NCBI RefSeq assembly: GCF_022479115.1
Contig: NZ_CP092497.1
Span: forward strand, 6,758,001-6,822,000
Reading direction: 5' to 3'
Length of the DNA: 64,000 nucleotides
From: Amycolatopsis sp. EV170708-02-1
GTDB taxonomy: Bacteria > Actinomycetota > Actinomycetes > Mycobacteriales > Pseudonocardiaceae
A program made the translations under genes and the position numbers. The notes beneath the pieces were generated by a model. It was not told where the DNA came from. It searched no databases and was given only the letters and a program-made list of their open reading frames with translations. This document shows, piece by piece, positions 1-64,000 of the stretch (the first letter of the stretch is position 1; each line of letters starts with the position of its first letter).

Positions 1-1129
1 ACCCGTACGCCTGCTGGTATGTCCACATGCGACTCAACGCCGACGCGACCAGCACCAGGCTGAGCACGCTCAACGCGCCGAGCAGCCCGCGCTGCCAGGC
101 ACGATCGGCCACCGAGGTCTTCGGCGCCCAGCGCAACGCGGCGGCGACCAGCAGCAGGGTCAGCACGGTGATGGCGGAGAGCTGCCAGAACCCGCTCCTG
201 GCGTACTCGGCGGCCGTCAGCCCGCTCGTGGCCAGGACGTATTCGGTGCCACCGAACAACACGACCAGGCGGACCACGACGAAACTCGTGAACAGCAGCA
301 CCAGCACGCCCAGCGGCAACGTCCATTCGAGCCGGTGCGCGAGCCGTTTGCGCGGCGCGTCGTCGGCTGCGGGCAGCGGGGGCGCCGCCAGCAGGTAACA
401 CGCCCCGGCGACGGCGAACGCGGCCACCACGAACAGGAAACCCCAGCGCACGAAGGTCCCCGGGTTCAGCTCGGGGATCACCGCGTCGACGACGTTCGCG
501 AACGCGGCGTCCGCGCCCCGCAACAGCGGCACGAACACCAGCAACAGCACGGCGCTCGCCAGCACCGGCACGAGGAACCTGGGCCTCGTGCGGCCTTCCT
601 GTTTCTTGCCGAGCTTCGTAAGCCCGCGCCCGATCCACGGGATCGAAAGCAGCGCTTCGATGGGGACCGCGAAGACGTCGTAAATGATCGTGTTCACGGT
701 GCGTTTCCCGACCACCGCGAGGGATCCCGCGACAAGGGCCGCCAGGACGCACAACACGTTCAGCCATACCGACGCGCGGAACATGCCGACGGCGAGCAGC
801 CCGAGGGCCGCCGCCGCCCACAGCGCGTTGACCAGCCGGAAGTGCGGTTCGGCGTCGCCTCGGGCGCGCTTGTCGGCGAAGTAGACAGCCACGGCGAAGG
901 CGAGCCCGGCCACGAACCAGCCCGCTCCGGGGTCGTCCGGCATGACGAACGCGGTGACCAGCCCGGCCGCGACCGCCGCGGGCAGCACGGAGGCGGGCAG
1001 CGGGACGATCGCCGACTTCGGCGGCACCCGTGGCCGCATCAGGATCGGCACCTGTGGGGCGGGTGGCATGGGCGGCAGGGTGGTCGTCGCCGAGGGCGGC
1101 GACGCGTGCGCCTGCTTCTCTTCGCTCAT
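1..1129 (-). CDS. DUF4173 integral membrane protein (3' end outside window)
   Basis: The frame is open from an ATG at 1129 to the window edge, so the C-terminus is missing. The visible protein (about 376 residues) has a proline-rich cytoplasmic N-terminus (about 50 residues) followed by many hydrophobic helices. The order and spacing resemble the DUF4173 (DUF4153-like) family of polytopic proteins, whose function is unknown. A GGAGG ribosome site sits five bases before the ATG. It lies downstream of the two-component operon on the same strand but is separated from it by a strong hairpin, so it probably has its own promoter. The family assignment comes from recalled sequence features and the helix pattern. 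Confidence 0.75.
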   Translation of the reverse strand, partial: MSEEKQAHASPPSATTTLPPMPPAPQVPILMRPRVPPKSAIVPLPASVLPAAVAAGLVTAFVMPDDPGAGWFVAGLAFAVAVYFADKRARGDAEPHFRLVNALWAAAALGLLAVGMFRASVWLNVLCVLAALVAGSLAVVGKRTVNTIIYDVFAVPIEALLSIPWIGRGLTKLGKKQEGRTRPRFLVPVLASAVLLLVFVPLLRGADAAFANVVDAVIPELNPGTFVRWGFLFVVAAFAVAGACYLLAAPPLPAADDAPRKRLAHRLEWTLPLGVLVLLFTSFVVVRLVVLFGGTEYVLATSGLTAAEYARSGFWQLSAITVLTLLLVAAALRWAPKTSVADRAWQRGLLGALSVLSLVLVASALSRMWTYQQAYG

Positions 1130-1178
1130 CTAAACCTCCAGTTTGCGAAAGCACATATCGTCGGGTGTGGGGACGGCT

Positions 1179-1221
1179 GAAAGCGTCCTTCACCTCATCT
1201 CACGCGGTGAAGGACGCTTTC
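1179..1221 (-). terminator. Hairpin terminator after the two-component operon
   Basis: Perfect 16-base inverted arms (1179-1194 and 1206-1221) enclose an 11-base loop. It lies 39 bases past the histidine kinase stop and before the next gene on the same strand. The arm core (TGAAGG-type) recurs in a second hairpin at 27395-27432. A weaker GGGGA/TCCCC repeat at 1236-1248 lies between this hairpin and the kinase stop. There is no T-run, as is usual in actinomycetes. Confidence 0.7.
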
Positions 1222-1259
1222 GCCCCGTCACATGCGGGGAAAGTCCCCTTCAGCCCCCG

Positions 1260-2285
1260 CTAGGGAACGGGGATCACGACGCGGATGACACAGCCCGGCC
1301 GGCCCTCGGGGGTGACGACGGCGATGCTGCCGTCGTGCAGGTCGACCACCCACCGCGCGATCGCGAGGCCGAGGCCGGTGCCCCCGCCGCCCGCCCGCTC
1401 ACCCCGGGTGAACCGCTCGAACACGCTGTCCCGCTCCCCCGGCGGGATCCCGGGGCCTTCGTCTTCGACCTCGATGACGACGTCGGCCTCGCGGGCCTCC
1501 GCCCGCACCCGGACCTGTCCCCCGGCGGGTCCGTGCCGGACGGCGTTGTCGAGCAGGTTGACCACGACCTGGTAGAGCCGGCCGCGGTCGGCGACGGCGG
1601 TCGCGCCGGGTGGCTGGACGTCGACGGAGAAGCACACTCCGCGACCCGTGGCCCCGGCTTCGGCGGCGACCTCCTCCAGCAGCAGTTCGAGATCGAACTC
1701 CTCCAACTGCAGCGGGAAAGCACCCGCGTCGATCCGCGAGAGATCGAGGAGTTCCGAAACCAGCCTGCCGAGCCGTTCGGTCTGCTGCAGCGCGGTCTTC
1801 AACGTCGCCGGGTCGGGTTCGGCGACGCCGTCGACCAGGTTCTCCAGCACCCCGTTCAGCGCGGTGATCGGCGTGCGGAGCTCGTGGGAGACGTTCGCGA
1901 TCAGCTCGCGGCGGCGCTGATCCGAGGCGTCGAGGTCGGCGGCCATCTGGTTGAAGGCGTGCGACAGCTCCCCGACCTCGTCGCGGGCGGTCGCCCGGAC
2001 CCGGCGGGTGTAGTCGCCCTTGGCCATCGCCCGGGCCGCGGCGGTCATCTCCCGCAGCGGCCTGGTCATCCCGTGCGCCAGGATCTGCGACGTGACCACG
2101 GCCAGCACCATGGCGGCGATCGTGGTGCGCGGCGGCAGCCAGCCGATCTGCCAGTTGAAGAAGGCGAACGCGATCCCGCCCGACGACACCAGCAGGATCG
2201 CGAGCTTGAGCTTGATGGAGCGGACCGGGTCGAGCGGTCTCGGGAGCGCGTCGACGACGCGGCCGAGCAGCGGGCGGAGCTTCAC
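1260..2285 (-). CDS. Two-component sensor histidine kinase (HAMP)
   Basis: Protein of 341 residues. Two hydrophobic helices (about residues 26-44 and 53-70) are followed by a HAMP linker (72-124). The dimerisation/phosphoacceptor motif NVSHELRTPIT has its His near residue 134. The C-terminal HATPase has the N box NLLDNAVRHG, DEGPGIP and GTGLGLAIAR. The periplasmic loop is only a few residues, so it probably senses the membrane or an intramembrane signal. The GTG start overlaps the response-regulator stop by four bases (GTGA), which indicates translational coupling. It should phosphorylate the adjacent OmpR-type regulator; the stimulus is unknown. Confidence 0.93.
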   Translation of the reverse strand: MKLRPLLGRVVDALPRPLDPVRSIKLKLAILLVSSGGIAFAFFNWQIGWLPPRTTIAAMVLAVVTSQILAHGMTRPLREMTAAARAMAKGDYTRRVRATARDEVGELSHAFNQMAADLDASDQRRRELIANVSHELRTPITALNGVLENLVDGVAEPDPATLKTALQQTERLGRLVSELLDLSRIDAGAFPLQLEEFDLELLLEEVAAEAGATGRGVCFSVDVQPPGATAVADRGRLYQVVVNLLDNAVRHGPAGGQVRVRAEAREADVVIEVEDEGPGIPPGERDSVFERFTRGERAGGGGTGLGLAIARWVVDLHDGSIAVVTPEGRPGCVIRVVIPVP

Positions 2286-2986
2286 GATCCCACCTCCAGG
2301 GCGTAGCCGACGCCGTGCACGGTGCGGATGAGGTCCGCGCCCAGTTTGCGGCGCAGCGCCTTGATGTGGCTGTCGACGGCGCGGGTACCCGAACCGGTGC
2401 CCGCGACGTCCCAGTCCCAGACCTCGCTGAGCAGCCGTTCCCTCGGCTGCACCGCCCTCGGGCGTTTCGCGAAGTGGACGAGGAGGTCGAATTCGATCGG
2501 CGTCAGCTGGGCCTGGGTGCCCGCCCGCGTGACCCGCCGCTGGTCGACGTCGATTTCGAGGTCGCCGAGCACGATCTTCGTGCCCGCGTCCTCGCCCTCG
2601 GCGCGCGCGGACCGTTCGACCCGGCGCAGCAGCGCGTGCACCCGCGCCGAGAGCACCCGCATCGAGAACGGTTTGGTGAGGTAGTCGTCGGCGCCGACAC
2701 CGAGGCCGATCAGCATGTCCGTCTCGTCCGACCGGGCGGTCAGCATGAGCACCGGGACCGGGCGGCGGGCCTGGATCCGGCGGCAGACCTCCAGCCCGTC
2801 GAATCCCGGCAGCATCACGTCGAGCACCACCAGGTCCGGCTCCCGTTCGGCGTCCGCCTCGACGCCGGAAGGCCCGTCGTGCGCCAGATCGACCGAGAAT
2901 CCTTCGGCCCGCAAACGCGCGGCGATGCTCTCCGCGATGGTCACGTCGTCCTCGACGACCAGCACCCGGCGTCCTCCCAGTTCCAT
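2282..2986 (-). CDS. OmpR/PhoB-family response regulator
   Basis: Protein of 234 residues from the ATG at 2986. An alternative ATG at 3004 would add six residues; the shorter form, starting just before RRVLVVEDD, fits the family better. The receiver domain has the acidic pair EDD, the phosphoacceptor Asp in VVLDVMLPG, the switch region MLTARS, and the Lys in TKPF. The C-terminal winged helix ends in the typical RTVHGVGYALE. It is the first gene of the operon with the histidine kinase, and its promoter must lie in the 220 bases shared with the divergent transporter gene. No strong ribosome site is visible, so a leaderless mRNA is possible. Confidence 0.92.
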   Translation of the reverse strand: MELGGRRVLVVEDDVTIAESIAARLRAEGFSVDLAHDGPSGVEADAEREPDLVVLDVMLPGFDGLEVCRRIQARRPVPVLMLTARSDETDMLIGLGVGADDYLTKPFSMRVLSARVHALLRRVERSARAEGEDAGTKIVLGDLEIDVDQRRVTRAGTQAQLTPIEFDLLVHFAKRPRAVQPRERLLSEVWDWDVAGTGSGTRAVDSHIKALRRKLGADLIRTVHGVGYALEVGS

Positions 2987-3127
2987 GGGGATGACTGTAG
3001 GCATCGGCCGTGGAGACCATCCGGGTGAGCTGTGGAGATCCTGTGGAGATGTTTCGGCCGGTTTGCCGGATCACTACGTCCGTATGTGTGACGCAGGTCA
3101 TGCACTCGGACCCGTCGAGCGCAATCG

Positions 3128-3167
3128 ACAGTCTGCGCTCCGACGCCATCAACAGTGAACAGTCTGC
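3128..3167. promoter_or_regulatory. Pair of direct repeats upstream of the pyrimidine operon
   Basis: The nonamer ACAGTCTGC occurs at 3128-3136 and again at 3159-3167, a spacing of 31 bases (three helical turns), between the divergent response regulator and the NCS1 transporter. Helically phased repeats in a divergent promoter region suggest a regulator site. No family could be assigned and chance is not excluded. Confidence 0.25.
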
Positions 3168-3206
3168 CAGTCCCACCCGCGCGGCGCGGGCGAGCACGAT
3201 TCCGCA

Positions 3207-4778
3207 ATGGAGCCGACGGCACGCGGTACGCAGCACGTGCATCCTGATGGCCGGGTGGAACTCGGCGAGGTCGAGTCCTTGAAGGACAGCCGCTTCTACA
3301 ACGAAGAACTCGCCCCGGTCCCGGTCGAAAAGCGGACCTGGACCACGTACACCTACTTCGCGCTGTGGATGGGCATGGCGCACAACATCCCGTCCTACGC
3401 TCTCGCGGCCTCGCTGATCGCACTCGGCATGGACTGGGTCCAGGCACTGCTCACGATCACCATCGGCAACCTGATCGTGCTGATCCCGATGCTGCTCAAC
3501 AGCCACGCCGGGACCAAGTACGGCATCCCGTTCCCGGTGTTCGCCCGCGCCTTCTTCGGGATGCGCGGCGCGAATCTGGCGGCGTTGCTGCGGGCGTTCA
3601 TCGCGTGCGGCTGGTTCGGCATCCAGACCTGGGTCGGCGGCGAGGCGATCTACATCATCGTCGGGCGGCTGGCCGGATCCGGCTGGAAGAACTCCACCGT
3701 CGTCCTCGGCCAGCACTGGACGCTGTGGCTCTCGTTCGGCCTCTTCTGGCTGTTCCAGATGCTCATCATCTGGCGCGGCATGGAGGCGGTCCGGAAGTTC
3801 GAGAACTGGACGGCGCCGCTGGTCTCGGTCGGCTTCCTGATCCTGCTGGGGTACGTGCTGATCAAGGCGGGCGGCCTCGGCCCGATCCTGGCCGAGCCCG
3901 GGAAACTCGGCTGGGGCCCGGACTTCTGGAAGGTGTTCGCCCCGGCGCTGATGGCGATGATCGCGTTCTGGTCGACGCTGTCGCTGAACATGCCGGACTT
4001 CACCCGGTTCGGCGGCAGCCAGGGCAAGCAGATCCGCGGCCAGATCCTCGGCCTGCCGACCACGATGACGTTCATCGCGATCGTGGCCATCCTGACCACC
4101 TCGGGCGGCAGCGTCCTCTACGGCGAGCAGATCTGGGATCCGGCGAAACTGGCCGACCGGTTCGATTCCCCGGTCGTCGTGGTGGTCGCGCTGATCGCGC
4201 TGGTGCTGGCGACCGTGTCGGCGAACCTCGCGGCCAACGTGGTCAGCCCGTCCTACGACTTCTCCAACGCCTTCCCGAAGAAGATCACCTTCGCGGTCGG
4301 AGGGCTGATCACGGGCATCATCGGGATCGTCATCCAGCCGTGGCGGCTCTACTCCGACCCGAACATCTACATCTTCGCGTGGCTCGGCTTCTACGGCGGC
4401 CTGCTCGGCGCCGTCGCCGGGGTGATGGTCGCCGGCTACTGGGTCGTCTACCGCACCAAGCTGCGCCTGCGGGATCTGTACACCGAACGCGGCGTCTACT
4501 GGTTCAACGGCGGCTGGAACTGGCGCGCGCTCGTCGCGACGCTGGTCGGCGCGGTGCTCGCGGTCGGCGGCGCGTACGGCGGGCCGTTCCCCGCCGACGG
4601 GCTGATCCCGTTCCTGAAACCCCTCTACGACTACAACTGGGTCGTCGGCCTGGCGGGCGCTTTCGTCGTCTACCTGCTGCTGTCCCTGCCCGAACGCAAG
4701 CGCACCACCGAAATCGAGGAGGATGCAAGTGAGCGACGTGGTCCGAGCCGGATTGATCCAGCAGCGGTGGACGGGTGA
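3207..4778 (+). CDS. NCS1-family nucleobase/hydantoin:cation symporter
   Basis: Protein of 523 residues with about 12 membrane helices. The N-terminal HVHPDGRVEL and the stretch FALWMGMAHNIPSYALA are typical of the NCS1 (purine/cytosine/hydantoin permease) family, as is FGIQTWVGGEA in helix 3. The ATG at 3207 keeps the conserved HPDGR segment; a GTG at 3255 is an alternative but loses it. The stop lies inside the following amidohydrolase gene (50-base overlap), so the two are co-translated. It should import uracil, thymine, hydantoin or a related ureide to feed the downstream enzymes. The exact substrate cannot be read from the sequence. Confidence 0.9.
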   Translation: MEPTARGTQHVHPDGRVELGEVESLKDSRFYNEELAPVPVEKRTWTTYTYFALWMGMAHNIPSYALAASLIALGMDWVQALLTITIGNLIVLIPMLLNSHAGTKYGIPFPVFARAFFGMRGANLAALLRAFIACGWFGIQTWVGGEAIYIIVGRLAGSGWKNSTVVLGQHWTLWLSFGLFWLFQMLIIWRGMEAVRKFENWTAPLVSVGFLILLGYVLIKAGGLGPILAEPGKLGWGPDFWKVFAPALMAMIAFWSTLSLNMPDFTRFGGSQGKQIRGQILGLPTTMTFIAIVAILTTSGGSVLYGEQIWDPAKLADRFDSPVVVVVALIALVLATVSANLAANVVSPSYDFSNAFPKKITFAVGGLITGIIGIVIQPWRLYSDPNIYIFAWLGFYGGLLGAVAGVMVAGYWVVYRTKLRLRDLYTERGVYWFNGGWNWRALVATLVGAVLAVGGAYGGPFPADGLIPFLKPLYDYNWVVGLAGAFVVYLLLSLPERKRTTEIEEDASERRGPSRIDPAAVDG

Positions 4779-5571
4779 CAAGGAGTCCATGATCGCGAAC
4801 GCGGTCGATGCCATCGGCAAGGCCGCTTCGCAGGGCGCGCAGGTCGTCTGCCTGCAGGAGTTGTTCTACGGCCCGTACTTCTGCCAGGTGCAGGACACCG
4901 ACTACTACTCCTACACCGAAGGCATCCCCGACGGGCCGACGACGAAGCTCATGCAGGAGGTCGCCGAACGGCACGGTGTCGTGCTGATCGTCCCGATGTA
5001 CGAGGTCGAGCAGCCTGGCGTGTACTACAACACCGCCGCGGTGATCGACGCGGACGGCACGTACCTCGGCAAGCACCGCAAGAACCACATCCCGCAGGTG
5101 AAGGGCTTCTGGGAGAAGTTCTACTTCCGGCCCGGGAACATGGGCTACCCGGTGTTCGACACCGCCGTCGGCCGCATCGGCGTCTACATCTGTTACGAGC
5201 GGCATTTCCCGGAGGGCTGGCGCGCGCTGGGCCTGGCCGGGGCGAAGATCGTGTTCAACCCGTCAGCGACCAGCCGTGGCCTTTCGGAGTACCTGTGGCG
5301 GCTGGAGCAGCCCGCCGCCGCCGTCGCGAACGAGTACTACGTCGGCACGATCAACCGGGTCGGCGTGGAACCCTTGGGCGACAACGACTTCTACGGCCAG
5401 TCGTATTTCGCCGACCCGCGCGGCCAGCTCGTCGGCGAAGCCGCGTCCGACACCGAGGAGGAGATCGTCGTCCGCGATCTCGACATGGGCAAGCTCGCCG
5501 AAGTGCGGGATCTGTGGGCCTTCTACCGCGACCGGCGGCCCGACAGCTACGGACCCCTCGCGGAGGCGTGA
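4729..5571 (+). CDS. Nitrilase-superfamily amidohydrolase (beta-ureidopropionase type)
   Basis: Protein of 280 residues. The catalytic triad of the carbon-nitrogen hydrolase superfamily is visible: Glu in CLQELF, Lys in GKHRKNHIP and Cys in ICYERHFPEGWR. ERHFPEGWR and the C-terminal DLWAFYRDRRP are like N-carbamoyl-beta-alanine amidohydrolases. I chose the GTG at 4729, six bases after a clear GGAGG, over the ATG at 4723 that lies against it. It should release ammonia and CO2 from the N-carbamoyl product made by the neighbouring dihydropyrimidinase. Its TGA overlaps the ATG of that gene. Confidence 0.9.
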   Translation: MSDVVRAGLIQQRWTGDKESMIANAVDAIGKAASQGAQVVCLQELFYGPYFCQVQDTDYYSYTEGIPDGPTTKLMQEVAERHGVVLIVPMYEVEQPGVYYNTAAVIDADGTYLGKHRKNHIPQVKGFWEKFYFRPGNMGYPVFDTAVGRIGVYICYERHFPEGWRALGLAGAKIVFNPSATSRGLSEYLWRLEQPAAAVANEYYVGTINRVGVEPLGDNDFYGQSYFADPRGQLVGEAASDTEEEIVVRDLDMGKLAEVRDLWAFYRDRRPDSYGPLAEA

Positions 5572-6955
5572 TGACCACCCTCATCAGCGGCGGGCAGGTG
5601 CTGTCCACGATGGGCGCTTCGGCGGCGGACGTCCTCGTCGACGGCGAGACGATCTCGGCCGTCGGCGCCCCGGGCACGCTCGGGCCCGCCGACTCGGTGA
5701 TCGACGCCACCGGGAAGTACGTGCTGCCCGGCGGGATCGACGCGCACACCCATATGGAGATGCCGTTCGGCGGGACGCATTCCGTCGACACCTTCGGCAC
5801 CGGGACGACGGCCGCGGCGTGGGGCGGGACGACCACGATCATCGATTTCGCCGTCCAGGCCAAGGGCACGTCCTTGTTGTCCACTATGGACAAATGGCAC
5901 GAGAAGGCCGACGGCCACTGCGCCATCGACTACGGCTTCCACATGATCGTCTCCGACGTCAACGACTCGTCGTTGAAGGAGATGCAGGCCTGTGTCGACG
6001 GCGGAGTCGGCAGCTTCAAGATGTTCATGGCCTATCCGGGGGTCTTCTACTCCACGGACGGCGAGATCCTGCTGGCCATGCAGAAGGCGCGCGAGATCGG
6101 CGCGACGATCATGATGCACGCGGAGAACGGCATCGCGATCGACCAGCTGGCGGCGCAGGCGTTCGCCGCCGGGAAGGTCGACCCGGTGCAGCACGGGCTC
6201 ACCCGCCCGCCGGAGCTGGAGGGCGAGGCGACCTCGCGCGCGATCCAGCTGGCCAAGGTGACCGGGGCGCCGCTGTACATCGTGCACCTGTCGGCGTCGC
6301 AGGCGCTGGCGGCGGTCGCGGAAGCACGTGACGACGGGCAGAACGTCTTCGCGGAGACGTGTCCTCAGTATCTCTATCTGTCCATCGAGGACTTGGCGAA
6401 ACCCGATTTCGAGGGCTCGAAGTACGTCGCCTCTCCCCCGCTGCGCGAAAAGTCGCATCAGGCGGATCTGTGGCGAGGTCTGCGCACCAACGATCTCTCG
6501 GTGGTGTCGACGGACCACTGCCCGTTCTGTTTCAAGGACCAGAAGGAACTCGGCCGCGGCGACTTCCGCGCGATCCCCAACGGGATCCCCGGCGTCGAGC
6601 ACCGGATGGACCTGCTGCACCAAGGTGTCGTGGCGGGCGAGCTGACGCTCGGGCGCTGGGTCGAGACCTGCTCGACCACCCCGGCGCGGATGTTCGGGCT
6701 GTACCCGCGCAAGGGGTCATCGCGGCGGGTTCGGACGCGGACATCGTCGTCTACGACCCGGCGGCGAAGCAGACCCTTTCGGTCGAGACGCACCACATGA
6801 ACGTGGACTACTCGGCTTACGAGGGGATGGAGATCACCGGCAAGGTCGAGACCGTGCTCTCGCGCGGGCGCGTGGTGGTGTCGCCGTCCGGTTTCTCGGG
6901 CAGTACGACGCACGGGAAATTCCTCTCGCGCGACCTGAACCAGTACCTGAATTGA
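5571..6955 (+). pseudogene. hydA: Dihydropyrimidinase/hydantoinase, frameshifted at a G run
   Basis: The ATG overlaps the preceding stop (TGATG). The first frame gives an intact cyclic amidohydrolase: metal site HTHMEM, carbamylated-Lys region SFKMFMAYPG, then MMHAENG, YIVHLSAS and VVSTDHCPF. After GLYPRKG at 6711-6716 the family expects an aliphatic GSDADIVVYDP segment, and this appears only in another frame, which runs to the stop at 6955. The total length is one base short of a multiple of three, so one G is missing from the run at 6713-6716. It hydrolyses 5,6-dihydropyrimidines or hydantoins. Five other genes here have the same lesion, so a sequencing undercall is more likely than decay. 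Confidence 0.9.
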
Positions 6956-6962
6956 GGTGGCC

Positions 6963-7952
6963 GTGGACTTCGGGATAGTTCTCCAGACCGATCCGCCCGC
7001 GCGCGACCTCGTGCGGCTGATGAAGGCCGCCGAGGACCAGGGGTTCCGTTACGGCTGGACCTTCGACTCGTGCGTGCTGTGGCAGGAACCGTTCGTCATC
7101 TACTCGCAGATCCTCGCGGCGACGTCGTCGATGATCGTGGGCCCGATGGTGACCAGCCCGGCCACGCGGGACTGGTCGGTGATGGCGTCGACCTTCGCCA
7201 CACTTAACGACATGTACGGCAACCGGACGGTCTGCGGCATCGGCCGCGGCGATTCGGCGCACCGGGTGGTCGGCATGCCACCGTCCACTTTGGCCACCGT
7301 GCGCGAGTGCATGCACGTGGTCAAGGAACTGGCCGAAGGACGCGAAGTCCTGTTGCGGGACAAGCCGGTGCAGATCCCCTGGATCCGCAACGGCAGGCTC
7401 GAGATGTGGATGGCGGGATACGGGCCGAAGGCGCTGAAGACCGTCGGCGAACACGCCGACGGCTTCATCCTCCAGTGCGCCGATCCCGCGATCGCCCGGT
7501 GGACCATCGGTTCCGTCCGCGAGGCCGCTCGCGCGGCGGGCCGGGATCCGGCCGGGATCACGATCTGCCTCGCGGCCCCGGCCTACGTCGGCGACGACCT
7601 GGCGCATCAGCGGGAGCAGCTGCGTTGGTTCGGCGGGATGGTCGGCAACCATGTCGCGGATCTCGTGGCACGGTACGGCGATTCCGGGCCGGTGCCGCAC
7701 GAGCTGACCGACTACATCCGGGAGCGGCAGGGTTACGACTACTCGCACCACGGGCGGGCGGGGAATCCGTCGACCGACTTCGTCCCGGACGAGATCGTGG
7801 ACCGGTTCTGCCTGCTCGGGCCGTCGTCGGCGCACGTCGACCGGCTGGAGGAGCTGGCTTCGCTCGGTGTCGACCAGTTCTCGCTGTACCTGATGCACGA
7901 CCAGCGCGAGGAAACCCTGAAGCGGTACGGCTCCGAAGTCATCAACCGCTGA
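6963..7952 (+). CDS. LLM-class F420-dependent oxidoreductase (hydantoin-cluster family)
   Basis: Protein of 329 residues from the GTG at 6963, preceded by GAGG; a GTG at 6957 is possible. It has the bacterial-luciferase-like TIM-barrel pattern: DFGIVLQTDPPA at the start, the flavin-site segment GIGRGDSAH, then MWMAGYGPKALK and ADGFILQ. The sequence matches the family (TIGR03842) that repeatedly occurs beside dihydropyrimidinase and NCS1 transporter genes. It probably uses F420 or FMN for an oxidation or reduction linked to ring catabolism; the reaction is unknown. It is the last gene of the operon, followed five bases later by a 22-bp-arm palindrome. Confidence 0.88.
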   Translation: MDFGIVLQTDPPARDLVRLMKAAEDQGFRYGWTFDSCVLWQEPFVIYSQILAATSSMIVGPMVTSPATRDWSVMASTFATLNDMYGNRTVCGIGRGDSAHRVVGMPPSTLATVRECMHVVKELAEGREVLLRDKPVQIPWIRNGRLEMWMAGYGPKALKTVGEHADGFILQCADPAIARWTIGSVREAARAAGRDPAGITICLAAPAYVGDDLAHQREQLRWFGGMVGNHVADLVARYGDSGPVPHELTDYIRERQGYDYSHHGRAGNPSTDFVPDEIVDRFCLLGPSSAHVDRLEELASLGVDQFSLYLMHDQREETLKRYGSEVINR

Positions 7953-7956
7953 CAAG

Positions 7957-8002
7957 CTCGTGAGTGGCAAGGACGGTTAGAACCGTCCTTGCCACTCACG
8001 AG
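7957..8002. terminator. Bidirectional terminator, palindromic repeat copy 1
   Basis: Perfect inverted arms of 22 bases (7957-7978 and 7981-8002) with a two-base centre. It fills the gap between the convergent oxidoreductase (stop 7952) and FAD monooxygenase (stop codon 8006-8008). A near-identical copy occupies the same position between another convergent pair at 14864-14911. Confidence 0.85.
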
Positions 8003-8005
8003 ACG

Positions 8006-9493
8006 TCACCCGAACCAGGCGGCGAGGGCTTCACGCAGGCCCTCGGCGTCGTCTCCGGCCCAGGCGACGTAGCCGTCCGGGCGGATCAGGAGGACGTCGG
8101 CGGGCCGGTCCTCGGCCTTCGCGGTGTGGACGTCCACGTGCCCTCGCGCGAGTTCGCGGAGTTCCGGTCGCCCGGCGAGGTCGAGCAGGACCGGCCGCGC
8201 CGCCCGCAGCAGCCCGGCGACGCTGGTCGGACCGTCGTCGGTCTCCAGGGCGAGCTCCGGGACGAACGTGCCGGCGAGCGCGTGCGCGGAACCGGGCATC
8301 GGGTAGCGCGTGTCGGTCCCGGCGACATGGGAGGCCAGGCGTCGCGCGGCCTGCTCGTCGTCCAGCAGTTCCTGGAAGACCGCGCGCAGCGCTTCGGCGG
8401 CTTCGTCGTGCCCTCGCCGCAACGCGACCTGCGCCCGGGACTGCAGGAGCGCACGCGCACCGGCGGCGTGCCGTTCCGCGTGATAGGTGTCCAGCAGCCC
8501 TTCCGGCGCCCGGCCCTGGATCTCGGCGGCCAGCTTCCAGGCGAGGTTGACCGAGTCGGACATGCCGACGTTGATCGCCGTGCCGGTGGAGGGCAGCAGG
8601 TGGGCCGCGTCGCCCGCCAGCAGGATCCGGCCTTCGCGGTAGCGCTCGGCCTGGCGGGCGGAGAACTGGTAGCGCGAGAGCCGGACCGGTTCGCCCAGCG
8701 GGACGTCCCCGCCGAGCACGCGGCGGATGCTGTCCCCGAGTTCGGCCAGGGTCATCGGCACGTCGTCGTCGACCTCGCCGGGATCGTCCTCCGTGGTCTG
8801 GATGAACAGGATCCCCGGTGTCAGCGAACCGAGCGCGAACACGCCCGCGTCGGTGCGCGTGAAGCCCGCCTTGATCCGGCCCAGCTCCGGCGTTTCGATG
8901 TCGCCGTCGTCGTGCACGGTCAGCCCCTCGGGGATCTTGACCTGCCCGATCCGGTTGACCTCGGGATAGGTGGTGCCGGGGAACCCGATCCCCGCCATCG
9001 ACCGGACGGGACTGCGCCCGCCGTCGCAGCCCACCAGATACGGGGCGGTGACCTCGTACGCCCCGTCCGGGCCGCGTACCTCGGCGGTCACCGATTCGTC
9101 GTCCTGGCGCAGCCCGACGACCTCGTGCCCGCGCCGCACTTCCGTGCCGAGTTCCGTGGCGTGCTCCTCCAGCAGCCGCTCCAGCGACTGCTGCCGGACC
9201 GAAAGCGCCTTCAGCGGCGGCTCGTCGAACCTGGTGAGGTCGACGTGGACCCCACCGAAGGGGAAGCGGTGCGGCGGCACGGGGTCGGTGAAGAGTCCCC
9301 GCACCTTCTCCAGCAGGCCGCGATGATGCAGCAGGTCCAGGATCTGCCCGCTGAGGCCGTGGGCCTTCGGAGTCTTCCCCTGTTCCGGCCGCCGTTCCAG
9401 GACCAGCGGGCGCGCACCGGCCAGCCGCAGTTCGGCGGCCAGCATCAGACCGGTCGGGCCGGCACCCACGATGATCACGTCGACGTCCGTCAA
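8006..9493 (-). CDS. FAD-dependent aromatic hydroxylase/monooxygenase
   Basis: Protein of 495 residues of the PHBH-fold class A flavoprotein monooxygenases. Visible are the Rossmann motif VIIVGAGPTGLMLAAEL, the DG motif in VGCDGGRSPVR and the FAD-ribityl motif GRILLAGDAAHLLPS. The thioredoxin-like C-terminal extension, ending LIRPDGYVAWAG, is typical of polyketide, rifampicin or phenolic hydroxylases. The substrate cannot be told. It stands alone: divergent from the secreted peptidase and convergent to the pyrimidine operon. Confidence 0.92.
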   Translation of the reverse strand: MTDVDVIIVGAGPTGLMLAAELRLAGARPLVLERRPEQGKTPKAHGLSGQILDLLHHRGLLEKVRGLFTDPVPPHRFPFGGVHVDLTRFDEPPLKALSVRQQSLERLLEEHATELGTEVRRGHEVVGLRQDDESVTAEVRGPDGAYEVTAPYLVGCDGGRSPVRSMAGIGFPGTTYPEVNRIGQVKIPEGLTVHDDGDIETPELGRIKAGFTRTDAGVFALGSLTPGILFIQTTEDDPGEVDDDVPMTLAELGDSIRRVLGGDVPLGEPVRLSRYQFSARQAERYREGRILLAGDAAHLLPSTGTAINVGMSDSVNLAWKLAAEIQGRAPEGLLDTYHAERHAAGARALLQSRAQVALRRGHDEAAEALRAVFQELLDDEQAARRLASHVAGTDTRYPMPGSAHALAGTFVPELALETDDGPTSVAGLLRAARPVLLDLAGRPELRELARGHVDVHTAKAEDRPADVLLIRPDGYVAWAGDDAEGLREALAAWFG

Positions 9494-9667
9494 ATCTTCA
9501 CTCCTGTTCGGCCTGTTCTGGCTACGGCCGAGGATTCTGCGGTATCACCGGGGTCTTGCCGCAAGCCCCCCGGTGCGCTATATGTTGAACATGGAGGGGC
9601 GTACCCCACCATTTTTCCGGGTACGAGCACCAGGGATCGCGCGCCCGCGAGGCGAGACGCTGGCCCG

Positions 9668-11125
9668 GTGACCAGAATCCGCATCGCCACTGTGCTCACT
9701 CTCACCGCGCTCGCCGCCGTCACGCTCACGCCCGCGGTTTCGGCCGCGCCGAAAGGTCTCGCCTGGGGTCCCTGCCCGTCCGGCTCGCCACCGGGCTACG
9801 ACTGCGCCGAGATCGAGGTCCCGTTGTCCTATCAGGACCCCGGCGGACCTCGGATCACCATCGCGCTCGGCCGTCTTCCCGCGACGGACCAGAAGCACAA
9901 ACGCGGCACCCTCTTCACCAATCCCGGCGGCCCCGGGAATCCCGGCCGGTTCACCAAATTCCAGACCCCGTCCCTGCACCGGCAGTTCGACATCGTCGGC
10001 TTCGACCCGCGCGGTGTCGGCGCCAGCACCCCGGTCCGCTGCTTCGCGTCCGACGCCGAGACCGAGCCGCTCAAACGGGTTCTGGGGAACTTCCCGATCA
10101 CCGCGGAGCAGGAGACCCGGCATTTCGCCGACGTCCGTGAAGTCGCCGCCTCCTGCGGCCGCAACGCCGGGCCGCTACTGGGACACCTGTCCACCGCGAA
10201 CGTCGCCAGGGATCTCGACAGGCTGCGCGAAGCCGTCGGCGAGCCCCGCCTGCGCTACTACGGGCTTTCCTACGGCACCTATCTCGGTGAGGTGTACGCC
10301 AACCTGTTCCCGCATCGCGTCGGCGCCTTGGCGCTGGACGCCGTCAACGATCCGATCGCCTGGTCCACCGGGCACCGGCCGGAGGACGCGAACGTCCCGT
10401 TCAGCACCCGGCTCGGCGGCTTCCGGGACGCGGACCGCGCGCTCCAGGCGTTCCTCGACGCGTGCGCGGCCGACACCCGGTGCGCGTTCCGCGAACCCGG
10501 GACCGATCTACGGGCCAAGTACGACGCGCTCCTCGACCGGCTCGAAGCCACGCCGGGTCCGGTCACCTATCAGGAGGTCATCCGGCGCACCCACAGCGCG
10601 CTCACCGACGAGGCCCGCTCCCCCGCGCTGGCGGAATTCCTCCAGTCCGCGACGAAACCCGCCGCGGCCGTCGCGACCCCTTTCGATTCCGCGATGGGTG
10701 GCGGCGGGACGATCTGCGCGGACACCACGAACCCGCGTGACCCGGCCGCCTGGCCTCGCGCGGCCAAGGCGAGTGACCGGGAAAGCCGCGGTTTCGGTTC
10801 GTACGACGCGTATCTCTCCCTGCCGTGCGCCTTCTGGCCCGCCGCCGATCCGGCGCGGTACACGGGACCGTGGAACCGGCCGACCGCGCCGATCCTGTTG
10901 CTGGCCAACGGCAAGGGCGACCCGGAAACCCCGTACGCCGGGGCGAAGCGCACCGAACGCATCCTCGGCAACGCCCGGCTCCTGACGCTGGACGCCTGGG
11001 GGCACGGCGCCGCGAACCGCAGCGCGTGTGTCGACGCGGCTCTCGACGCCTATCTGGCCCATGGCCGTCTTCCGGAGCGCGGCACCGTCTGTGCCCCGGA
11101 TCACGCGCCTTTCGACGCCAGGTAG
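9668..11125 (+). CDS. Secreted alpha/beta hydrolase, S33 tripeptidyl-aminopeptidase type
   Basis: Protein of 485 residues from the GTG at 9668. The first 27 residues form a Sec signal peptide ending AVSAA. The hydrolase fold has the oxyanion segment FTNPGGPGNPG, the FDPRGVGAS strand, the nucleophile GLSYGTYLG and the catalytic His in WGHGA, plus the C-terminal TAP-like domain. Members of this family cleave N-terminal tri- or dipeptides outside the cell. The gene is monocistronic, with the divergent promoter region at 9494-9667. The start is not preceded by a strong ribosome site. Confidence 0.9.
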   Translation: MTRIRIATVLTLTALAAVTLTPAVSAAPKGLAWGPCPSGSPPGYDCAEIEVPLSYQDPGGPRITIALGRLPATDQKHKRGTLFTNPGGPGNPGRFTKFQTPSLHRQFDIVGFDPRGVGASTPVRCFASDAETEPLKRVLGNFPITAEQETRHFADVREVAASCGRNAGPLLGHLSTANVARDLDRLREAVGEPRLRYYGLSYGTYLGEVYANLFPHRVGALALDAVNDPIAWSTGHRPEDANVPFSTRLGGFRDADRALQAFLDACAADTRCAFREPGTDLRAKYDALLDRLEATPGPVTYQEVIRRTHSALTDEARSPALAEFLQSATKPAAAVATPFDSAMGGGGTICADTTNPRDPAAWPRAAKASDRESRGFGSYDAYLSLPCAFWPAADPARYTGPWNRPTAPILLLANGKGDPETPYAGAKRTERILGNARLLTLDAWGHGAANRSACVDAALDAYLAHGRLPERGTVCAPDHAPFDAR

Positions 11126-11256
11126 ACCAGGGTCGTGTCCTCGCCGGCGAGCCCGGACGACGCGCCGAGCCGTCCCAGAAATTGCTGCCCAGACACGCAC
11201 TGGTTCGAGATAGGCCCGAGGCCAGGGCCAGCCCGGCCCCGGCCACGTGGCTCCCC

Positions 11257-12492
11257 TCAGTCGAGCAAGGCTTGGTACACCAGGTTCCTCAGTTCGACGC
11301 GGATCGGGTAAGTGGAAGAGGGCAGCAACTGGGTGAAGAACAGGACCGTGATGTCCTCGTCCGGATCGACCCAGAACGCGGTGCTCGCCGCGCCGCCCCA
11401 GGCGAACTCCCCGGCGCTGGCCAGCGTCTTGGCCTTCACCGGATCGTCGAGCACGGAGAAGCCCAGCCCGAAGCCGAAACCGTGGTACGGCGCCTCGGAG
11501 AACCCGGTGCGTCCGCAGGTCTCCAGGTCCACCCCGCCGGGCAGATGGTTGGTCGCCATGAGCCGCAGCGTGCGCGGGCCGAGCAGGCGGACACCGTCGA
11601 GTTCGCCGCCGCGCACCAGCATCTGGGCGAAACGGTGGAAGTCGCCAGCCGTGGAGACCAGCCCACCGCCTCCCGAGAAACACGTGGGCGCGACTCGGCC
11701 GAGCGCGCCCATCTCGTCGTGCCGGAAGGGCTCCTTGGTGACCGGATGCGGCACGTAGAGCGCGGCCAGCCGGTCGAGATCGCCGGCGGCGGCCTGGAAC
11801 CCCGTCTCGTGCATGCCGAGCGGTGTGAAGATCCGCTCGGCGAAGAAGACGTCGAGCGGCTGACCGGAGACGACTTCGATGAGCCTGCCGAGGATGTCCG
11901 TCGCGACCGAGTAGTTCCATTCCGAACCCGGCTCGAACAGCAGCGGCAACCGCGCGATCGCCTCGGAGACTCCGGCCAGGTCGAGCCCCGGCGCGGTGCC
12001 GAAGTCGAAGCCGGCTTCGCGGTAGACCGCGTCGACGGGATGCGTGCGGTGGAACCCGTAGGTGAGCCCCGAGGTGTGGGTGAGCAGATGCCAGAGCCGG
12101 ATCGGTTCGGTGGCGGGCACGGTCGCCTGTTTCACCGACGATCCACCGGCGAAGACCCGCGGCTCCGAGAACTCCGGGAGCCAGCGGGCGATCGGATCCT
12201 TGAGATCGATGAGCCCCTCTTCGACGAGCATCATCGCGGCGACCGACGTGACCGGCTTGGTCATCGAGTAGACACGCCAGATGGTGTCGGTCTCGACCGG
12301 CAGCCCGGCCTCGATGTCCCGCTGCCCGTTCGCCGCGAGATGCGCGACCTTCCCGTTCCTGGTCACCACGGCCAGGTACCCGGGGAGCCGGTTCCGCTCC
12401 AGGTAGCCGTCGAAATGCTTGTCGATCCGTCGCAGCCGCTCCGCGTCGAAACCCACCTCGGCCGGGTCGACGTCCACCTTCAGCTCGATCAT
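11257..12492 (-). CDS. Class C beta-lactamase-fold serine hydrolase (EstB-like esterase)
   Basis: Protein of 411 residues. The SxxK nucleophile is in YSMTKP, followed by LLTHTSGLTYGF. The second motif, normally YxN, is YSV, and the third-motif region reads AWGGAASTAFWVDP, the pattern of EstB-type esterases rather than true beta-lactamases. It has no signal peptide, so it is probably cytoplasmic. Ester or lactone hydrolysis is likely. It ends 130 bases from the convergent peptidase gene; that gap holds nothing I can identify. Confidence 0.88.
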   Translation of the reverse strand: MIELKVDVDPAEVGFDAERLRRIDKHFDGYLERNRLPGYLAVVTRNGKVAHLAANGQRDIEAGLPVETDTIWRVYSMTKPVTSVAAMMLVEEGLIDLKDPIARWLPEFSEPRVFAGGSSVKQATVPATEPIRLWHLLTHTSGLTYGFHRTHPVDAVYREAGFDFGTAPGLDLAGVSEAIARLPLLFEPGSEWNYSVATDILGRLIEVVSGQPLDVFFAERIFTPLGMHETGFQAAAGDLDRLAALYVPHPVTKEPFRHDEMGALGRVAPTCFSGGGGLVSTAGDFHRFAQMLVRGGELDGVRLLGPRTLRLMATNHLPGGVDLETCGRTGFSEAPYHGFGFGLGFSVLDDPVKAKTLASAGEFAWGGAASTAFWVDPDEDITVLFFTQLLPSSTYPIRVELRNLVYQALLD

Positions 12493-12502
12493 GCGACCGA
12501 GG

Positions 12503-13303
12503 CTACGCGTTCCGCTCGGCCTGTTTCTCCAGCCGCCACGCCTCGTCGGTCTTCCCGATCCGCCAGTAGCCGGAGATCGACAGCAGGTCGCGCCGCATCC
12601 CCCGGTCGTCCAGCAGATGACGCCGCAGGTCCCGGACGAATCCGGCCTCGCCGTGGACGAACGCCTGCACCACCCCTTCACGCCACTCGAGCTCGCGGAC
12701 GGCGGCGGCGAGATCGTCGCCCCGGCTCCGGTGCAGCCAGGTGATCCGCGCGTCGCCCTTGGTGGTCAGCGACTGCTCTTCGGCGGCGTCCTCCACGAGG
12801 ATGAACGCGTGCACGGGCACACCCGCCGGCATCGCTTCGAGGGAAGCGGCGATCGCCGGCAGGGCGCTCTCGTCACCGGCGAGCAGATGCCAGTCCGCCT
12901 CCTCGCCCGGCGCGTACGCCCCGCCGGGCCCGGAGATCAGCAGCTCGTCGCCGGGTTTCGCGGCGGCGGCCCACGGCCCGGCGACACCGTCGTCACCGTG
13001 GTGGACGAAGTCGAGCACCAGTTCGCCGAGATTCGCGTCGAACGCGCGGACGGTGTACGAACGCATCCGCGGCCACTGCTCGCGCGGCAACTCCTCGCGG
13101 ACACGCGCCAGGTCGAACGGCTCGGGATAGGTGACGCCGGGCACCCGGAAGTGCACCTTGACGTAGGCGTCGGTGAAGTCGTTGGGCCGGAACGAGGCGA
13201 TCTCTTCGCCCCCGGCGACGATCCGGACCATATGCGGGGTGATCCGCTCGGTGCGCAGCACACGCAACCGGATCGACGACACCGCCCTCCGCGCCTCGGC
13301 CAT
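12503..13303 (-). CDS. Siderophore-interacting protein (ferric-siderophore reductase)
   Basis: Protein of 266 residues of the FAD-binding SIP/ViuB family. It has an N-terminal barrel with MRSYTVRAFD for flavin, then GPGGAYAPGEEADWHLLAGDESALPAI, and a C-terminal SIP domain ending in SGYWRIGKTDEAW. It reduces ferric siderophores with NAD(P)H to release iron. The ATG at 13303 is preceded by AGGGAG at a five-base distance. An IdeR-like box (13322-13340) lies directly upstream, consistent with iron repression. It is the last gene of a run with two small stress-fold proteins. Confidence 0.92.
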   Translation of the reverse strand: MAEARRAVSSIRLRVLRTERITPHMVRIVAGGEEIASFRPNDFTDAYVKVHFRVPGVTYPEPFDLARVREELPREQWPRMRSYTVRAFDANLGELVLDFVHHGDDGVAGPWAAAAKPGDELLISGPGGAYAPGEEADWHLLAGDESALPAIAASLEAMPAGVPVHAFILVEDAAEEQSLTTKGDARITWLHRSRGDDLAAAVRELEWREGVVQAFVHGEAGFVRDLRRHLLDDRGMRRDLLSISGYWRIGKTDEAWRLEKQAERNA

Positions 13304-13321
13304 GCACACTCCCTTTCCTGG

Positions 13322-13340
13322 TTAGGTGAACCTAACCGAG
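13322..13340 (-). promoter_or_regulatory. IdeR/DmdR-type iron box
   Basis: The 19 bases from 13322 match the actinobacterial iron-box consensus (TTAGGTTAGSCTAACCTAA) at 15 positions by my alignment, and include an exact palindrome GTTAGGT-GA-ACCTAAC at 13321-13336. It lies 19 bases before the siderophore-interacting protein start and contains the stop codon of the upstream SRPBCC gene. Confidence 0.65.
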
Positions 13341-13688
13341 CGTACGCCTCTCCCCGTCGGGGCGGGCCAGGTCTCCCAGCATCCGATCGAAGCCCTCCCC
13401 GACCCGCTCGGCGAAGCCGACGAAGAACCGGTTCGCCAACGGGACCGCCCATCGGCTCCAGGTGGCGACGTTGTACACCCGGTGGGTCACCCGCGCCCCC
13501 AGCGGATCCTCCTCGACGGTGTACTCGCCGCGGTACCACCAGCCACCCTGCTGAGCGAGGAAACGGCGATCGGCGTCCATTTCGAAGCCGGGGTTGTACG
13601 GCCGGGCTCGCAGCGTCGCCGCGAGCCGGGCGAAGACCTCGGCGGTCGGCGCGCGGACCACGCCGGAGACCTCGACGAGGAGCTTCAC
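13332..13688 (-). CDS. SRPBCC-family (START/Bet v1-like) protein
   Basis: Protein of 118 residues. The opening MKLLVEVSGVVRAPTAEVFARLA and the central GEYTVEEDPLGARVTHRV are typical of polyketide-cyclase/SRPBCC lipid-binding folds. Its function is unknown. The ATG overlaps the preceding SnoaL-like gene by four bases (ATGA), so they are co-translated. The stop codon lies inside the iron box of the next gene. Confidence 0.75.
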   Translation of the reverse strand: MKLLVEVSGVVRAPTAEVFARLAATLRARPYNPGFEMDADRRFLAQQGGWWYRGEYTVEEDPLGARVTHRVYNVATWSRWAVPLANRFFVGFAERVGEGFDRMLGDLARPDGERRTLG

Positions 13689-14098
13689 GAAGCCCTCGCG
13701 GCCGGATCGCTCACCCGGGTGTTCTGGAAGGACGCGACACGCCAGCCTCCGGGCTCCTCGACGAGGACGTAGGTCAGCGTCGATTCCCGGCCCGGCTCGG
13801 GTTCGCCACCCGAGAGCGACGACCCGCCGCCGGACACGACGATCGCGACGTCCGGCCGGACGAACCGGACCTTGGGCTCACCGCCGCCCGCGACCAGTTT
13901 CGACCCCTTGAGCGGCCCCTCGAACAGGGCACGGTGCGCGCTTTCGATGACCGCGCGGCCGGGCATGTTCATCCCGAAGAAGGTCACGTAGTCGGCGTCT
14001 TCGGTGAAGTGCGAGGCGTACGCGGCCGCGTCGCCGTCGTTCCATGCGTCGGCGAGCTCGCCCAGCACGGCCAGCACCGCGTTCTGTCGTTCGGTCAT
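13685..14098 (-). CDS. SnoaL/NTF2-like protein (SgcJ/EcaC family)
   Basis: Protein of 137 residues. The N-terminal helix, LGELADAWNDGDAAAYASHF, followed by a strand with ADYVTFFGMNMPG and a C-terminal VLVEEPGGWRVASFQNT, is the NTF2-like fold of the SgcJ/EcaC family. Ligand and reaction are unknown. GGAGG precedes the ATG. It is the first gene of a three-gene run and diverges from a TetR gene across an operator-rich region, so that regulator probably controls it. Confidence 0.82.
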   Translation of the reverse strand: MTERQNAVLAVLGELADAWNDGDAAAYASHFTEDADYVTFFGMNMPGRAVIESAHRALFEGPLKGSKLVAGGGEPKVRFVRPDVAIVVSGGGSSLSGGEPEPGRESTLTYVLVEEPGGWRVASFQNTRVSDPAARAS

Positions 14099-14114
14099 GA
14101 CTTCCTCCAGCTAG

Positions 14115-14168
14115 ACGAACACTGTTCGTTTGACGAACACCGTTCTACAGTCGAACGGTGTTCGCGTC
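14115..14168. promoter_or_regulatory. TetR operators in the divergent promoter region
   Basis: A perfect 15-base palindrome, ACGAACACTGTTCGT, occupies 14115-14129. A second inverted pair, GAACACCGTTC (14135-14145) and GAACGGTGTTC (14153-14163), follows. All share the GAACA/GAACG core. They lie between the divergent TetR and SnoaL genes, the usual place for an autoregulator's sites. Confidence 0.6.
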
Positions 14169-14210
14169 AAGTAGAGTTCGCGGCGAACCCCGGATCAGGA
14201 GGCGAACGAA

Positions 14211-14888
14211 GTGAGCAGGCCCCGGCGTCGCGCCGAGAAACCCGTGCTGTCCCAGGAGCTCGTGGTGAAGACGGCACTGGACCTCCTCGCCAGGGAAGGG
14301 CTGGAGGCGGTGAGCATGCGATGTGTGGCCAAGGCGCTGGAGACCGGCCCGGCGTCGCTCTACGCCCATGTCGCGAACAAGGAAGAGCTCCACGAGCTGA
14401 TGGTCGACCACGTCCTCGCCTTCGGCCCGTTCCCCGAGCCGGATCCGGATCGCTGGGTCGAGCAGGCGAAGGAGCTGCTGCGCGACAACGTGCGCGCGCT
14501 GACGTCGGTCCCCGGGATCGCCAAGATCGCGTGGGCCATCCCCGTCCCGGTCGGCGCGAACGCCCTGCAGCAGGCCGAAGCGATGCTCGCGGTCCTGCGC
14601 GCGGGCGGCCTCGACCTCAAGCGGGCTCTGTTCGCCGCCGACGCTTTATGGCTCTATGCCAAGGCTTTCGCCTACGAGGGCGCCGGCTGGCAACACGGCG
14701 ACATCGACCTCGCCGAGCAGGAACAGCGCGGCAGGCGGATGGTCGAGTACATGACGTCGTTCCCGCCCGGCGCCTTCCCGAACCTGCTGGGCGCGGGCGA
14801 GTACTTCACCGCGGAGACCGCGCAGGAGCGGTTCGAGTTCGCCATCGACCTCTTCCTGCGCGGCCTCGTGAGCGGCAAGGACGGTTAG
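14211..14888 (+). CDS. TetR/AcrR-family transcriptional regulator
   Basis: Protein of 225 residues from the GTG at 14211, with AGGAGG eight bases upstream. The N-terminal helix-turn-helix reads TALDLLAREGLEAVSMRCVAKALETGPASLYAHVANKEEL in order, and the rest matches a TetR_C-type ligand domain. It probably represses itself and the divergent SnoaL-SRPBCC(-SIP) genes. Its last codons, encoding VSGKDG and the stop, lie inside the left arm and centre of a palindromic terminator. That palindrome has therefore been recruited as coding sequence. Confidence 0.9.
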   Translation: MSRPRRRAEKPVLSQELVVKTALDLLAREGLEAVSMRCVAKALETGPASLYAHVANKEELHELMVDHVLAFGPFPEPDPDRWVEQAKELLRDNVRALTSVPGIAKIAWAIPVPVGANALQQAEAMLAVLRAGGLDLKRALFAADALWLYAKAFAYEGAGWQHGDIDLAEQEQRGRRMVEYMTSFPPGAFPNLLGAGEYFTAETAQERFEFAIDLFLRGLVSGKDG

Positions 14889-14911
14889 AACCGTCCTTGC
14901 CACTCACGAGG
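14864..14911. terminator. Bidirectional terminator, palindromic repeat copy 2
   Basis: Inverted arms of 23 bases (14864-14886 and 14889-14911) with one mismatch. The sequence is almost identical to 7957-8002. The right arm ends three bases before the stop codon of the convergent acyltransferase gene, exactly as in copy 1. The left arm codes for the TetR C-terminus. Confidence 0.85.
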
Positions 14912-14913
14912 GC

Positions 14914-15936
14914 TCAGAGCAGCGCGACCGCCGCCGCGTACTGCGGCACGAGATGCGCCCCCAGCGAGGCCTTCATCTCCGACATCTTCTTCCCGAACAC
15001 CACCTGCGGCCGCCCGGTCTCGATCGCCCAGCGCACCACTTCGCCGTAGAAGTGGAAGTACAGATTGGGGCGTCCGCCGAGCTCCGGTGGCAACGCCGCC
15101 CAGTGCCGCGCGACCGGCAGGGCCGGGTGGTCGAGCAGGGTCGCGACGGCGATCGCCCGTCCGGTGGCGGTCTCGCGGTACTCGATGACGTGCACATCCG
15201 GCTGGCGCAGCAGCGCGCCGACGTAACCCACGAACGCCGGCAGCGGCACGATCGGCACATCGTGGTGTTTGGTTTCGTTGTGCCGCAACAGTTCCGCGAT
15301 CTCGACCGGATCGGCCTCGGCCCCCGGCCGCACCCGCACCCCGAGCGACGGATCGGCCTCGAAGGTGCGGAAGATCTTGCGCAGGTTCTGTTTGCGCTTC
15401 CTGGCCAGCGAATGCATCCAGTCGTCCCGGCCGGAGAACGGCGAGACGTCGAGGACGGCCACGTCCTCCGTCCGGCGCACCATCTTCGGCCCGCCGCGGA
15501 CACTGTCCACTCCGGACTCGCCGACCTGGCGCACCAGCAGTGCGCGCAGACCGAACCCGAGTTCCGCGCGCATGGCGGGGACGAAGGTGTCCAGCAGCCT
15601 GCCGACGCCGCCGTCGTCGTCCTCGCCGTCGAACCACCAGCCCGGCATGGCCCCCGCGCCCGGGGACCGGACGTCGAGCCCGCCGAGCCGTCCCCGGCCC
15701 GCCGTGCGGGCGAACCGGTGCCGCCGGGTGAGCCCGGTGACCCACGCGGAGCTGACCACGCCACGCGGTTCGCCGCCTTCGAGCAGGACCGTGACCGGTT
15801 GCTCGGTGCGCGCCGACCACGCCTGGGTGGTGAGCACCTCCCAGCTCCAGTCCGCCCGCAGTCCCGCCTTGGCCCGCAACGGTTTCCAATACGCGGGCTC
15901 CGGGTCGCGGCGGGGGTCCAGCACCTCGATCACCAT
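14914..15936 (-). CDS. FemAB/GNAT-fold acyltransferase paralogue 1
   Basis: Protein of 340 residues, the last and most divergent of four tandem paralogues. The N-terminus, VIEVLDPRRDPEPAYW, matches the others. The C-terminal half has LARKRKQNLRKI, LRQPDVHVIEYRE, LLDHPALPVARHWAALP, LYFHFYGEVV and FGKKMSEMKASLG. The layout (two GNAT-like halves, conserved K-ASLG near the end) resembles the BioF2-like/FemAB-like acetyltransferase group, which moves acyl or aminoacyl groups. Donor and acceptor are unknown. The ATG overlaps the upstream paralogue's stop by seven bases. It lacks the GRGL motif of two of its sisters. Confidence 0.78.
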   Translation of the reverse strand: MVIEVLDPRRDPEPAYWKPLRAKAGLRADWSWEVLTTQAWSARTEQPVTVLLEGGEPRGVVSSAWVTGLTRRHRFARTAGRGRLGGLDVRSPGAGAMPGWWFDGEDDDGGVGRLLDTFVPAMRAELGFGLRALLVRQVGESGVDSVRGGPKMVRRTEDVAVLDVSPFSGRDDWMHSLARKRKQNLRKIFRTFEADPSLGVRVRPGAEADPVEIAELLRHNETKHHDVPIVPLPAFVGYVGALLRQPDVHVIEYRETATGRAIAVATLLDHPALPVARHWAALPPELGGRPNLYFHFYGEVVRWAIETGRPQVVFGKKMSEMKASLGAHLVPQYAAAVALL

Positions 15937-16973
15937 CGCGTCACCGGCCTCGGCACGATGACCCCGAGCAGCGGCACCGGCTGGAACCCCAGCGTCGCCT
16001 TGAGGTCGGTCAGCCCCCGGCCCATCGAGAGGGACTTCCGGTTGCCCTCGATCATGTAACGCACGTTGCGGACGACCGCTTCGAAGTAGAGGTGCTTCGG
16101 CCGTCCTTCCTCCGGGGCGAGCGCGGCCCAATGCTGGTGCAGCGGCGCGACCGGGTGGTCGAGCACGTTGGTGAACGCGAGCAGCCTGCCCTCGCCGTCG
16201 TGGTAGGTCGAGGTGATCACGTCCGGCCTGCGCACGAGTTCGCCGAGGTATTCGGCGGTGACGGGACCGCGCCGGTCGAATTTCACCGGCCCCATCCGCT
16301 CGCGGTGCTCCCGCAGCAGCGTGGCCAGTTCCAGCGCGTCGAGGTCGGTGCGGGCGGCTTCGGTGCGGACGACCACGTCCGGGTCGGCGGCGATCTTCTT
16401 CGACTGGCCGCGCAGGCTCAGCCGCCTGCTCCGGCGCAGGGACGCCAGCCATCCCTCGACGTCGACGAAACGGTTCTCCAGCACCGACGTCGGCATCGTG
16501 TCGCGAACGGGCCTGCCCCGTCCGGTCAGCATGTCGAGCGACTCCGGCGGGACGGTGCGGTAGACGACGCCGAGACAGCCCGGCCCGGTGAAACGGCCGA
16601 CGGCCCGCTCGAACCGGCGCATGATCTCCCGCCGGTCGGCGGCGTCGACGCCGTCGGCGAACAGCCACGGCGGGTATCCGGAAAGCCACGCGTGCTGCAC
16701 CTCGACCCAGCGCGGACCCAGCCGGGCCAGTCCGCGCACGGCACCGGGACCTTCCGGGGAGATCGGGGCGCACAGCATCGCCAATACCGCGGCGACGATC
16801 TCGCCGCCGTCGCTGATCACGGTGAGCACGGTGGGGCTGCGCGAAAAGCGGGACTCCACCCGCAGCAACCCGTAGTCCCAGGGGACCGGGGCCTGCTGCG
16901 CGCCGAGGAATCCGGCCCAGCCCTCGGGTTCCGGATCGGTCCGCGGGTCGAGCACCCGCACTTCCCAGGTCAT
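15930..16973 (-). CDS. FemAB/GNAT-fold acyltransferase paralogue 2
   Basis: Protein of 347 residues. It shares with its neighbours the start VRVLDPRTDPEPEGW, an N-terminal half with VQHAWLSGYP and RRFERAVGRF, and a C-terminal half with LRRSRRLSLRG, VRRPDVITSTYHDGEGRLLA, LDHPVAPLHQHWAALAPEEG and MGRGLTDLKATLGF. It ends in VPRPVTRW. It starts with an ATG overlapping the stop of paralogue 3 by four bases. No membrane helix is seen, so it acts in the cytoplasm, probably before export of the substrate. The exact reaction is not known. Confidence 0.78.
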   Translation of the reverse strand: MTWEVRVLDPRTDPEPEGWAGFLGAQQAPVPWDYGLLRVESRFSRSPTVLTVISDGGEIVAAVLAMLCAPISPEGPGAVRGLARLGPRWVEVQHAWLSGYPPWLFADGVDAADRREIMRRFERAVGRFTGPGCLGVVYRTVPPESLDMLTGRGRPVRDTMPTSVLENRFVDVEGWLASLRRSRRLSLRGQSKKIAADPDVVVRTEAARTDLDALELATLLREHRERMGPVKFDRRGPVTAEYLGELVRRPDVITSTYHDGEGRLLAFTNVLDHPVAPLHQHWAALAPEEGRPKHLYFEAVVRNVRYMIEGNRKSLSMGRGLTDLKATLGFQPVPLLGVIVPRPVTRW

Positions 16974-18073
16974 CGGCCCAGCACCGGTCTCGGTACCGCG
17001 ACCGACACCAGGGACCTGGTGCCGAAGCCGAGCGGGGTCTTGTTCTCCAGCATCGCCCGGCCGGCGGTCAGCTCGGGGCGCCGACGCGTGATCATGTGCT
17101 CCACTCCCCTGGCGTAGAAGTCGACATAGAGCCCTTTCCGTCCACCGGCCGCGCTCGGCAGCGCGGCCCACTGGTGCAGCGCGCAGCCGTCGTCGGCGTC
17201 GAAGATCGTGCCGAATCCCAGCAGCCGCCCGGATCCGTCGCGGTAGGTACGGGTGAGGACGTCCGGGCGGCTGATCAACGCGTCCAGATAGGACGGCGCG
17301 ATCGGGCTCCGGGTGTCCATGTGCAGCCCGCCGAACCGCGACCGTTGCCCGCCGGCCCAGGCCCGGTCGTCCTGCCTGCCCCGATGGGCATTGAGCAGCA
17401 CGGCGAGTTCGTGGCAGTCCAGGTCCCGGCGGGCGGTGGCCGCCTCGGTGCGCAGGTCCCCGTCTTCCCGCAGTTCGTGCAGCGTCTTCCGGGTCTCGTC
17501 GCCGAGCACCCGTTCCCAATCGTCCACAGTGGAGTATTCGTTGGCCAGCACGGCGGCCGGATCGATCTCCCGGGACATCCGGCCGCGGCCGTCCAGCGCC
17601 GGGAGGAGCTCCGGGTTCATCGCGCGGTAGATCAAGCCCAGCAATCCGGGGCCGAGGTGGGCGCACAGGGCCCGTTCGAACCGGCGGACCACCTCCCGCC
17701 GTTCGGCCTCGTCCAGCCGTTCGTCGAGTACGCCGGCCGGGTAGCCGCTGAGCTGCCAGAGGTAGGCCTCGGCCCAGCGCGGGCGGAACCGTCCACCGAG
17801 GACGGACAACGGCGCGAAGTCCCCCGCCCGCCAGCTCCGGCACACCATCACGGTGAACGCGCCGACGATCGTCCCGTTCCGGCGGAGCACCGCGAGTACC
17901 GCGGGATTCTTCGCCATCCAGGCTTCCCGGCGCAGGACGTCGTACTCCCAGACCGGCCACAACCTCGCCCGCCGCAGGAACCCGCTCCAGCCCTCGGGTT
18001 CGGCGGCCGTCCTCGGATCGAGCACCTCGGCCTCGAACACGGTGCTTCTCTCCGCCACCTTCATCGTCACCAT
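16970..18073 (-). CDS. FemAB/GNAT-fold acyltransferase paralogue 3
   Basis: Protein of 367 residues from the ATG at 18073; the ATG at 18064 is an alternative. It carries the shared pattern VEAEVLDPRT-type start (here FEAEVLDPRTAAEPEGW), YLWQLSGYP, RRFERALCAH, ISRPDVLTRTYRDGSGRLLG, LHQWAALPSAAGGRKGLYVDFY and a C-terminus VAVPRPVLGR. An insertion near residue 245 (GGQRSRFGGLHM) distinguishes it. The ATG overlaps the stop of paralogue 4 by seven bases, the same junction as between paralogues 2 and 1. This argues for duplication of whole gene units. Confidence 0.78.
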   Translation of the reverse strand: MVTMKVAERSTVFEAEVLDPRTAAEPEGWSGFLRRARLWPVWEYDVLRREAWMAKNPAVLAVLRRNGTIVGAFTVMVCRSWRAGDFAPLSVLGGRFRPRWAEAYLWQLSGYPAGVLDERLDEAERREVVRRFERALCAHLGPGLLGLIYRAMNPELLPALDGRGRMSREIDPAAVLANEYSTVDDWERVLGDETRKTLHELREDGDLRTEAATARRDLDCHELAVLLNAHRGRQDDRAWAGGQRSRFGGLHMDTRSPIAPSYLDALISRPDVLTRTYRDGSGRLLGFGTIFDADDGCALHQWAALPSAAGGRKGLYVDFYARGVEHMITRRRPELTAGRAMLENKTPLGFGTRSLVSVAVPRPVLGR

Positions 18074-19104
18074 CCCAGTACCGGTCTCGGCACGGCCGCG
18101 GAGTACACCGGGCGCGCCCGGAAACCCAGCGTGGCCTTGAGTTCGGGCAGCCCGCGCCCGGCGGTGAGCTCCTTGACCCCGCGCCGCGTGACGTAGCGCA
18201 TGGCGTGGATGTAGGAGTCGAACAGCAGTCCCCGCCGCCCGCCTTCGTCCACCGGCAAGGTGCCCCAATGCTGTTTCACCGGGCTGTCCGGATGATCGAG
18301 CAAGGTGTTCACCGCGAGCAGCCTGCCGTCCGCGCCGGTGTAGGTCAGCGTGTGCACATCGGGCCGGCGGAGGAACCGGCGCAGGAACGCGGCGGAGGGC
18401 GGCGTCCTGGTGTCGAGCGCGAGCTTGCCGTGCCGGTCGCGATGTCGCTGGAGGAGGGCCGCGACCTCGGCGCTGTCGAGGTCTTCCCGGCCGGCACCAC
18501 CGGCGACCACGACACCGGGATCGTCGGCGAGCCTGCGCCGTTGCCGTCGCAGCCCACCCCGCCGCGACTTGGGCAGCGAAGCGATCCATTCGTCTTCCGA
18601 GGCGAAGCGGTTTTCCAGCACCGCCACCGAATCGACGGCCTTCACCAGCCGGCCGCGGCCCTGGAGGTCACGGGCGATGTCGTGCCCCAACGCCCGGTAC
18701 AGCACTCCGAGCAGCGCGGGACCGAGCTTCCGGCGCAAGGACCGTTCGAATTCCCGGATCAGCGGACGCCGGTCGGTGTCGGTGATCCCCGGCGCGAACG
18801 CGAGCCCCGGGTAGCCGCTCAGCCAGGGCTGGCACACCTCGGCCCAGAACGGGCGCAGCAACCGATGCCCCGGCGTCGGCGCGAAGCGGGATCGCAGCCG
18901 GGGACGGCACACCAGCACCGAAAACGCCGCGACGATCCGGGCACCGTCCGTGACGGTGGCGAGCACCGGCGGATTCCGCGCGGTCCAGGCGTCGAGCCCC
19001 AGCACGTCGTAGTCCCACACCGGATGCAGGCGGGCGGCACGGAAGAAGTCCGGCCAGCCCGCGGGAACGGGATCGGTGCGAGGGTCGTGGAAAGCCGTCT
19101 TCAC
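18067..19104 (-). CDS. FemAB/GNAT-fold acyltransferase paralogue 4
   Basis: Protein of 345 residues from the GTG at 19104, which overlaps the upstream stop by four bases (GTGA). It has FHDPRTDPVPAGW, CQPWLSGYP, REFERSLRRKLGPALLG, LPKSRRGGLRRQRRRL, LRRPDVHTLTYTGADGRLLA, LLDHPDSPVKQHWGTLPVDEGGR, and the end GRGLPELKATLGF ... VPRPVLGW. It is closest to paralogue 2. The four copies could each add a different group to one acceptor, or act in sequence as Fem enzymes do on peptidoglycan bridges; that is inference. Confidence 0.78.
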   Translation of the reverse strand: MKTAFHDPRTDPVPAGWPDFFRAARLHPVWDYDVLGLDAWTARNPPVLATVTDGARIVAAFSVLVCRPRLRSRFAPTPGHRLLRPFWAEVCQPWLSGYPGLAFAPGITDTDRRPLIREFERSLRRKLGPALLGVLYRALGHDIARDLQGRGRLVKAVDSVAVLENRFASEDEWIASLPKSRRGGLRRQRRRLADDPGVVVAGGAGREDLDSAEVAALLQRHRDRHGKLALDTRTPPSAAFLRRFLRRPDVHTLTYTGADGRLLAVNTLLDHPDSPVKQHWGTLPVDEGGRRGLLFDSYIHAMRYVTRRGVKELTAGRGLPELKATLGFRARPVYSAAVPRPVLGW

Positions 19105-19877
19105 GTGAGCACGACCGGCGTCCCGTGTCGCGGGCACGGCGCGATCTCACCACGGACGCCACCGGCGGGCAGCACGTCCACGAACCGCGGGGAATCCTGT
19201 CGCAGCAGCGTGAACGCGAGACCGCCCGTCGTCGGGCGCGCGTAGACACGCGGCCAGTCGAGGTGCCAGCGACCGCACGCTTCGATCGCGCCCAGGTAGC
19301 CCAGCGCGGGATCGTGGAGCACCCCGTACGGGCCGGAGTCCATTGTGTCCAGTTCCCGTCGCGGTACGGATTCGACCCGGTACGCACGGTCTTCGGGCAA
19401 GGCCGCGGCGAAGACGGCCAGCTGCTTGTCTTCGCCGACCGCGAGCACGCGACGGCCGCGGCGAAGCGCGGAGGACAGTTCCGCCAGCACGCTCGGCGCC
19501 GGGACGTCGGGATCCACCACACAGCAACGAACCCCGCGCGGCAGATCCGACGGCGGACGCACCCCGTCCCCGCCGAGCACCACGACCAGTGCGTCCCCGC
19601 TCACCGAACGTGCCTTACGCAGCACGGGCCCCAGGCCCCGGCTCGGCTCGATCCGTTGCGCGCCACCGGCGAGCGGTACCAGGTCGACGATCTTGTGCAC
19701 CGCCTCGGCCAGTGGCGCCGCGCCGGAATCCGTCCCGGTGCGACCGGGCACCAGCACGGGATCCGTTCTGCCGTCCAGAGCCCAGCGTTCCCGGTAGAAC
19801 GGCACAGTCGCGAAGGCCGACCGCACGGACCGCCGATAGGCAGCCCGCCAGGCAGCACTCACCCCCACAGTCCACAT
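19101..19877 (-). CDS. Unrecognised protein heading the acyltransferase operon
   Basis: Protein of 258 residues from the ATG at 19877; the frame is open further to 20117 but that would run through the divergent promoter region. I do not recognise a family with confidence. The N-terminal AAYRRSVRSAFATVPFYRERW resembles the opening of phenylacetate-CoA ligase-like adenylating enzymes. The C-terminus has FTLLRQDSPRFVDVL and CPRHGTPVV, but no ATP-binding core is visible. It may be a shortened adenylate-forming enzyme or a new family. It is translationally coupled to the four acyltransferases, so it probably supplies or hands over their substrate. Confidence 0.6.
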   Translation of the reverse strand: MWTVGVSAAWRAAYRRSVRSAFATVPFYRERWALDGRTDPVLVPGRTGTDSGAAPLAEAVHKIVDLVPLAGGAQRIEPSRGLGPVLRKARSVSGDALVVVLGGDGVRPPSDLPRGVRCCVVDPDVPAPSVLAELSSALRRGRRVLAVGEDKQLAVFAAALPEDRAYRVESVPRRELDTMDSGPYGVLHDPALGYLGAIEACGRWHLDWPRVYARPTTGGLAFTLLRQDSPRFVDVLPAGGVRGEIAPCPRHGTPVVLT

Positions 19878-20020
19878 GGCGCGCAAGCCTGCGTCATCGT
19901 CGCCGGTTTGGGAATACCCCGCGCCGGGTTCATCCGGTTTTCGGCCGACTTCCCACCTTTTCGACTGAGCTGAAAGGACGAACTTGCGGAATCCGCTGGC
20001 GGGAACAAAGCGAGTCTGCC

Positions 20021-20026
20021 TATAAC
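20021..20026 (+). promoter_or_regulatory. Weak -10 candidate for the glycan operon
   Basis: The hexamer TATAAC stands out in the 270-base gap (19878-20147) between the two divergent operons, about 120 bases before the glycosyltransferase start. No convincing -35 element is seen. The gap otherwise shows no clear operator. Confidence 0.2.
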
Positions 20027-20147
20027 ACGGGAACTTTCGAGCCGGCACGACCTGCCGGACGCCTGGGGCAAGGGGACTCATGAACCGTGAAAACACAACG
20101 CGTGACGCTACGAACACAATAGCGCACTCACCGCAGGGATTCGATAG

Positions 20148-22382
20148 ATGAGCTGGTCGATCCCCGGCCCGGCGGAAAGCGGACTCACCGTAGTCGTCCC
20201 GTGCTTCAACGAAGTCGACAACGTCGAGCCCTCATACCAGGAGATCGTCGCCGAGTTGGGAAATCTCCCACTCGAACTGCTCTACGTGGACGACGGGAGC
20301 ACCGACGGGACACTGGACGTCATCCGGGCGCTCGCCCACACCGACCCCCGGGTGCGGTACCTGTCCTTCACCCGGAACTTCGGGTTCGAAGCGGCCTTTT
20401 CCGCGGGCTATCGGTACGCGGGGAAACCCTGGCTCCTGCACATGGACGCCGATCAGCAGTTCCCGGCCGCCGAAGCGGGGAAACTGATCACCGCGGCCGA
20501 GGCGGGCAACGACGCCGTTTTCGGAGTTCGCACCAATAGGAAAGACCCCTTACTAAGACGGTGGGGTACCGCCGCCTTCCATTTCCTCGGCCGCCGTGTC
20601 CTGCGTATCGAGATCCCGCCAGGCGCGACGGCGTTCCGCCTGGTCCGCACGGAGCTTGCGCGCAAGATCGTCGATCTCCGGCTGGGCACCCCGTACTTCC
20701 TCGCCACCGTGCCGAAGCTGACCAGCCGCTACACCACCGTCCAGGTGGCACACCGGGCCCGCGAACGCGGCGAGTCCAAAGTCGGTTTCGGGTTTCTTTC
20801 CTCGCACGCCATCGAGTTGTTCGTCGGCTTCACCCGGCGGCTGACGACGGTGGCCTCGGCCACGGCGGTGCTGACCGCCGGGATCTCGGTGCTCGCCGGG
20901 ATCGCGGCCGCCACCGGGCTGCTCGGGCTGACCGCCGCGTCGGCGCTGACCTTCGTCATGTTCTCCGTGCTGCTGACCGTGCTCGCGTTGTCCGTCCGCT
21001 ACCTGGTCGTGGTCGGCGCGGGGCAGGCGCGGCCACGGCAGTTCTACATCAGGGAAGCCAACTTCCCGGTCGACGAGGACGACCGGCTCTACACCTCGGC
21101 CACGGCCGGGATCCATCCTGGGGAAAGGCAAGCGGCAGTGAAGAACACCGAAGACACGGCGGCGGTACGGAGCCTGGTGATCCTGGGCGGCGCCGACGGC
21201 TCGGTCAGCACGTATCACCGGGCGCGGGAACTGGGGTTCCGCACCATCTGCGTGGACGTCCGCGCGAGCGCGCCGGCGGTGGCACTGGCCGACGAGTTCG
21301 TCCAGGTCAGCGTCCGCGCGCCGGAACAGATCGCGGCGGCGCTCGAGGGCCGGGACGACATCGCCGGCGTGCTCTGCCCGGCCAGCGACGTCGGGCTGCC
21401 CGCGCTCGCCTGGCTCACCCGGCACTGGAACCTGCCCGACCCGTTGCCCGAAGCCGCGGTCGCCGCTTCCGTCGACAAGTCCGTCTTCCGTGAACTCTGC
21501 GACAGGCTGCGTCTGCCGACGTACCGCAGCGTCGGCGGGAAGCCCGGCCCGGATCTCGCGCTCGCCGCGCAGCAGTTGCGGTTCCCGACACTGGTGAAAC
21601 CGGTCGACTCCTCCGGGAGCCGCGGTGTCGTCTCGTGCGCCAGCCCCGGCGGCCTCACCACCGCGTTCTCCGACTCCCTCGCGTTCTCGCCGTCCGGCAA
21701 GCTGGTCGTCGAGGAACACCTCGACGGCTCGCACTACACGATCGAAGCCCTCGCCGTCGACGGCCGGATCGTGTTCCACGCGGTCACCCGGCGCACGCTG
21801 ACGCCGCCGCCGTTCTTCGTGACGGCGTCGCATCTGCTGCCCGCCGGGCTGCCGCCGGTGGTCGACCGCGCGCTGCCGGTGATGCTGGGCGCGTTGTGCG
21901 CCGAGCTCGGGTACCGCACCGGGCCGCTCACCCTCGACGCGGTTTTGGGCCGTGACGGGAAGTTCTACCTGATCGAGATGGGCGCCCGGATGGGCGGGAA
22001 CGGCCTGGCCGAAGCGATCGAGCACAGCACGGGCGTCGACCTGATCGCCGCGGGGATCGCCGCCGCGACCGGTGGCGAGGTCGTGCTCTCCCCGCGCGAC
22101 CCACGACCGACGCTCATCCACATCCTCGCCTCCGACCGCGCCGGCCGGATCGTGCGCATCGAAGGCACGGACGAGGTCCGCGCCATGCCCGCGGTGCACA
22201 ACCTGGAACTGTTCGCGGAGGAGGACTCCTACGTCAAACCGTACGAGCAGGCCGGCTACAAGATGGGTTACGCCGTGCTTTCGGCGCCGACCGTGCCCGA
22301 GGTGCTCGCCGCGGAGGACGAATTGCGCGGCACGCTGAAGTTCCTGCTCGACGAGCAGGGTGCGGCGGTACCGCTCCCTTGA
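20148..22382 (+). CDS. GT2 glycosyltransferase fused to ATP-grasp ligase
   Basis: One uninterrupted frame of 744 residues. Residues 1 to about 320 form a GtrB/DPM1-like family 2 glycosyltransferase: VVVPCFNEVDN, YVDDGSTDGT, the metal site MDADQQ, and two C-terminal membrane helices (about 235-260 and 265-290). Such enzymes load sugars on polyprenyl phosphate. Residues about 340-744 form an ATP-grasp enzyme: LVILGGADG, KPVDSSGSRGV, VVEEHLDGSHYTIEAL and the metal site EMGARMGGNGLAEA. A GTG at 21138 within a GTGA string marks the likely ancestral start of a separate ligase. AGGGA precedes the ATG. The fusion is unusual; the ligase would join a carboxylate to an amine or similar group. Confidence 0.85.
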   Translation: MSWSIPGPAESGLTVVVPCFNEVDNVEPSYQEIVAELGNLPLELLYVDDGSTDGTLDVIRALAHTDPRVRYLSFTRNFGFEAAFSAGYRYAGKPWLLHMDADQQFPAAEAGKLITAAEAGNDAVFGVRTNRKDPLLRRWGTAAFHFLGRRVLRIEIPPGATAFRLVRTELARKIVDLRLGTPYFLATVPKLTSRYTTVQVAHRARERGESKVGFGFLSSHAIELFVGFTRRLTTVASATAVLTAGISVLAGIAAATGLLGLTAASALTFVMFSVLLTVLALSVRYLVVVGAGQARPRQFYIREANFPVDEDDRLYTSATAGIHPGERQAAVKNTEDTAAVRSLVILGGADGSVSTYHRARELGFRTICVDVRASAPAVALADEFVQVSVRAPEQIAAALEGRDDIAGVLCPASDVGLPALAWLTRHWNLPDPLPEAAVAASVDKSVFRELCDRLRLPTYRSVGGKPGPDLALAAQQLRFPTLVKPVDSSGSRGVVSCASPGGLTTAFSDSLAFSPSGKLVVEEHLDGSHYTIEALAVDGRIVFHAVTRRTLTPPPFFVTASHLLPAGLPPVVDRALPVMLGALCAELGYRTGPLTLDAVLGRDGKFYLIEMGARMGGNGLAEAIEHSTGVDLIAAGIAAATGGEVVLSPRDPRPTLIHILASDRAGRIVRIEGTDEVRAMPAVHNLELFAEEDSYVKPYEQAGYKMGYAVLSAPTVPEVLAAEDELRGTLKFLLDEQGAAVPLP

Positions 22383-23656
22383 CCGGCACTTCGCTCACCG
22401 GCGCCGGCACCGCGTCGATCGCGGCGCCGAAGCCGTCGATGGTGCTCCGGCTGCTCGCCGGACGCGGCGTGTTCCGGCTGGCGATCCAGGCGATGGGCCT
22501 GGTGCTGGTCACCGCGTGGGGCGCGCACGACTACGGCCGGTTCGCCACCGCGCTCGGGCTGATGACATGGCTCAACTTCGTGCCGTCGGCGGCGGAGAAG
22601 TCGGCGCTGAAGTGCTTGCCGCGCCTGCGGATGACCCGGGACGCGGTCGCGGCCCTCGCCGTTCGCGTCGCCGTCGTCCCGGTGCTGGTGGTGCTGGCGG
22701 CGATGGCGGTGGCGCTGATCGCCGCGCCGGACTCGGACGCCGCGCTGTACCTCACGGCCGCGGGCTGGTCGATCTCCGGTGGCCTGCTGATGACGGTCTC
22801 CGGCCTGCACCGGTTCACCGGTAAGTCCACTTTGGACGCTCTCGCGTTCACCGCGGGCGCGGTGGTGGTCGGCGCGGTGACGGTGGGCACCTGGTTCATC
22901 GGCTGGTCGCCGTTGACACACCTCGGCCTGTTGCTCGGCGGGATCCTGCTCATCCTCGGCTTCTCCGCGGCGCTGCTGCCGAGAAAGTGGCTTCGGGTGC
23001 ACAAGATCGACGGGCACCGGCTCCTGCCCGCGTTCGGCCGGACCACGGTGCTGCTCGGGATGACCGAGGTGCTGGACGTGCTCGCGACGTCGACGGTGTT
23101 CGGCGTGCTGGCGCTGGCCGGGCGGACCGTCGACAGTGGACCGTTCTACGTCGCCTTGCTGGCCAGTAGCGCGTTCTGTTCGCTGCTGTTCTATCAGCTC
23201 CGCGTGCACCAGCCGTCGATCTCGGCGCGGCTGCGCGGCGGCGGGGCGGCGGCGGGCCGGGCCCGTGCGGTCGAACTGCTGAAACTGGTCGAACGGGGCG
23301 CGCTCGCGTTCCTCGTCCTGGTGGGGATCGCGCTCGCCATCCCGGCGGCCCGCGCGGTGCTGACCGCCGAAGACACCGTCGGCGCGTACGTGGTCCTCGG
23401 CGTCTTCGTCCTGGTCGAAACGGTGCTGTTCGCCGTCCGGCTCTACGCGGGCTTCCTGATCGAAAACACCAACAGCAAGGTCCTCACGCTCACGGCGTCG
23501 GCCTCGATCGCCGGGCTGGTCGCCACCCCGCTGGCCGCCGCCGCGCTCGTCCCGGCGATGGGACCGGTCGGCGGATTCGCCGCCCTCGTCTTCGCCATCG
23601 GCACCCGGGCGATCGTCCTCCGGCGGCTGCTGCGCCGCCACCACCCCGAACTCTGA
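22379..23656 (+). CDS. Polysaccharide/lipid-linked oligosaccharide flippase (MOP superfamily)
   Basis: Protein of 425 residues from a TTG that overlaps the previous stop (TTGA); an ATG at 22439 is the alternative start. About 12 hydrophobic helices begin with GRGVFRLAIQAMGLVLVTAWGAHDYGRF, a layout typical of Wzx/RfbX-type flippases, with the charged RRLLRRHH tail in the cytoplasm. It should flip the polyprenyl-linked product of the adjacent glycosyltransferase across the membrane. Its presence indicates that the cluster's product is exported as a lipid-linked glycan. Confidence 0.82.
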   Translation: MTGTSLTGAGTASIAAPKPSMVLRLLAGRGVFRLAIQAMGLVLVTAWGAHDYGRFATALGLMTWLNFVPSAAEKSALKCLPRLRMTRDAVAALAVRVAVVPVLVVLAAMAVALIAAPDSDAALYLTAAGWSISGGLLMTVSGLHRFTGKSTLDALAFTAGAVVVGAVTVGTWFIGWSPLTHLGLLLGGILLILGFSAALLPRKWLRVHKIDGHRLLPAFGRTTVLLGMTEVLDVLATSTVFGVLALAGRTVDSGPFYVALLASSAFCSLLFYQLRVHQPSISARLRGGGAAAGRARAVELLKLVERGALAFLVLVGIALAIPAARAVLTAEDTVGAYVVLGVFVLVETVLFAVRLYAGFLIENTNSKVLTLTASASIAGLVATPLAAAALVPAMGPVGGFAALVFAIGTRAIVLRRLLRRHHPEL

Positions 23657-23676
23657 ACGTCGCACTGGAGAAGGAA

Positions 23677-25479
23677 ATGTACGTACTGGGAATCAGCAGG
23701 GTCCACGACTCGGCCGCCGCGCTCGTGCGCGACGGCGAGATCATCGCTTTCGCCGAAGAAGAACGCTTCACCCGGAAGAAGCACGACGGGGACTTCCCCG
23801 CGGAGGCGATCAAGTTCTGCCTGGAGCGCGGCGGGATCACCCTCGCCGACGTCGACCACGTCGCCTACTACTGGCAGCGCTGGCGCGAAGGCATCCACGC
23901 GGCGAAGGTGTTCGCGAAGTACTTCCCGGGAACGCTGGAGGTGTTCCGCAACCAGAACGGCGACGAGGGCGGCTCGTCGGCCGGCATGGTGGAGACGTTC
24001 AAGACCGGTGGTGGCAAAGGCGTCGACGACTACCATGTCGGCGGCGCGGTGCTCGCGCACATCAAGCGGTCCTTCACGCTCGAACGCGACGTGAAGGAGG
24101 CCGTGGGCTGGACCGGCCCGACGAAGTTCAAGACGCATCTGGTCGACCACCACAAGGCGCACGCCGCCAGCGGGTACTTCATCTCGCCGTGGGAAGAGTC
24201 GGCGGTGCTCACCTTCGACGGTATCGGCAGCGACGGCACCGCGACCTATCTGGGGCACGGCAAGGGAAACCGGATCATCGACATCCGGCGGATCAAGTTC
24301 CCGCACTCGCTCGGCGCGATGTACGCCGGCGTCACCGGCTATCTGGGCTTCTACCCCACCCGTGACGAAGGCAAGATCATGGGGCTGGCGCCGCTCGGCA
24401 ACGACACCTACGTCGACGCGTTCAAGCAGCTGATCCACCTCGACGACGACGGCGGGTACGAGCTCGAACTGAGCTTCTTCGGCCACCACCGCACCGGCAA
24501 GCACGTGATGTCGGAGAAGTTCACCGACCTCTTCGGCCCGGCACGGCCCAAGACCCGGGTCACCGCGGAGAACCCGGTGCCGCAGCACTACTGCGACATC
24601 GCCTACGCGCTGCAGGTCACCTTGGAGGAGGCCGGGCTGCACATCGCGCGGTGGCTGCAGCGGGAGACGGGATCGCGGCGGCTGTCCGTCGCGGGCGGTG
24701 TCGCGCTGAACAGCGTGATGAACGGCCGGATCCTGCTGGAAACCCCGTTCGAGGACTTCTTCGCCCAGCCCGCGGCGGCCGACGACGGCTGCGCGCTCGG
24801 TTCGGCGCTGGAGGTGTCGGTCGGCAAGTACGGCAAGCCCCGTCCTCGCGACGGCTACACCTACACCGGCCCGGACTACACCGAGGCGGAGATGGAGCTG
24901 GCGCTGCAGGACGCCGGGGTCCGCTACACCAAGGTCGACGACATCGCCGCGCACACGGCGAAGAAGATCTCCGAGGGCAAGATCATCGGCTGGGTGCAGG
25001 GCCGGATGGAATGCGGGCCGCGCGCGCTCGGCAACCGTTCGCTGGTGGCCGACCCGCGCGACCCCGACTCGAAGACGCGGATGAACGAGAAGGTCAAGCA
25101 CCGCGAGGCCTTCCGGCCGTTCGCGCCGTCGTGCCTGGCGGAACGCGCGGGCGACTGGTTCGTCAGCGACTACCCGTCGCCGGTCATGCTGCTGGTGTTC
25201 GACGTCCTGCCGGACAAACGCGACGAGGTGCCGGCCATCACCCACGTCGACGGGACCGCCCGCGTGCAGACGGTGACCGAAGCCGACAACCCGCTGTACT
25301 ACCGGATGATCAGCGAGTTCGAGAAGCTCACCGGCGTGCCGATGGTGGTCAACACCTCGTTCAACGACAACAACGAACCGATCGTCGCCAGCCCGGCCGA
25401 CGCGGTGGCCTGCTACCTCAAGACCGACGTCGACGCCCTCGCCCTCGGGCCGTTCTGGGCAGAGAAGGACGACCTGTGA
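23677..25479 (+). CDS. O-carbamoyltransferase, NodU/CmcH family
   Basis: Protein of 600 residues, the usual family length. The N-terminal Kae1/YrdC-related ASKHA part has MYVLGISRVHDSAAALV, the metal ligands VDHHKAHAAS, LTFDGIGSDGT and GLAPLG, and SVAGGVALNSVMNG. The C-terminal domain has WVQGRMECGPRALGNRS and NTSFNDNNEPIV. These enzymes use carbamoyl phosphate and ATP to carbamoylate a hydroxyl, often on a sugar. GGAGAAGG lies just before the ATG. In this operon a carbamoyl group on the glycan or its lipid-linked precursor is the natural inference. Confidence 0.93.
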   Translation: MYVLGISRVHDSAAALVRDGEIIAFAEEERFTRKKHDGDFPAEAIKFCLERGGITLADVDHVAYYWQRWREGIHAAKVFAKYFPGTLEVFRNQNGDEGGSSAGMVETFKTGGGKGVDDYHVGGAVLAHIKRSFTLERDVKEAVGWTGPTKFKTHLVDHHKAHAASGYFISPWEESAVLTFDGIGSDGTATYLGHGKGNRIIDIRRIKFPHSLGAMYAGVTGYLGFYPTRDEGKIMGLAPLGNDTYVDAFKQLIHLDDDGGYELELSFFGHHRTGKHVMSEKFTDLFGPARPKTRVTAENPVPQHYCDIAYALQVTLEEAGLHIARWLQRETGSRRLSVAGGVALNSVMNGRILLETPFEDFFAQPAAADDGCALGSALEVSVGKYGKPRPRDGYTYTGPDYTEAEMELALQDAGVRYTKVDDIAAHTAKKISEGKIIGWVQGRMECGPRALGNRSLVADPRDPDSKTRMNEKVKHREAFRPFAPSCLAERAGDWFVSDYPSPVMLLVFDVLPDKRDEVPAITHVDGTARVQTVTEADNPLYYRMISEFEKLTGVPMVVNTSFNDNNEPIVASPADAVACYLKTDVDALALGPFWAEKDDL

Positions 25480-26168
25480 CCGCCACACTGCCCGACACGG
25501 ACGGCTGGATCCCCGCGCTCTACCGGCGGCGCAAATGGCTGTGGCTGGTGGCCGCCGTCCCGGCCGTGGTGACGACGCTGCTGATCATGGTGATCCTGCC
25601 GCCGGACCAGACGCTGGACAACGTCGCGGACTGGGCGTTCAAACTGTGCCCGTTCGTCTTCGCGGTCGCCACGGTGGCGCTGTTCCCCCGCACCAAATGG
25701 GGTCCGGCGCTGATCGTGCTCGCGGTGTTCGTCTACATGTCCTATTTGGACACCGAGCTGATCATGCGGATCCAGGCGTTCGCCAGGAACGCCGCCACCG
25801 ACGACGACGCGTTCCAGCCGGTGTACCAGTTCGAGCTGTTCATCGTGACGTTCATCGTCCTGTTCGGACTGATGGCGTACCGGCTGGGCGGCGGCCGGAC
25901 GGCGAACGTGCTCAAGGCCGGTGTCGCGTCGATCCTCGTGGTGATCTCGGGCGCGAACGACCTGACGTTCTGGGCGCTCAACGACGTCTGGGCGGCCGGG
26001 ACGAAACCGACCGAGCTCAAATGGGCGTCGCATATGATCGTGTTCCTCGGCGGGCCGCCGAGTGTCCCGGTCGCGGTGCTGTTCATGCTGGTGCACCTGG
26101 CGCTGGCGGCGGTCGTGGTGGCACTGCCGGTGGGCCGATGGGTCGACCGGGCGCTGGGGCTCAGGTGA
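25476..26168 (+). CDS. Six-helix membrane protein of unknown function
   Basis: Protein of 230 residues whose GTG start overlaps the carbamoyltransferase stop by four bases. About six hydrophobic helices are seen (near residues 22-40, 52-66, 70-88, 110-130, 142-158 and 195-220), with a short DTELIMRIQAF segment between two of them. I recognise no family. Coupling to the carbamoyltransferase suggests a membrane step such as transfer or export of the product. Its last eight bases overlap the convergent hemW stop. Confidence 0.75.
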   Translation: MTATLPDTDGWIPALYRRRKWLWLVAAVPAVVTTLLIMVILPPDQTLDNVADWAFKLCPFVFAVATVALFPRTKWGPALIVLAVFVYMSYLDTELIMRIQAFARNAATDDDAFQPVYQFELFIVTFIVLFGLMAYRLGGGRTANVLKAGVASILVVISGANDLTFWALNDVWAAGTKPTELKWASHMIVFLGGPPSVPVAVLFMLVHLALAAVVVALPVGRWVDRALGLR

Positions 26169-27375
26169 GCCGTCGCACCAGGCCGTCGGCCAGCAACCGG
26201 CCCCGGTCGGTCAGCACCGCACGACCCTGACCGTCCAAAGCGGACTGTTCGAGCAACCCTTCGGCGGCGGCGGCACGGGCTTCGGCCCGGCCGTCGTCGT
26301 CGAGCGCGTCGAGCGGAAGCCCTTCGGACAGCCGGAGTTCCAGCATCACACGTTCGAGATTCCGGTCTTCGCCGGTCAGCAGTTCGCGGCCCGCGGCGGG
26401 CGACTCCCCGGCCGCGAGGGAAGCGGCGTAGCGCGCCGGATGTTTGACGTTCCACCACCGCACGCCGCCGACATGGCTGTGCGCGCCCGGCCCGGCGCCC
26501 CACCAGTCGCCGCCGCGCCAGTAGCCGATGTTGTGCCGGCAGCGGGCTTCCTCCGAGGCCGCCCAGTTGGACACCTCGTACCACCGCAGTCCCGCCGAGG
26601 CGAGGACGCGGTCGATCATCTCGTAGTCGGCGGCGAGCACGTCGTCGTCCGGCGCGGGCAGTTCGCCGCGGCGGATGCGGCGGGCGAGCGCGGTGCCCTC
26701 TTCGACGATCAGCGCGTACGCCGAGACGTGGTCGACACCGGCGGCCAGCACCGCGTCCAGCGAGGCCTGGAGATCTTCGGGCCGCTCCCCCGGCGTGCCG
26801 TAGATGACGTCGAGGTTGACGTGGTCGAACCCCGCGGCGCGGGCCTCCCCGGCGGCCGCGACCGGGCGGCCTGCGGTGTGCACACGGTCGAGGATCTTCA
26901 GCACGTGCTGTGCGGCCGACTGCATCCCGAGCGAGATCCGGTTGTACCCGGCGTCACGGATGCCCGCAAAGAACTCGGGCGAGGTGGACTCGGGATTGGA
27001 CTCGGTCGTCACCTCCGCGCCCGGCGCGAGTCCGAAGGTGTCGCGAACGGCGTCGAGGACGCTTCGCAGCCCGTCGGCGCCGAGCAGGGACGGGGTCCCG
27101 CCGCCGACGAAGACGGTGTCGACCGCGGGCGGCTCCTTCAGCACGCGCGCGGCCAGGTCGAACTCGCGTTTGAGGCCTTCGAGCCACGACTGCGGCGACG
27201 AACCGCTGTCCAGCTCTCCGGCGGTGTAGGTGTTGAAATCGCAGTAGCCGCAGCGGGTCGCGCAGAAGGGGACGTGCACGTAGACGCCGAACGGTCGCGT
27301 GCCGAGCCCTTCCAGCGCGCTCTCGGGGAGCGCGGATTCGACGGGCGTGGTGGTTTCGGGCAGCAACGCGGGCAC
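26161..27375 (-). CDS. hemW: Radical SAM heme chaperone HemW
   Basis: Protein of 404 residues. The radical-SAM cluster motif is CATRCGYCDF, followed by FVGGGTPSLL, ESNPES and ISLGMQS. The C-terminal HemN domain has HNIGYWRGGDWWGAGPGAHS. The cysteine spacing with a Phe after the last Cys and the absence of the HemN-specific N-terminus indicate HemW, the heme-inserting chaperone, rather than coproporphyrinogen dehydrogenase. It starts with GTG at 27375. In mycobacteria the orthologue also lies close to the sulfite reductase operon. Confidence 0.92.
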   Translation of the reverse strand: MPALLPETTTPVESALPESALEGLGTRPFGVYVHVPFCATRCGYCDFNTYTAGELDSGSSPQSWLEGLKREFDLAARVLKEPPAVDTVFVGGGTPSLLGADGLRSVLDAVRDTFGLAPGAEVTTESNPESTSPEFFAGIRDAGYNRISLGMQSAAQHVLKILDRVHTAGRPVAAAGEARAAGFDHVNLDVIYGTPGERPEDLQASLDAVLAAGVDHVSAYALIVEEGTALARRIRRGELPAPDDDVLAADYEMIDRVLASAGLRWYEVSNWAASEEARCRHNIGYWRGGDWWGAGPGAHSHVGGVRWWNVKHPARYAASLAAGESPAAGRELLTGEDRNLERVMLELRLSEGLPLDALDDDGRAEARAAAAEGLLEQSALDGQGRAVLTDRGRLLADGLVRRLT

Positions 27376-27394
27376 ACCCCAGTGTCCCTCACGC

Positions 27395-27432
27395 GGTGAA
27401 GGCCTCCTTCCCGGGGGAAAGAGGCCTTCACC
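27395..27432 (-). terminator. Hairpin terminator between small secreted protein and hemW
   Basis: Twelve-base inverted arms, GGTGAAGGCCTC (27395-27406) and GAGGCCTTCACC (27421-27432), enclose a loop that can pair further (TTCCC/GGGAA). It follows the stop of the 27440-27796 gene and shares the GGTGAAGG core with the hairpin at 1179-1221. Confidence 0.7.
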
Positions 27433-27439
27433 GGACGCG

Positions 27440-27796
27440 TCATCTGTCGGCGATGCGCACCTTGACCGAGGTCGAGCGGGTGCCGTCGTCGAACCGCACC
27501 CAGACGAGGGTCTCCATGTTCAGCGAGTAGTCGTTGACCACGTGGTCGACCGACCAGTCGCCCTGCTCGTCCGCGACGGCGTCGCGGCTCATGGCGACCT
27601 CGACCAGCACCATATGCGACAGATGTCCCCGGGCGCCCGGCGAGCAGCCGACCGCCTCGAACCGGTACGAGTCGCCCTTGTGCAGCACCGCCCCTTCCTC
27701 GGGCGAGACCAGCCTGCAGCCCTGCTGAGCCCCGGAAGCGGTACCCGGGATCAGCAGGGACGCCAGCACCATCGCGGCGACCACCCATCGGCGCAT
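27440..27796 (-). CDS. Small secreted protein of unknown function
   Basis: Protein of 118 residues from the ATG at 27796, chosen because GGAGG lies eight bases upstream; a TTG at 27802 is the longer alternative. The first about 22 residues are a signal peptide (MRRWVVAAMVLASLLIPGTASG). The mature part has two cysteines, RLVSPEEGAVLHKGDSYRFEA and a C-terminal WVRFDDGTRSTSVKVRIADR, suggesting a small beta-sandwich. No family recognised. It has its own terminator. Confidence 0.75.
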   Translation of the reverse strand: MRRWVVAAMVLASLLIPGTASGAQQGCRLVSPEEGAVLHKGDSYRFEAVGCSPGARGHLSHMVLVEVAMSRDAVADEQGDWSVDHVVNDYSLNMETLVWVRFDDGTRSTSVKVRIADR

Positions 27797-27882
27797 GCGC
27801 AACTCCTCCGTCCTCTGTGGATCGGAGACCGAAGCTAGCGGCGACGGCGGCTCCGCGCGGCCTCACTCACCCGAAGCGGTAC

Positions 27883-28296
27883 TTAGGCCAACCCGTTAGC
27901 GGCCAGCCACTCCGCGGACGGCGGGATGGCCTCGATGATGTCGACCAGGAAGCCGTTCAGGTCCTCGATGTAGAAGTGCCGCTGGCCGAATTCCTCGTCC
28001 ACGAGCTCCGTCACGATCTTGACCCCCTCCCCGCGCAGGCGCTCGTACTCGCCCGCGGCGTCGGCGACCATCAGCCCGACCATCGACCCGGCGGCTTCCT
28101 GCGCTCGCCAAGGCTCCGGCGTGGACTTGTGGCCGCGTTTCACGAAGCTCATCTCGTAACCCGGCACTCCGACGTTGAGGCTGGAGAACCAGTCCAGCTC
28201 GATCGTGACCTCCAACTGCAGGTGCCGCTTCCACCAGGCGGTGGTCTCGGCGATGTCCTCGACGACCACGCAGGCGCCGAAACCGTTGAGTTGCAT
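27883..28296 (-). CDS. VOC-family (glyoxalase/dioxygenase superfamily) protein
   Basis: Protein of 137 residues with the paired beta-alpha-beta modules of the vicinal-oxygen-chelate fold: GACVVVEDIAETTAWWKRHL at the start and FGQRHFYIEDLNGFLVDIIE near the end. Metal ligands are not certain, so it may be an enzyme or a binding protein. It diverges from a TetR gene whose likely operator lies between them, so it is probably that regulator's target. Confidence 0.85.
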   Translation of the reverse strand: MQLNGFGACVVVEDIAETTAWWKRHLQLEVTIELDWFSSLNVGVPGYEMSFVKRGHKSTPEPWRAQEAAGSMVGLMVADAAGEYERLRGEGVKIVTELVDEEFGQRHFYIEDLNGFLVDIIEAIPPSAEWLAANGLA

Positions 28297-28334
28297 CCGG
28301 TGTTCCTCCCAGTTCGAACCACTTGATGCGTAGT

Positions 28335-28348
28335 ACTATAGCCATAGT
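28335..28348. promoter_or_regulatory. Candidate TetR operator
   Basis: The imperfect 14-base palindrome ACTATAGCCATAGT lies midway between the divergent VOC and TetR genes. Its AT-rich sequence is unlike the surrounding DNA. Its position suggests that it is both a promoter element and the regulator's site. Confidence 0.4.
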
Positions 28349-28377
28349 GGTTTGACCGAGGCAAGGAGAATGTCCCG

Positions 28378-28950
28378 ATGCGACAGAACCCGGAGCGCCG
28401 GACCGCGCTCACCGACGCCGCCATCACCGTCCTCGCCCGCGAGGGCGCGCGTGGCCTCACCTACCGCGCCGTGGACGTCGAAGCGGACGTGCCGCCGGGT
28501 ACGACGTCCAACTACTTCCGCAACCGCGACCAGTTGCTCGGCGAGGTCGGCGTCCGTGTGCAGGAGCGGCTGTCGGCGCCGGCCGAGGTGATGGCGAACC
28601 CGGGGGCCGAGTCGCCGTCCCACGACCGGGTCGGCGTCCTGCTCGGCGAGCTGATGGGACGGCTGACCGGGCATCGGGAGCCTTATCTGGCCTTGCTCGA
28701 ACTCCGCCTCGAAGCCACCCGGCGCCCGGATCTCTCGGCCGCGCTGACGAAGACCGTCCGCGAAGGCATCGACATGAGCGTCGACTGGCACATCGCGGCG
28801 GGCATGCCGGGCGGGCGCGCCGAAGTGCTGCTGATGTACCTCGCGCTGACCGGGCTCACCGTCGAACGGCTCACCCTGCCGGAGGTGCTCGCGGACGTCA
28901 CCGACGAGGAGGTCATCCGGATCATCGTGGACCGCGTCCTGCCCTCTTGA
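28378..28950 (+). CDS. TetR/AcrR-family transcriptional regulator
   Basis: Protein of 190 residues. The N-terminal HTH is seen in DAAITVLAREGARGLTYRAV followed by ADVPPGTTSNYFRNRDQLL, the usual TetR pattern. The C-terminal half, with GREPYLALLELRLEATRRPDL-type helices (here TGHREPYLALLELRLE), resembles TetR_C_17-like ligand domains. AAGGAGAA lies seven bases before the ATG. It probably controls itself and the divergent VOC gene. Confidence 0.88.
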   Translation: MRQNPERRTALTDAAITVLAREGARGLTYRAVDVEADVPPGTTSNYFRNRDQLLGEVGVRVQERLSAPAEVMANPGAESPSHDRVGVLLGELMGRLTGHREPYLALLELRLEATRRPDLSAALTKTVREGIDMSVDWHIAAGMPGGRAEVLLMYLALTGLTVERLTLPEVLADVTDEEVIRIIVDRVLPS

Positions 28951-29103
28951 GTCGTGCGCGTTCTGCGTCACAATGCCGGGCCGCGAACCCGGACTTGACC
29001 CGCGAAGCATGCCCTTGACCAGGGAAAACAGTCTTCTCCGGACACCGTTCCCAGTATTCGGACCGGCCTGGACCACATAGTGGGCGCGTGGCACGCTGAA
29101 TCA

Positions 29104-29190
29104 ATGACCCGCGCCGGAATCAGCCTCGTGGCACGCCGCCACGTGGACCTCCGTCGTGTGGCGAGCGCGCTCTGTGCGACGAACCGCTGA
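29104..29190 (+). CDS. Cys-containing leader peptide of the sulfite reductase operon
   Basis: A 28-codon frame with the core RRHVDLRRVASALC, matching the short actinobacterial leader peptides (RxHVDLxRVxSAxC) often annotated before sulfur-assimilation genes. It ends 36 bases before the sulfite reductase ATG. The single Cys codon is at 29173-29175. The CCTCCG in its DLR codons (29148-29153) is complementary to the CGGAGG ribosome site of the reductase (29215-29220). No ribosome site precedes the ATG, so a leaderless or very short leader is likely. A role in cysteine-dependent control of the operon is inferred. Confidence 0.7.
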   Translation: MTRAGISLVARRHVDLRRVASALCATNR

Positions 29191-29226
29191 CTCCCCGCCA
29201 CCACCACGATCAGCCGGAGGATTCCC

Positions 29227-30921
29227 ATGTCGTCGCCCACGCGCGAGACCCCTGCCCGTACGCCCCGGGTCAAACAGAAACGGGGCGAGGGACAGTGGGC
29301 ACTGGGGTATCGCGAGCCGTTGAACCCCAACGAGCGGTCCAAGAAGGACGACAACCCGCTCAACGTCCGGGCGCGGATCGAGAACATCTACGCCCGCGGC
29401 GGCTTCGATTCGATCGACCCGGGCGACCTCCGCGGCCGGTTCCGCTGGTTCGGTCTCTACACCCAGCGCAAGCCGGGGATCGACGGCGGCCGCACCGCGA
29501 CGCTGGAGCCCGAAGAGCTCGACGACCGCTACTTCATGCTGCGGGTGCGGCTCGACGGCGGCGCGCTGACCACCGAGCAGCTGGCCGTGCTCGCCGAGAT
29601 CTCGCAGACCCACGCCCGCGACACCGCCGACATCACCGACCGGCAGAACATCCAGTACCACTGGATCCAGATCGAGGACGTCCCGACGATCTGGGCGAAG
29701 CTCGAAAAGGCCGGGATGACCACGCTGGAGGCGTGCGGCGACAGCCCGCGCGTCATCCTCGGCTCCCCCGTCGCCGGTATCGCCGCCGACGAGATCATCG
29801 ACGGCACTCCCGCGATCGACGAGATCAAACGCCGCTACATCGGCGACCCGCGCTACTCGAACCTGCCGCGCAAGTTCAAGACCGCGGTCTCCGGGCAGCA
29901 GGACGTGGCACACGAGATCAACGACGTCGCCTTCGTCGGCGTGAACCACCCGGAACACGGCCCCGGATTCGACGTCTGGGTCGGCGGCGGCCTGTCCACC
30001 AACCCGATGATCGGGCAGCGCCTCGGCGCCTGGGTCTCGCTCGACGAGGTCCCGGACGTCTGGGAAGGCGTGATCAGTGTCTTCCGCGACTACGGCTACC
30101 GGCGGCTCCGTGCCCGCGCCCGGATCAAGTTCCTGGTGAAGGACTGGGGCGCCGCGAAGTTCCGCCAGGTGCTGGAAGACGAGTACCTCAAGCGCAAGCT
30201 GACCGACGGCCCGGCTCCCGAGGTGCCCGCCACCCAGATCGACCACGTCGGCGTGCACCCCCAGATCGACGGGAAGTTCTACGTGGGCGCCGCGCCGGTC
30301 GCGGGCCGCGTCTCCGGGGCCACCCTGCTGGCGGTCGCCAAGGCCGCCGAGCGGGCCGGGTCGAACCGCGTCCGCCTCACCCCGCACCAGAAGCTCGTGG
30401 TCCTCGACGTCCCCGAGGCCGAGGTGAACGGGCTGAAGACCGAACTGGCCGATCTCGGCCTGCAGACCGAGCCCTCGCCGTGGCGGCGCGGGATCATGGC
30501 CTGCACCGGCCTGGAGTTCTGCAAACTCGCGATCGTCGAGACGAAGGCCCGCGCGATCGAACTGGTCACCGACCTGGAGAAGCGCCTCGCCGACATCCAG
30601 GCCGAGATCGAGAACCCGGTGACCGTGCACCTCAACGGCTGCCCCAACTCCTGCGCCCGCGTGCAGACCGCCGACATCGGGCTCAAGGGCCAGATCGTCA
30701 CCGACGAGGACGGCAAGCAGGTCGAAGGCTTCCAGGTGCACCTCGGCGGCGGGCTCGGCCTGGACGCCGGATTCGGCCGGAAACTGCGCGGGCACAAGGT
30801 GACCGCGGCGGAGCTGACCGCGTACGTCGAGCGGGTCGTGCGGGCGTACATCGCCGGCCGCGAACCCGGCGAGCGGTTCGCCCAATGGGTCCTGCGGGCC
30901 GACGAAAGCGTCTTGCAATGA
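29227..30921 (+). CDS. sirA: Ferredoxin-dependent assimilatory sulfite reductase
   Basis: Protein of 564 residues, the normal length for the siroheme sulfite/nitrite reductase family. The two [4Fe-4S]-siroheme cysteine pairs are visible as ACTGLEFCKLA and NGCPNSCAR. Both ferredoxin-like half domains are present (TDRQNIQYHWI in the first, LTPHQKLVVLDV in the second). The surrounding cysH, cysD and cysN genes and the sirohydrochlorin chelatase point to sulfite rather than nitrite. GGAGG precedes the ATG and may be masked by the leader-peptide RNA. Its last four bases overlap the next ATG. Confidence 0.95.
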   Translation: MSSPTRETPARTPRVKQKRGEGQWALGYREPLNPNERSKKDDNPLNVRARIENIYARGGFDSIDPGDLRGRFRWFGLYTQRKPGIDGGRTATLEPEELDDRYFMLRVRLDGGALTTEQLAVLAEISQTHARDTADITDRQNIQYHWIQIEDVPTIWAKLEKAGMTTLEACGDSPRVILGSPVAGIAADEIIDGTPAIDEIKRRYIGDPRYSNLPRKFKTAVSGQQDVAHEINDVAFVGVNHPEHGPGFDVWVGGGLSTNPMIGQRLGAWVSLDEVPDVWEGVISVFRDYGYRRLRARARIKFLVKDWGAAKFRQVLEDEYLKRKLTDGPAPEVPATQIDHVGVHPQIDGKFYVGAAPVAGRVSGATLLAVAKAAERAGSNRVRLTPHQKLVVLDVPEAEVNGLKTELADLGLQTEPSPWRRGIMACTGLEFCKLAIVETKARAIELVTDLEKRLADIQAEIENPVTVHLNGCPNSCARVQTADIGLKGQIVTDEDGKQVEGFQVHLGGGLGLDAGFGRKLRGHKVTAAELTAYVERVVRAYIAGREPGERFAQWVLRADESVLQ

Positions 30922-31070
30922 CCGAACGCGCGACCCCGTACCACTGCCCTTTCTGTGGCGATGAAGACCTGCGGCCGGAAGAGGGCGGCTCCTGGCTGTG
31001 CTCGGGCTGCCGCCGGGTCTTCACCGTGAAGTTCCTCGGACTGTCCTTTCCGGAGGTGTCGCAAGGATGA
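30918..31070 (+). CDS. Small zinc-ribbon protein of the sulfur operon
   Basis: Protein of 50 residues. It overlaps the sulfite reductase stop by four bases and the cysH start by four bases (ATGA at both ends), so its coding status is well supported. Two Cys pairs, CPFCGDEDL and LCSGCRR, form a probable zinc ribbon. Similar small proteins sit between sulfite reductase and cysH in other actinomycetes. Its role is unknown; it might be a metal- or electron-transfer accessory. Confidence 0.85.
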   Translation: MTERATPYHCPFCGDEDLRPEEGGSWLCSGCRRVFTVKFLGLSFPEVSQG

Positions 31071-31762
31071 CCGCCACTGCCGACTACAAGACGCTCGCCG
31101 AACGGGCCTCGAAGGAGCTCGCGGAGGCGACCGCGACCGAGGCCCTGCGCTGGACCGCGGAGACCTTCGGCGACGACTTCATCGTCGCGTCGAACATGCA
31201 GGACGCCGTTCTCATCGATCTGGCCACCCAGGTCAAACCCGACGTCGACGTGCTGTTCCTGCAGACCGGCTACCACTTCCCGGAGACCATCGGCACCCGT
31301 GACGCGGTGCAGGCGGTGTACCCCGGCGTGCGGATCGTCAACGCCGAAGCCGAGCAGAGCGTCGCCGAACAGGACGCGGAGTACGGCCCGAAACTGCACG
31401 AACGCGACCCGAACCAGTGCTGCCACCTGCGCAAGGTGGTGCCGCTGCGGAACACGCTCGCGAAGTACTCGGCGTGGGTGACCGGCGTCCGCCGCGTCGA
31501 CGCGCCGACCCGCGCGAACACCCCGATCGTCACCTGGGACGACCGCAACGGCCTGGTGAAGATCAACCCGATCGCGCCGTGGTCCGACGACGAGTTCAGG
31601 GACTACATCGACGAGCACGGGATCCTCGAGAACCCGTTGGTGTCCATCGGTTATCTGTCGATCGGCTGCGCGCCGTGCACCGCCAAGGTCGCTCCGGGCC
31701 AGGACCCGCGCAGCGGCCGGTGGGCCGGACAGGGCAAGACCGAGTGCGGCCTGCACGGGTGA
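31067..31762 (+). CDS. cysH: Adenylyl-sulfate (APS) reductase
   Basis: Protein of 231 residues. The PAPS reductase fold has the P-loop-like region FIVASNMQDAVLIDL and LFLQTGYHFPET. Two cysteine pairs, QCCHLRKVVPL and IGCAPCTAKV, bind the [4Fe-4S] cluster of the APS-using type, and the catalytic Cys is in the C-terminal KTECGLHG. It reduces APS to sulfite with thioredoxin. I chose the ATG at 31067, preceded by GGAGG, over the longer open frame. Confidence 0.95.
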   Translation: MTATADYKTLAERASKELAEATATEALRWTAETFGDDFIVASNMQDAVLIDLATQVKPDVDVLFLQTGYHFPETIGTRDAVQAVYPGVRIVNAEAEQSVAEQDAEYGPKLHERDPNQCCHLRKVVPLRNTLAKYSAWVTGVRRVDAPTRANTPIVTWDDRNGLVKINPIAPWSDDEFRDYIDEHGILENPLVSIGYLSIGCAPCTAKVAPGQDPRSGRWAGQGKTECGLHG

Positions 31763-31773
31763 GAAGGGACGAC

Positions 31774-32694
31774 ATGACCACGCTCGAACCGGCCACAGAC
31801 GCCGCACAGGACAACCTGGCGGCGCTGGAATCCGAGGCCATCCACATCTTCCGCGAGGTGGCGGGTGAGTTCGACCGGCCGGTGATCCTCTTCTCCGGCG
31901 GCAAGGACTCGACGCTCCTGCTGCACCTGGCGATCAAGGCCTTCTGGCCTGCCCCGGTGCCGTTCCCGTTGCTGCACGTGGACACCGGGCACAACTTCGA
32001 CGAGGTCATCGACTTCCGCGACCGCGTGGTCGAGCAGCACGGGCTCCGGCTGGTGGTGGCGAAGGTCCAGGACTGGATCGACGACGGCAGGCTCGAAGAG
32101 CGCGCCGACGGGATGCGCAACCCGCTGCAGACCACGCCGCTGCTCGACACGATCGCCGAGAACAAGTTCGACGCGGTCTTCGGCGGCGGGCGCCGCGACG
32201 AGGAACGCGCCCGCGCCAAGGAGCGGATCTTCAGCCTGCGCAACGCTTTCGGCCAGTGGGAGCCGCGACGGCAGCGCCCGGAACTGTGGAACCTCTACAA
32301 CGGCCGGCACCGTCCTGGCGAGCAGGTCCGCGTCTTCCCGCTGTCCAACTGGACCGAGGCGGACGTCTGGAACTACATCGCGCGGGAGAAGGTCGAGCTG
32401 CCGTCGATCTACTACGCGCACCGGCGCGAGGTCTACCAGCGCGACGGCATGTGGCTGGCCGAAGGCCCGTGGGGCGGGCCGCGGCCGGACGAGGTCGTCC
32501 GGGAACTGACCGTGCGCTACCGGACCGTCGGTGACGGTTCGTGCACGGGCGCCATCGAATCGACCGCCGCCACGGTGGACGAGGTCATCGCCGAGGTCTC
32601 GGCCTCCCGGCTCACCGAACGCGGCGCCACCCGCGCCGACGACCGGATGTCGGAGGCGGCGATGGAAGACCGCAAGCGGGAAGGGTACTTCTGA
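31774..32694 (+). CDS. cysD: Sulfate adenylyltransferase subunit 2
   Basis: Protein of 306 residues. It has the PP-loop motif VILFSGGKDSTLLLHL, then HVDTGHNFDEVIDFRD, GGGRRDEERARAKERIFS and the C-terminal MEDRKREGYF typical of CysD. It adenylates sulfate to APS with the GTPase CysN. The TGA overlaps the cysN ATG. The ATG at 31774 follows AGAAGGGAC. Confidence 0.96.
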   Translation: MTTLEPATDAAQDNLAALESEAIHIFREVAGEFDRPVILFSGGKDSTLLLHLAIKAFWPAPVPFPLLHVDTGHNFDEVIDFRDRVVEQHGLRLVVAKVQDWIDDGRLEERADGMRNPLQTTPLLDTIAENKFDAVFGGGRRDEERARAKERIFSLRNAFGQWEPRRQRPELWNLYNGRHRPGEQVRVFPLSNWTEADVWNYIAREKVELPSIYYAHRREVYQRDGMWLAEGPWGGPRPDEVVRELTVRYRTVGDGSCTGAIESTAATVDEVIAEVSASRLTERGATRADDRMSEAAMEDRKREGYF

Positions 32695-33956
32695 TGTCCA
32701 GCCTCCTCAGGCTCGCGACCGCGGGCAGTGTGGACGACGGGAAGTCGACCCTGGTCGGGCGGCTCCTGTACGACACCAAATCCGTCCTCGCCGACCAGCT
32801 GGACGCGGTCACCCGCGCCAGTGTCGACAAAGGACTGTCCACTCCGGACCTCTCGCTGCTCGTGGACGGCCTGCGCTCGGAACGCGAGCAGGGCATCACG
32901 ATCGACGTGGCGTACCGGTATTTCGCGACGCCACGGCGCAGTTTCGTGCTCGCGGACACGCCCGGCCACGTGCAGTACACGCGGAACACGGTGACCGGGG
33001 CGTCCACCGCGCAGCTGGCCGTGCTGCTGGTCGACGCGCGCAAGGGCGTCATCGAGCAGACCCGCCGCCACGCAGCGGTGCTCGCGCTGCTGGGCGTGCC
33101 GAACCTGGTGCTGGCGGTGAACAAGATCGACCTCGTCGGCTACGACGAAGCGACGTTCACCGTGATCGCCGAGGAGTTCGCCGAACACGCCGCGTCGCTG
33201 GGCTACGAACGGGGTTCCGTGCTCGCGGTGCCGGTTTCGGCGCTGGTGGGCGACAACGTGGCGGAGAAGTCGGACAAGACCCCGTGGTACTCCGGCCCGA
33301 CCCTGCTGGAGCACCTGGAAACCGTGCCGGTGGCGCCGGATCCGCACGATTCGGCGTTCCGATTCCCGGTGCAGTACGTGATCCGGCCACGCACGGCCGA
33401 CCATCCCGACTACCGCGGGTACGCCGGGCAGATCGCGGCGGGCACCGTCCGGCCGGGTGACGAGATCGTCGTGCTCCCGCAAGGAATCCGCAGCCGGGTG
33501 GAGGCCATCGACACCGCCGACGGCCCGCTCGCCGAAGCCGGCGCGGGCACCTCGGTGACCCTCTTGCTCGCCGACGACGTCGACATCTCGCGCGGCGACC
33601 TGATCGCCGCGGCCGACCGGCAGCCGACGGTGACCGACGAGATCACCGCGACCCTGTGCTGGCTCTCGGCGAAGGCGCTGAAGCCGGGCGCGCGGGTGCT
33701 GGTGAAGCATGGGACGCGGACGGTGCAGGCACTGGTCGGCGAGCTCCACGCCCGCTTCGACGAGCAGACACTGTCCAGTGTGGACGATCCGGCCACCTTG
33801 GAGCTCAACGACATCGGCCGGGTGACGCTGAGGCTGGCCGAAGAGATCGGCGTGGACGACTACGGAGTCAGCCCCCGGACGGGCGCGTTCCTGGTCATCG
33901 ACCCGAAGGACGGCGACACGCTCGCCGCCGGACTCGTCGGCGAAAGGTTCGCATGA
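32694..33956 (+). CDS. cysN: Sulfate adenylyltransferase subunit 1 (GTPase)
   Basis: Protein of 420 residues. The GTPase motifs are TAGSVDDGKSTLVGRLL (G1), GITIDVAYRYF (G2), DTPGHVQYTRN (G3) and NKIDLV (G4), followed by two EF-Tu-like beta barrels. There is no C-terminal APS kinase domain, which fits the APS-type reductase upstream. GTP hydrolysis drives APS formation by CysD. It overlaps the chelatase ATG by four bases. Confidence 0.96.
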   Translation: MSSLLRLATAGSVDDGKSTLVGRLLYDTKSVLADQLDAVTRASVDKGLSTPDLSLLVDGLRSEREQGITIDVAYRYFATPRRSFVLADTPGHVQYTRNTVTGASTAQLAVLLVDARKGVIEQTRRHAAVLALLGVPNLVLAVNKIDLVGYDEATFTVIAEEFAEHAASLGYERGSVLAVPVSALVGDNVAEKSDKTPWYSGPTLLEHLETVPVAPDPHDSAFRFPVQYVIRPRTADHPDYRGYAGQIAAGTVRPGDEIVVLPQGIRSRVEAIDTADGPLAEAGAGTSVTLLLADDVDISRGDLIAAADRQPTVTDEITATLCWLSAKALKPGARVLVKHGTRTVQALVGELHARFDEQTLSSVDDPATLELNDIGRVTLRLAEEIGVDDYGVSPRTGAFLVIDPKDGDTLAAGLVGERFA

Positions 33957-34690
33957 CCCCACCGCTCCTCGCCGTCGCCCACGGCAGCCGCGATCCGCGG
34001 TCCGCCGCGACCATCCGCGCCCTGCTCGACGTCTCCCGCGGGCTGGCACCGGGCCTCGACATCCGCGAGTCCTTTCTGGACCTTTCGGAGCCGCTGCTCA
34101 CCGACGCCCTGCGCGGCCTGTACGCCGAGGGGCACCGCGAGGTCGTCGTGGTGCCCCTGCTGCTCGGCGTCGCCTACCACGCCCGGGTGGACCTGCCCGC
34201 GCTCGTCGCCGAGGCGACCGCGGACTGCCCTGGCCTCGACGTGCGGGTTTCCGGCGTGCTGGGCATCGACCCGCTCATCGAGACGGTGGCGCTGGACCGG
34301 CTCACCGAGGCGGGCGCCGATCTGGACGACCCGGGGCTGGGTGTCCTGCTGGCCGGAGTCGGTTCGTCGAACGTCGCGGCGAACGACGCGGTCGCCGGGA
34401 TCACCACCCGCTGGCAGCTGCGTCGCGGATTGCTCGCGACGCCCGCCTTCGCCAGCGCCGCGCAGCCGGACGTGCCGGCCGCCATCGCCCGGTTGCGGCT
34501 CAACGGCGCTCAGCGGCTCGCGGTCGCGGGCTGGTTCCTCGCGCCGGGGCTGCTGCCGGACCGGATCGCGCGTCTCGCCCGCGAAGCGGACCCGTCGGTG
34601 ATCGTCGCCGGGCCGCTGGGGCCGGATCCGCGGATCGCCGGGCTCGTCCTGGACCGCTACGACGTCGCCGCCGCCCGGCTCGCCGCCTGA
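33953..34690 (+). CDS. Sirohydrochlorin chelatase (CbiX/SirB family)
   Basis: Protein of 245 residues with two chelatase-like halves. Probable metal ligands are the His in VAHGSRDP and the His in GVAYHARVDLP. It inserts iron into sirohydrochlorin to make siroheme for the sulfite reductase at the head of the operon. A cobalt-inserting role cannot be excluded, but the operon favours siroheme. It corresponds in position to the mycobacterial che1 gene after cysH. Confidence 0.9.
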   Translation: MTPPLLAVAHGSRDPRSAATIRALLDVSRGLAPGLDIRESFLDLSEPLLTDALRGLYAEGHREVVVVPLLLGVAYHARVDLPALVAEATADCPGLDVRVSGVLGIDPLIETVALDRLTEAGADLDDPGLGVLLAGVGSSNVAANDAVAGITTRWQLRRGLLATPAFASAAQPDVPAAIARLRLNGAQRLAVAGWFLAPGLLPDRIARLAREADPSVIVAGPLGPDPRIAGLVLDRYDVAAARLAA

Positions 34691-34755
34691 TCGTTGATCG
34701 GCCCTGGTCGTTCATAGGCCCTGGTCGTTCATAGGCCCTGGTCGTTCATCGGCAC
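34691..34755. repeat. 17-bp tandem repeat, three full copies plus a partial one
   Basis: The unit TCGTTCATAGGCCCTGG is present at 34708-34724 and 34725-34741. A two-mismatch copy lies at 34691-34707 and a truncated one at 34742-34755. It begins directly after the chelatase stop. The four units begin TCGTTSATMGG. It is not a hairpin; the function is unknown. Confidence 0.8.
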
Positions 34756-34851
34756 AGTAGAGCGTTTCGTCCCGTTCGGACCCTTGATACCGATCTTCGG
34801 TGGGTCTCATTCCCATTTCCGTGACGCCCCGCGTATGGGAACGGAGATTTC

Positions 34852-34881
34852 TTGACGAGTTACTTAACTTGCCGGTAACTC
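34852..34881 (+). promoter_or_regulatory. Candidate promoter and inverted repeat before the secreted protein
   Basis: TTGACG (34852-34857) and TAACTC (34876-34881) are spaced by 18 bases. The inverted pair GAGTTAC (34857-34863) and GTAACTC (34875-34881) overlaps both elements and could be an operator. The 5' leader to the ATG would be about 45 bases. Confidence 0.4.
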
Positions 34882-34935
34882 TCTAAACGCTGCGCAGCTC
34901 CCTCTCTCCCCATCGAACCCCCAGGTAGGTGGAAC

Positions 34936-35559
34936 ATGAAGGCTGCCATCCGTGCCCTCGTCTGCGCTTCGGCCGTACTCGTCCCGATCGCCGGTCTGGC
35001 CGCGCCGGCTTCGGCGGCGACCACCGTCGTCTTCGACTGCGAAGCGAAGCCGCCGCTCGTCGGCAACAAGTACCTCAAGCTGAACCAGGACGCGGACGTC
35101 ACCGCTCCGGCCACGGTCGCTCCCGGCGCCGCGCTCGACGTCGTCATCGACCCGGCGCCGAACACCGTCCCGGCCGAGGTCAGCGGCTACCAGGTCAAGA
35201 ACATCAAGGACTTCTCCCTGAAGATCCCGATCCCGGCCAACTCGACCTGGGTGGGCGCCGACCTCGCCGGCGGCTCCGGCATCGGCTCGACCCCGCCGAA
35301 GATCACCGTCTCCGGCAGCGTCGCGACGCTGAGCTTCCCCGGTCCGATCGCGGGCGGCTCGACGTTCGAACTGCCGACCGTGACCGCGCACCTCACCGCG
35401 GGCTCGTCCGGCACCATCGAGACGAAACTGGGCGGCACCAGCTACAGCGACCCGGGCCTGACGTTCACCGCCGTGGTCAGCGCCGGTTTCGACGTCTCCG
35501 CCCCGACGGCGTGCTTCCCGAACCCGAGCCCGACGTTCACCACGACGACGATCGGCTGA
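34936..35559 (+). CDS. Secreted beta-rich protein of unknown function
   Basis: Protein of 207 residues. It has a Sec signal peptide of about 28 residues ending APASA, then a mature protein rich in Thr, Ser, Pro and Gly with two Cys (FDCEAK near the start, TACFPN near the end), possibly disulfide-linked. Alternating hydrophobic strands suggest a beta-sandwich. It resembles secreted proteins seen in several actinomycetes that have no known role. It has its own terminator and probable promoter. Confidence 0.8.
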   Translation: MKAAIRALVCASAVLVPIAGLAAPASAATTVVFDCEAKPPLVGNKYLKLNQDADVTAPATVAPGAALDVVIDPAPNTVPAEVSGYQVKNIKDFSLKIPIPANSTWVGADLAGGSGIGSTPPKITVSGSVATLSFPGPIAGGSTFELPTVTAHLTAGSSGTIETKLGGTSYSDPGLTFTAVVSAGFDVSAPTACFPNPSPTFTTTTIG

Positions 35560-35564
35560 CCCGT

Positions 35565-35600
35565 GCCTGCGCCACCGTCGGAGGAGATGGTGGCGCAGGC
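35565..35600 (+). terminator. Hairpin terminator of the secreted-protein gene
   Basis: Perfect 12-base arms, GCCTGCGCCACC (35565-35576) and GGTGGCGCAGGC (35589-35600), enclose a 12-base loop beginning six bases after the stop. Confidence 0.75.
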
Positions 35601-35638
35601 CACTGCCCGGCCCGACTTCGCCCGTGCGAAGGTGGGGC

Positions 35639-36412
35639 ATGGCTGACGAACTGGTGCACTACGACGTGGTGGGCGGCACCGCCACGATCACCCTGGACTC
35701 CCCGCACAACCGCAACGCGCTCTCCGCCCAGCTGCGGCGCGAGCTGAGCGAATCGCTGGACAAGGCACAGGCGGACGACACGGTGCGGGTCATCGTGCTC
35801 ACCCACACCGGTCCGGTGTTCTGCGCGGGTATGGATCTCAAGGAGGCTCGCGGTGCCGGCGCGGGCGCCCAGGGCGTGAACGAGTTCCCGAAGATCCTCG
35901 AGCAGCTGTGGACCAGCCCCAAGCCCGTCGTGGCCAGGCTCGCGGGCCCCGCACGGGCCGGCGGGATCGGCATGGTGGCCGCGACCGACATCGCCGTCGC
36001 CGTGCCCGAAGCGACGTTCGCCTTCTCCGAGGTGCGGATCGGGGTCGTACCCGCCGTCATCTCGCTCACCGTGCTGCCGCGGCTCAACGCCCGCGCCGCG
36101 CACGAGCTCTTCCTGACCGGTGACACCTTCGACGCGAAGCGCGCCGTCGAGATCGGCCTGCTGAACTCGGCCGTCCCCGCCGACGAACTCGACGCCGAGG
36201 TCGCCCGCTACGTCAAGGCGCTCGCGCTCGGTGGCCCGAAGGCGCTCGCGGCGACGAAGGAACTGCTCAGCAAGCCCCGTCCCGCGACCCCCGCCGAAGG
36301 CTTCGAGGCCATGAACAAGCTGTCCGCCGGGTTCTTCGCGAGCGAAGAAGGCCAGGAGGGCATCACGGCCTTCGCACAGAAGCGCAAGCCGAACTGGGTC
36401 CCGGAGGCCTAA
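35639..36412 (+). CDS. Enoyl-CoA hydratase/isomerase family protein
   Basis: Protein of 257 residues from the ATG at 35639, after AAGGTGGGG; a GTG at 35624 is possible. The crotonase-fold oxyanion segments are HTGPVFCAGMDLKE and PARAGGIGMVAATDIAVA. A Glu lies in EVRIGVVP at the usual catalytic position, and a second acidic residue is present in the hydratase helix. It probably hydrates enoyl-CoA in fatty-acid or branched-chain catabolism. It ends four bases into the convergent barstar gene. Confidence 0.9.
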   Translation: MADELVHYDVVGGTATITLDSPHNRNALSAQLRRELSESLDKAQADDTVRVIVLTHTGPVFCAGMDLKEARGAGAGAQGVNEFPKILEQLWTSPKPVVARLAGPARAGGIGMVAATDIAVAVPEATFAFSEVRIGVVPAVISLTVLPRLNARAAHELFLTGDTFDAKRAVEIGLLNSAVPADELDAEVARYVKALALGGPKALAATKELLSKPRPATPAEGFEAMNKLSAGFFASEEGQEGITAFAQKRKPNWVPEA

Positions 36413-36765
36413 TCCGGCAAGACGACGGTGAGGCGCCGGGAGTCCTTCCGGTCACCGGAGGGCCCCAGCGCCCGCTGCGCGTCGGAAAGCACGCTGCGGA
36501 CGGCCAGGTACGCCTTGGGATCACGCTCGCGCAGTCCCGAGGATCCGGCCCAGATCAGTACGTGCTCGCCGGGCGGGAGCCAGGACAGGTCGGTCAGGCA
36601 GTCGTAGAGCGCGTCGAGGTTCTTCCCGAAGTAGTCCGGGAACGACAGCGCCTCGGCGATCACGTCGAGCGTCGAGTCCTTGTCGACCGTCCGCGCGCCG
36701 TCGATGAGATGCGGGTACGCGCCACGGGCGAACGCCTTGTCCGCCGCTTCCTTGCCCGCGCTCAT
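36409..36765 (-). CDS. Barstar-family ribonuclease inhibitor
   Basis: Protein of 118 residues. The core of the barstar fold is visible: HLIDGARTVDKDSTLDVI, ALSFPDYFGKNLDALYDCL (the FP-YFGxNxDAL signature with the inhibitory Asp) and a C-terminal RRLTVVLPD strand. It should bind and block the RNase encoded directly upstream, whose stop overlaps this ATG by four bases. Cytoplasmic. Confidence 0.93.
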   Translation of the reverse strand: MSAGKEAADKAFARGAYPHLIDGARTVDKDSTLDVIAEALSFPDYFGKNLDALYDCLTDLSWLPPGEHVLIWAGSSGLRERDPKAYLAVRSVLSDAQRALGPSGDRKDSRRLTVVLPD

Positions 36766-37232
36766 CGGCTGGGATCCACTACGACGAAGGACTTGTAGTG
36801 GTCCTCGGTGTAGTACAGCTCCTTGCCGGTACCGGTCACCAGCCGCCTCGCCCCGCGATCCGGGCTGCCCGGCGTCTTCACCGTGTACTCCCGGTAGTAG
36901 CCGGACCCCTTGGCGGGCAGGACCTTCTCCCGGTTCTGGAAGGTGACGTCGTCGTTGCGCGGATACGGGTACGGGCCGCCCGCCTGGATGAGCTTCCAGG
37001 TGTCGGACGCCTGCGCGGGAAGCTTCGTCAGGGGCTTGACCGGGAGACCGGATTCCTCGCCCGCGACCTTGCCCTTCGCCCCGCTCGCCGCGGCGTCGCC
37101 CGACGGCGCGGCCGAACTCGCCGGAGCGCTCTTCGTGTCGTCACCGCTGATGCCGTCCTTGACGAACCAGCCTGCGAGCACCAGCACGATCAGGCCGATC
37201 AGGGCGGCGGTGATCCGCCTACGGTTGAACAT
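36762..37232 (-). CDS. Barnase/RNase N1-T1-type ribonuclease, membrane-anchored or secreted
   Basis: Protein of 156 residues. A short basic N-terminus and one hydrophobic segment (about residues 8-24) are followed by a Ser/Ala-rich linker and a ribonuclease domain. Catalytic candidates are the Glu in FQNREKVLP, the Arg in YYREYTVK and the His in YYTEDHYKSF. The N-terminal segment has no clear cleavage site, so it may stay as an anchor. It is first in a pair with the barstar inhibitor, the order expected if the inhibitor protects the producer. Confidence 0.92.
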   Translation of the reverse strand: MFNRRRITAALIGLIVLVLAGWFVKDGISGDDTKSAPASSAAPSGDAAASGAKGKVAGEESGLPVKPLTKLPAQASDTWKLIQAGGPYPYPRNDDVTFQNREKVLPAKGSGYYREYTVKTPGSPDRGARRLVTGTGKELYYTEDHYKSFVVVDPSR

Positions 37233-37243
37233 GGTGTGCCAGC

Positions 37244-37447
37244 TTAGGAGGGCCGGTCGGAGTCGTTCGCATCGCGGGCCGTGCCGAAGCGCCGGGCGAC
37301 CTTCCCGAAGACCGTGTCGAGCACCCAGGCCGCGACCAGGCACAGCGGCACCACGACCGCCATGACCAGCACGAACTGCACGGGGAACGGGGCCTGCGCG
37401 AGCCACAGCTCCACGCCGTCCCACCAGTCCGCAAGCCCATTGAACAC
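37244..37447 (-). CDS. Small single-pass membrane protein
   Basis: Protein of 67 residues from a GTG at 37447, with one strong hydrophobic helix (FVLVMAVVVPLCLVAAWVL) and a basic C-terminus. It ends 11 bases before the RNase gene on the same strand, so it may be the first gene of that transcript. No family is recognised. Confidence 0.6.
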   Translation of the reverse strand: MFNGLADWWDGVELWLAQAPFPVQFVLVMAVVVPLCLVAAWVLDTVFGKVARRFGTARDANDSDRPS

Positions 37448-37506
37448 AGTGTGAGCCTACGCTCGCAGGCACTGCCGCCGCCGGTCAGGCCCGGTAAGTT
37501 GCTGGC

Positions 37507-38471
37507 ATGTTCGCCGTTTACGCTTCCGAACCCAACGCCGAAAAGCCGCTGGACTCGCTCGTGATCGGCGAGCGACCCGAACCCGAGGTACCTGAAGGCT
37601 GGGTGCGGGTCGACGTCAAGGCCGCCAGCCTCAACATGCACGACCTGTGGACCTTGCGCGGCGTCGGCATCAAACCCGAGCAGTTCCCGATGATCCTGGG
37701 CTGCGACGGCGCGGGCACCCTCGACGACGGCACCGAGGTCGTCGTCCACTCGGTGATCAACGCCCCGGGCTGGCAGGGCGACGACACCCTAGACCCGAAG
37801 CGCACGCTGCTCACCGAGAAGCACCAGGGCACCTTCGCCGAGCAGGTCGTGGTTCCGGCGCGCAACGTCGTGCCGAAGCCGTCGAGCCTGACCTTCGCGG
37901 AAGCCGCGACCATGGGCACGGCATGGCTGACGGCGTACCGCATGCTGTTCGTGAAGTCCGGGCTGCGACCGGGGCAGACGATGCTCGTGCAGGGCGCCTC
38001 CGGCGGCGTCTCGACCGCCCTCGTCCAGCTCGGGCGTGCGGCCGGGTTCCGGGTCTGGGTGACCGGGCGTAGCGAAGAGAAGCGTGCGCTCGCCGAGACC
38101 CTGGGCGCACATCAGACCTTTGAGTCCGGCGCGCGGCTGCCGGAGCGGGTCGACGCGGTCTTCGAAACCGTCGGCAAGGCGACCTGGTCCCACTCGGTGA
38201 AGTCGTTGAAGCCGGGCGGGATCATCGTCGTCTCGGGTTCGACCAGCGGCCCGGACGCTCACGCGGAGTTGCAGCGCGTGTTCTTCCTGCAACTGCGCAT
38301 CGCCGGTTCGACCATGGGACCAGGGACGAACTGAACGATCTCCTCGCCTACCTGGAACTCACCGGGGTCCGTCCGCGGATCGGCGCCGAGCTGCCGTTCA
38401 CCGAAGCCGAAACCGGGTTTAAGAACATGCTCGACGGGGAAACTTCCGGCAAGGTGGTCTTCACGCATTGA
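37507..38471 (+). pseudogene. Zinc-binding/quinone-oxidoreductase-like dehydrogenase, frameshifted near the 3' end
   Basis: MDR-family reductase. It has the GroES-like N-terminus (DVKAASLNMHDLWTLRG, ILGCDGAGTL) and an NADPH Rossmann part with VQGASGGVSTALVQLG. The first frame stops at 38334, but codons after GSTMG continue in another frame (TRDELNDLLAYLELTG ... GKVVFTH) to a stop at 38471. That is the expected C-terminus. One base is missing near 38316-38322. Both halves are intact, so a sequence error is likelier than a real null allele. It reduces quinones or enones with NADPH. Confidence 0.85.
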
Positions 38472-38606
38472 TCGGAGGGGTGAGTTCGCCCCCTCGCCGT
38501 GATCAACGGCGCACACAAGCGCACGTCCGCGCGTTCCACGCAGGTCAAACAGCCATTTCGCGGTCTTGTCAAGTGTCAAGAACGTTATGACTTGGCGAGG
38601 TTCTTA

Positions 38607-38633
38607 CGACCAAAGTTCGACCAAAATCCGACC
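38607..38633. promoter_or_regulatory. Three 11-bp-phased CGACC direct repeats
   Basis: CGACC recurs at 38607, 38618 and 38629, exactly 11 bases apart (CGACCAAA twice, then CGACCT). This is the spacing used by OmpR/PhoP- and SARP-type activators. The last unit ends 22 bases before the hydrolase ATG. Confidence 0.45.
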
Positions 38634-38654
38634 TCTCGCGGTTAGCCTGGAACC

Positions 38655-39697
38655 ATGACCGCATCGCAGCGGCCCGAACCGGCGGACCCGGGGGCCGGCC
38701 CACCACCGACACCGACCCGATCCGCGTCTCCTTCCGGCGCTACGCCGGTGTCCGCACCAGAGTGCTCGAAGTCGGGCCGCAGCCGGTGGAATCCACCGAC
38801 CGGACCCCACGGCGAATGCTCGGCAAACGGGCCACTGGACGCGGACAGGTCAAGCCGACCGCGCCGAGGCTGGTGCTGCTGCATGGCTACTGCGACAGCG
38901 CCGACACCTGGCGCCCGGTTCTGGAGCTGCTCGCGGCCGCCGGTGTTCCGGCGGTCGCGGTCGATCTGCCCGGATTCGGTGACGCTCAGCCACTGCGGCC
39001 GGGCCCGATGCTGCCGCAGCTGGACGCGTTCACCGCGGCCGTGGTCAAGGAACAGGCCGTACTCGGCACGGTGGTACTCGCCGGCAACTCGCTCGGCGGC
39101 ACGATGAGCCTGCGTGCCGCCGAGAACCACCGGCTGCCGGTCGCGGGCGTGGTGTCGATCGCCGCGCCCGGGTTCGTGGACAGCTGGCTCATCCGCACCG
39201 TGGCCAGGTACCCGCTGCCGCTGCGGATGTACTCGTCCCTGCCGCTGCCGATCCCCGGCTTCCTCGTGCGCGCCGTCGCCGAGCAGGTCGTCCCCCGGCT
39301 CCTGTACGCCGACTCCGCCGCCGCGGACGCCGCCCAGGTGCGCCGGTTCACCTCGCTGTTCCCGGACTACCGCTCCACCACGACCAGGCTCGAACAGGCG
39401 AGGCAGCTCGTCGAAGAGCTGGCGAACGCGTACCGGCTCGAAGAGATCCGTGTCCCGCTCCTGGTGGTCGTCTGCGGCAAGGACAAGCTGGTCAGCGCCG
39501 CCTCCGGACGGCAGCTGCACGCACTGGTCCCGCACAGCAGGCTGATGGTGCGCGAGGACTGGGGACACTGCCCGCAGCTGGACGACCCCGTCGAGATCTC
39601 GGAGCTGCTCACCTACTTCTCCGCCGGCGCGTCCAGGCCGTCGAAGATCGCCGCTCGCGTGGCCGCCGAAGTGAGCGAGGACACCGTCGCCGGATAG
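38655..39697 (+). pseudogene. Alpha/beta hydrolase, frameshifted near the 5' end
   Basis: The ATG at 38655 opens a frame reading MTASQRPEPADPG, but the protein continues only in another frame from the G run at 38690-38694: TTDTDPIRVSFRRYAG, then VLLHGYCDSADTW, the nucleophile GNSLGG, and the catalytic His in DWGHCPQLD. The overall length is one base short of whole codons. A GTG at 38762 could start a shortened protein, but it would lose a coding-like segment. Function: serine hydrolase of unknown substrate. An undercall of a six-G run is the likely cause. Confidence 0.85.
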
Positions 39698-39722
39698 GTG
39701 CGATCGCCCGTCTGCCAGTACG

Positions 39723-39757
39723 GTGCCCTTCGGACTGTGACCCAGTCCGAAGGGCAC
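39723..39757 (+). terminator. Hairpin terminator between hydrolase and permease
   Basis: Perfect 14-base arms (39723-39736 and 39744-39757) with a seven-base loop GTGACCC, 26 bases after the hydrolase stop. The permease ATG follows only 19 bases later. The hairpin therefore either lies in the permease mRNA leader or the permease has a very short leader. Confidence 0.75.
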
Positions 39758-39776
39758 AACCTGTTGGGAGACGACG

Positions 39777-41252
39777 ATGTCCGCACCGCGCAGCCTGGGC
39801 TCGGGATCCGGGATATTCCGCCGCAAACCGATCGATCAGATCCAAGAACTCAGTGGAGGCGGAGGACTCCAACGCACGCTGGGCCTGCGGCAGCTGACCG
39901 CGATCGGCGTCGGCGGCATCATCGGCGCGGGGATCTTCTCCCTGGCGGGCGCGGTCGCGAACAAGACCGCCGGCCCCGCCGTGCTGATCTCGTTCCTCAT
40001 CGCGGGTATCGCCAGCGCCGCCGCCGCGTTCTCCTACGCCGAGTTCGCCGGGCTGATCCCCCGCGCCGGGTCGGCCTACACCTACGGCTACACCGTGCTC
40101 GGCGAGATCGTCGGCTGGTTCATCGGCTGGGACCTGCTGCTGGAGTACACCGCGATCGTGGCGGTGGTCGCGATCGGCATCTCCGGCTACTTCAACGAGC
40201 TGCTGGGCTATCTCGACATCGAGCTGCCAACGTGGATGCTGGGCGCTCCGGGCACCGAAGCGGCCGGTGTCGCGCCGGGGTCCTACAAGATCAACCTGTT
40301 CGCCGTGCTCCTGTGCCTGCTGATCGCCTTCATCCTCAACCAGGGCATGAAGAACGCCGCCCGGTTCGAAACGCTGCTGGTCTACCTGAAGGTCGGCCTG
40401 GTCCTGCTGGTGATCGTCGTCGGTGTCTTCCACATCAACACCGACAACTACTCGAACTTCTTCCCGTTCGGCCTCAGCGGCGCGTTCACCGGAGCGGCGA
40501 CGGTGTTCTTCGCGGTCTTCGGGTACGACGCCATGTCCACCGCGGCCGAGGAATCGACCGACTCCCAGAAGCACATGCCGAAGGCGATCATCTACTCGCT
40601 CGCGATCTCGATGGTGCTCTACGTGCTGGCCTGCCTGGTCCTGACCGGGATGGTCAACTACAAGGACATCGACAGCGAGGCCGCCTTCTCCAGCGCTTTC
40701 GCGGGCCTCGGCATGAAGTGGCTCGGCCTGATCATCGCGGTCGGCGCGATCATCGGGATCACCACGGTGCTGTTCACGTTCCTCATGGGCGCGAGCCGCG
40801 TCGGCTACTCGATGAGCCGCGACGGCCTGCTGCCCAAGTGGTTCAGCAAGACCCACCCGGTGCGCAAGGTGCCGAGCCGGATGACCTGGGTGCTCGGTAT
40901 CGCGTCGGCGGTCATCGCCGGGCTGCTGCCCATCGGCGAGGCCGCGGAACTGACGAACATCGGCATCCTGCTCGCGTTCGTCGTGGTCTGCGTCGCGGTG
41001 ATCGTGCTGCGGTACAAGCAGCCGGATCTGCCCCGGTCCTTCAAGACCCCCGGCATGCCGATCGTGCCGATCATCGGGATCGTCTTCTCGATCTGGCTGA
41101 TCACGTTCCTGAACCCCGAGACCTGGCTGCGGTTCGCTGCCTGGTTCGGCGTCGGCCTGATCATCTACTTCGCCTACAGCCGCCGTCACTCCGCGATGAA
41201 CGCGAACAACGGTGACGCGAAGCAGGTCAGCGAAGACGACTCAACCGCGTAG
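39777..41252 (+). CDS. APC-family (cationic) amino-acid permease
   Basis: Protein of 491 residues with about 12 helices. The opening LGLRQLTAIGVGGIIGAGIF is the consensus first helix of APC transporters, and FFAVFGYDAMSTAAEES and SRVGYSMSRDGLLP are typical of the CAT subfamily. It should import a basic or neutral amino acid by proton symport. A GGGAG lies before the ATG. It overlaps the convergent nitronate monooxygenase gene by 26 bases. Confidence 0.92.
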   Translation: MSAPRSLGSGSGIFRRKPIDQIQELSGGGGLQRTLGLRQLTAIGVGGIIGAGIFSLAGAVANKTAGPAVLISFLIAGIASAAAAFSYAEFAGLIPRAGSAYTYGYTVLGEIVGWFIGWDLLLEYTAIVAVVAIGISGYFNELLGYLDIELPTWMLGAPGTEAAGVAPGSYKINLFAVLLCLLIAFILNQGMKNAARFETLLVYLKVGLVLLVIVVGVFHINTDNYSNFFPFGLSGAFTGAATVFFAVFGYDAMSTAAEESTDSQKHMPKAIIYSLAISMVLYVLACLVLTGMVNYKDIDSEAAFSSAFAGLGMKWLGLIIAVGAIIGITTVLFTFLMGASRVGYSMSRDGLLPKWFSKTHPVRKVPSRMTWVLGIASAVIAGLLPIGEAAELTNIGILLAFVVVCVAVIVLRYKQPDLPRSFKTPGMPIVPIIGIVFSIWLITFLNPETWLRFAAWFGVGLIIYFAYSRRHSAMNANNGDAKQVSEDDSTA

Positions 41253-42278
41253 CGGCTTCGCGGGCTTCGGTCTGGAGGCGTTCGACGATCGACGCCGCCG
41301 GGCCGGAGCCCGCGAGTTCGTAGGTCTGTCCCGCGTAGAGGGACATGATCTCGGGGTCGCCCGCCTTGCCCGCCGCCGCGCGGATCGGCTTGGTCAGGTT
41401 GTTGACCTCCGGATACGCCGACGGAGCGGTGGCCGAGAAGTCCGCGACCGCGCGGTTGACCAGAGACCGGGCCGGACGTCCGCTGAAGGCCCGGGTGAAC
41501 GCCGTCGGCCTTCCTCCGTCCGCCAGCGCCTGCCGGTGCGCGGGCTGCGTCCCGGCCTCGTCCGCCCGCAGGAACGCGGTGCCGAGCTGCGCCGCGACAG
41601 CCCCCGCCGCCAGCACCGCCGCGATGTCGGCGCCGTGCACGAGCCCGCCGGTCGCGACGAGCGGCAAGTCCGTCCGCGCCGAGACCAGCCGGAGCAGGCT
41701 CAGGACGCCGTACTGCGCACCTCCGCCTTCGGCTCCGGGCTCGTCGGCGAAAAGCCCTCGATGCGCTCCGGCCTCGAATCCCTGCACCACGAGCGCGTCC
41801 GCGCCGACGGCCACGGCCCGATCGGCTTCCGCCGGGCTGGTGACCGTGACGGCCACCTTGCTCCCGCCGGCGTGCAAGCGTTCGACGTCCTCGGCCGAAG
41901 GCGTGCCGAAGGTGAAGGAAACGACCGGCACCTTCCGGCCCAAGACGACCTCGAGCTTCGCGGCATAGGCATCGTCGTCCCAGCGCGGTTCCCCGGGCTC
42001 GACGCCGAGGCGCTCGGCCTCCGCGCGCCAGCGCTCGATGTGCGCACCGAGATCCGCTTCGGCGGCGGAGCCACCCGATACGAAGAGGTTCACACCGAAC
42101 GGCTCACCGGTCAGCTCGGCCGTCTTGGCGATCCGGTCCGAGAGGGCGTCGGCGCTCAGATATCCCCGGCCAGGAAGCCGAATCCACCCGCCGCGGTCAC
42201 CGCGGCGACGAGCTCGGGAGTGGTCGGCCCGCCCGCCATCGGGGCCGCGATCAGGGGGAAACGCAAGTCTTCGAACAC
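41227..42278 (-). pseudogene. Nitronate monooxygenase (2-nitropropane dioxygenase), frameshifted
   Basis: The N-terminal 42 or so codons from the GTG at 42278 read [16 protein letters not shown] and [12 protein letters not shown], the family start. The rest, [11 protein letters not shown] onward with VVSFTFGTPSAEDV, DALVVQGFEAGAHRG, LPLVATGGLVHGAD and AQLGTAFLRADEAG, is in another frame. One base is missing in the C run at 42164-42167 (G run on the coding strand). The FMN-binding TIM barrel is otherwise complete. It oxidises toxic propionate 3-nitronate or similar nitronates. Confidence 0.88.
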
Positions 42279-42346
42279 GTTCCCGACGATAGTCCCCTCG
42301 TGGCGGCACGCATTGTGACGTTCGAGTCACTCCAAGGTTCCCTCGT

Positions 42347-42362
42347 GGTGGTCTAGACCTTT
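42347..42362 (+). promoter_or_regulatory. DasR-responsive element (dre)
   Basis: The palindromic core TGGTCTAGACC (42349-42359) is identical to the centre of the DasR consensus AGTGGTCTAGACCACT. Twelve of 16 positions match over the whole site by my count. It lies 72 bases before the hexosaminidase start. DasR is the GntR repressor of chitin and N-acetylglucosamine genes. Confidence 0.7.
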
Positions 42363-42390
42363 AACGGCGAAGATGCGACGATCGGACCGT

Positions 42391-42406
42391 CGTGACGCAC
42401 GTCACG
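42391..42406 (+). promoter_or_regulatory. CRP-type palindrome before the hexosaminidase
   Basis: The perfect 16-base palindrome CGTGACG-CA-CGTCACG fits the CRP/FNR-type GTGA-N6-TCAC pattern. It lies 28 bases before the GTG start and downstream of the dre site, so it may act as an operator or roadblock rather than a class I activator site. Confidence 0.45.
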
Positions 42407-42434
42407 CCCAGTCCCGTCCCCCTTGGAGGCCCCG

Positions 42435-44198
42435 GTGAAGACCTTGAGAGCGCGGCTGGGTCGCGCCTTCGTCGGGGTGGCGCTGCTCGCCGGCGCCACC
42501 ACCGCAGCCGCCCCCGTCGCCGACGCGGCCACCCCGCCACTGCAGGCGATCGTCCCGGTCCCGGTCTCGGTCCAAGCGGTCACCGGCTCCGACCACACCC
42601 TGACCGCGAACACCAAGATCTACACCCAGGCCGGGTCGGCGCAGGCCAAGGCCGTCGGCGAGTACCTCGCCGGGATCTTCCGTACGTCCACCGGCTTCCC
42701 CCTGCCCGTCGCCGACGCGCCGTCGGGCACGCCGGCCGACGGTATCTCGCTCCTCCTGTCCGGCGCCGACTCCCGCGTCGGCGACCAGGGCTATCAGCTG
42801 AACGCGACGTCCGCTTCGGTCATCCTGCGCGCGACGACGGCACAAGGTCTCTTCGGCGGCGTCCAGACGCTGCGCCAGATGCTGCCCGGCAAGATCGAAA
42901 GCCCCACGGTGCAGCAAGGCCCTTGGACGATCCCGGGCGCGAACATCCTGGACTACCCGCGCTTCGGCTACCGAGGCGCGATGCTCGACGTCGCCCGGCA
43001 CTTCCACCCGGTTGCCACGGTCAAGCGGTACATCGACCAGCTGGCCCAGTACAAGATCAACAACCTGCATCTGCATCTCGCCGACGACCAGGGCTGGCGC
43101 ATCCAGATCGACAGCTGGCCGCGGCTGACCACCTACGGCGGCAGCACCCAGGTCGGTGGCGGCCCCGGCGGCTACTACACCAAGGCGCAGTACACGGAGA
43201 TCGTGAACTACGCGGCCTCGCGGTTCATCACGGTCATCCCGGAGATCGACATGCCGGGGCACACCAACGCCGCGTTGGCGTCGTACGCCGAGCTGAACTG
43301 CAACAACACCGCTCCTCCGCTGCGCACCGACACCGCCGTCGGCTACAGCTCGCTCTGCATCTCGAAGGAGATCACCTACACCTTCGTCAACGACGTCATC
43401 CGCGAGGTGGCCGCGCTGACGCCCGGACCGTACTTCCACCTCGGCGGCGACGAAGCCCAGGCCACCAGCGACGCGGACTACCGCACCTTCATGAACCGGG
43501 TGCTGCCGATGGTGGCCGCCGCGGGCAAGCAGGTCGTCGGCTGGCACGAGATCGGCAAGGCCACCCTGCCTGCCACGGCGACCCCGCAGTTCTGGGGCAC
43601 GACGACGTCCAGCACGGAGGTCTCGAACGCCGTCGCCCGCGGCAGCAAGGTGATCCTTTCGCCGGCGAACAAGGCGTACCTGGACATGAAGTACAACTCC
43701 AGCACGCCGATCGGGCTCTCGTGGGCGGGCTACATCGAGGTCCAGGACGCCTACAACTGGAACCCGGGCGCCTACCTCTCCGGTGTGCCCGAATCCGCCG
43801 TCCGCGGCGTCGAATCCCCGCTGTGGACCGAAACCGTGGTGACCCCGGCGCACATCGACTACCTCGCCTTCCCCCGGCTCCCGGCGCACGCCGAACTCGG
43901 CTGGTCGCCGTGGTCGACCCACGATTGGAACACCTTCCGGGTGCGTCTCGGCGCACAAGCGCCACGCTGGCAGGCGCAGGGCCTCGACTACTACAAGTCG
44001 AGCCAGGTGCCTTGGGAGACCGGTTCCGGCAACCCGGGCACCTGCACGCTCCCCGCGTGGGATCGCGCGTCGGTCTACACCGGCGGAGCGACCGTCTCCC
44101 ACAACGGGCACAAGTGGACGGCCCAGTGGTGGACGCAGGGCGAAGAGCCCGGAACGACCGGCCAATGGGGTGTCTGGCGCGACAACGGCACCTGCTGA
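42435..44198 (+). CDS. Secreted GH20 beta-N-acetylhexosaminidase with chitin-binding module
   Basis: Protein of 587 residues from the GTG at 42435, five bases after GGAGG. It has a signal peptide (ending VADAA), then an N-terminal GH20b domain (45-170). The GH20 barrel has YRGAMLDVARHF, LHLHLADDQGWRI, EIDMPGHTNAAL and the catalytic pair in FHLGGDEAQ. After a short linker, a CBM5/12 module (AWDRASVYTGGATVSHNG, then WTAQWWTQGEEPG) closes the protein. It releases N-acetylglucosamine from chitin oligomers outside the cell. The dre site fits control by DasR. Confidence 0.95.
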   Translation: MKTLRARLGRAFVGVALLAGATTAAAPVADAATPPLQAIVPVPVSVQAVTGSDHTLTANTKIYTQAGSAQAKAVGEYLAGIFRTSTGFPLPVADAPSGTPADGISLLLSGADSRVGDQGYQLNATSASVILRATTAQGLFGGVQTLRQMLPGKIESPTVQQGPWTIPGANILDYPRFGYRGAMLDVARHFHPVATVKRYIDQLAQYKINNLHLHLADDQGWRIQIDSWPRLTTYGGSTQVGGGPGGYYTKAQYTEIVNYAASRFITVIPEIDMPGHTNAALASYAELNCNNTAPPLRTDTAVGYSSLCISKEITYTFVNDVIREVAALTPGPYFHLGGDEAQATSDADYRTFMNRVLPMVAAAGKQVVGWHEIGKATLPATATPQFWGTTTSSTEVSNAVARGSKVILSPANKAYLDMKYNSSTPIGLSWAGYIEVQDAYNWNPGAYLSGVPESAVRGVESPLWTETVVTPAHIDYLAFPRLPAHAELGWSPWSTHDWNTFRVRLGAQAPRWQAQGLDYYKSSQVPWETGSGNPGTCTLPAWDRASVYTGGATVSHNGHKWTAQWWTQGEEPGTTGQWGVWRDNGTC

Positions 44199-44205
44199 TC
44201 AGCCC

Positions 44206-44249
44206 CCGTAGCCCCGCTCGGCCCCTTCACCGGGCCGAGCGGGCTACGG
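44206..44249 (+). terminator. Hairpin terminator of the hexosaminidase gene
   Basis: Arms 44206-44224 and 44232-44249 form an 18-bp stem with a single bulged C and a seven-base loop, starting eight bases after the stop and ending seven bases before the next ATG. Confidence 0.75.
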
Positions 44250-44256
44250 TGGTCCC

Positions 44257-44703
44257 ATGGCCGCAGACCTCGAACTCGTCCGCACTCTTTCGTTGCGCGA
44301 AAACGGACTCGCGACCGTCTCGACGGTCCGCGCGGACGGCACCGTCCACTCCTCGGTGGTCAACGCCGGTGTCTTCGAAGACCCGGTCACCAAGGCGCCG
44401 GGAGTCGCTTTCGTGGCGATGGGCGGCGTGAAGAAACTCGACTTGTTCCGCCGGGCGGGCCACGCCACGATCACCTTCCGGCGTGGCTGGGAATGGGCGG
44501 CGGTCCAGGGAAGCACCCACCTCATCGGTCCGGACGATCCGGACCCGGACTTCGATCCCGCCGGTCTCCCCCGGCTGCTACGCGAGGTCTTCATCGCGGC
44601 GACGGGGACCCACGACGACTGGGACGAGTACGACCGTGTGATGGCCGCCGAACGCCGAGTCGCCGTCTTCGTCACCGCGAACCGGGTCTCCGGGAACCGC
44701 TGA
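44257..44703 (+). CDS. PPOX-class F420/FMN-dependent oxidoreductase
   Basis: Protein of 148 residues. The split-barrel flavin fold is seen in NGLATVSTVRADGTVHSSVV at the start, GGVKKLDLFRRAGHATITFRRG in the middle and ERRVAVFVTANRV at the end. It matches the small PPOX/FDOR-B enzymes of actinomycetes, which commonly use F420. The substrate is unknown. Its only upstream space contains the preceding terminator, so the promoter overlaps that hairpin or the gene depends on read-through. Confidence 0.85.
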   Translation: MAADLELVRTLSLRENGLATVSTVRADGTVHSSVVNAGVFEDPVTKAPGVAFVAMGGVKKLDLFRRAGHATITFRRGWEWAAVQGSTHLIGPDDPDPDFDPAGLPRLLREVFIAATGTHDDWDEYDRVMAAERRVAVFVTANRVSGNR

Positions 44704-44709
44704 CACGAA

Positions 44710-44741
44710 AAGGCCGCCCGGACGGTGATCCGGGCGGCCTT
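44710..44741. terminator. Bidirectional terminator between PPOX gene and lepA
   Basis: Arms AAGGCCGCCCGGA (44710-44722) and TCCGGGCGGCCTT (44729-44741) with a six-base loop. It lies between two convergent stops and has A and T flanks on both sides. Confidence 0.85.
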
Positions 44742-44753
44742 CGCGAGTATCGA

Positions 44754-46595
44754 TTACTTCTTCTTGCTACCGGCGTCCTCAGTGGACAAAGCGGCGACGA
44801 AGGCCTCCTGCGGGACCTCGACCCGGCCGACGGTCTTCATCCGCTTCTTGCCTTCCTTCTGCTTTTCCAGCAGCTTGCGCTTACGCGAGATGTCACCGCC
44901 GTAACACTTCGCGAGCACGTCCTTACGGATCGCGCGGATGGTCTCGCGGGCGATGATCCGCGACCCGACCGCCGCCTGGATCGGCACCTCGAACTGCTGC
45001 CGCGGGATCAGCTCGCGCAGCCGGGTCGCCATCCGGTTTCCGTAACCGTACGCGGCGTCCTTGTGCACGATCGCCGAGAAGGCGTCGACGGTCTCCCCCT
45101 GCAGCAGGATGTCGACCTTGACCAGATCGGCGATCTGGTCGCCGCCCTCTTCGTAGTCGAGCGACGCGTAGCCGCGCGTACGCGACTTCAGCGTGTCGAA
45201 GAAGTCGAAGATGATCTCCGCGAGCGGGATGTTGTAGCGCAGCTCGACGCGGTCCTCGGAGAGGTAGTCCATCCCCAGCAGCGTGCCGCGCTTGGCCTGG
45301 CACAGCTCCATGATCGTGCCGACGAACTCCGACGGCGCCAGGATGCTCACCTTGGAAACCGGCTCGTGGACCTCGGAGATCTTCATCCCGGACGGCCAGT
45401 CCGAGGGGTTCGTCACCACGACCTCGCTCTTGTCCTCGAGCACGACGTTGTAGATGACGTTCGGCGCGGTGGAGATCAGGTCGAGGCCGAATTCGCGCTC
45501 GAGCCGGTCCCGCGTGATCTCCAGGTGCAGGAGGCCGAGGAAGCCGCAGCGGAACCCGAACCCGAGCGCCACCGAGGTTTCCGGCTCGTAGGCGAGCGCG
45601 GCGTCGTTGAGCTGGAGCTTGTCCAATGCCTCACGCAGTTCGGGATAGTCCGAACCGTCCACCGGGTACAGGCCGGAGTAGACCATCGGCTTCGGCTCGC
45701 GGTAACCCGCGAGCGGCTCCGACGCGCCCTTGCGCTCGGAGGTGACGGTGTCACCCACCTTCGACTGGCGGACGTCCTTCACCCCGGTGATGAGGTAGCC
45801 CACCTCGCCGACCCCGAGTCCCTTGCTGGCCTTGGGCTCCGGCGAGATGATCCCGACTTCGAGGAGTTCGTGGGTGGCACCGGTGGACATCATCTTGATC
45901 CGCTCACGCGGCGTGATCTTCCCGTCGACGACCCTGATGTAGGTGACGACGCCCCGGTAGGTGTCGTAGACCGAGTCGAAGATCATCGCGCGCGCGGGCG
46001 CGTCCGCGTCGCCGACCGGCGGCGGCACCTGCCGTACGCATTCGTCCAGCAGTTCGGTCACGCCCATGCCGGTCTTCGCCGACACGCGGAGCACGTCGGA
46101 GGGCTCGCAGCCGATGATGTGCGCCAGCTCGGCCGCGTACTTGTCCGGGTCGGCCGACGGCAGGTCGATCTTGTTCAGCACCGGGATGATGTGCAGGTTC
46201 TTCTCGAGCGCCAGGTAAAGGTTCGCCAGCGTCTGCGCCTCGATCCCCTGCGCGGCGTCGACCAGCAGGATCGCCCCTTCACAGGCCTCCAAGGCCCGGG
46301 AGACCTCGTAGGTGAAGTCCACGTGGCCGGGGGTGTCGATCAGGTGCAGGACATGGTCCTGGCCGTCGACCTTCCAGGGCAGGCGCACGTTCTGCGCCTT
46401 GATGGTGATCCCGCGTTCCCGTTCGATGTCCATGCGGTCGAGGTACTGAGCGCGCATGGCCCGCTCCTCGACCACGCCGGTGAGCTGCAGCATCCGGTCG
46501 GCCAGGGTCGACTTGCCGTGGTCGATGTGCGCGATGATGCAGAAGTTCCGGATGAGCTCCGGGGGCGTGAAGGTCGTGTCGGCGAACGTCGTCAA
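44754..46595 (-). CDS. lepA: Elongation factor 4 (LepA)
   Basis: Protein of 613 residues. The translational GTPase motifs are [37 protein letters not shown] and LNKIDLP. The LepA-specific C-terminal region reads [34 protein letters not shown] sequence, then [23 protein letters not shown]. It back-translocates stalled ribosomes. The position near rpsT and holA is conserved in mycobacteria. Confidence 0.97.
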
Positions 46596-46708
46596 CGGGT
46601 TTCCTCGCGAAGGTCGGGGTGTGCCACCTCTATGCTCCCATGCCGCTCCGGGTGCGAGTGGGGGTCATCCCCGATGCGGCCCGTGATGAGCTGTGGTGCC
46701 CTCGAAGT

Positions 46709-47296
46709 ATGAGTACTTCACTGTCCCAGATGCTCGACCGGACGTTCGGTCATCCACGGGGGCTGCTCGGCCGGATCGGCGGGCGGGCGATGGCGCACGG
46801 CAACGCGGCCACCGAGCTTCGCGTCGTCGAGCTGGCCTCGATCGAGTCCGGCGAGACCGCCCTGGTCGTGGGCCCGGGCCCCGGAGTCGGCCTGCGGGCC
46901 ACGGCCGAACGCGCGGGCCGGGCGATCGGTGTCGACCCCTCCCAGGAGATGCTTGCCCGCTCTCGCCGCCGCTGCGGCGACAAGGTGGAGTTGCGGCAGG
47001 GCACCGCGGACTCCACAGGTGAGCCCGACGACAGCGTCGACGTGGTCCTGAGCGTCAACAACGTGCAGCTGTGGGACGACCGGGCGGCCGGGTTCGCCGA
47101 ACTGTTCCGGGTGTTGCGCCCCGGCGGCAGGCTGTTGCTTTCGTCGCACGAGAAGTGGCTGCCGGTGTCCCGGCACGAGCTGGCCGACGAGGCCGCCGCC
47201 GCCGGCTTCGTGGATCTGCAGACCTGGACCTGGGAACCGCCGGGTTTCGGCACCTCCCTCGCCGCTCAGCTGCGCGCGATCAAACCCTTCGGCTAG
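46709..47296 (+). CDS. Class I SAM-dependent methyltransferase
   Basis: Protein of 195 residues from the ATG at 46709; the frame is open from 46619 but the upstream part does not look like the family. Motif I is ALVVGPGPGVGLRATAE, followed by GRAIGVDPSQEMLARS, VDVVLSVNNVQLW and FRVLRPGGRLLLSSHEKW, as in UbiE/Methyltransf_11 proteins. The substrate is unknown. The last four bases overlap the convergent VOC gene. Confidence 0.88.
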   Translation: MSTSLSQMLDRTFGHPRGLLGRIGGRAMAHGNAATELRVVELASIESGETALVVGPGPGVGLRATAERAGRAIGVDPSQEMLARSRRRCGDKVELRQGTADSTGEPDDSVDVVLSVNNVQLWDDRAAGFAELFRVLRPGGRLLLSSHEKWLPVSRHELADEAAAAGFVDLQTWTWEPPGFGTSLAAQLRAIKPFG

Positions 47297-47667
47297 CGCG
47301 GATCAGTGCGCAACGGGTGCTCACGCGGCACTTCGACCAGCACGATCCTGGTGCCGTCCGGGTCGGCGATCCACGCTTCGTCCAGCCCCCACGGCTCACG
47401 CCGCGCGCCGCGAACCGGCTCCAAGCCCTTCCGCGCGAGCTCCTCGAGCACCGCGGGCAGATCCCGGACCTGGAGCCACAAGGCGACGTCAGGCGTCGGG
47501 CCGGTCTCTCCGGTACCGACGATCTCGATCGACCCGTTCCCGGCGAAGAACACCGTCCCGCCGGGGAACTCCTTGTCGATGGCCAGGCCCAGGGTGTCCC
47601 GATAGAACGCCGTCGACACGTCGAGGTCCTTCGGGTGGATCAGCACCCTGCTGCTCAGCACGTCCAT
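47293..47667 (-). CDS. VOC-family (glyoxalase-like) protein
   Basis: Protein of 124 residues with the two VOC modules: SSRVLIHPKDLDVSTAFYRDTLGL with a possible His ligand at the start, and GLDEAWIADPDGTRIVLVEVP at the end. It could be a metalloenzyme or an antibiotic-binding protein. It is followed upstream on the same strand by the DMT exporter after a 23-base gap, so the two may be co-transcribed. Confidence 0.85.
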   Translation of the reverse strand: MDVLSSRVLIHPKDLDVSTAFYRDTLGLAIDKEFPGGTVFFAGNGSIEIVGTGETGPTPDVALWLQVRDLPAVLEELARKGLEPVRGARREPWGLDEAWIADPDGTRIVLVEVPREHPLRTDPR

Positions 47668-47690
47668 GGCTCAATCCCTACCGGATGGGT

Positions 47691-48568
47691 TCAGGCCATC
47701 GCAATCGCGGCGATACCCGCCAGCACCACCACCGATCCGGCCAGCCGGCGGACGGCGTTCGCCTCGCCCAGGACCAGCCAGGCGGCGATGCCGCCCAAGA
47801 CGATGCTCAGCTCCCTCGCGGGCGCGACGAGGCTCACCGGGGCGACCTGGAGGGCATAGAGCACCAGCAGGTAGGCGACCGGCGAGAGCACGCCGACGAT
47901 GACGACCTCACGTTTGTGCTCGCGCCAGAGCCACGAGACCTCCTCGCGGTCCTTCAACGCATACGGCGCCATGAGCAGGCTCTGCACGATCGCGCCGGTT
48001 CCGAAGTACACGATCGGCGGGACACCGAGGCCCGTGACCGAATGCGCGTCCCACAGCGTGTAGGCGGCGATCGTGAGGCCGGTCAGCAGGCCGTAGACCA
48101 GGCCTTTTCGTCGAGCGACACGATCGGCGGCGCCGACGTGGGCCGGTGCTCGCCCGGTGCCGATCACCAGCACCCCGGCGACCACGAGGAACGCGCCCAC
48201 CAGGCCGAGGATCCCGGCCGCTCGCCGAGCACCACGACGGCGGCGAGCACCGAGATCAGCGGCCCGGTCCCGCGGGCGACGGGGTAGACGACGGACAGAT
48301 CTCCGACGGCGTACCCCCGCTGGAGAACGACCCCGTAGGTGACGTGGAACACCGCGGTGACGACTGCGGCGAACAGCCAGGTCCACTGTGGACGTTGTGG
48401 TTCCACGGCCAGGGAGACCGCCATGACGGGGACGAGCAGGATCGCGGAAAGGCTGTAGTACGCCCAGACGAACCGGGCTCCGCCACGGCGGATCCGCTTG
48501 GCGGCGAGGTTCCAGCCCGCGTGGATGACGGCGGCGATGACGACGAAGGACAGAGCGGTGGCGTTCAC
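47691..48568 (-). pseudogene. EamA/DMT-family transporter, frameshifted
   Basis: The start is the GTG at 48568, six bases after AAAGG. The first frame gives SFVVIAAVIHAGWNLAAKR, HVTYGVVLQRGYAVGDLSVVYPVARGTGPLI-type helices and VVVLGERP. The remainder (AGILGLVGAFLVVAGVLVIG ... LIAAYTLWD-like helices, VAPVSLVAPARELS, LVLGEANAVRRLAGSVVV) is in another frame. One base is missing near 48218-48219. Together they make a normal 10-helix EamA exporter of about 292 residues. It is probably a drug or metabolite exporter. Confidence 0.85.
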
Positions 48569-48928
48569 AACGGACCTTTCACGTTTTCCGCGCATGCGGA
48601 AAACCCGGTCCTCCAGGCTTTTGTCCCGTCAGATGAACGGCGGTGCGTCCGGCTCCGCCGATGGTGCCGCTCGGACCGGTCCCGTCTGCCCTGATTGTGT
48701 GTTTTCGCTGAACGGGCAGGCGGCGGAACCCTAGGCACTACGATCTTCACCGTACCGCAAGCACCCCTCCCGAGGCTGCCGCGAGCCGCGCCGGGACGGC
48801 TGTTAAGCTTGCCTTTCACCGTCGTGTGGCATTCCGTCATGGAGGAAACCCGCGCCGCTCCCACGAGCACGCAGGGCCGGTCACAGCGCGGCGGTGAAAC
48901 CACCGAGAGATTCAAGAGGAGCGCCCCC
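48569..48928. other. 360-base gene-free stretch between the DMT exporter and rpsT
   Basis: It holds the divergent promoters of the exporter and of rpsT. A near-palindrome with eight-base arms (TTTTCCGC and GCGGAAAA) at 48584-48603 lies 16 bases before the exporter start and may be an operator. I see no reading frame with coding character and no clear -10/-35 pair for rpsT. Confidence 0.5.
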
Positions 48929-49189
48929 GTGGCCAACATCAAGTCGCAGATCAAGCGCATCACCACCAACGAGAAGGCGCGTCAGCGCAACCAGGCGATC
49001 CGGTCCTCGGTGAAGACCGCGATCCGCAAGTTCCGCGAGGCGGCCGACGCCGGCGACAAGGCCAAGGCCCTGGAGCTGCAGAAGGACGCGGCGAAGAAGC
49101 TGGACAAGGCCGTGACCAAGGGCGTTCTCCACGCCAACCAGGCCGCCAACAAGAAGTCCGCGCTGGCGAAGCGCGCGAACTCTCTCTGA
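48929..49189 (+). CDS. rpsT: 30S ribosomal protein S20
   Basis: Protein of 86 residues from the GTG at 48929, with AGAGGAG seven bases upstream; the longer open frame back to 48695 is not part of the protein. [30 protein letters not shown] and the end [19 protein letters not shown] are the S20 consensus. It binds 16S rRNA early in 30S assembly. It is followed by a strong terminator and the convergent holA gene, as in mycobacteria. Confidence 0.98.
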
Positions 49190-49197
49190 TCGGCTTT

Positions 49198-49233
49198 CGA
49201 AGGGCCCGGCGACGCGAGTCGCCGGGCCCTTCG
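49198..49233. terminator. Bidirectional terminator between rpsT and holA
   Basis: Perfect 16-base arms (49198-49213 and 49218-49233) with a four-base loop GCGA. It lies nine bases after the rpsT stop and six bases before the holA stop on the other strand. Confidence 0.9.
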
Positions 49234-49238
49234 ACGTT

Positions 49239-50222
49239 TCAGCGGCTTGTGCCGTGAGCGGCGACGACCTCCAGGACGGCACGCTCCAAGGCGTACTCCG
49301 GATTGGCCGCGACCCCTTTGACCTCGGCGTTGAGCCGGGCGACCACCCGCATCGCGGTGGCGAGCCCGTCCTGGCCCCAGCCGCGGGCCTGCCCCTGCGC
49401 CTTGCGCACCTTCCACGGCGGCATCCCCAGCTCACCCGCCATCTGGTTCGGGTTCCCGCGACCGGCGCCGGACACCCGCGCGATCGTGCGGACGGCGTCG
49501 GCGAGCGCGTCCGCGACCAGGACGTGCGGTACGCCCAGCTGCATCGCCCAGCGCAACGACTCCAGCGCCGCCGCCTTGTCACCGGCCACGGCCTTCTCGG
49601 CGACGGCGAAACCGTTCACATCCGCGCGGCCACGGTGGTAGCGCCGGACCGCCTGCTCGTCGACCGTTCCGCCGGCGTCCGCGACCAGCTGGGTCGCCGC
49701 CGACGACAGCTCCCGCAGATCCGACCCGACGGCGTCGATCAACGCGAGCACGGCCGCACCGTCGATCTTCCCGCCGACGCGGCGGACCTCGTTGCGGACA
49801 AAGGATTCCCGCTCGGCGGCCTTGGTCAGCTTCGGGCACTCGACGACCTCCGCGCCTGCCTTTTTCAAGGCGGCGGGGAGCCCTTTCGCGGCCTTGCTCC
49901 GGCCACCTCCGCTGTGCACGACGACGAGCACGATGCCGTCGGCGGGCGCCTTGACGTAGGCCATCACCCCGTCGGCGAGCTCCTGCGAGATGTCGTGCGC
50001 GGACTCGAGGACGATCACCCTGCCCTCGGCGAACAGCGAAGGGCTGACCATTTCCGCGAGCGCCGGGACTGTGAGGTCCGACACCCGGATCCGGGTGAGA
50101 TCCGCCGTCGGATCGGCCGCTTTGGCCGCGTCCGAAGCGCTGCGGACCGCACGTTCGATCAGCAGCTCTTCCTCACCGAGAACCAGGACCAGCGGCGATG
50201 GGGCGGAAGCTTGCGTCGTCAC
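49239..50222 (-). CDS. holA: DNA polymerase III subunit delta
   Basis: Protein of 327 residues from the GTG at 50222. It begins PLVLVLGEEELLIERAV, followed by the AAA+-like clamp-loader fold with FAEGRVIVLESAHDIS and VVVHSGGG. The C-terminal part has ALESLRWAMQLGVPHVLVADAL and RKAQGQARGW. It opens the sliding clamp as part of the clamp loader. The start was chosen to match the family; the frame is open further upstream to 50303. Confidence 0.93.
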   Translation of the reverse strand: MTTQASAPSPLVLVLGEEELLIERAVRSASDAAKAADPTADLTRIRVSDLTVPALAEMVSPSLFAEGRVIVLESAHDISQELADGVMAYVKAPADGIVLVVVHSGGGRSKAAKGLPAALKKAGAEVVECPKLTKAAERESFVRNEVRRVGGKIDGAAVLALIDAVGSDLRELSSAATQLVADAGGTVDEQAVRRYHRGRADVNGFAVAEKAVAGDKAAALESLRWAMQLGVPHVLVADALADAVRTIARVSGAGRGNPNQMAGELGMPPWKVRKAQGQARGWGQDGLATAMRVVARLNAEVKGVAANPEYALERAVLEVVAAHGTSR

Positions 50223-50359
50223 GGTGACGATCCTGCCACTCCTCCTCTCGTGTGCTTTGTCCGGTGATGTGTTCCGGGCACGGTGGCCCCACCTGAGGCT
50301 CATGTCGTACGGTGTTGGCGAGGCGACGCGATGACACGCGTGCCGACAATCGAATACCG

Positions 50360-50488
50360 CTCATCCAGAGGGGCAGAGGGAACGGCCCGATGAAGCCCCG
50401 GCAACCGGCGTCAGCCTGTCATCCCGCGATCGCGGGGTAGCTGACGAACACGGTGCCAATTCCGGCCCGCCACGGCGGGGCAGATGAG
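50360..50488 (+). promoter_or_regulatory. SAM-I (S-box) riboswitch
   Basis: The leader carries the conserved S-box elements in order: P1 strand CTCATC, CAGAGGGGCAGAGGGA, GGCCCGATGAAGCCCCGGCA with ACC, an extended P3 hairpin around TCCCGCGATCGCGGG, then GGTGCCAATTCCGGC, P4, and the closing P1 strand GATGAG. The threonine synthase ATG follows only 15 bases later, with GAGGAAAGGAA overlapping the P1 end. Control of ribosome access is therefore more likely than a downstream terminator. Confidence 0.93.
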
Positions 50489-50503
50489 GAAAGGAACCTC
50501 GCG

Positions 50504-51769
50504 ATGACCGCAACCCTCGGCACGACCTCCACCACCAAGACCCCGGATCTCGGACCGGCCGTCGAACTGGTGTCGAAGGAAGAGGGACACCGGCAGCCGC
50601 TCGCCCCCGAATTCGTTTCCGCCGAGGACTTCTCGCCGCTCGAGGTCGCCTACGACTTCGGCCGTGTGCGCCGCGAGGACATCGAAGCCGGACCGAAGAA
50701 CATCTGGCGCTACAAGAAGCTCCTTCCCGTTCCGTCGAACGTCGAAGAGATCCCCAACACCGAACCCGGCGCCACCCGCCTCATCCAGGCCGACAGGCTC
50801 GCGAAAGCCTTGGGCGTCAAGAAGGTCTGGGTCAAGGACGACACCGGGAACCCCACCCACTCGTTCAAGGACCGCGTGGTCGCCGTCGCACTGGCCGCCG
50901 CACGCGAGTTCGGGTTCGACGTGCTGGCCTGTCCGTCGACCGGCAACCTGGCCAACGCCGTCGCCGCCGCGGCGGCCCGCGCCGGCTGGCGGTCGGTCGT
51001 GCTGATCCCGAAGACCCTCGAGCGGGCCAAGATCCTCACCACCGCCGTGTACGACGGAGACCTGATCGCGGTCGACGGCAACTACGACGACGTGAACCGG
51101 CTCGCCACCCAGCTCGCCGCTGAGCAGGAAAGCTGGGCGTTCGTCAACGTGAACGTCCGGCCCTACTACTCGGAAGGCTCCAAGACGCTGGCCTTCGAGG
51201 TCGCCGAACAGCTCGGCTGGCGGCTTCCCTCCCAGATCGTGGTGCCGATCGCCTCCGGTTCCCAGCTCACCAAGGTGGACAAGGGTTTCCGTGAGTTCGG
51301 CCAGCTCGGGCTCGTCGACGAGACGCCGTACAAGGTGTTCGGCGCGCAGGCCACCGGCTGCTCCCCCGTCTCGGCGGCCTTCCGCGCCGGGCACGACGTC
51401 GTCCAGCCGGTCAAGCCGGACACGATCGCCCGGTCGCTGGCGATCGGCAACCCGGCCGACGGCCCCTACGTCCTCGACGTGGTCAACCGCACCGGCGGTG
51501 CGATCGAAGACGTCACCGACGAAGAGGTCGTCGAGGGCATCAGGCTGCTCGCCCGCACCGAGGGCATCTTCACCGAGACCGCGGGCGGGGTCACCGTCGC
51601 GACGGCCAAGAAGCTCATCGAGACCGGCAAGCTCAACCCGGACGAAGAGATCGTCCTGCTGATCACCGGGGACGGCCTCAAGACCCTTGACGCCGTCGAA
51701 GACAAGATCGGCCCGAAGGCCACCGTCAGCGCCTCGGCCGACGCGGTCCGCGAGGCTCTGGGGATCTGA
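50504..51769 (+). CDS. thrC: Threonine synthase
   Basis: Protein of 421 residues. The PLP lysine lies in DDTGNPTHSFKDRVV, the phosphate-binding loop in CPSTGNLANAVAAAAAR, and VVPIASGSQLTKVDKG and LITGDGLKT follow, as in fold-type II threonine synthases. It converts O-phosphohomoserine to threonine. The N-terminal segment where many homologues have a four-cysteine zinc ribbon keeps SPLEVAYDF but has no cysteine. A SAM-I riboswitch immediately upstream links its expression to S-adenosylmethionine. Confidence 0.95.
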   Translation: MTATLGTTSTTKTPDLGPAVELVSKEEGHRQPLAPEFVSAEDFSPLEVAYDFGRVRREDIEAGPKNIWRYKKLLPVPSNVEEIPNTEPGATRLIQADRLAKALGVKKVWVKDDTGNPTHSFKDRVVAVALAAAREFGFDVLACPSTGNLANAVAAAAARAGWRSVVLIPKTLERAKILTTAVYDGDLIAVDGNYDDVNRLATQLAAEQESWAFVNVNVRPYYSEGSKTLAFEVAEQLGWRLPSQIVVPIASGSQLTKVDKGFREFGQLGLVDETPYKVFGAQATGCSPVSAAFRAGHDVVQPVKPDTIARSLAIGNPADGPYVLDVVNRTGGAIEDVTDEEVVEGIRLLARTEGIFTETAGGVTVATAKKLIETGKLNPDEEIVLLITGDGLKTLDAVEDKIGPKATVSASADAVREALGI

Positions 51770-51797
51770 GGGGCTCGGGGCATCCGAGTTCCCCGCC

Positions 51798-51823
51798 GGC
51801 CCGCCTCAGGAACGAGGCGGGCC
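51798..51823. terminator. Bidirectional terminator between thrC and comEC
   Basis: Arms GGCCCGCCTC (51798-51807) and GAGGCGGGCC (51814-51823) with a six-base loop. The comEC stop codon (51806-51808) lies inside the hairpin, at the end of the left arm and the first loop base. Confidence 0.75.
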
Positions 51824-54211
51824 GCGGGGCTCACCCCGGCGTACCAGGGCGAGGCCTCGCGCGTCGGCGACCACCGCGGTGTCGCCGTCCGTGTCCGTCC
51901 TGGCGACCGACGCACCGACGGCCACCAGGCTGTCCAAAGTGGACTTGTTCGGATGACCGTAGGTGTTTCCGGCGCCGACGCTCACCAATGCGGCACGTGG
52001 CGCGACGGCGTTGAGGAAATCCGGTGCCGTGTAACGACTTCCGTGGTGCGGGACCTTGAGGATCTCGGCGCGCAGATCGGCGCCCTCGGCCATCAGGTCC
52101 GCCTGCGCGGCGAGCTCGATGTCGCCTGTCAGGAGTAACCGGCCCGCCGGGGTTCCCGCGCGCAGGACGACGGAACCGTTGTTGATCACCGTGCCGTCCT
52201 GTTCCCGAATCGAGCGCCGGCTGACATAGCGCGGTCCCAGTACGTCTAGTGACAACGCCTGCCACTCCAGCCGCTGTCCGATCTCCAGCTCCAGCAAGGG
52301 AATCCCGCGGCGTGCCGTCTCGTCCGCGACCTGCTGCCACGCCCAGGCGGGAGCCCGGCCCGGGCCGACGGCGACCGCTCCGACCGACCGGCCGTCGAAG
52401 ACGGATCCGAGACCGCCGATGTGGTCGGCGTGCAGATGACTCAGCACGATCAGCGGCACGCGGTCCACGCCGAGCCTGCTCAGGCATTCGTCCACCGGCC
52501 CCGGTTCCGGCCCGGTGTCGACCAGGATCGCCCTCCCCTGCTCGCCCGTGGCGAGGACGACGGCATCGCCTTGTCCGACGTCACAGGCAACGGCGTGCCA
52601 GGCCGACGGCGGCCATGCCGGTGCCAGCACCCGCACCGGTACGAAGACGACCAGCCCGGTGGCCAACGCGATGGCCAGCAGGATCCTGCCGTGCCGCAAC
52701 CGGATGACGACGAGCAATACGGCGAGCAGCCCGGCCGCCAGAAGCCCGCCCCACCAGCCGTCCGGCCAGTCCACGACCGCTCCCGGCGCCCGGGCGCCGT
52801 GGCGGGCCACGGTGATGAGCCAGCTCGCCTCGGGTTCGGTCAGGCGGATCAGCAGTCTGCCCGCCGACGGCCACCACGGTCCGACGGCGGTGGCGAGCAC
52901 GCCGAACACGGTGGCCGGCGCGACCACCGGCGCGGCGAGCACGTTGGTCAGCACCGAGACGAGGCTGACCGATCCCGCCATGCCCGCGATGACCGGCGCC
53001 GTCATCACGAACGCGGCCAGCGGGATGGCCAGCCCCTCGGCGTAGCCGGCCGGAACACCGCGTCCGACCAGCCACTCCGCCCACCTCGGCGCCAGCAGTA
53101 CGAGCCCGGCGGTGGCGAGCACCGACAGCGCGAACCCGAAGTCGGCGGCCATCGCGGGATCGGCCACCACCAGCCCGGCCACCGCGAACGCCAGCGCGGG
53201 CAGCGCCGAACCCCGGCGCCCCAGTGCCAGCGCCAGCAGCCCGACCGCTCCCATCACCCCGGCGCGGAGCACGCTGGGCGCGGGCCCGGCGAGGACCACG
53301 AACCCGGCCAGCCCCACGGCGGCCGCGGCGGCGGAAGTCCGCGGCCCGACCCGGAGCACTCGCAGCAGGAGAAGGATCGAGCCGCAGACGATCGCCACGT
53401 TCCCACCGCTCACGGCCATCAGGTGGGACATGCCGGAGTCCGTGAACTCGTGTTCCACCCTCGGGGAGAGGGTGCTCGTGTCCCCCACGACCAGTCCGGG
53501 CACGAGACCGGCCTCTTCCTCCGGGAGGACGGCGCACAGACCCCGGAGCCCGGTGCGCAGCAATTCCGCGGCTCGCTGCCACCAGGGCGCCGGTCCGGCG
53601 GCCGACGGCGGGCCTCGCACCGAGAGGACCGCGACCGTCAGTTCGGCCCCCTTCGCCGGTGCGAGCCGCCCGGAGGCGGTGACCTGCTGCCCGGGCAGCA
53701 GGTCCGTCCACCCCTCGGCGGGAGCGAGCAGGAGGATCCGGCCGGCCGAATCCACCACCCGCTCACCCGTCACCGCGGTGTCCACCGTCGCGGCGACGAC
53801 CACCAGGCGGGTGCCTGCCCGGCGATCGGCGTATCCGGCACCGCGGACCGGACGTGGCCGCTCGGTGACCACCACCCTCGTGGTGACGTCACTCCCCCGT
53901 GCGGCGGCGGCACGGAGGTCGTCGTGCTCGGCGGCCCGGATCCGCAGCGCCACCGGACCGGCGGTGAGCACGCCGAGGACGGCCAGGACACCCAGGCCAG
54001 CCACCCACCGGGACGCCGTCCGGCGGGCGCGGACACCGGCGGCGATCGCGAGCACCACGGCGGCCGCACCGCAGAGCATCGTGATCCACCAGCCGACCAA
54101 CAACCCGGAAAGAGTGCCGAGCCAGGCCGTCACCGCGGCCGGTATCAGCCGCAGGTCCTGCCCTCGCCACGACGCGGTGTCCACTTCGGACGGATCGGCG
54201 GACGGGTTCAT
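51806..54211 (-). CDS. comEC: ComEC/Rec2-family DNA-uptake channel protein
   Basis: Protein of 801 residues. N-terminal membrane helices and an OB-like loop are followed by the Competence domain (PGLVVGDTSTLSPRVEHEF, then SHLMAVSGGNVAIV) with about eight helices. The C-terminal metallo-beta-lactamase domain has VACDVGQGDAVVL, LSHLHADHIGG and KVPHHGSRYT. In transformable bacteria ComEC passes single-stranded DNA through the membrane. Natural competence is not established for such actinomycetes. It overlaps comEA by four bases. Confidence 0.93.
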   Translation of the reverse strand: MNPSADPSEVDTASWRGQDLRLIPAAVTAWLGTLSGLLVGWWITMLCGAAAVVLAIAAGVRARRTASRWVAGLGVLAVLGVLTAGPVALRIRAAEHDDLRAAAARGSDVTTRVVVTERPRPVRGAGYADRRAGTRLVVVAATVDTAVTGERVVDSAGRILLLAPAEGWTDLLPGQQVTASGRLAPAKGAELTVAVLSVRGPPSAAGPAPWWQRAAELLRTGLRGLCAVLPEEEAGLVPGLVVGDTSTLSPRVEHEFTDSGMSHLMAVSGGNVAIVCGSILLLLRVLRVGPRTSAAAAAVGLAGFVVLAGPAPSVLRAGVMGAVGLLALALGRRGSALPALAFAVAGLVVADPAMAADFGFALSVLATAGLVLLAPRWAEWLVGRGVPAGYAEGLAIPLAAFVMTAPVIAGMAGSVSLVSVLTNVLAAPVVAPATVFGVLATAVGPWWPSAGRLLIRLTEPEASWLITVARHGARAPGAVVDWPDGWWGGLLAAGLLAVLLVVIRLRHGRILLAIALATGLVVFVPVRVLAPAWPPSAWHAVACDVGQGDAVVLATGEQGRAILVDTGPEPGPVDECLSRLGVDRVPLIVLSHLHADHIGGLGSVFDGRSVGAVAVGPGRAPAWAWQQVADETARRGIPLLELEIGQRLEWQALSLDVLGPRYVSRRSIREQDGTVINNGSVVLRAGTPAGRLLLTGDIELAAQADLMAEGADLRAEILKVPHHGSRYTAPDFLNAVAPRAALVSVGAGNTYGHPNKSTLDSLVAVGASVARTDTDGDTAVVADARGLALVRRGEPRGPPRS

Positions 54212-54930
54212 CCGACGGACACCAATTCCCGGAGTTTTCGATACTTAGATTCGCCGATCCCTTCTACGTCACGGAGTTGCTCGACGCTGGTGAACCCGCC
54301 ATGCCCGGACCGCCAGTCGACGATGCGTTTCGCCATCACTTCGCCGACCCCGGGCAGGGTGTCGAGTTGCTCGGCCGTGGCCGAATTCAGGTCGAGCTTC
54401 CCCGGCGGTGCCGCCGTTCCCGCCGCGGCGGGAGCGGGGACGCCGACGGCCACCTGCTCGCCGTCGGTGAGCCGCCGGGCCAGATTCACTCCGGTCAGAT
54501 CCGTTCCGGGCTGTGCCCCACCGGCCGCCGTGAGGGCATCGGCGACCCGTGCGCCCGGAGGGACCGTGACCAGGCCGGGTTTGAGGACCCGGCCGACGAC
54601 GCTGATCACCAGAGGCGCCTTGCCCGCCGCGGCGGGGACGTCTCCGGCGGCCTTCGCCGACGGCAGGGGCGGCGGGGTCTCCGCCCCCGGCCGGTGTCCG
54701 AACAAGGCGATCGCGCCGGTCACGATCACGGCCACCGCGATCAGCACGGCCGCCACGACGAACCACCGCCGGTTCACCGGGATCCCGTCCGCCGTGAACC
54801 GGGCGGGCACCCAGCGGCGGACGAGCCTGCCCGCGGGCGGGCCCTGGGTGGGCGGCGACAGCTGCGCTGCCAGCCACGCCAGCCTGGCGTTGACGGAGGG
54901 ACCCGGCGACCGGGCGGTTTGGTCGAACAC
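54208..54930 (-). CDS. comEA: ComEA-family helix-hairpin-helix DNA-binding protein
   Basis: Protein of 240 residues. A cytoplasmic N-terminus of about 55 residues, one membrane helix (WFVVAAVLIAVAVIVTGAI), a proline-rich linker, an SLBB domain (VVGRVLKPGLVTVPPGARV) and two HhH motifs (KLDLNSATAEQLDTLPGVG, then VEQLRDVEGIGESKYRKL) occur in order. The helix anchors it with the DNA-binding part outside. It pairs with comEC as the DNA receptor of an uptake system, as in mycobacteria. Confidence 0.92.
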   Translation of the reverse strand: MFDQTARSPGPSVNARLAWLAAQLSPPTQGPPAGRLVRRWVPARFTADGIPVNRRWFVVAAVLIAVAVIVTGAIALFGHRPGAETPPPLPSAKAAGDVPAAAGKAPLVISVVGRVLKPGLVTVPPGARVADALTAAGGAQPGTDLTGVNLARRLTDGEQVAVGVPAPAAAGTAAPPGKLDLNSATAEQLDTLPGVGEVMAKRIVDWRSGHGGFTSVEQLRDVEGIGESKYRKLRELVSVG

Positions 54931-55075
54931 GTGAACGACGCTACGGAGCGTGGGCGGCGGGCGGCAGTGGTGATTGCCGAGGCTGTGGACAAGTGGGGTG
55001 TTGTGGACAACTCGACCGCGACCGGCACCGGATCACCGTTTCCGTCGGGGCCGTATGGGACGCTGGCGGGTTTCC

Positions 55076-55921
55076 CTAACCCGCTCGCTGGACGACGACA
55101 CCGAGCACGCCGGGCCCGGTGTGGGCCCCGATGACAGCGCCGATCTCCGAGACCACGCACCCGTCCGGGCAGTCGATCGATTCCTCGAGCCGGTTGGCCA
55201 GTTCGACGGCCCGCTCGGGGGAAGCCAGGTGGTGGACGGCGATGTCGGCGAGCCCGCCTTCGGCCGCTTTCACGGCGAGTTCGACCAGGCGCGCCACCGC
55301 GCGATTCATCGTCCGCACCTTTTCCAGAGGCTGGATCCGACCTTCGGACATGTGGAGCACCGGTTTCACCGCGAGCGCCGTACCGAGCAGGGCGGCCGCC
55401 GGGCCGATCCGTCCGCCGCGGCGCAGGTATTCGAGGGTCTCGACGGCGAACAGGGTCTCCGAGCGGCTCACCGCGTCGACTGCGGCGGCCTCCACCTCGG
55501 CGGGTTCCGCCCCGTCAGCGGCGGCACTCGCCGCGCGCAGGGCGGCGAAGCCGAGTCCCATCGCGGTACTGCGCGAATCGACCACACGCACCTTGTCCGG
55601 CCCGACCTCCTGGGCCGCGAGCACCGCCGCCTCCCAGGTCCCCGACAGCTCCCGGGACAGATGGACCGACACGACCGCGTCCGCGCCCTCGGCCAGCGCC
55701 GCCCGGAACTCCTTGACGAATTCGGCGGGTGTCGGCCGGGAAGTCGTCACCAGGCTGCGTTTGCCGAGCGCCTCGGCCAAGGCCGCGGGCCCCATCTCGA
55801 CACCGTCGAGGAACACGACGCCGTCCACGAGGACATGCAACGGGACCACCCGGATCCCGTTCCGTTCGGCGAAGCCTTCCGGCAGGTGGGCGGTGGAATC
55901 CGTGACTACGGCGACCGACAC
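55076..55921 (-). CDS. DegV-family fatty-acid-binding protein
   Basis: Protein of 281 residues. It begins VAVVTDSTAHLP and has LHVLVDGVVFLDGVEM, SLVTTSRPTPAEFV, VVSVHLSRELSGTWEAA and RIGPAAALLGTALAVKPVL, the DegV consensus. DegV (FakB-like) proteins bind a fatty acid for phosphorylation by a FakA kinase. No fakA is nearby. It corresponds to mycobacterial Rv2417c in the same gene order. Confidence 0.93.
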   Translation of the reverse strand: MSVAVVTDSTAHLPEGFAERNGIRVVPLHVLVDGVVFLDGVEMGPAALAEALGKRSLVTTSRPTPAEFVKEFRAALAEGADAVVSVHLSRELSGTWEAAVLAAQEVGPDKVRVVDSRSTAMGLGFAALRAASAAADGAEPAEVEAAAVDAVSRSETLFAVETLEYLRRGGRIGPAAALLGTALAVKPVLHMSEGRIQPLEKVRTMNRAVARLVELAVKAAEGGLADIAVHHLASPERAVELANRLEESIDCPDGCVVSEIGAVIGAHTGPGVLGVVVQRAG

Positions 55922-55931
55922 GGCAGTCAGC

Positions 55932-56657
55932 CTACGTTGCCGCGGGACGGAGCACCGGGGCCATCAGGCGGGCCATTTCCGCACCGACGGCGGCATGTCC
56001 TTCCCACCCCCAGTGCATCCCGTCCGGATTGCCCCGCCCGCTCAGCACGTGGTCGCCGACGACGGCTTCGAGATCCAGCAGTGGGACGTCCGCGCGACGG
56101 CCCCAGTCGGCGAGGGCGGCGGCGGCACCTGCGCGGGCGGTGTGGACGCGGGCGTACGAGTCGGATCGATGCACGGAGGGCAGCATGCCGAAGATCGGCA
56201 GCTCCGGTCGCAGCGCCCGTAGGGCACCGACAGCGGTGTCGAGGTACTGGACCGTGAGTCTCGACGGCAAGACCACCGGACGTCCTCGGAGAGCGATCGA
56301 CAGCCGCGGCTGGGCGGCGAGGTAGGCCTTGCGCGCCACTCGCCGCAGCGGGTCGGGCCGCAGGTACCGCAGGCCGATACGCAGGTAGGTGGGCAGCGGC
56401 GAAGGCAGCGTGTCCATGCTCCCGACGGCCAGCACGACGGCGTCGACGTGATGGAGATCGGCCCAGACGCGCGGATCGCCGATCAACGACCACCAGGCGT
56501 CGCGGGCGTTCCAGCCGAACCCGGCGACGAGATCCGCTTCGCCACCGAGCGCTTCGGCGGCGATGTTAGGCCACAGACGCGCGTCGTCGGCGGCGTGCGG
56601 GCCGTCCGGGCCGTGAAAGCTGAGGGAATCGCCGAACACCAGCAGGCGCGGGGCCAT
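55932..56657 (-). CDS. octT: SGNH-hydrolase-fold diglucosylglycerate octanoyltransferase
   Basis: Protein of 241 residues. The GDSL block reads LLVFGDSLSFHG, followed by GFGWNARDAWW, VVLAVGSMDT and the catalytic block NPDGMHWGWEGHAAV. The sequence and its position directly before a GpgP-like phosphatase match mycobacterial OctT (Rv2418c), which octanoylates diglucosylglycerate in methylglucose lipopolysaccharide synthesis. The acyl chain and acceptor are inferred from the orthologue. Confidence 0.85.
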   Translation of the reverse strand: MAPRLLVFGDSLSFHGPDGPHAADDARLWPNIAAEALGGEADLVAGFGWNARDAWWSLIGDPRVWADLHHVDAVVLAVGSMDTLPSPLPTYLRIGLRYLRPDPLRRVARKAYLAAQPRLSIALRGRPVVLPSRLTVQYLDTAVGALRALRPELPIFGMLPSVHRSDSYARVHTARAGAAAALADWGRRADVPLLDLEAVVGDHVLSGRGNPDGMHWGWEGHAAVGAEMARLMAPVLRPAAT

Positions 56658-56660
56658 GGA

Positions 56661-57275
56661 TCAGCCGGTGATTCCCGCGTTGTACGCGGCCAAGCGCCAG
56701 TTGCCGTCGCGCCTGGTCAGCTCCACCCAGTGACAGTTCGCGATCCCGCCCAGCGACGGCCAGGAGGCGACCGGCAGGCCGAGCAGTTTCGCGGTCAGCG
56801 CGATGATCAGACCGCCGTGCGTCGCCAGCAGCACGGCGTCGCCGGCGTCGGCATTGGGCTGGTCGAGGTCCGCGACGACCTCCATCGCCCGTTCGGCGAC
56901 GTCGACCCGGGACTCGCCGCCGGGCGGTGCCCAGGTCGCGTCGACCCGCCAACGGGCACGTTCGCCGGGATACGCCTCGTCGACCTGCTGGCCGGTGAAG
57001 CCCTGCCATTCACCCAGATGGGTTTCCCGGAGGCGCTTGTCGATGCGCAGCGGGACACCGATGGCCTCGGTGAGCACCGTGGCCGTGTCAGTCGCGCGGC
57101 GCAGATCCGAGGCGATCACCAGATCCGGTGAGAACCGGGCGAGCGCCGGCACGGCGAACCTGGCCTGGTTCCAGCCGACCTGGGTGAGCGCGGAGTCCAG
57201 ATGCCCCTGCATCCGGCCCGCCGCGTTGTAATCGGTCTCGCCGTGGCGCCAGAGCACCAGCCGCCGCGGGCTCAC
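56661..57275 (-). CDS. gpgP: Histidine phosphatase, glucosyl-3-phosphoglycerate phosphatase type
   Basis: Protein of 204 residues from the GTG at 57275, overlapping the rsfS stop by four bases. The catalytic RHGETDYN, the second His in LLATHGGLI, and RLRETHLGEWQG are the histidine-phosphatase motifs. In mycobacteria the gene at this place (Rv2419c, GpgP) dephosphorylates glucosyl-3-phosphoglycerate, the step before the substrate of octT. Many similar genes are labelled phosphoglycerate mutase; the context favours GpgP. Confidence 0.87.
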   Translation of the reverse strand: MSPRRLVLWRHGETDYNAAGRMQGHLDSALTQVGWNQARFAVPALARFSPDLVIASDLRRATDTATVLTEAIGVPLRIDKRLRETHLGEWQGFTGQQVDEAYPGERARWRVDATWAPPGGESRVDVAERAMEVVADLDQPNADAGDAVLLATHGGLIIALTAKLLGLPVASWPSLGGIANCHWVELTRRDGNWRLAAYNAGITG

Positions 57276-57676
57276 GAGGCGCCTTGCGCGTCGGCGGAGT
57301 CCTCCTCGGCGGGTGTCTCCAGTCCGGCGACCTCGATCCTCGGGCAGTCCTTCCAGAGCCGCTCGAGACCGTAGAAGGAGCGTTCCTCCTGGTGCTGGAC
57401 GTGGATGACGACGTCGACGTAGTCCAGAAGGACCCAACGGCCCTCGCGGGCGCCTTCACGGCGGACGGGCTTGTGCCCGCCGAGCCGCAGCTGCTCCTCG
57501 ACGTTGTCGACGATGGCGCCGACCTGGCGCTCGTTCGGCGCGGACGCGATGACGAAGGCGTCGGTGATGACCAGCTGGTCGGACACGTCCAGCACGACCA
57601 CGTCGCTCGCCTTCTTGTCCGCCGCCGCATGGGCGGCCGCTACGGCCAGCTCTCGTGCCTCGGACGTGGCTGTCAC
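57272..57676 (-). CDS. rsfS: Ribosome silencing factor
   Basis: Protein of 134 residues from the GTG at 57676, preceded by GAGGAG; the open frame extends to 57787 without family character. ARELAVAAAHAAADKKASDVVVLDVSD-type sequence, ITDAFVIASAPNERQV, and the end block LDYVDVVIHVQHQEERSFYGLERLW identify RsfS/YbeB. It binds ribosomal protein L14 and blocks subunit joining in starved cells. It sits between nadD and gpgP, as in mycobacteria. Confidence 0.96.
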   Translation of the reverse strand: MTATSEARELAVAAAHAAADKKASDVVVLDVSDQLVITDAFVIASAPNERQVGAIVDNVEEQLRLGGHKPVRREGAREGRWVLLDYVDVVIHVQHQEERSFYGLERLWKDCPRIEVAGLETPAEEDSADAQGAS

Positions 57677-57698
57677 AGTTCTCCTCAAACAGATGGCT

Positions 57699-58331
57699 TT
57701 ACTCGCGGGTGCGCCCGACGAGGGTACCCGGTGGGGAACCCCGGTCTTTGCGATAGAGGTCCTTTTTGGCGATGTAGCGCACCACACCGTCGGGGACGAG
57801 GTACCAGACGGGCTCCCCGCCTTCGACGCGCTCGCGGCACGCGGTGGACGAGATCGCCATCGCGGTCACCTCGACCAGGCTCACCTTCCCGCTCGGCAGA
57901 TGCTGCGAGTTGAGCCGGTAACCCGGCCTGGTGACACCGATGAAATGCGCGAGGTCGAACAGCTCGTCGGCGTTGCGCCAGGTGAGGATCTGTTCCAGCG
58001 CGTCCGCGCCGGTGATGAAGAACAGCTGGTCGTCCGGGTACTCCGCGCGCAGGTCGCGCAGGGTGTCGACGGTGTAGGTCTGCCCGACGCGGTCGATGTC
58101 GACGCGGCTGACCGAGAAGACAGGGTTGGACGCCGTCGCGATCACCGTCATCAGATAGCGGTCTTCGGCGCGGGTGACCACCCGGTCGGACTTCTGCCAC
58201 GGCTGACCGGTGGGCACGAAGATGACCTCGTCGAGCGCGAACCGCGACTGGACCTCACTGGCCGCGACGAGGTGCCCGTGGTGAATGGGGTCGAACGTGC
58301 CGCCCATGACCCCGATCCTGCGTGGTGACAT
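57699..58331 (-). CDS. nadD: Nicotinate-nucleotide adenylyltransferase
   Basis: Protein of 210 residues. The nucleotidyltransferase start [20 protein letters not shown] and the later [15 protein letters not shown] are diagnostic. The C-terminal ISST motif is present ([11 protein letters not shown]), with CR in place of the more usual IR. It makes deamido-NAD from nicotinate mononucleotide and ATP. The 22-base gap to rsfS suggests a shared transcript. Confidence 0.95.
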
Positions 58332-58492
58332 GGGTCGTGAGCCTATACAGCGCGCGAGGCTTCACGCTCGGGTCGCCGAACCCACCAACCAGGCGTGATC
58401 TGGATCACATTACCGTCGGTTCCATGGATGAACGGTCCGTTCACGACATGCCGATCGCGACTTCGTCGGTGGCATGGGGTAGAGGTGGGGAC

Positions 58493-60598
58493 GTGGACAC
58501 ATCGACTCTCCGGGATCGCGCCGAGACCCTCCTCCAGTCGTTGGCGGGCGAGGGCGCCCGGCTGCGTGACGACCAGTGGACGGCCATCGAGGCGCTGGTC
58601 GCGCATCGCCGTCGCGCGCTCGTCGTGCAGCGCACCGGCTGGGGGAAGTCCGCCGTGTACTTCCTGGCCACCGCGTTGCTGCGGGAGCGGGGCAACGGCC
58701 CGACCGTGATCATCTCGCCGCTGCTCGCGCTGATGCGCAACCAGATCTCCGCGGCGGCGAGGGCGGGCATCCACGCGGCGACGATGAACTCCGCGAACCC
58801 GCAGGAGTGGGATCAGGTCCAGGCCGCGATCGCGGCCGGCGAGGTCGACGTCCTCCTGGTCAGTCCGGAACGGCTCAACAACCCCGACTTCCGGGACACC
58901 GTCCTGCCGAAGCTGACCGCGAGCGCCGGCCTGCTCGTGGTCGACGAGGCGCACTGCATCTCGGACTGGGGCCACGACTTCCGGCCGGACTACCGGCGGC
59001 TGCGGACGCTGCTGAAGGACCTGCCCGACGGTGTCCCGGTGCTCGCCACCACGGCGACCGCGAACGACCGTGTGGCGACCGACGTGGCCGAGCAGCTCGG
59101 CATCGGCAACGGGGGCGACACCCTCGTCCTGCGCGGCAGCCTGGACCGCGAAAGTCTCCACCTCTCGGTGGCCAAGCTGCCGACGTCGCAGGCCCGGCTC
59201 GCCTGGCTGGCCGAGCATCTGGAGGAACTGCCGGGCTCCGGGATCATCTACACGCTCACCGTCGCCGCCGCCCACGACGTGGCCGGTCTGCTGACCGAAC
59301 GCGGCTATCCGGTGGCCCCCTACACCGGGAAGACCGACCCCGCGGACCGTCAAGCAGCCGAAGACGATCTGCTGAACAACAACGTCAAGGCCCTGGTGGC
59401 CACCTCGGCGCTGGGCATGGGGTTCGACAAGCCGGATCTGGGCTTCGTCGTCCATCTCGGGGCTCCGTCCTCCCCCATCGCGTACTACCAGCAGGTCGGC
59501 CGTGCCGGGCGTGGTGTCGATCGCGCCGAGGTGATCCTGTTGCCGGGCCACGAGGACAAGGACATCTGGGCGTACTTCGGCTCGCTCGCGTTCCCGGACG
59601 AACTTCGGGTGACCCAGGTGCTCAACGCGCTGGCGTACGCGGACCGTCCACTGTCGACACCCGCGCTCGAACCGTTCGTCGAGCTGTCCCGTTCCCGGCT
59701 GGAGATGGTCCTCAAGGTGCTGGACGTCGACGGTGCCGTCCGCCGGGTGAAGGGCGGCTGGGAAGGCACCGGCGAGGAGTGGCGCTACGACAAGGAACGC
59801 TACGCGCGGGTGAGCGCGGCACGCACGAACGAACAGAACGCCATGCTGGCCTACCTCGAAACCGGCGGCTGCCGGATGGAGTACCTGCGCAAGCAGCTGG
59901 ACGATCCCGAGGCGACTCCCTGCGGACGGTGCGACAACTGCACCGGAAAGCATTGGGACACCACGATCTCCGACGACGTCGTCGACGCCACCCGGCAGCG
60001 GCTGCGCCGTCCGGGGGTCGAGGTCGCGCCGAGGAAGATGTGGCCGACCGGGATGGCCGGGCTGGAGGTCCCGCTCTCCGGGCGGCTGCCGGCGGGCGAG
60101 CAGGCCGAAACCGGCCAGGTGGTCGGACGGGTGACCGACGTCGGCTGGGGCACGCGGCTGCGCGAACTCGTCGGCCCGTCCGCGGCGGACACCGAACTCC
60201 CCGATCCGGTCTTCCAAGCCTGCATCGAGGTGCTGAAGGGCTGGCAGTGGGCGGAGCGTCCGGTCGCGGTCGTGGAAGTGCCCTCCGCCACCCGCCCCCA
60301 GCTGGTCCACAGTCTGGCGACGAAGCTGGCGTCCATCGGAAGGCTGAGCTATCTGGGCGCCATGACGTCGACGGGGCCGCCCCCGCGTCAGGCGAACAGC
60401 GCGCAGCGGCTGGCCGACCTGTGGAATCGCCTGGGCCTTTCCGAAGGCCTCGCCGCCGAAGTCGCCTCGTCCGAGGGGCCGATCCTGCTGGTCGACGACC
60501 TGATCGACACCGGATGGACGATGACACTGTCCGCGCGCTTGCTCCGCCAGGCCGGGGCTCGCGCCGTGCTGCCGTTCGCTCTCGCGAGCACTTCGTGA
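58493..60598 (+). CDS. recQ: RecQ-family DNA helicase with phosphoribosyltransferase-like C-terminus
   Basis: Protein of 701 residues from the GTG at 58493 after GAGGTGGGG; longer starts back to 58322 are possible. Helicase motifs are RTGWGKSAVYFLA (I), VVDEAHCISDWGHDFRPDY (II), TTATAN (III) and QQVGRAGRG (VI). The RQC zinc site follows as GGCRMEYLRKQL with PCGRCDNC. After about residue 545 the sequence changes to a ComF-like segment with the PRPP-site motif LLVDDLIDTGWTMT. The domain fusion is seen in related actinomycetes; what the second domain does is unknown. Confidence 0.92.
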   Translation: MDTSTLRDRAETLLQSLAGEGARLRDDQWTAIEALVAHRRRALVVQRTGWGKSAVYFLATALLRERGNGPTVIISPLLALMRNQISAAARAGIHAATMNSANPQEWDQVQAAIAAGEVDVLLVSPERLNNPDFRDTVLPKLTASAGLLVVDEAHCISDWGHDFRPDYRRLRTLLKDLPDGVPVLATTATANDRVATDVAEQLGIGNGGDTLVLRGSLDRESLHLSVAKLPTSQARLAWLAEHLEELPGSGIIYTLTVAAAHDVAGLLTERGYPVAPYTGKTDPADRQAAEDDLLNNNVKALVATSALGMGFDKPDLGFVVHLGAPSSPIAYYQQVGRAGRGVDRAEVILLPGHEDKDIWAYFGSLAFPDELRVTQVLNALAYADRPLSTPALEPFVELSRSRLEMVLKVLDVDGAVRRVKGGWEGTGEEWRYDKERYARVSAARTNEQNAMLAYLETGGCRMEYLRKQLDDPEATPCGRCDNCTGKHWDTTISDDVVDATRQRLRRPGVEVAPRKMWPTGMAGLEVPLSGRLPAGEQAETGQVVGRVTDVGWGTRLRELVGPSAADTELPDPVFQACIEVLKGWQWAERPVAVVEVPSATRPQLVHSLATKLASIGRLSYLGAMTSTGPPPRQANSAQRLADLWNRLGLSEGLAAEVASSEGPILLVDDLIDTGWTMTLSARLLRQAGARAVLPFALASTS

Positions 60599-60707
60599 GC
60601 GAGCGACCGTAGGCCGGAGAGCGTTACGATCCCGACATTCGACAGGTTCTTTCCCGCGCGGGAACTTTCTGGCAAGGTTCCGTCCACGCGCGAGTACGGA
60701 GGTGCCG

Positions 60708-61994
60708 ATGGCGGACGCAACGACGGAGCGGCTGGGGCACCGGCTCCCGGTGAAGAAGTTGTTCGCCGCCAGTGTCGGGAACGCGCTGGAATGGTTCGAC
60801 TGGACCATCTACGCGACCTTCAGCATCTACTTCGCCAGTGAGTTCTTCCCGAAGGGCAACGAAGCCCTGGCGTTGATCAACACCTTCGCCACGTACGCGC
60901 TGGCGTTCTTCTTCCGCCCGCTCGGCGGGATGTTGCTCGGCCGCTTCGCCGACATCAAAGGCCGGAAGCCCGCGATGATCCTGACCATCGTGCTGATGGC
61001 GGGCGGGTCGGTGGCCATCGGTCTCCTGCCGACGTTCGACCAGGTCGGCTGGCTGGCTCCGATCCTGTTGCTGCTGGCGAGGGTGGCGCAAGGACTGTCG
61101 CTCGGTGGCGAGGTCTCCAACGCCTCGGCGTACCTCGGCGAGATCGCGCCGCCCGCTCGCCGCGGGCGGTACTCCGCCTTCTTCTACATCTCGACCGGTT
61201 CCGCGGTCCTGATCGCCTCGATCCTCGGGTTCGTGCTCGCGCGAACGATGTCCAAGGCGGATCTGACGGCGTACGGCTGGCGGATCCCGTTCCTGCTCGG
61301 TGGTGTTCTGGGCATCATCGGCCTGTGGCTGCGGCGCAGTCTCGCCGAGACCGAGATCTTCGAAGAGAAGAAGTCGACGGCGCGCCGGGTCGAGCGACCG
61401 CTGCGCACCACCCTTCGCGAGCACCCCCGTGCCGTCGTGCAGCTCGTGGGTTTCTCGATGCTGTCGACCCTTTGCTACTACACGTTCTTCAGTGCCCTGA
61501 CCTCGTTCGCGGTCAAGACCCGCAAGGCGGACGACGTCGACGTGTTCCTCGCGTTGTCGATCGCGACGGCGTTGTTCGTCGCGCTTCAATACCCGATGGG
61601 CGCCCTGTCGGATCGCTTCGGCCGCAAGCCGCAGCTGCTCGTCTGGGCGGCGGCGACCGCGATCCTCATCGTCCCGCTGTCCACTTTGGTCCGGCCGGGA
61701 CTGCCGGGTCTGCTGGTCGTGTTCTGCGTCGGGCTTTGCCTGTACACGGCGATGACGTCGATCGCGCCCGCGATCATGAGCGAGCTGTTCCCCACCGAAC
61801 TACGCGGCTTGGGCATCGGCGCCTGGTACAACCTGACCGTCGCGTTGTTCGGCGGCACCGCTCCCCTGGTGCTCACGGCGCTGTCCGACGCCGGGCTCTC
61901 GACGCTGTTCTTCTGGTACGTGGCCGCCGGAGCGGTGATCGCGTTCTTCGTCATCCGGACCCTGCCGGAGACCAAGGGCAGCGACCTGCGCTGA
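60708..61994 (+). CDS. MFS transporter, metabolite:H+ symporter (MHS) family
   Basis: Protein of 428 residues from the ATG at 60708, five bases after GGAGG. About 12 helices. ASVGNALEWFDWTIYATFSIYF in the first helix, GRFADIKGRKPAM in loop 2-3, RVAQGLSLGGEVSN and GALSDRFGRKPQL in loop 8-9 are the MHS signature, as in KgtP, ProP and ShiA. It probably imports a dicarboxylate, betaine or aromatic acid; the substrate is not readable. Confidence 0.9.
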   Translation: MADATTERLGHRLPVKKLFAASVGNALEWFDWTIYATFSIYFASEFFPKGNEALALINTFATYALAFFFRPLGGMLLGRFADIKGRKPAMILTIVLMAGGSVAIGLLPTFDQVGWLAPILLLLARVAQGLSLGGEVSNASAYLGEIAPPARRGRYSAFFYISTGSAVLIASILGFVLARTMSKADLTAYGWRIPFLLGGVLGIIGLWLRRSLAETEIFEEKKSTARRVERPLRTTLREHPRAVVQLVGFSMLSTLCYYTFFSALTSFAVKTRKADDVDVFLALSIATALFVALQYPMGALSDRFGRKPQLLVWAAATAILIVPLSTLVRPGLPGLLVVFCVGLCLYTAMTSIAPAIMSELFPTELRGLGIGAWYNLTVALFGGTAPLVLTALSDAGLSTLFFWYVAAGAVIAFFVIRTLPETKGSDLR

Positions 61995-62065
61995 AACTCC
62001 GTCGCCGAAGACGCGGGTAGGTGGCTACCCTCGCGCTCCTACGACGAGCGCGAAGGAGGGACACC

Positions 62066-63789
62066 GTGTTGTTCGGCGATGTAAGCGAGGAACTGTCGCG
62101 ACGCGTGGTGAAAGCCCTTCGCGACATCACCGACTTCGAACCTCCGGCCGCCCTGGTGCGGGTCTCCGCGCAGAGCGGCGTCGACTATCAGTGCGACCTC
62201 GCGATGAGCTTGGGCAAACGGCTCGGCAAACCGCCGAGGGAGATCGCCGCCGACATCGCGGCGCGGCTCGACGTCACCGATCTCGCCGAGCCACCGGAGG
62301 TCGCGGGGCCGGGTTTCCTCAACTTCACGCTGCGCTCGTCCTGGCTCGCGGAGCGGACGACCGCGCTCAACGGCGACCCACGGCTGGGTGTCGCGGCGGC
62401 GCCGCGGCCTCGGCGGATCGCCGTCGACTACAGCAGCCCGAACGTGGCGAAGGAAATGCACGTCGGGCACCTGCGGTCGACGGTCATCGGCGACGCGATC
62501 GTCCGACTGTCACGGTTCGCCGGGCATGAGGTCATCCCACACAACCATCTCGGCGATTGGGGTACTCCGTTCGGCATGCTGATCGAGCATCTGCTCGACG
62601 AACGCCCGTCCGGCCCGTACGCGATCGGGGATCTCAACGGCTTTTACCGGGCCGCCCGGGCGAAGTTCGACACCGACGACGGCTTCGCCACCCGCTCGCG
62701 CGAGCGGGTGGTGCTCCTGCAAAGCGGTGAAGAAGCGACCTTGGCGCTGTGGCGGCGTCTGGTCGACGAGTCGACACGGCACTTCACTCAGGTCTACGAA
62801 CTTCTCGGGATCGGCCTGACCGGTGAAGACGTCTACGGCGAGAGCTTCTACAACCCGGTTCTCGCCGCAGTCGTGGACGACCTGGACACCGCCGGGCTGA
62901 CCGAGATCAGCGACGGCGCGGTCTGCATCTTTCCCGACGGTTTCCGCAACCGGGAAGGCGATCCGCTGCCGCTCATCGTGCGGAAACGGGACGGCGGTTA
63001 CGGGTACGCCGCCACCGATCTCGCGACCCTGCGGTACTGGACCGAGCAACGCGAGGTCACCGATCTGCTCTACGTCGTCGGCACGCCGCAAGCGCAGCAC
63101 TTCGCGATGGTGTTCGCCGTGTGCCGGGCCGCCGGCTGGCTCCGCGAGGAACATCGGGCCGAGCACATCGGGTTCGGCTCGGTGCTCGGCGAGGACGGCC
63201 GCGCCATGAAGACCCGGGCGGGTGAGTCGGTCCGGCTGTCCGACCTGCTCGCCGAGGCGATCTCCCACGCCGCCGAAGTCATCGACGACCGGGCCGACCT
63301 CTCCCCGAAGTCAGGGAAGAGGTCGCCAAGGCGATCGGGATCGGCGCGATCAAGTACGCCGACCTTGCCGGCGATCGCGAACGTGATTACGTCTTCTCCT
63401 GGGACCGGATGCTCGCCAAGAGCGGCAACACGTCGGTCTATCTGCAGTACGCCAACGCGCGGATCCGTTCCGTGCTGGCGAAAGCGGATCAGGACCTCAC
63501 CGGCGCGCGGGTAGTGCTCGGCCACCCCGCGGAGCGCGCGTTGGCACTCGCGCTGACCCGCTTCCCCGAGGCGATCGGCGCGGCGACCACCGGACATCTC
63601 CCCCACAAGCTGTGCACGTATCTGTACGAGACCGCCGTCGTCTTCTCGCGGTTCTACGAACAGTGCCCGGTGCTGGACGCGGAAGGCACCGGCGTCCGCG
63701 ACTCACGGCTGTTGCTGGCCGAACTCACCTCGAAGACCCTGACGCTGGGCCTGTCGCTGCTGGGCATCTCGGCTCCCGCCCGGCTATGA
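62066..63789 (+). pseudogene. argS: Arginyl-tRNA synthetase, frameshifted (likely sequence error)
   Basis: The start is the GTG at 62066, five bases after AAGGAGGG. The first frame holds the N-terminal additional domain, the class I motif VAKEMHVGHLRSTVIGD, NHLGDWGTPFGMLIEHL and AMKTRAGESVRLSDLL. At the C run 63303-63306 the frame is lost. The rest (VREEVAKAIGIGAIKYADL, FSWDRMLAKSGNTSVYLQYANARI, ending with LLGISAPARL) is in another frame to 63789. The combined length, about 574 residues, is normal for ArgRS. As an essential enzyme unless a second copy exists, a one-base undercall is the simplest explanation. Confidence 0.92.
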
Positions 63790-64000
63790 GTCGCCGTGGT
63801 CGCTGAAGACCTTGCGCTTCAGCGGAGGGACCGCCTGGAAGAAGCGGAACATCCCCCGTGCCATCGTGCGGCCCGCCCGGTTCTCCGACACGAACTGGCG
63901 GGCACTGCGTTCCGAGTCGCGCACCGCCGCGAAGCCGTAGTCACGCATCCGCTGCTCGTAGTCGGCGATCGCGGAGCGCACCGCACCGGTCTTGCGTGCT
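63784..64000 (-). CDS. Probable FAD-dependent monooxygenase/oxidoreductase, C-terminal fragment
   Basis: The frame is open to the window edge, so only the last about 71 residues are seen. They include AIADYEQRMRDYGFAAVRDSE, like the terminal helix of class A flavoprotein monooxygenases (YE-x-M-x-YG-x-AV), and then a basic tail ending SDHGDS. The ATG at 63981 is internal. It overlaps the argS end by six bases, convergently. The assignment rests on this one helix. Confidence 0.5.
   Translation of the reverse strand, partial: ARKTGAVRSAIADYEQRMRDYGFAAVRDSERSARQFVSENRAGRTMARGMFRFFQAVPPLKRKVFSDHGDS

Follow-up and report, generated by a model that had tools for sequence, protein, structure and literature searches.

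The nine-gene locus

The window, by which we mean the whole analysed stretch of 64,000 nucleotides, runs from base 6758001 to base 6822000 of a genome that forms one contig of 9,660,387 bases and stands close to Amycolatopsis keratiniphila. Its positions 14914-26168 are filled by nine open reading frames (ORFs) in two divergent runs, in which stops and starts overlap or nearly do so. An earlier note on this DNA had described nine genes in two operons facing away from a 270-base gap, and the ORFs lie where this layout requires. The features, in window coordinates, are as follows:

14211-14888, plus strand: left neighbour, TetR-type regulator gene, named from sequence reading
14914-15936, minus strand: F4, FemAB-like, the most divergent paralogue, 33% identity to F1
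15930-16973, minus strand: F3, FemAB-like paralogue, 44% identity to F1, Acetyltransf_6 sub-threshold
16970-18073, minus strand: F2, FemAB-like paralogue, 43% identity to F1
18067-19104, minus strand: F1, FemAB-like GNAT-family transferase, Acetyltransf_6 28.7 bits (cut-off 22)
19101-19877, minus strand: A1, 258-aa shortened PaaK-fold (ANL adenylation-like) protein, P-loop motif absent
19878-20147, no strand: divergent gap of 270 bases; stretch 19970-19985 partly kept, TATAAC at 20021-20026
20148-22382, plus strand: fusion of a GT2, polyprenyl-phosphate glycosyltransferase type, with an ATP-grasp part of L-amino-acid-ligase type; PF00535, PF13535 and PF18603 above cut-off
22379-23656, plus strand: MOP-like polytopic membrane protein, putative flippase, one profile-profile match, without Pfam match
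23677-25479, plus strand: O-carbamoyltransferase of the NodU/CmcH/TobZ family, Carbam_trans_N and Carbam_trans_C
25476-26168, plus strand: M9, six-helix membrane protein of an orphan family, without Pfam match
26161-27375, minus strand: right neighbour, HemW-type gene, named from sequence reading

With the starts chosen here, each F gene overlaps the preceding stop by 4 or 7 bases, and third-position GC rises from 0.50-0.64 before to 0.80-0.90 after the starts of the four F genes (from 0.67 to 0.77 at the A1 start). A 20-base gap separates the MOP-like gene from the carbamoyltransferase gene, and the 3' ends of M9 and HemW overlap by 8 bases. The GC content of the block is that of its surroundings. 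In an alignment of 12 Amycolatopsis regions the TATAAC of the divergent gap is kept in 12/12. No Pfam match at E<=1 was obtained for A1, F2, F4 and M9, and the MOP-like protein gave a chance-like match only; none of these five received a name from Pfam or NCBIfam.

Families of the encoded proteins

The fusion protein is 97% identical to the Amycolatopsis decaplanina and A. keratiniphila versions. It carries the Pfam domains Glycos_transf_2 (PF00535, 100.7 bits), ATP-grasp_4 (38.8 bits, cut-off 27) and LAL_C2 (47.6 bits, cut-off 29.4), and matches ArnC, sll0501, 4dim and the L-amino acid ligase BL00235 (3vot) in the PDB. By its GT2 domain, its similarity to the solved ArnC and sll0501 and its score against PgfS of NCBIfam (108 bits, below the cut-off of 500), the GT2 part resembles polyprenyl-phosphate glycosyltransferases, below the curated NCBIfam cut-offs, which agrees with the polyprenyl-sugar type assigned earlier; transfer to polyprenyl phosphate is suggested by this similarity. 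A DAD-type motif is present in 38/43 and DDGS in 29/43 GT ORFs, some of which are shortened by the choice of start. What sets the island GT2 apart from ArnC, GtrB and PgfS is its L-amino-acid-ligase type partner, encoded in the same or a neighbouring gene, and a GtrA-type partner was not recognised in the island. The ATP-grasp part is, judged by its domains, of the L-amino-acid-ligase type; it shares ATP-grasp and LAL_C2 with BL00235, but is tied to a glycosyltransferase. The fusion of the two stands in the window and recurs in the A. orientalis group and at L052, a variant (type II) locus; database proteins with 741-767 aa and 37-65% identity have it as well. It is not a general feature, however: in the other mapped genera GT2 and ATP-grasp are mostly adjacent separate genes.

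Concerning the MOP flippase named in the earlier note, neither Pfam (0/17 members at E<=0.01) nor NCBIfam gave a useful match, searches of the genome with PF01943 and PF13440 at E<=10 returned none inside the window, and in plain hmmsearch with a 30-protein PF01943 profile all MOP-like ORFs scored below zero, as did MFS controls. One profile-profile match speaks for the name. Against 30 aligned PF01943 proteins, hhalign gave a global E of 3.5e-8 (Prob 93.5) and a local E of 1e-5 (Prob 82), with global E values of 0.46 for MFS, 0.45 for M9 and 5.8e-37 for a Wzx set against the same proteins. The local E of the MOP-like protein versus MFS was 0.084, and versus a 4-sequence flippase profile E was 0.03 only. 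It has 11 hydrophobic peaks, the same as the Wzx set. For M9, whose predicted structure has a mean pLDDT of 89.8, Foldseek against the PDB returned no match at E<=0.001, and none that was structurally convincing.

The carbamoyltransferase carries Carbam_trans_N (200.6 bits) and Carbam_trans_C (239.2 bits) and matches PDB 9s2t with E 9.8e-101. Its motifs recur among 40 carbamoyltransferase ORFs (HHxAHA-type in 36, DG[IVL]GSDG in 40, A(A)xDDG in 40, GPRALGNRS in 39), and their metal and adenylate roles we take to be those assigned in TobZ. The NodU/CmcH type read at first sight was confirmed: the enzyme resembles the novobiocin, GdmN and TobZ O-carbamoyltransferases, sharing with NovN, GdmN, TobZ and NodU both Carbam_trans domains and the conserved motifs. 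It differs from them in its neighbours, a carrier-lipid type glycosyltransferase and a flippase-like gene, and reaches 157 in the NCBIfam comparison with NodU, where 1000 is needed.

Domain and profile matches make F1 to F4 FemAB-like, in line with their first description as four FemAB/GNAT-fold transferases. F3 scores 15.3 bits with Acetyltransf_6 (E 0.023, below cut-off); F2 and F4 of the window alone have no Pfam match, and their homology to F1 is by identity. Among 30 F proteins examined at E<=0.01, Acetyltransf_6 was found in 11/30 and FemAB_like in 4/30, and the F profile aligned with a clear FemAB_like protein of the distant locus L103 with Prob 95 and E 3.5e-8. In a quick tree each of the proteins formed its own group across genera, with SH-aLRT values of 86 for F1, 94 for F2 and 94 for F3; for the F4 group the value was 88 with two L053/L055 rows and 99 without them. 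Judged from this tree, F1-F4 are old paralogues, in four groups following operon position across genera. Lysine K323 of F1 is invariant (30/30 F proteins), and the same L103 protein has a lysine at the aligned position. We infer K323 to be the equivalent of the lysine which DhpH-C requires and which is likened to Lys305 of FemX in PMC12945691. An FemAB-like profile, ordered paralogues and an invariant C-terminal lysine are thus the points of likeness to FemX, FemA and FemB and to VlmA, DhpH, DhpK, PacB and Orf11, as PMC12945691 describes them. The island proteins differ from FemX, FemA, FemB and the GNAT-fold natural-product transferases in lacking a PF02388 match, and none of them matches any solved structure by sequence.

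A1 had been called unrecognised; this did not hold, as it proved to be a PaaK-fold protein that is shortened and lacks the ATP-loop motif. This motif, [ST][ST]G[ST][STA]G, occurs in 0/45 A1 ORFs and in 3/3 PaaK-like neighbours at locus L092. A1 covers chain residues 13-323 of 425: its last residue aligns at about residue 323 of chains of about 425 residues, where the core ends, and the C-terminal mobile domain is absent. Residues C201-x3-H205 and C248-x2-H251 are invariant. With PaaK-type AMP ligases A1 shares the fold, and cysteine and histidine residues near the matching place are also present in the L092 neighbours; it differs from such ligases in the absent loop motif, in ending at the core end and in the absence of a PF00501 match.

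Co-inheritance, variant clusters and chromosomal site

In a family sample of 249 genomes from 46 genera, queried with the fusion protein at E<=1e-40, the GT2/ATP-grasp gene(s) were present in 33/249 genomes and 7/46 genera. The M9 alignment matched 33/249, the same genomes, and the A1 alignment 34/249, namely the same 33 and G136, in which a partial A1 (model positions 126-261 of 262) lies by itself. Because GT2/ATP-grasp, M9 and A1 co-occur close together in the same genomes (33/33), we regard the nine-gene unit as real, and its recurrence across genera argues that the arrangement is not due to chance. The earlier proposal that the two operons are one unit is supported accordingly; its author would have taken it as refuted if homologues of the two operons mostly occurred apart, and we found left and right operons together in all 33 genomes. 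These counts, and the several different genomic sites at which the block sits, make it very improbable that A1 and the F proteins are cytosolic enzymes unrelated to a glycan operon that they merely neighbour, a view which can draw on the solitary partial A1 of G136 and on an A1-F1 pair that stands away from the other genes in a single case (G066, contig 34, locus L094).

A close carbamoyltransferase (>1000 bits) was found in 25 genomes, all inside the 33; at E<=1e-100 the count is 28/249, the three extra genomes having only matches of about 340 bits. By their match coordinates, the 25 genomes have GT2, carbamoyltransferase and M9 on one strand and A1 on the other, within a few kilobases of each other. 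Gene maps were drawn from 43 fetched loci, some contigs being represented twice (e.g. L038/L059, L041/L066, L047/L078, L048/L074, L049/L075). They contain an M9 ORF in 43, the MOP-like gene in 42 (absent from L051) and the carbamoyltransferase in 40 (absent from the type II loci L052, L056 and L057); A1 was found by tblastn at every one of the 43, and F genes number two to four per locus.

Type II, the cluster without a close carbamoyltransferase, is the sole cluster of eight genomes (G030, G078, G100, G167, G211, G220, G236, G244) and a second copy in G045. Because these eight carry only this type, carbamoylation is not core. According to 7 mapped of the nine, it holds SDR, GT2, ATP-grasp, M9, MOP-like and F genes in 7/7 and a carbamoyltransferase in 0/7, with an additional A1-like gene in 6/7 (not L095) and a cysteine-rich protein in 5/7 (not L095, L056); the SDR gene was named by Pfam in L057. 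Two genomes of another genus combine type I with an SDR gene (L055 by Pfam, L053 by likeness).

In an order sample M9 was found in 15/298 genomes, 14 in the family and one, G385, outside it, and in two others among 396 of a phylum sample, strongly in G732 and as a weak partial match in G529 (L104), to which we give no weight because a comparable neighbourhood is absent there. At the G385 locus (L092) the M9 relative lies beside GT2, LAL ATP-grasp, MOP-like and SDR genes. The locus also has one F and an A1-like gene with a weak score (26.7 bits). Its three PaaK-like proteins all contain the loop motif; one is above the AMP-binding cut-off, one under it and one unmatched, so that their name comes partly from sequence reading. 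In G732 (L103), of a distant family, M9 stands in a row with PF01943 flippase, FemAB_like, GNAT and ATP-grasp genes, with GT2 and LPG_synthase_TM (under cut-off) on the other strand and no carbamoyltransferase in view.

The HemW region was fetched from eight same-genus genomes, the contig of G141 giving no TetR. Counted between their aligned parts, TetR and HemW are separated by 54 bases in G157 and by 163 in G183, and in G015 by none; TetR adjoins HemW in L152, L153 and L154; intervals without the cluster are about 1.0 kb in G171 and G194, 1.1 kb in G239, where the cluster sits elsewhere in the genome, and 3.9 kb in G214. When six intervals were compared with 13 cluster sequences, 21 bases in that of G183 agreed at 95% with the 3' end of F4 from the window (E 0.003); 22 bases matched the same end in L039, and 29 bases, at 90%, that in L060. 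This is a possible deletion scar; matches from two other closed sites fall within flanking genes. The block, on these comparisons, comes and goes at the TetR-HemW site, and gain and loss both fit. The insertion between conserved blocks seen in the earlier note stands in so far as 3/7 of the relatives in which both flanking genes were found have TetR directly next to HemW and no block between them, but the weak G183 match fits loss too.

A proposed decorated carrier-lipid sugar and rival readings

Gene content, families, co-inheritance and paralogue order were computed as described; every reaction given below, the order of steps and the roles of A1 and M9 are inferred from family knowledge. Because GT2, LAL ATP-grasp, Fem-like, O-carbamoyltransferase and MOP-like families meet in one unit, a decorated carrier-lipid sugar with its export is the economical reading, and we put at about even chances that a sugar linked to a carrier lipid, with amino-acid-like and carbamoyl groups attached, is made and exported by the island. 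The GT2 domain would load a sugar onto polyprenyl phosphate, and the ATP-grasp domain would ligate an amino acid to that sugar or its precursor. F1 to F4 might then add more aminoacyl (or acyl) units sequentially, as FemX, FemA and FemB do on lipid II (PMC12945691). A1, beside F1, could bind or present the activated acyl group without catalysing a reaction itself. The carbamoyltransferase would cap a hydroxyl with carbamoyl, decoration taking place inside, before export; the MOP-like protein would flip the lipid-linked product, and M9 may receive it or pass it to an acceptor outside. An unlikely, more specific form of this proposal is an ordered amino-acid chain on a carrier-lipid sugar, made by four Fem-like transferases with a degenerate PaaK-fold presenter (A1) that would have ceased to form the adenylate, and passed outside by M9 as a membrane enzyme from a family in which no relative was recognised. 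Such a glycoconjugate, whether part of the envelope or secreted, would represent a new class.

Among the points against this reading, the nine genes include neither a recognisable polymerase nor a recognisable ligase, and L051 is without the MOP-like gene, a second cluster of the same genome having one. Of a Wzx/Wzy pathway, polymerase and initiating phosphosugar transferase were not recognised among the nine, where MOP-like and M9 are without model and polymerases are hard to recognise. With one recognised glycosyltransferase and no recognised polymerase, the unit might add one decorated sugar from the carrier to an existing envelope polymer or protein glycan made elsewhere. This would follow the logic of AglD, AglR and AglS in Haloferax volcanii, in which a synthase of a lipid-phosphate sugar is joined by a flippase-like partner and one more membrane protein; there AglD makes dolichol-phosphate mannose, and AglR is involved in its passage across the membrane (PMC3871713). 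A recognisable outer-face transferase is absent from the unit, however, and M9 is without convincing structural match, and we consider such single-sugar transfer quite improbable. The Haloferax mannose branch resembles the island in its synthase and flippase-like partner; amino-acid or carbamoyl decoration, part of our proposal, is not mentioned in the consulted passages of PMC3871713.

In the open papers searched, no pathway of this composition was found. The parts are mostly of known kinds; for the combination, A1 and M9 those papers yielded no description. The nine genes form a unit with clear bounds that is open to testing and passed on as a whole, and it would join carrier-lipid sugar chemistry, Fem-type amino-acid addition and carbamoylation. 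With A1 and M9 it holds two families for which no function was found, and an A1-F pair beside NRPS genes in one genome; solving one case would annotate the others.

The host bacteria are known for antibiotics. The main rival to the carrier-lipid sugar, somewhat unlikely in our judgement, is that a natural product is secreted: a small compound, peptidyl or glycosyl, assembled free or on a carrier, for which the MOP-like protein would be the exporter and carbamoylation a late tailoring step. Presence is patchy (9/17 same-genus genomes) and at several sites, tailoring genes vary (two to four F copies, carbamoyltransferase or SDR), and the closest solved structures of the carbamoyltransferase are antibiotic enzymes. 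GNAT-fold transferases form amide bonds in several antibiotics (PMC12945691). On the other side, NRPS or PKS genes are absent among the nine, GT2 is of lipid-carrier type by similarity, and in the distant family M9 has flippase, FemAB_like and ATP-grasp genes for neighbours, with no carbamoyltransferase in view. We take this rival to be a real one because A1-F1 and an aspartate decarboxylase adjoin NRPS genes in one genome. In that genome, G066, the cluster (L055) is adjoined by aspartate decarboxylase and MbtH (both by Pfam) and NRPS (named by reading), and at L094 A1, F1, NRPS, MbtH, LAL-type ATP-grasp and aspartate decarboxylase lie together.

Conserved elements of the divergent gap

Two short sequences in the gap separating the two operons recur among Amycolatopsis relatives:

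19970-19985, CTGAAAGGACGAACTT
20021-20026, TATAAC

In the alignment of Amycolatopsis gap regions TATAAC is carried by all aligned regions (12/12), and judged by sequence it looks like a -10 element. In the more distant relatives CTGAAAGGACGAACTT is conserved only partly.

Relatives and surroundings of A1

A1, the shortened PaaK-fold protein, has possible kin elsewhere. The related cluster of another family (L092, 4531-10689) contains three PaaK-like proteins of 395-428 aa, and their presence inside that cluster hints at an ancestor or partner of A1, suggesting what it may derive from or pair with. In genome G136 a solitary A1-like gene (L093, 9584-10243; 219 aa) was found, while the remaining cluster genes were not found among the matches listed in the 19.9 kb around it. 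In G066, at a locus separate from the main cluster (L094, 4755-11272), genes for NRPS, MbtH, ABC, LAL-type ATP-grasp and aspartate decarboxylase are followed by an A1-F1 pair; aspartate decarboxylase, MbtH and NRPS also come after the main cluster of this genome (L055, 14904-15560).

Gene content of type I and type II clusters

Most of the mapped type II clusters, those devoid of a close carbamoyltransferase, are accompanied by a cysteine-rich protein of 261-304 aa, for which no Pfam family exceeded the cut-off. Its gene lies, for example, at:

L057, 13420-14334, cysteine-rich protein gene
L052, 14113-14898, cysteine-rich protein gene

The MOP-like gene is missing from the type I cluster of G045 (L051) and present in its type II cluster (L052), where it may serve both.

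At the closed TetR-HemW site of G183 (L153 junction) a stretch of roughly 21 bases still resembles the F4 end and is, by its sequence, a possible scar of cluster loss.
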